From: Deltaproteobacteria bacterium
Lineage (GTDB): Bacteria > Bdellovibrionota_F > JAHFAK01
Direction: 5' to 3'
DNA length: 12,611 nucleotides
Assembly (NCBI GenBank): GCA_023250585.1
Contig: JAHFAK010000069.1
Span: 1 to 12,611 of the forward strand
Positions within the stretch are counted from its first letter, which is position 1. Every line of letters starts with the position of its first letter. This document shows positions 1 to 12,611 of the stretch, piece by piece. Below the pieces are notes generated by a model. The model was not told the origin of the DNA, did not search any database, and saw only the letters and a list, made by a program, of their open reading frames with translations. The position numbers and the translations under genes were made by a program.

Positions 1-1
1 T

Positions 2-940
2 TTACTCAAATAAACTGCTGACACTCTCGCCATTATGTACATTTTGAATTGCATTGGCAAAAAGCTTTGCAACACTCAATACTTTTATTTTGCTCGTTAT
101 TTTTTCTTGTGGGATTGGAATAGTATTTGTTACTACAATTTCTTCTAGTGGTGAATTGGTTAGCAATTCAGTGGCCTTTCCTGACATTACTGGATGTGTA
201 CAGGCGGCCATTACTTTATTGACTTTGCCTTTTGATTTTAAAAAACTTACTGCTTCGATAATGGTCTTCCCTGATGCTATTTCATCATCGACGAGTAAGG
301 CATTCATTCCTTCGACATCTCCAATAATGTTTACGGCCTTTGGTTTTTCATCATTACCGCTTCTTCGTTTATCGATAATTGCAATGGGAAGCCCGAGCCG
401 ATTCGCGTATCTTCGCACATCCCTAATTTCTCCTGCATCAGCAGCAACCATAACGTAATCATCAAGTTTTTTTTCTTTTAAATAACCACAAATAATCGGA
501 GTGGCACGAAGTTGATCTAAGGGAATTCTAAAAAATCCTTGAATTTGATCAGAATGCAGATCCATCGTGATTACTCTATGTGCGCCAGCTGTTTCAAGCA
601 GATCAGCCATGAGCCGTGCAGTAATAGATATTCGTGGTTGGTCTTTTTTATCGCTGCGGACATAAGGAAAATAGGGAATAACCGCAGTGATTCTTTTTGC
701 TGAGGCATGTTTTAATGCATCAATCATAATCAAAAGTTCCACAATTCCTTCATTTACGGGAGAGACAGATGTTTGAACAACAAATACATCTTCTTCGCGA
801 ACATTTTCTAGAATTTTTACAAAGAGATTTTCATTACTAAATTTGATGAGTTCTGATTTTCCTAAGGAAATATCTAAATGTTCACAAATCTCAATCGCCA
901 GTGCTTTATGTGAAGACCCTGCAAAAACTTTTAATCCCAT
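2..940 (-). CDS. prs: Ribose-phosphate pyrophosphokinase (PRPP synthetase)
   Basis: Makes PRPP from ribose 5-phosphate and ATP in the cytoplasm, feeding purine, pyrimidine, histidine and NAD synthesis. From the ATG at 940 the product is 312 residues, close to the usual 310-320. Seen in the sequence: the ATP-site stretch YFPYVRSDKKDQPR (about residues 90-103), MDLHSDQIQGFF (126-137), the catalytic-loop IDKRR (about 190-194) and the PRPP-binding loop LLVDDEIASGKT (215-226). That loop normally reads DDxxxTGGT, so SGK in place of TGG is a mild deviation. An in-frame TTG at 958 would add six residues, but the ribosome binding site and the homologous N-terminus (GLKVFAG) favour 940. It follows the cold-shock/Sm gene by 22 bases and is probably co-transcribed with it. 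The stop codon lies at the window edge, so anything downstream is not visible. Confidence 0.96.
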   Translation of the reverse strand: MGLKVFAGSSHKALAIEICEHLDISLGKSELIKFSNENLFVKILENVREEDVFVVQTSVSPVNEGIVELLIMIDALKHASAKRITAVIPYFPYVRSDKKDQPRISITARLMADLLETAGAHRVITMDLHSDQIQGFFRIPLDQLRATPIICGYLKEKKLDDYVMVAADAGEIRDVRRYANRLGLPIAIIDKRRSGNDEKPKAVNIIGDVEGMNALLVDDEIASGKTIIEAVSFLKSKGKVNKVMAACTHPVMSGKATELLTNSPLEEIVVTNTIPIPQEKITSKIKVLSVAKLFANAIQNVHNGESVSSLFE

Positions 941-946
941 ATCAGT

Positions 947-954
947 ATCCTTTC
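947..954 (-). promoter_or_regulatory. Ribosome binding site of prs
   Basis: On the minus strand GAAAGGAT lies seven bases before the ATG at 940. It overlaps the alternative TTG start region at 956-958, so it supports initiation at 940 rather than 958. Confidence 0.6.
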
Positions 955-962
955 GCAATAAT

Positions 963-1805
963 TTACAATGTTTTATTAGGCGTGGTAATTCTTCGTCGCC
1001 GAATAACCGTTTCTGTTCGATTATTTCCGGTGCTCTTTTTGGTAATCTTTGTAACTTCTCTGGGTGGCGGAGGTGCTTCTACGGGAATTTTTTCAATTGA
1101 GAAATCCATAACCGCGTGTCTCATGATATAGAGGTTCGCTTTAGGATGTACCCAAAAGAGTAATTCATATTTAGTAAACCAATTAATAACTCCTGTAATA
1201 ATTGTTCCATCAAGAAGCAAAAATTTGACAGTTGCGTTTTTATTGAAAGCTTCCTTTAAGCTGTCATTATTAATGCGATATCTCTCGGTAACTTTTTTAG
1301 AAACCTCACAATTTTTTTTCTTTATTTCTTCATTTATGCTCATAATCTCAGCAAAGCGTTCATAATAATGTTCTTTATGGAGGTATAAGATTTCAATTTT
1401 CGGAATAGAAATATCTCCGGTGCCTGCTGCATCTATGATAATTTCATATGGTTTACTTTTTTTTATTAACCCCGATAGTTTTCGATTTTTAGTTAAAACA
1501 CAGGTAACTTTAACTTTTCCCGAGATAAGTTTTTTGAGATAACTATTCCCAATATCACCTAAAAGACGTTTCCCATAGTTTCGTAATTTTTTAACCCGCT
1601 TTGCTTGTATCCCTTGCTCAGTTTGAAGGAGCTCATATTCAACTTCATCACCTTCCAGAAAGATATTATTTTTGTAATTAATAAGATTACGTCGATGGAT
1701 GAATAAATCTTTGTGATCTTGAGTGAGTATAAATCCGTAGTTTTTATTGACATCAAACCATTTGAGGATACCGCGGTGTCGTTCTTGTCTTCCTTTGGGC
1801 TCCAT
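963..1805 (-). CDS. Cold-shock domain protein with two tandem Hfq/Sm-like domains
   Basis: A 280-residue putative RNA-binding protein. Residues 10-72 match a cold-shock domain: GILKWF, then KNYGFI at the RNP1 position and LFIH at the RNP2 position. Residues 88-143 read like an Hfq/Sm fold: a short helix (YLKKLISGKV), then VTCVLTKNRKLSGLIKK and a beta-strand pattern. Residues 182-240 form a second and clearer Hfq-like unit: VKFLLLDGTIITGVINWF, then YIMRHAVMDF where Hfq has the YKHA segment. The tail from 241 is proline-rich, then basic (RRRR at 269-272), and probably disordered. The domains are assigned by eye from hydrophobic and motif patterns, the second Sm unit more safely than the first. 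It is the first gene of a unit with prs, is divergent from hemW, and has a strong Shine-Dalgarno. The role is inferred to be an RNA chaperone or post-transcriptional regulator. No named family with this whole architecture is recognised. Confidence 0.85.
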   Translation of the reverse strand: MEPKGRQERHRGILKWFDVNKNYGFILTQDHKDLFIHRRNLINYKNNIFLEGDEVEYELLQTEQGIQAKRVKKLRNYGKRLLGDIGNSYLKKLISGKVKVTCVLTKNRKLSGLIKKSKPYEIIIDAAGTGDISIPKIEILYLHKEHYYERFAEIMSINEEIKKKNCEVSKKVTERYRINNDSLKEAFNKNATVKFLLLDGTIITGVINWFTKYELLFWVHPKANLYIMRHAVMDFSIEKIPVEAPPPPREVTKITKKSTGNNRTETVIRRRRITTPNKTL

Positions 1806-1810
1806 TTCTT

Positions 1811-1817
1811 CCTCCTT
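1811..1817 (-). promoter_or_regulatory. Strong Shine-Dalgarno of the cold-shock/Sm gene
   Basis: AAGGAGG on the minus strand, five bases before the ATG at 1805. It is the best ribosome binding site in the window and contrasts with several genes here that have none. Confidence 0.8.
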
Positions 1818-1828
1818 AATGAACCTTA

Positions 1829-1857
1829 TTGATTTAACAATATTTTGAGACTATTAA
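1829..1857 (+). promoter_or_regulatory. Predicted hemW promoter
   Basis: TTGATT at 1829-1834 and TATTAA at 1852-1857 with a 17-base spacer. Each box matches the sigma-70 consensus at 4 of 6 positions. The -10 box ends eight bases before the ATG at 1866, so transcription would begin at or next to the start codon. In AT-rich DNA such matches can occur by chance. Confidence 0.4.
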
Positions 1858-1865
1858 CCCAATGC

Positions 1866-3011
1866 ATGGGTAATACCTTTTATTTATATGTGCATATCCC
1901 TTTTTGTCAATCAAAATGTCCATATTGTGATTTTGTTTCATTTCGTGCACCCCACGAACAAATAGACAGATATATTAATTCGTTACAACAAGAAATACAA
2001 CTCATATTTTCTAAGGACTTCAAGGGGTATGACCTTCAAAGTATTTATTTTGGAGGGGGTACGCCATCGTGGATTCCTGAACGTTATATTGCTGAGATTC
2101 TTAAAACGGTAAAAGATTTTTTTCCATTGGATCAAATAGAAAAAACAATAGAACTCAATCCAAATGTAGAAAAGTATAAAATTACAGCGTATCGTGATAT
2201 GGGAATTAATCGGTTATCAATCGGAGCACAATCATTCAAGAAAGATAAACTGACATTTTTGGAACGCGATCATGGTGTAAATGATACTATGAGTTTGCTG
2301 AGAGAAATTGAACGTGTGAACTTTCCTAACACATCAGTTGATATTATCTTTGGATTATCCGATGAGGAAAACATAGAAGAGGAAATTGCCAATCTTGGTA
2401 AATATCATAATGTCGTTAAGCATGTTTCAGCGTATGAATTAACTCTAGAAAAGAGCGTTCCTTTATTTGAACGTTATCAAAAAAAATATCTGTGTAAGGA
2501 GGAAAGGGGCGGAGAACTTTACGCTGATATGATTCGAGAGCTGGGCAAGCTAGGGTATGAGCAGTATGAAATCTCGAATTTTGCACAAAAAGGATATGAA
2601 TCGAAACATAATCTTTCGTATTGGAGCTGGGAGAATTATGTTGGGGTAGGGATTTCTGCTGCATCTTTTATGAATTTTCCAAGACCATATGGAAGTCGAT
2701 GGAAAAATGTAAATAGTATTAATGAGTATTTTCAGGCAATTGAAGAAAATAGATTGCCCCGTATCTATGAAACTATTGATCGACGTAAAGCATTTGAAGA
2801 TTATCTTCTTACCGGGCTCAGAAAAAATAGTGGCATCTCTTTAGTACATTTTGAAAATACATTTGGAGAACATTACAAAGCATGTTTACAATCTTATGAT
2901 ATATTAGTTAAAGAGCAGCTGCTCGAAGTGAATAATGACTTTCTGTATGTGACAAATGCCGGAAGAATGGTTTTGGATAGTATTATCGAGATGCTGACAA
3001 AAGATTTTTAA
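1866..3011 (+). CDS. hemW: HemW-like radical SAM protein (heme chaperone; coproporphyrinogen oxidase-like)
   Basis: A 381-residue radical SAM protein of the HemN/HemW family. The N-terminus YVHIPFCQSKCPYCDF carries the CxxxCxxC 4Fe-4S motif (C14, C18, C21) followed by F23. HemW has F at this position; true coproporphyrinogen III dehydrogenase HemN has a fourth cysteine. GGGTPS (63-68), ELNPN, RLSIGAQSF and YEISNFA are further family motifs, and the length matches E. coli HemW (about 380). The known role of HemW is heme binding and transfer to hemoproteins rather than coproporphyrin oxidation. The ATG at 1866 fits homologous N-termini. An in-frame TTG at 1845 would add seven unsupported residues. 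No Shine-Dalgarno is visible. The gene stands alone and converges on oppF: the TTAA at 3008-3011 contains both stop codons. Confidence 0.93.
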   Translation: MGNTFYLYVHIPFCQSKCPYCDFVSFRAPHEQIDRYINSLQQEIQLIFSKDFKGYDLQSIYFGGGTPSWIPERYIAEILKTVKDFFPLDQIEKTIELNPNVEKYKITAYRDMGINRLSIGAQSFKKDKLTFLERDHGVNDTMSLLREIERVNFPNTSVDIIFGLSDEENIEEEIANLGKYHNVVKHVSAYELTLEKSVPLFERYQKKYLCKEERGGELYADMIRELGKLGYEQYEISNFAQKGYESKHNLSYWSWENYVGVGISAASFMNFPRPYGSRWKNVNSINEYFQAIEENRLPRIYETIDRRKAFEDYLLTGLRKNSGISLVHFENTFGEHYKACLQSYDILVKEQLLEVNNDFLYVTNAGRMVLDSIIEMLTKDF

Positions 3012-3985
3012 TACAAATGACAAGCTACTTTGGTATTTCCAATCTGCTGTAATCGTGGTTCTTCCACTTCACAACGATCAAATTTTTTCGGGCATCGTGT
3101 ATGAAAACTACATCCCTGTGGTGGATGTAAAGGACTAGGAATATCGCCTTTGAGAATAATTCTTTTTGTCTTTCTCTCTTTTTCTCGCTGTGGGTCTGGG
3201 ACAGGAATAGCACTTATGAGCGCTTCGGTATAAGGATGGAGAGGCTGCTTAAATAGTTCATGAGTCGGCGCTAATTCAACAATTTTTCCTAGATACATAA
3301 CCGCGACTCGGGTACTAATATGTTGAACAACACTGAGAGCATGAGTAATAAAAATGTATGAAAGATCATAGTAAATCTGAAGTTCTATTAATAAATTTAT
3401 GATTTGTGCTTGGATAGAAACATCAAGTGAAGAGATGGGTTCATCTGCAATAATTAATTTTGGGTTGAGTGCAAGTGCCCGTGCAATACCAATGCGTTGA
3501 CGTTGCCCGCCGCTGAATTCATGAGGGTATCTTCTGATATAGCTTGGATTTAATCCGACTATATCCATTAACTCAAATACTTTTTTTCTTCGCTCAGTAT
3601 GATCCCCAACCCTATGTGTTTTCAAAGGTTCAGCAATGATACTTTCAACAGTCATTCGTGGATTAAGCGAAGCATAGGGGTCTTGAAAAATCATTTGAAT
3701 ATTTTTTCGATAACTTCTGAACGTATGCTCGGGTAATGTAGTAATATCCTTATTGTCAAAAAGAATTGTACCGCTTGTGGGCTCATACAGTCGCATAATA
3801 GTTCTTCCCAATGTTGATTTTCCACAACCTGATTCCCCAACAAGTCCGAGTGTTTCGCCTCGCTGAATATCAAGTGAAATTCCATCTACTGCTTTAAGGT
3901 TTGCAATTGTCTTTTGAAAGAATACGCCCCTCTTTACAGGAAAGTATTTTTTTAAATTAATTGTTTGTAATAATATCTCACTCAT
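3008..3985 (-). CDS. oppF: Oligopeptide ABC transporter ATP-binding protein OppF
   Basis: A 325-residue cytoplasmic ATPase of the OppD/OppF (DppD/DppF) family. Seen: Walker A GESGCGKST (50-58), Q-loop FQDP (Q101), ABC signature FSGGQ (157-161), Walker B LIIADEP (177-183) and switch histidine H215. After the histidine the usual aspartate is alanine (THAL instead of THDL). The C-terminal oligopeptide-transporter domain carries the family cysteines C292, C298, C305 and C322. It pairs with OppD to power the OppB/OppC channel. It is the last gene of the opp operon. Here it is 191 bases from oppD instead of an original 26, because of the inserted element at 4009-4165. There is only a weak GGA about eight bases before the ATG. 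Convergent with hemW. Confidence 0.95.
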   Translation of the reverse strand: MSEILLQTINLKKYFPVKRGVFFQKTIANLKAVDGISLDIQRGETLGLVGESGCGKSTLGRTIMRLYEPTSGTILFDNKDITTLPEHTFRSYRKNIQMIFQDPYASLNPRMTVESIIAEPLKTHRVGDHTERRKKVFELMDIVGLNPSYIRRYPHEFSGGQRQRIGIARALALNPKLIIADEPISSLDVSIQAQIINLLIELQIYYDLSYIFITHALSVVQHISTRVAVMYLGKIVELAPTHELFKQPLHPYTEALISAIPVPDPQREKERKTKRIILKGDIPSPLHPPQGCSFHTRCPKKFDRCEVEEPRLQQIGNTKVACHLY

Positions 3986-4008
3986 AATTATAATCCAAAA
4001 ATCCCATC

Positions 4009-4165
4009 GTAATCCCTCGGTTATAAGGGAGTAGGAATGTTCTCAAAAAGAATTTCTATCGACGTCGCTTCCATAAAAATATTAAGAACGGGGTAAGCGC
4101 GCTCGATAGAAATTCTTTTTGAGAACATTCCTACTCCCTAACTCCACCATTAACTGAGCTGGTAC
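4009..4165. mobile_element. MITE-like non-autonomous element, copy 1 (157 bp), within the opp operon
   Basis: The element starts GTAATCCCTCGGTTA and its other end, read inward from 4165, starts GTACCAGCTCAGTTAATGG. The termini share GTA....CTC.GTTA as imperfect inverted repeats. It is bounded by an exact 8-bp direct repeat. The interior is a long perfect palindrome and there is no coding capacity. The right terminus matches the left terminus of the element at 8599-8752 at 18 of 20 positions, so the two belong to one family. From general knowledge, IS66-family elements often begin GTAA and duplicate 8 bp, so an IS66-type transposase acting in trans is a reasonable guess. No transposase is present in the window. 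Confidence 0.85.
4026..4139. repeat. Perfect 37-bp inverted repeat inside MITE copy 1
   Basis: Bases 4026-4062 are exactly complementary to 4103-4139, with a 40-base loop. The loop's own ends (CGTCGCTT and AAGCGCGC) nearly continue the stem. Transcribed from the opp operon, this would fold into a very stable hairpin between oppD and oppF and could attenuate oppF or protect upstream mRNA. That role is inference. Confidence 0.95.
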
Positions 4166-4176
4166 ATCCCATCCCC

Positions 4177-5136
4177 TTAATACAGGTGACATGAAACTTT
4201 GCAATTTCCTACCTCTTTTAATTGTGGTTCTTCTTTATCGCATTTATCAATTTTCTCGGGACAGCGTGGATGAAATCGACAGCCTGTCGGTGGTTTTGCA
4301 AGATCAGGAGGAAGTCCGGGAATAGAAAGCAATCGATTTCCCTTCGTTGTATCAAGTCGCGGGACCGACTGTAAAAGGGCCTTAGTATACGGATGCTTTG
4401 GTGTATTGAAAATATCAAATGTAGAAGCTTCTTCTTTAATTTGACCCGCATACATAACAATGATTCGATCAGTAAGCCCTGCTACAACACCAAGATCATG
4501 AGTAATCAATATAACACTCATACCTTTTTGTTTTTTTAAATTGTCAATGAGTTCGAGCACCCCAGCTTGAATCGTGACATCGAGCGCGGTCGTTGGTTCA
4601 TCTGCAATTAAAAGTTCAGGGTTATTGAGCAGAGCCATTGCGATCATTACTCTCTGTCTCATTCCTCCGCTGAGTTCATGAGGATAACTTTCAATCCGTT
4701 TATCAGCAGCAGGAATTCCAACCTGAATGAGTCCTTCAACAGATTTTTTATATGCATCCTGTTCTGAAATATTCGTATGGGTGAGTATTGTTTCCATGAG
4801 TTGAGTTTTTATCGAAAGAAATGGATTCAATGATGTCATGGGATCCTGAAATATCATTGAAATTTTATTTCCTCGAAGCTTGCGCAAAGATTCAAGATCC
4901 ATATGGAGTAAATCTTTTCCTTGAAAGTGTACGTTGCCCGATTCGATTTTTGAAGGAGGAGAGGGCAGAAGGCCAAGATATGCAAGATGGGTTACCGATT
5001 TACCTGATCCACTTTCTCCAACAACCCCAAGCGTTTCGCCTTTTGCTACATGAAAAGAAACATCATCAACTGCTTTGACGATTCCATCACGCGTATGAAA
5101 ATAATTTTTTAAGTTTTTTACTTCAAGTATATTCAT
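4177..5136 (-). CDS. oppD: Oligopeptide ABC transporter ATP-binding protein OppD
   Basis: A 319-residue ATPase partner of OppF. Seen: Walker A GESGSGKS (40-47), Q-loop FQDP (Q97), signature LSGGM (155-159), Walker B LLIADEP (175-181) with the catalytic glutamate, and switch ITHDL (H213). The C-terminal oligo/dipeptide domain carries cysteines C286, C292, C299, C312 and C316. The LSGGMRQR signature and the KSVT after Walker A are typical of OppD/DppD rather than OppF. Its ATG follows the oppC stop codon with no gap (TAAATG), indicating translational coupling. Both ATPases end in the same residues, CHLY, consistent with an old shared origin. Confidence 0.95.
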   Translation of the reverse strand: MNILEVKNLKNYFHTRDGIVKAVDDVSFHVAKGETLGVVGESGSGKSVTHLAYLGLLPSPPSKIESGNVHFQGKDLLHMDLESLRKLRGNKISMIFQDPMTSLNPFLSIKTQLMETILTHTNISEQDAYKKSVEGLIQVGIPAADKRIESYPHELSGGMRQRVMIAMALLNNPELLIADEPTTALDVTIQAGVLELIDNLKKQKGMSVILITHDLGVVAGLTDRIIVMYAGQIKEEASTFDIFNTPKHPYTKALLQSVPRLDTTKGNRLLSIPGLPPDLAKPPTGCRFHPRCPEKIDKCDKEEPQLKEVGNCKVSCHLY

Positions 5137-6027
5137 TTAATCTTTCTTTGCCTTTGGATCTAGCGCATCTCTTAGCCCATCTCCTACAAAATTTAATGAT
5201 AGCAATGTTAATGCTAATATACTCGCGGGAAATATAACCATCCACGGATATATTTCCATTACCTGCGCTCCATCGGTAATGAGCAATCCCCAACTCGACA
5301 TGGGAGGCTGTACGCCTAAACCTAAAAAGCTTAAAAAGGATTCTTCAAGAATTACAGTGGGAATCGTGAGCGTTGAATATATAATCATAGGTCCCATTGC
5401 ATTGGGAATAAGATGCCGCAAAATGATTGATCCTTTCGAAACTCCCATGCTTTTTGCAGCTAAGACAAATTCTTTTTCTTTAAGCGAGAGCACTTGTCCA
5501 CGAATGATTCTACTCATAGTGAGCCATTGCACTGCTCCGAGGGCAATAAAGAGATTATAAATATTTCTTCCAGCGATCACCATAAGAATAATAACAAAAA
5601 ACATAAAGGGTAAACTGTAGATAATATCAACGATTCTCATCATGATATTATCGGTTCGGCCTCCCAAAAAACCAGCGATTGATCCATAGAGAACGCCAAT
5701 AATGAGGCTGACAATCGTAGCGAGGACTCCAACCATTAAAGAAATACGGCCGCCATAGAGTATTCGCGTAAAAAGATCTCGTCCTAAATCATCGGTTCCC
5801 ATTATGTGTTCTTTATTTGGTGATTGTGGCCCATAGATAAGATCTTGTTCTTCATATGAATAAGGTGCAATGATTGGTGTAAGTAAAGAAGCTGTTGCTA
5901 TGATTGCAAGGATGCTGAGTCCAAATAATGCGAGCTTATTTTTTTTGAGACGATACAGTGCATCTCGCAGAAGACTCGTGCCTTTTTCAATTCTTATAGT
6001 TTCATAATTCTTTGCGATACTACTCAT
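5137..6027 (-). CDS. oppC: Oligopeptide ABC transporter permease OppC
   Basis: A 296-residue inner-membrane permease. After a cytoplasmic N-terminus there is a first membrane helix near residues 33-53, the periplasmic segment HIMGTDDLGRDLFTRILYG (about 74-92) typical of OppC/DppC, and then five further hydrophobic helices. The cytoplasmic EAA loop EFVLAAKSMGVSKG...LRHLIPN contacts the ATPases. The C-terminus GDGLRDALDPKAKK is typical of the family. It overlaps the end of oppB by eight bases (ATGAGTAG) and abuts oppD. It forms the translocation pore with OppB. Confidence 0.95.
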   Translation of the reverse strand: MSSIAKNYETIRIEKGTSLLRDALYRLKKNKLALFGLSILAIIATASLLTPIIAPYSYEEQDLIYGPQSPNKEHIMGTDDLGRDLFTRILYGGRISLMVGVLATIVSLIIGVLYGSIAGFLGGRTDNIMMRIVDIIYSLPFMFFVIILMVIAGRNIYNLFIALGAVQWLTMSRIIRGQVLSLKEKEFVLAAKSMGVSKGSIILRHLIPNAMGPMIIYSTLTIPTVILEESFLSFLGLGVQPPMSSWGLLITDGAQVMEIYPWMVIFPASILALTLLSLNFVGDGLRDALDPKAKKD

Positions 6028-6937
6028 ATTTTACCCGTGGATCGAGAAGTGTATAGACAATATCCACAACCAAATTCATAAAAATTAATATTACCGCATA
6101 AAAAAGTACGGTACCCATAACCATGGTGTAATCACGATTCAGAGCGCTTTGAATAAAATAGCGTCCAAGGCCGGGTACATTAAATATTGTTTCAACAACG
6201 AGTGATCCGGTAACGATACCCGCAAATGCTGGTCCCAAAAAAGTTACGACGGGCAAAAGCCCGCCCTTTAATGTATGTCGTAATACTATCGTTCTTTCTT
6301 TAAGTCCCTTCGCCCGAGCTGTCCGAATAAAATCTTGATTTACAATTTCAAGCATTCCCCCGCGAGTTAATCGGGCAATATATGCTGTGTACATTGCTCC
6401 TAAGGTTATGACAGGCATGATCATATGAGGAATTGAACTCCATCCTGCGACGGGAAGGATATTAAAATGGAGAGCAAAAATTAAAACAAGCAATGGGCCA
6501 AGTACAAAACTCGGTAAAGAAATTCCAAGCGTAGCAAGACCCATAAAAAAATAATCAACACGTGAGTTATGTCGAAGGCTCGAAAGAATGCCAGCAATTA
6601 TTCCAAAAATACTTGCAAATAAAAGAGCCCAAAAGCCAAGTTCAAAGCTTACCGGAAAACTTTGCATAATAATTTCATTAACGCTTCTATTTGCATATTT
6701 AAACGAAGGACCAAGATCAAGATGTGCTAAATCTTTTATATATCTTAAATATTGCATGTAGAGTGGTTCATCAAAATGATATTTTTTATTGATGGTTTCG
6801 AGAATTTCTGGCGGCAGTGCTTTTTCTGAATCAAAAGGGCCTCCCGGGACAATCCGTATAATGAAAAAAGTTATAGTAGCAATAATGAGTAATACGGGGA
6901 TAGTAGATAGAATTCGTTTGAGTATGTATCTAATCAT
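6020..6937 (-). CDS. oppB: Oligopeptide ABC transporter permease OppB
   Basis: A 305-residue inner-membrane permease of the OppB/DppB family. The N-terminus MIRYILKRILSTIPVL is the family's hallmark first helix and is followed by a periplasmic region (PGGPFD...YHFDEPLYMQY) and five further helices. The EAA-type loop is QDFIRTARAKGLKERTIVLR. The C-terminus VDIVYTLLDPRVKY is also characteristic. It starts seven bases after the oppA stop and overlaps oppC. No good Shine-Dalgarno is visible, so it may be translated by coupling. Confidence 0.95.
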   Translation of the reverse strand: MIRYILKRILSTIPVLLIIATITFFIIRIVPGGPFDSEKALPPEILETINKKYHFDEPLYMQYLRYIKDLAHLDLGPSFKYANRSVNEIIMQSFPVSFELGFWALLFASIFGIIAGILSSLRHNSRVDYFFMGLATLGISLPSFVLGPLLVLIFALHFNILPVAGWSSIPHMIMPVITLGAMYTAYIARLTRGGMLEIVNQDFIRTARAKGLKERTIVLRHTLKGGLLPVVTFLGPAFAGIVTGSLVVETIFNVPGLGRYFIQSALNRDYTMVMGTVLFYAVILIFMNLVVDIVYTLLDPRVKYE

Positions 6938-6944
6938 TTATTTT

Positions 6945-8552
6945 CTATTCTTCAAAATATACATATTTAAGTAAATGCATATCGAGAAGGTTTGGTAAAA
7001 ATCCTTTTATCTTAGGATTTAATAAATAACTTCGCGTATAAAAGTATATAGGAATAAAAGGTCCTTTTTCTAATAATAATTCTTCAGCCTTTTGATAAAG
7101 GCTGTATCGTACTTGTGTATCAACTGTTGCAGCTGCTTCTTTTATGAGCTCATCATATTCAGAATTTTCCCAGCCCGTTTGGTTCATTCCGCTTTTAGAA
7201 GTAAATATATTTAAAAACGCGCTGGGTTCAATGTAGTCTCCAATCCAGCCTCCTCGAGCAATGTCATAATTAAGTGTTTTTACATTGTTGAGGTAAACCT
7301 TCCATTCTTGATTAAAAAGTTTTACCTCAATGTTGAGATTTTTTCGTAACATATCCTGAAGAGCTAGCGCTATTCGTTGGTGATCAAGTTGGGTATTATA
7401 CAAAATTTCCAACGATGGAAATCCTTTTCCATGAGGATATCCTGCTTCAGCTAAAAGAGCACGAGCTTTTTTGACATCGAATTCCAATACATTCGGAGAA
7501 GTATATCCATGAATTCCAGGAGGGACAAGAGAATAGGCCGGTAACTCACCGGCTTTCTTAATATAATCGGTAATTTTTTTTCTATCTATGGCAAGTTTTA
7601 AAGCCATGCGTACTTTTTCGTTATCAAATGGCTTTTTGGTAACATTCAGTCGATACATATAGATTGTTAAAAAAGGGTCAGAACGAAAGAATGGTTTCTT
7701 CCGCAAAAATGGAATTCGTATATCGGGTACTTCCTTTGTATAATCAAGCTCACCTGAGGCAAAGAGTTTTTGTTCAGTATCGAGATTTTCGATTGGAAGA
7801 AGCTCAACGGTGGTGAGTTTGACATTTGATGCATCCCAGTACGTAGGATTTTTTTTAAGAACAATCCGTTCTTGATGTAACCATCTGTCGAGTAGAAATG
7901 CTCCGTTGGTAACTATGTTTTCTGGTTTAGTCCAATTCCTTCCGTATTTTTCGACTGTTTTTTTATGAACAGGATCATAGGTAAAAAAGTACGTAAGTTG
8001 ATCAAAAAACGGAGTGGGCCCTTCGAGTTGGACTTGCAATGTATAGTCATCAAGTGCTTTTACTCCTATCATCTCAGGATCATTTAATTTGCCACTATTA
8101 AATGCCTGCGCATTTTTGATATAAAAAAGAATATATGCATATTCGGCCGCAAGTTTGGGATTTAATACTCTTCTCCATGCATAGACAAAATCATGAGCTG
8201 TTACCGGATCGTTATTAGACCACACAGCATTTTTTCGTAGATAAAAGGTAAAAACAGTTGCATCTGCATTTGGTTTCCAAGATTCTGCTACCCCTGGACT
8301 CGGTAATCCTGTGTGGAGATCGGGAGTAGTGAGTCCTTCAAAAAGATTTTCTACCACTTGTGACTCTATATTACCGGTAATTATTCCAGGGTCTAAATCT
8401 TGAGGTTCAGAACCATTACCCTTGCGAAAAATATGTGATACTTTTCCGTGTTCTTTTTTTTCTTTTTCTTCACGTTGAAGAGTGCACGTAGAACTGTACA
8501 TCATTATCAGGGTACAAAGTAAAATGTATGTATATCTACGGATACTTAACAC
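6945..8552 (-). CDS. oppA: Oligopeptide-binding protein OppA (SBP family 5)
   Basis: A 535-residue extracytoplasmic peptide receptor. The N-terminus has two arginines, a hydrophobic stretch (residues 7-19) and C23 in YSSTC. This could be a degenerate lipobox (threonine at -1 is atypical), so it may be a lipoprotein or a Sec-secreted protein. Family features: EPQDLDPG, VVENLFEGL, ESWKPNAD...FYLRKNAVWSNNDPVTAHDFVYAW, and later VRMALKLAIDR and ARALLAEAGYP. These match the OppA/MppA group, including its usual length. The start is GTG at 8552; a later ATG pair at residues 17-18 would destroy the signal sequence. First gene of oppABCDF. No Shine-Dalgarno is visible, and a predicted promoter lies immediately upstream. 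Confidence 0.94.
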   Translation of the reverse strand: MLSIRRYTYILLCTLIMMYSSTCTLQREEKEKKEHGKVSHIFRKGNGSEPQDLDPGIITGNIESQVVENLFEGLTTPDLHTGLPSPGVAESWKPNADATVFTFYLRKNAVWSNNDPVTAHDFVYAWRRVLNPKLAAEYAYILFYIKNAQAFNSGKLNDPEMIGVKALDDYTLQVQLEGPTPFFDQLTYFFTYDPVHKKTVEKYGRNWTKPENIVTNGAFLLDRWLHQERIVLKKNPTYWDASNVKLTTVELLPIENLDTEQKLFASGELDYTKEVPDIRIPFLRKKPFFRSDPFLTIYMYRLNVTKKPFDNEKVRMALKLAIDRKKITDYIKKAGELPAYSLVPPGIHGYTSPNVLEFDVKKARALLAEAGYPHGKGFPSLEILYNTQLDHQRIALALQDMLRKNLNIEVKLFNQEWKVYLNNVKTLNYDIARGGWIGDYIEPSAFLNIFTSKSGMNQTGWENSEYDELIKEAAATVDTQVRYSLYQKAEELLLEKGPFIPIYFYTRSYLLNPKIKGFLPNLLDMHLLKYVYFEE

Positions 8553-8561
8553 TATAACTTT

Positions 8562-8590
8562 ATTTTATAATCTTTAGAAGCATGAGTAAA
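8562..8590 (-). promoter_or_regulatory. Predicted opp operon promoter
   Basis: On the minus strand TTTACT (8590-8585) and TAAAAT (8567-8562) are 17 bases apart, with 4/6 and 5/6 consensus matches. The -10 box ends nine bases before the GTG start, implying a leaderless or nearly leaderless mRNA. The -35 box directly touches the target duplication of the element at 8599-8752. Confidence 0.4.
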
Positions 8591-8598
8591 GAATCATT

Positions 8599-8752
8599 GT
8601 ACCAGCTCATTTAATGGGAAAAATGAAGATGGATCCCGTGGTCAAGCCACGGGATGACAAACGGGAAACACTCTCAAATTGTCATTCCGCGACTTGATCG
8701 CGGGATCCATCTTCATAAAAATTACTTAATCCCCCATTAACTCAGCCATTAC
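8599..8752. mobile_element. MITE-like non-autonomous element, copy 2 (154 bp), upstream of oppA
   Basis: The terminal 20 bases (8599-8618) and the inverted terminal 20 bases (8752-8733) agree at 15 positions; both begin GTA and end TTAATGGG. The right end begins GTAATGG, the left GTACCAG. The left end matches the right end of the element at 4009-4165 at 18 of 20 positions, and both elements have exact 8-bp duplications. The interior is a different palindrome from copy 1. It contains no open reading frame. It lies between the divergent oppA and 8810 transcription units. Confidence 0.83.
8623..8716. repeat. Imperfect 38-bp palindrome with nested hairpins inside MITE copy 2
   Basis: Bases 8623-8660 pair with 8679-8716 at 33 of 38 positions around an 18-base loop. 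Each arm is itself a small hairpin: CCCGTGG-TCAAG-CCACGGG on the left (8635-8653) and CCGCGA-CTTGA-TCGCGG on the right (8687-8703). The differences between arms keep both local hairpins paired. The core resembles the 'GGATCCCG...CGGGAT' dispersed palindromes recalled from Rickettsiales and other Alphaproteobacteria. That resemblance is from memory and was not checked by search. Confidence 0.9.
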
Positions 8753-8771
8753 GAATCATTACAACAAAGTC

Positions 8772-8801
8772 TTGATAAGTTGTGACTTTGTTTTGTATAG
8801 T
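8772..8801 (+). promoter_or_regulatory. Predicted promoter of the three-gene unit at 8810
   Basis: TTGATA (8772-8777) and TATAGT (8796-8801), each 5/6 to consensus, with an 18-base spacer. The -10 box ends eight bases before the ATG, and there is no Shine-Dalgarno, so the message is probably leaderless. Confidence 0.5.
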
Positions 8802-8809
8802 TTTTAGTA

Positions 8810-9403
8810 ATGAAGTTACTCATGATAATAAGTGTCATTTTTTTAACTTTCCTCCAAAGTTCCTCTTTCTCAGCAAAAAAGAAAATCGGTGAAGGTCAAG
8901 ATAAAGATACACAAATAAAAGAAGATATTGCTGATATGATGGACTTATGGATCTTAAAAGATCGCATGATGGATAACCTTGAAGGCGTTTCTATTGCATC
9001 AGATAATGTTCTCGAATTTCGTTATTGGAAAGCCCGTGGTGAATCAAAAGTACAAAAAAAATATGGAGATCAATTAAAATGTAATGCCTTTAAATGGCTT
9101 TTTTTTGGCAGAACACGTTTTGCTAAAGGTATAGAGGAGGTATTTAAAAAATATCCTCAGTTCAAAGGAGCTCGATATATTTGGTTTGATAAAGATATAG
9201 AGCGAAAATACGATTCTGAAAAAGGAACTATAACAAAAAATGAAAAAATAATTTCGTACATTGAGATATACATGAGTAAAGAAAAAGCTCTCAAAAATGA
9301 TTGGGCGAAAGCTCAAACTGAAATGAAATCAATCGATGATTGTGTATTTAATGGTATTGGGTATGCGACGAGCTATAAATTTAATGAAAAATCCTTCAAT
9401 TAA
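8810..9403 (+). CDS. Hypothetical exported protein
   Basis: A 197-residue protein of unrecognised family. A Sec signal peptide is clear: MKLLMIISVIFLTFLQSSSFSA with likely cleavage after A22, followed by a lysine-rich mature start. The mature part is hydrophilic and mixed alpha/beta by eye, with two cysteines (C91, C178) that could form one disulfide in the periplasm. Aromatic patches include FRYWKARGE (70-78), FKWLFFGRTRF (94-104) and ARYIWFDKDIERKY (121-134). The start is the only ATG next to the predicted promoter. Its last 20 bases overlap the next gene, so the two are co-translated. No enzyme motif was recognised. The exported neighbour suggests a shared envelope or secretion context, but the function is unknown. 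Confidence 0.85.
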   Translation: MKLLMIISVIFLTFLQSSSFSAKKKIGEGQDKDTQIKEDIADMMDLWILKDRMMDNLEGVSIASDNVLEFRYWKARGESKVQKKYGDQLKCNAFKWLFFGRTRFAKGIEEVFKKYPQFKGARYIWFDKDIERKYDSEKGTITKNEKIISYIEIYMSKEKALKNDWAKAQTEMKSIDDCVFNGIGYATSYKFNEKSFN

Positions 9404-9788
9404 GTTATCCAAACAATTTTTTATTATAGTATTATTTTTATTTTCTACGATAAGCTACGCGGATAGGTCCGAGGTATGGATTAAAAACCTCCATCACGAA
9501 CACCCATTGATTCGCAAGAATGCTGTATTTTATTTGGGTAGAATGAAAGAGGAGAAAGCAGTTCCTCATCTTATTAAACTTTTAGGTGAGCCTCTTTCTC
9601 AAGATTTGGAAATAACAATTATAGGGGCTTTAGCAAAAATAGGCGATCTGTCCATATTGCCTTTATTGAGAAAACGGTATGTAAGGATAAATCCCAAAGA
9701 TGATATTTTGAAAAAAGCCTATATTCAAGCAATTGCAAAGCTTGAAAGAATCTATGAGTATCAATCGGATAAAGAAAAACAACCGTAA
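9384..9788 (+). CDS. Small exported HEAT-repeat protein
   Basis: From ATG 9384 the product is 134 residues. A signal peptide (KQFFIIVLFLFSTISYA, cleavage after about A26) precedes two HEAT-like helical repeats: HPLIRKNAVFYLGRMKEEKA with VPHLIKLL (about 40-67), then LEITIIGALAKIGDLSILPL (about 75-94). A last amphipathic helix (KKAYIQAIAKLERIYEY) completes the solenoid. The frame stays open back to 9336, but starts there would put 16 residues before the signal peptide, so 9384 is chosen. It overlaps the preceding gene by 20 bases and lies eight bases before the RNase Z-like gene. HEAT repeats usually bind other proteins; the partner is unknown and may be the product of the gene at 8810. Confidence 0.82.
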   Translation: MKNPSIKLSKQFFIIVLFLFSTISYADRSEVWIKNLHHEHPLIRKNAVFYLGRMKEEKAVPHLIKLLGEPLSQDLEITIIGALAKIGDLSILPLLRKRYVRINPKDDILKKAYIQAIAKLERIYEYQSDKEKQP

Positions 9789-9796
9789 ATATTTTT

Positions 9797-10762
9797 ATGG
9801 CATTACACGCATCCCTGTGCGCAGGAAAAAAAGGCGATCCTATTGTCTATGTTGAACTCGTTGGCAAAAAGCGTGCATTGCTTTTTGATTGTGGAGAGTT
9901 TCATTTAGAAGGAGCGCAACTTCGAAAGATTACTGATATTTGTGTCTCGCACACTCATATGGATCATTTTGTTGGCTTTGATCGTATAGTACGTGCCTCG
10001 TTAGTAGATGATAAAATTCTTACCATTCATGGCCCTAAGGGAATTATAAAAAATGTTCGTGGTAAAATAGCGGGGTATACCTGGAATATTACCGATAAAT
10101 TACTCTTGAAAATTCAAGTTAAAGAATATGATGGTACAACGATTCAGACCGTTTTTATGGATAGTAAAAATCAGTTTAAAGTTAAAAAATTACCGATACG
10201 CAAAGATAAAGGCATTGTCATTGATGATGATGATATTCAGGCTCGTTATGTTTCATGTTACCATAAAATTCGTTCGTATTCTTATTCTGTAAAAGAAAAA
10301 TTATTCTTTAATGTAAAAAAAGATGCGCTGTCTAAGCTTGATTTACAGCCGGGTCCATGGCTCGCGGATTTGAAAAAATATGCGCAAAAAAATGCATATA
10401 ACAATCGAGAAATGATCATAGATGGCCAAAAGTACACGGTTACTTTTTTGAAAGAAGCATTACTCATGCAAAAAAAAGGCACCAAAGTGAGTTTTGTTGT
10501 TGATGTTTTATTTTGCGATGAAAATAGGGAAAAAATTACAAAACTTGCAGAAAACTCCAGTTATTTTTTCTGTGAAACTCCTTTTTTAGAAAAAGATATA
10601 GATCGTGCGACTGAAACATGTCATCTCACGGCCAAACAAGCGGGTATACTTGCACGTGAAGCAGGGGTTACGCTCTTTATTCCCATGCATATTTCAAAAC
10701 GCTATAAAGAAGTAGAGCCAATTCTCGAGGAAGCTAAAGCGGAATTTGCGAATATAAAATAA
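9797..10762 (+). CDS. RNase Z-like metallo-beta-lactamase-fold hydrolase
   Basis: A 321-residue protein with the metal ligands of the RNase Z/ElaC group: SHTHMDH (H52, H54, D56, H57), H156 in CYHKIRSYSY, D236 in FVVDVLF, H276 in CHLTAKQA and H298 in PMHISKRY. LQPGPWLADLKK (183-194) also matches RNase Z, and an E in FCETPF sits where the family has it. The ordinary role would be tRNA 3'-end endonuclease. The N-terminus lacks the classical FLGTGAG-type opening, having SLCAGKKGDP in its place, so a divergent paralog with another substrate is possible. It is the third gene of the 8810-10762 unit. There is no Shine-Dalgarno and no signal peptide, so it is cytoplasmic. Its last 131 bases recur at 12344-12474. 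Confidence 0.9.
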   Translation: MALHASLCAGKKGDPIVYVELVGKKRALLFDCGEFHLEGAQLRKITDICVSHTHMDHFVGFDRIVRASLVDDKILTIHGPKGIIKNVRGKIAGYTWNITDKLLLKIQVKEYDGTTIQTVFMDSKNQFKVKKLPIRKDKGIVIDDDDIQARYVSCYHKIRSYSYSVKEKLFFNVKKDALSKLDLQPGPWLADLKKYAQKNAYNNREMIIDGQKYTVTFLKEALLMQKKGTKVSFVVDVLFCDENREKITKLAENSSYFFCETPFLEKDIDRATETCHLTAKQAGILAREAGVTLFIPMHISKRYKEVEPILEEAKAEFANIK

Positions 10763-10766
10763 TAGT
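10636..10766 (+). repeat. Direct repeat, left copy (3' end of the RNase Z-like gene)
   Basis: Covers the last 41 codons, the stop codon and four bases of the RNase Z-like gene. It matches 12344-12474 at 129 of 131 positions, in the same orientation and 1708 bases apart. Beyond 10766 weaker similarity continues for about 20 bases. Confidence 0.95.
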
Positions 10767-10842
10767 AACTCGTAATTTATTTTTTACTATCTTTCGATAG
10801 AAAATTGAATGGAAAACTGAGAAAAGCCCTTTAAGAGAAACA

Positions 10843-11319
10843 TCACTTACGAATTTTCCATTTGTTGTCTCTTGTTTTCGTAAAGTAGGGCATCGTATTG
10901 CTATAATTTTTCAAAATATATAGTATTTCTTTTTCTGTCCATTTATATCCTTGATTCATGAGGTGTTGGTATATTTCAAAAACTGAAAGTTCATCCATAG
11001 TTTGTAATAATCCATAAACCGTATCAAAAATTGGAATTCGTAGCGTACGCCCGTGTTTTGAAAAATATGGAACTCCTTGATGTATTCTAAAATATTGAGA
11101 TAACCCATAGACACCTTGTTCTGGTCCAATGAAAATAAAGTCTTCCTTTGAAGCTAATATTCGTCGAGCTGCATCAGGTTTAATTCCTAATTCAGAAGCA
11201 ATATCTTGAATATGCAGAGGTCCTCTTTTTTGTAAGATTTTTTTCGCTCGATCTTTATATTCTGTTAAAAAAAGGGAAAAAGCGATTGTCAGCTTTCCGT
11301 CAAAAAGCTCCGGGCATAT
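10843..11319 (-). pseudogene. Start-less reading frame encoding tandem winged-helix-like domains
   Basis: The minus strand is open for 158 codons from just after a TAA at 11322-11320 to TGA at 10845-10843. No ATG, GTG or TTG occurs until far inside, at the ATG in QTMDEL. The sequence looks genuinely coding. The first unit, AKKILQKRGPLHIQDIASEL with GIKPDAARRIL and a wing-like FIFIGPEQGVYGLSQY, resembles HARE-HTH or related winged helices. The second, LLQTMDELSVFEIYQHLMNQ with GYKWTEKEIL and NKWKIRK, repeats the pattern. The 5' end runs into the hairpin repeat at 11284-11358, suggesting that a repeat insertion or deletion removed the start and any N-terminal domain. Function unknown; a DNA-binding role is inferred. 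Use of a rare start codon (CTG at about residue 10) is an alternative to decay. Confidence 0.6.
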
Positions 11320-11358
11320 TTAAAGTGACTGACGCTTTTTGACGGGAAGCTGACAATC
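11284..11358. repeat. Hairpin repeat, 25-bp arms
   Basis: Bases 11284-11308 pair with 11334-11358 with one mismatch around a 25-base loop. It coincides with the broken 5' end of the minus-strand winged-helix frame. Unlike the two MITEs it has no recognisable GTA-type ends and no flanking duplication. It could be a palindromic intergenic repeat or a bidirectional structure upstream of the HEPN-like gene. Confidence 0.85.
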
Positions 11359-11473
11359 AAGAATGGCTCTTCGGATAAGTTCTATTCATTTCGGTAGATT
11401 TCTGAGTATATTGTTACCACAATGTGACCATTTTTGATATACAAATATACATAAGTTGACATTTTTTAATTTT

Positions 11474-11503
11474 TTGTCATTTTATGTATATGAACAATAT
11501 AAA
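11474..11503 (+). promoter_or_regulatory. Possible promoter of the HEPN-like gene
   Basis: TTGTCA at 11474-11479 and TATAAA at 11498-11503 with an 18-base spacer, giving a short leader that contains the GGAGA at 11516-11520. A TTGACA at 11456-11461 with poorer -10 candidates downstream is an alternative. The whole stretch is very AT-rich, so chance matches are likely. Confidence 0.35.
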
Positions 11504-11524
11504 TACATTTTTTGTGGAGAAAAA

Positions 11525-12241
11525 ATGGCAACTTATGAGTCAAATTCTAGTAAATATTTAAACAAATTTCATAGGGATCATGCCTATTACGATCTACTCA
11601 ATATTGCGATTCATCATTTTAAAGAAGCTTATTGTATTAAAAATTTTGTGAGGCTAAGAAAAATTCCTTTTCATGATACAAAAAAATTGGAAAAGAATTA
11701 TGCAAGTTCTGGAGATTTTGCAAAAGAGGCGATCATAGATAATGTTAAAATAACTACTTGCTTTGAAAATTACTTAAAAGGCCTTTTAATTTACAAAGGA
11801 TATATTATTCATAAAATTGATAGAAAAATAAAGAACAAAAAATTTGCAGCTCTTTCAAATGATCCAAGAGAACGTCCTATTAGAATCAGTCAGTTAAAAA
11901 AAATTGAGAATTACCGAAAGAACCCAAACACAGGGAATCTTAAATTATTTGGACTAAAAGAGTCAACAATAGGATTTAATGGGATATTAAATAGCAATGA
12001 TTATAAGAAATTACATAAATTACCCACAAATATAATGAAAATATTAAATGACATTAAAGAGCGTAGAAATACAATTCATTTTCAGCCAGTGAATCTATTT
12101 AGGAGTTCTGATATCGATCAATATAAACCTCTAATAGAGTTTGTTAATAAAAAAGTGATAAAGAAACACAATTTTTTTGTAAAAAAATATAGAGATAAAA
12201 AGTATTATAGAAATTTCGCCGAAAAATTAATTCCTATCTAG
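11525..12241 (+). CDS. Uncharacterised HEPN-like protein
   Basis: A 238-residue, lysine-rich, mostly helical protein with no signal peptide or membrane segment. The ATG at 11525 is chosen because GGAGA lies just upstream; an in-frame TTG at 11456 sits inside the promoter-like region. The segment CFENYLKGLLIYKGYIIHKI (79-98) and, later, KERRNTIHF (178-186) resemble the two halves of HEPN domains. R180-x4-H185 fits the R-x4-6-H motif of HEPN ribonucleases in abortive-infection and toxin systems. This is pattern matching only; I do not recognise the family. No nucleotidyltransferase-type (MNT) or other antitoxin partner is adjacent. It is more AT-rich than its neighbours and lies between the direct repeats at 10636 and 12344, consistent with acquired cargo. 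It ends at TAG, followed by a terminator. Confidence 0.75.
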   Translation: MATYESNSSKYLNKFHRDHAYYDLLNIAIHHFKEAYCIKNFVRLRKIPFHDTKKLEKNYASSGDFAKEAIIDNVKITTCFENYLKGLLIYKGYIIHKIDRKIKNKKFAALSNDPRERPIRISQLKKIENYRKNPNTGNLKLFGLKESTIGFNGILNSNDYKKLHKLPTNIMKILNDIKERRNTIHFQPVNLFRSSDIDQYKPLIEFVNKKVIKKHNFFVKKYRDKKYYRNFAEKLIPI

Positions 12242-12268
12242 TATTATTGGAATTATGCTTATGAAATA

Positions 12269-12303
12269 AAAAGGCCATCAAAGTTTTATTTTGATCGCCT
12301 TTT
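12269..12303. terminator. Bidirectional intrinsic terminator
   Basis: A-rich AAAAGGCCATCAAA pairs with TTTTGATCGCCTTTT with one mismatch and a short loop, and is T-rich on both strands. It would end the HEPN-like transcript on the plus strand. On the minus strand it would have ended the tRNA-Asp transcript. Confidence 0.75.
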
Positions 12304-12306
12304 AAA

Positions 12307-12348
12307 CAGGACCGACGAGATTCGAACTCGCATCTCCTCCGTGACAAG
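12307..12348 (-). pseudogene. Truncated tRNA-Asp (GUC), 3' portion only
   Basis: Read on the minus strand, the fragment contains the anticodon loop TTGTCAC (GUC), the 3' half of the anticodon stem (GGAGG), a four-base variable loop, a full T arm (GCGAG/TTCGAAT/CTCGT), the 3' acceptor strand CGGTCCT and a G discriminator as expected for Asp. CCA is not encoded. Upstream of the anticodon loop the sequence does not pair (CCCGC against GGAGG). Instead it is the RNase Z-like gene's 3' end, so the D arm and 5' acceptor strand are missing. An intact tRNA-Asp must exist elsewhere. Confidence 0.85.
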
Positions 12349-12474
12349 CGGGGATACTTGCACGTGAAGCAGGGGTTACGCTCTTTATTCCTATGCATAT
12401 TTCAAAACGCTATAAAGAAGTAGAGCCAATTCTCGAGGAAGCTAAAGCGGAATTTGCGAATATAAAATAATAGT
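12344..12474 (+). pseudogene. Duplicated 3' end of the RNase Z-like gene (direct repeat, right copy)
   Basis: Repeats 10636-10766 with only two differences, both silent third-position changes (Gly GGT to GGG at 12353, Pro CCC to CCT at 12392). It encodes the last 41 residues, including the SKRY motif histidine, and the stop. A TGA lies directly upstream in frame, so it cannot be expressed as a protein. It joins the tRNA-Asp remnant at a shared ACAAG. Confidence 0.93.
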
Positions 12475-12500
12475 GTCTCTCAATTTCTTTTTTATACTAA

Positions 12501-12611
12501 GTTGCATTCAAACGCTAACTGCGTTGGCTTCGTCGTCGGCTCCTCAACGTACTCATTACGTACGTTTGCGTCGCCTTCTCCTTGCCGCCTTGTTATCATT
12601 TTGAATGCAAC
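12501..12611. repeat. GC-rich palindromic repeat at the window end
   Basis: Outer arms 12501-12512 and 12600-12611 are 12-base inverted repeats (GTTGCATTCAAA). A second hairpin AACGTAC/GTACGTT (12546-12552 and 12560-12566) sits in the middle. It is clearly more GC-rich than the surrounding DNA, as a dispersed repeat would be. No gene is visible here. The window ends at the arm's last base, so a flanking duplication cannot be tested. Confidence 0.75.

Follow-up and report, generated by a model that had tools for sequence, protein, structure and literature searches.

Among bacterial RNA chaperones, Hfq and the cold-shock proteins (Csp) are the two textbook cases. Hfq acts as a homohexameric ring to which each chain contributes one Sm domain, and to our knowledge many bacterial phyla seem to lack it. 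Here we describe a gene in the window (the whole 12,611-nt stretch of DNA analysed) whose 280-aa product carries a cold-shock domain (CSD) followed by two Hfq/Sm-like units, Sm1 and Sm2, an architecture that we regard as near certain. The initial annotation knew of no family combining a CSD with tandem Sm units, and our searches agree: no such family and no CSD-Hfq fusion was found in Pfam, in NCBIfam or in the open papers searched.

The gene occupies the minus strand at positions 963–1805, with its ATG at 1803–1805, its stop codon at 963–965 and an AGGAGG ribosome-binding site at 1811–1816, 5 nt 5' of the ATG; these limits rest on the open reading frame and on homologues of like architecture. 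The CSD (residues 10–75; 1581–1778, minus strand, as for all parts of the protein below) carries the GILKWF, KNYGFI (RNP1) and LFIH (RNP2) segments on which the initial annotation had based its call. Pfam CSD matches residues 11–73 with 50.5 bits (E 2e-13), and the AlphaFold model superposes on CspB with Z 12.2 and an rmsd of 1.2 Å over 66 residues. The chain continues with Sm1 (residues 78–144; 1374–1574), a helical linker that is conserved across the family (residues 145–177; 1275–1373; helices at 145–154 and 159–164), Sm2 (residues 178–238; 1092–1274), which ends in an MRHA motif where Hfq has YKHA, and a basic, disordered C-terminal tail (residues 239–280; 966–1091), most of which has a pLDDT below 50.

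Sm2 is recognizable from sequence, matching Pfam Hfq over residues 182–235 with 30.0 bits (E 4e-7; gathering cut-off 27 bits), and its family profile finds Hfq structures from archaea and bacteria in the PDB, the best at E 3e-8. The sequence signal of Sm1 is weak on its own: a fragment of residues ~76–162 reached 16.2 bits against Hfq (E 0.008), under the Pfam cut-off, and independent evidence was therefore needed. Sm1 of the homologue L002 matched Hfq_1 with 24.4 bits (E 3e-5), below the curated cut-off. Compared with single-domain Hfq profiles, the family profiles gave E 2.7e-6 for Sm1 and 1.3e-11 for Sm2, and the Sm1 profile gave E 7e-9 against Hfq_1-type single-domain proteins; these are single-pair E-values, and the reference Hfqs had been gathered by the family profile itself. 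A fold search with the full-chain AlphaFold model (mean pLDDT 81.8) returned CSD matches only, so the tandem part was modelled separately (mean pLDDT 88.1, pTM 0.83). Both models show a helix and five strands twice, that is, an Sm fold in each unit, with pLDDT mostly above 90 in Sm1. Sm1 superposed on Hfq chains with Z 7–8 and an rmsd of 1.0–1.6 Å over 62–66 residues, and Foldseek gave a TMt of up to 0.90 on Synechocystis Hfq at E ~1e-3 to 1e-2 for this small domain. Such Z values are by themselves middling, and we call Sm1 Hfq-like because nearly every fold-match row is an Hfq and because the sequence evidence agrees. The Sm2 fold is based on sequence, on the secondary structure of the tandem model and on one Sm match (1y96). 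The two Hfq-like segments that the initial annotation had proposed beyond residue 80 are thus borne out, and the conserved linker and the pTM of the tandem model suggest that they probably sit in a defined arrangement.

Against described families, the protein resembles Hfq (PF17209; TIGR02383) in its Sm fold with an N-terminal helix, in an Sm2 over the Pfam cut-off and in the proximal-face H and R/K kept by Sm2; it differs in having two Sm units per chain and a fused CSD, in an Sm2 without Y25 and in an Sm1 without H57. It scores 29.6 bits against the NCBIfam Hfq equivalog TIGR02383, below the cut-off of 61.7. The nearest branch to Sm1 of L002 and to the Sm1 family profile is the cyanobacterial-type Hfq_1, or Hfq-related, group (PF21979, NF047718), and the single-domain proteins L053 and L055, which end in KHxIxYxFK, are likewise nearest; members of the Hfq_1 branch, however, have a single domain, and Sm1 scores under the curated cut-off. 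The likeness to cold-shock proteins (PF00313; CspA/B/E) lies in a CSD with both RNP1 and RNP2, whereas a Csp is a free-standing protein of ~70 aa and the CSD here is the N-terminal arm of a 280-aa chain; the score against the Csp equivalog NF049933 is 46.8 bits, below its cut-off of 120. Borrelia BB0268, considered as an Hfq relative, was rejected, as this gene is FlgV, a two-transmembrane protein (PMC11607428). The longer, 176-position Hfq model PRK14091/NF010691 matches the Sm2 region, but it contains no CSD, only its positions 12–76 aligned, and the fusion protein scores 20.4 bits (12.9 bits in the genome search) against a cut-off of 270.

Conservation was compared with E. coli Hfq in an alignment placed by hand, using what we take to be the Hfq positions Y25, G29, G34, D40/Q41, F42, K56 and H57. 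In the CSD, K15, K21, G24, F25, I26, F35 and H37 are kept in 38/38 proteins. In Sm2, H230 (Hfq H57) is histidine in 39/39, residue 213 (F42) is Y or F in 39/39, residue 229 (K56) is R or K in 33/39, and the glycines G200 and G205 (G29, G34) are kept in all 39. The position of Y25, the distal-face tyrosine, is occupied by T, I, V or L in 38 proteins, and the D40/Q41 pair is missing from Sm2. Sm1 has K136 at the K56 position in 39/39, with T, L, I, S and others at that of H57. Of the proximal-face Y/F-K-H-A motif and F42 of Hfq, Sm2 presents F/M-R-H-A and Y/F, and Sm1 the K only. With Y25 and D40/Q41 changed in Sm2 and H57 gone from Sm1, RNA preferences must differ from those of E. coli Hfq.

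Judging from this pattern, three chains could plausibly close into a six-membered Sm ring with Sm1 and Sm2 alternating; the two units differ and each has its own pattern of conservation, which fits the needs of such a ring, short of proof. The pore face would bind U-rich RNA ends through Sm2 Y213, R229 and H230, perhaps assisted by the invariant Sm1 K136, and the CSDs would hang off the ring as single-strand-binding, duplex-opening arms. Together, ring and arms could open and pair RNAs, for instance an sRNA with an mRNA, and protect them or present them for decay. We also considered that the Sm1/Sm2 pair works within one chain, as in Gemin6/Gemin7, giving a ring-less adaptor whose CSD grips single-stranded RNA while the protein anchors a nuclease, the ribosome or RNA polymerase to it. 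The sole non-Hfq fold match is indeed Gemin6 (1y96), whose Sm fold comes from a heterodimer and not from a ring and which aligns to the Sm2 half with Z 7.0; large enzymes, too, can end in a lone tandem-Sm part, a setting in which a three-chain ring would be bulky. Yet pore-side residues are retained in both Sm units and Sm1 matches Hfq chains closely, and we consider an adaptor of this kind unlikely.

Both folds, CSD and Hfq, also bind DNA, and the protein could instead be a chromosome-associated binder of single-stranded DNA and RNA rather than a post-transcriptional regulator, with the basic tail adding affinity for DNA. A structure of Hfq with dsDNA (5uk7) is among the fold matches, the tail of the window protein is basic, and relatives of the module are found on GmrSD-type and UvrD-type proteins, both families that act on DNA. 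However, the tail is not conserved, the alignment showing L002 to be without it, and the proximal H and R/K of the RNA-binding face of Hfq are retained, which makes a chromosomal role rather improbable in our judgement.

The homologue search that bears on whether the architecture is lineage-wide recovered it in another genome of the window's class and in dozens of Poribacteria. The same-class genome, Deltaproteobacteria bacterium RIFOXYA12_FULL_61_11 (MGSU01000076.1), encodes a 233-aa CSD-Sm1-Sm2 protein, so that both genomes of the window's phylum in the collection (2/2) carry the fusion. A scan of named genomes yielded 53 loci, 52 of them in Poribacteria, most encoding ~310–320 aa, with CSD and Sm1 set apart by a long spacer whose sequence is poorly conserved; Pfam detects the CSD in 38/44 aligned proteins. 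Tandem-Sm proteins as such are present in 78/84 Poribacteria genomes, often several in each, and in 54/55 good ones. Some poribacterial members (L068, L073, L042) have a basic low-complexity N-terminus in place of the CSD, and members without a CSD occur in other phyla (L044, L046, L047, L048, L043, L045). In the phylum of G345, 4/40 genomes have tandem-Sm. Two 538-aa proteins, L043 (622–2235; G365) and L045 (G098), have a C-terminal stretch weakly resembling ParB_N (17.4 bits, under the cut-off), and two proteins of ~600 aa, L049 and L051 (G128, G264), have a divergent tandem-Sm end, with low-complexity RNDRSS repeats in L049. In the tree, the 29 poribacterial CSD members form one group (support 97/99), outside which the window protein and L002 lie on long branches; one fusion followed by losses, or two separate fusions, are both possible origins. 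Phage or plasmid origin was rejected, no related locus having been found in viral contigs or plasmids. The draft assembly is fragmented (164 contigs), and we accordingly considered whether two genes had been joined by an error of assembly or frame; but the CSD-Sm1-Sm2 order and the linker recur at 20–29% identity in independently assembled genomes, which rules it out for practical purposes, its probability being negligible.

The window's genome is 96.7% complete, and Pfam profile searches of it found no credible Hfq besides the fusion protein and no CSD protein other than that of the fusion gene. Weak Hfq matches (C37, C158, C105) proved to lie in a peptide-binding protein and unrelated ORFs and were rejected as stand-alone Hfqs. 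The lack of separate hfq and csp genes rests on these profile searches, and in a draft of this kind a gap could hide either. One poribacterial genome (G040) likewise has the fusion only; G317 and the same-class genome (G001) encode separate Csp proteins besides it. In Poribacteria nearly all Pfam Hfq matches fall inside tandem-Sm proteins, and short stand-alone matches are few (e.g. one of 96 aa in G387). The fusion protein is therefore probably an undescribed replacement for Hfq.

Genomic context does not reveal the function of the protein. The gene for ribose-phosphate pyrophosphokinase, prs (2–940, minus strand; assigned from Pfam and sequence), starts 22 nt downstream of the fusion gene's stop and may well be co-transcribed with it. 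The initial annotation had read this linkage and the strong ribosome-binding site as signs of a well-expressed core regulator. Adjacency and site stand, but the linkage is not conserved: prs is missing around L082, the closest homologue, and only 3/53 fetched loci have it close by, those of the closely related Poribacteria L085, L089 and L092. It consequently says little on role, and prs was rejected as a functional partner; a core role is better argued from the fusion being the genome's only detectable protein of either the Hfq or the CSD kind. A hemW-like gene lies upstream in divergent orientation. Farther along, ORF translations reveal an ordinary dipeptide/oligopeptide ABC transporter operon at 3008–8552 (two ATPases, two permeases and a binding protein), and a 261-aa ORF at 11456–12241 has no Pfam match. 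In Poribacteria, the genes commonly found beside the fusion seem, on reading their sequences, to encode an amidohydrolase, a methylthioribose-phosphate isomerase and a YkgJ-like cysteine protein.

Tandem-Sm units also occur on other, larger poribacterial proteins. Three GmrSD-type (DUF262) proteins carry them at the C-terminus (L168:1213–4593, L170:3224–5887, L173:949–3426) and match the PADLOC models Orf5/HEC-06/mREase_IV. In L168 and L170 cold-shock domains follow the tandem-Sm part, so the order in which the two modules are joined varies. Sacsin-type ATPases (PADLOC TmtA; L165:4080–7703, L166:527–4258) have tandem-Sm at their end, as do a UvrD/GajB-like helicase with S1 repeats (L167:1045–5076) and an RNase-H-like exonuclease (L178:1876–2964), both at the C-terminus. 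The occurrence of the module on GmrSD, sacsin/TmtA-like and UvrD/GajB-like proteins would agree with the window protein belonging, like them, to a system of defence or stress sensing. We find this very unlikely, as the tree sets the defence-type paralogues apart from the window protein (99/97), the neighbours in the window serve housekeeping or transport (prs, hemW-like and the ABC oligopeptide transporter), and tandem-Sm is near-universal in Poribacteria, whereas typical defence genes are patchy.

Our best explanation, held with modest confidence at slightly better than an even chance, is that this one chain is an RNA chaperone standing in for separate Hfq and Csp proteins. More tentatively, and a little short of an even chance, Poribacteria and a second, tiny phylum may have replaced homohexameric Hfq with a heterotypic ring of three tandem chains that bear CSD arms and alternate two kinds of Sm unit. 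One protein would then cover the tasks of Hfq and Csp alike, and the tandem-Sm part would have been borrowed as a nucleic-acid sensor of defence enzymes. If true, such a fusion, in which the two Sm units of a chain differ, would mirror in bacteria the step by which uniform Sm rings gave way to mixed Sm/LSm rings in eukaryotes. For the defence-like enzymes, tandem-Sm units would amount to a new part for recognizing nucleic acids, and the fusion provides a testable Hfq substitute for lineages in which no stand-alone Hfq has been seen.
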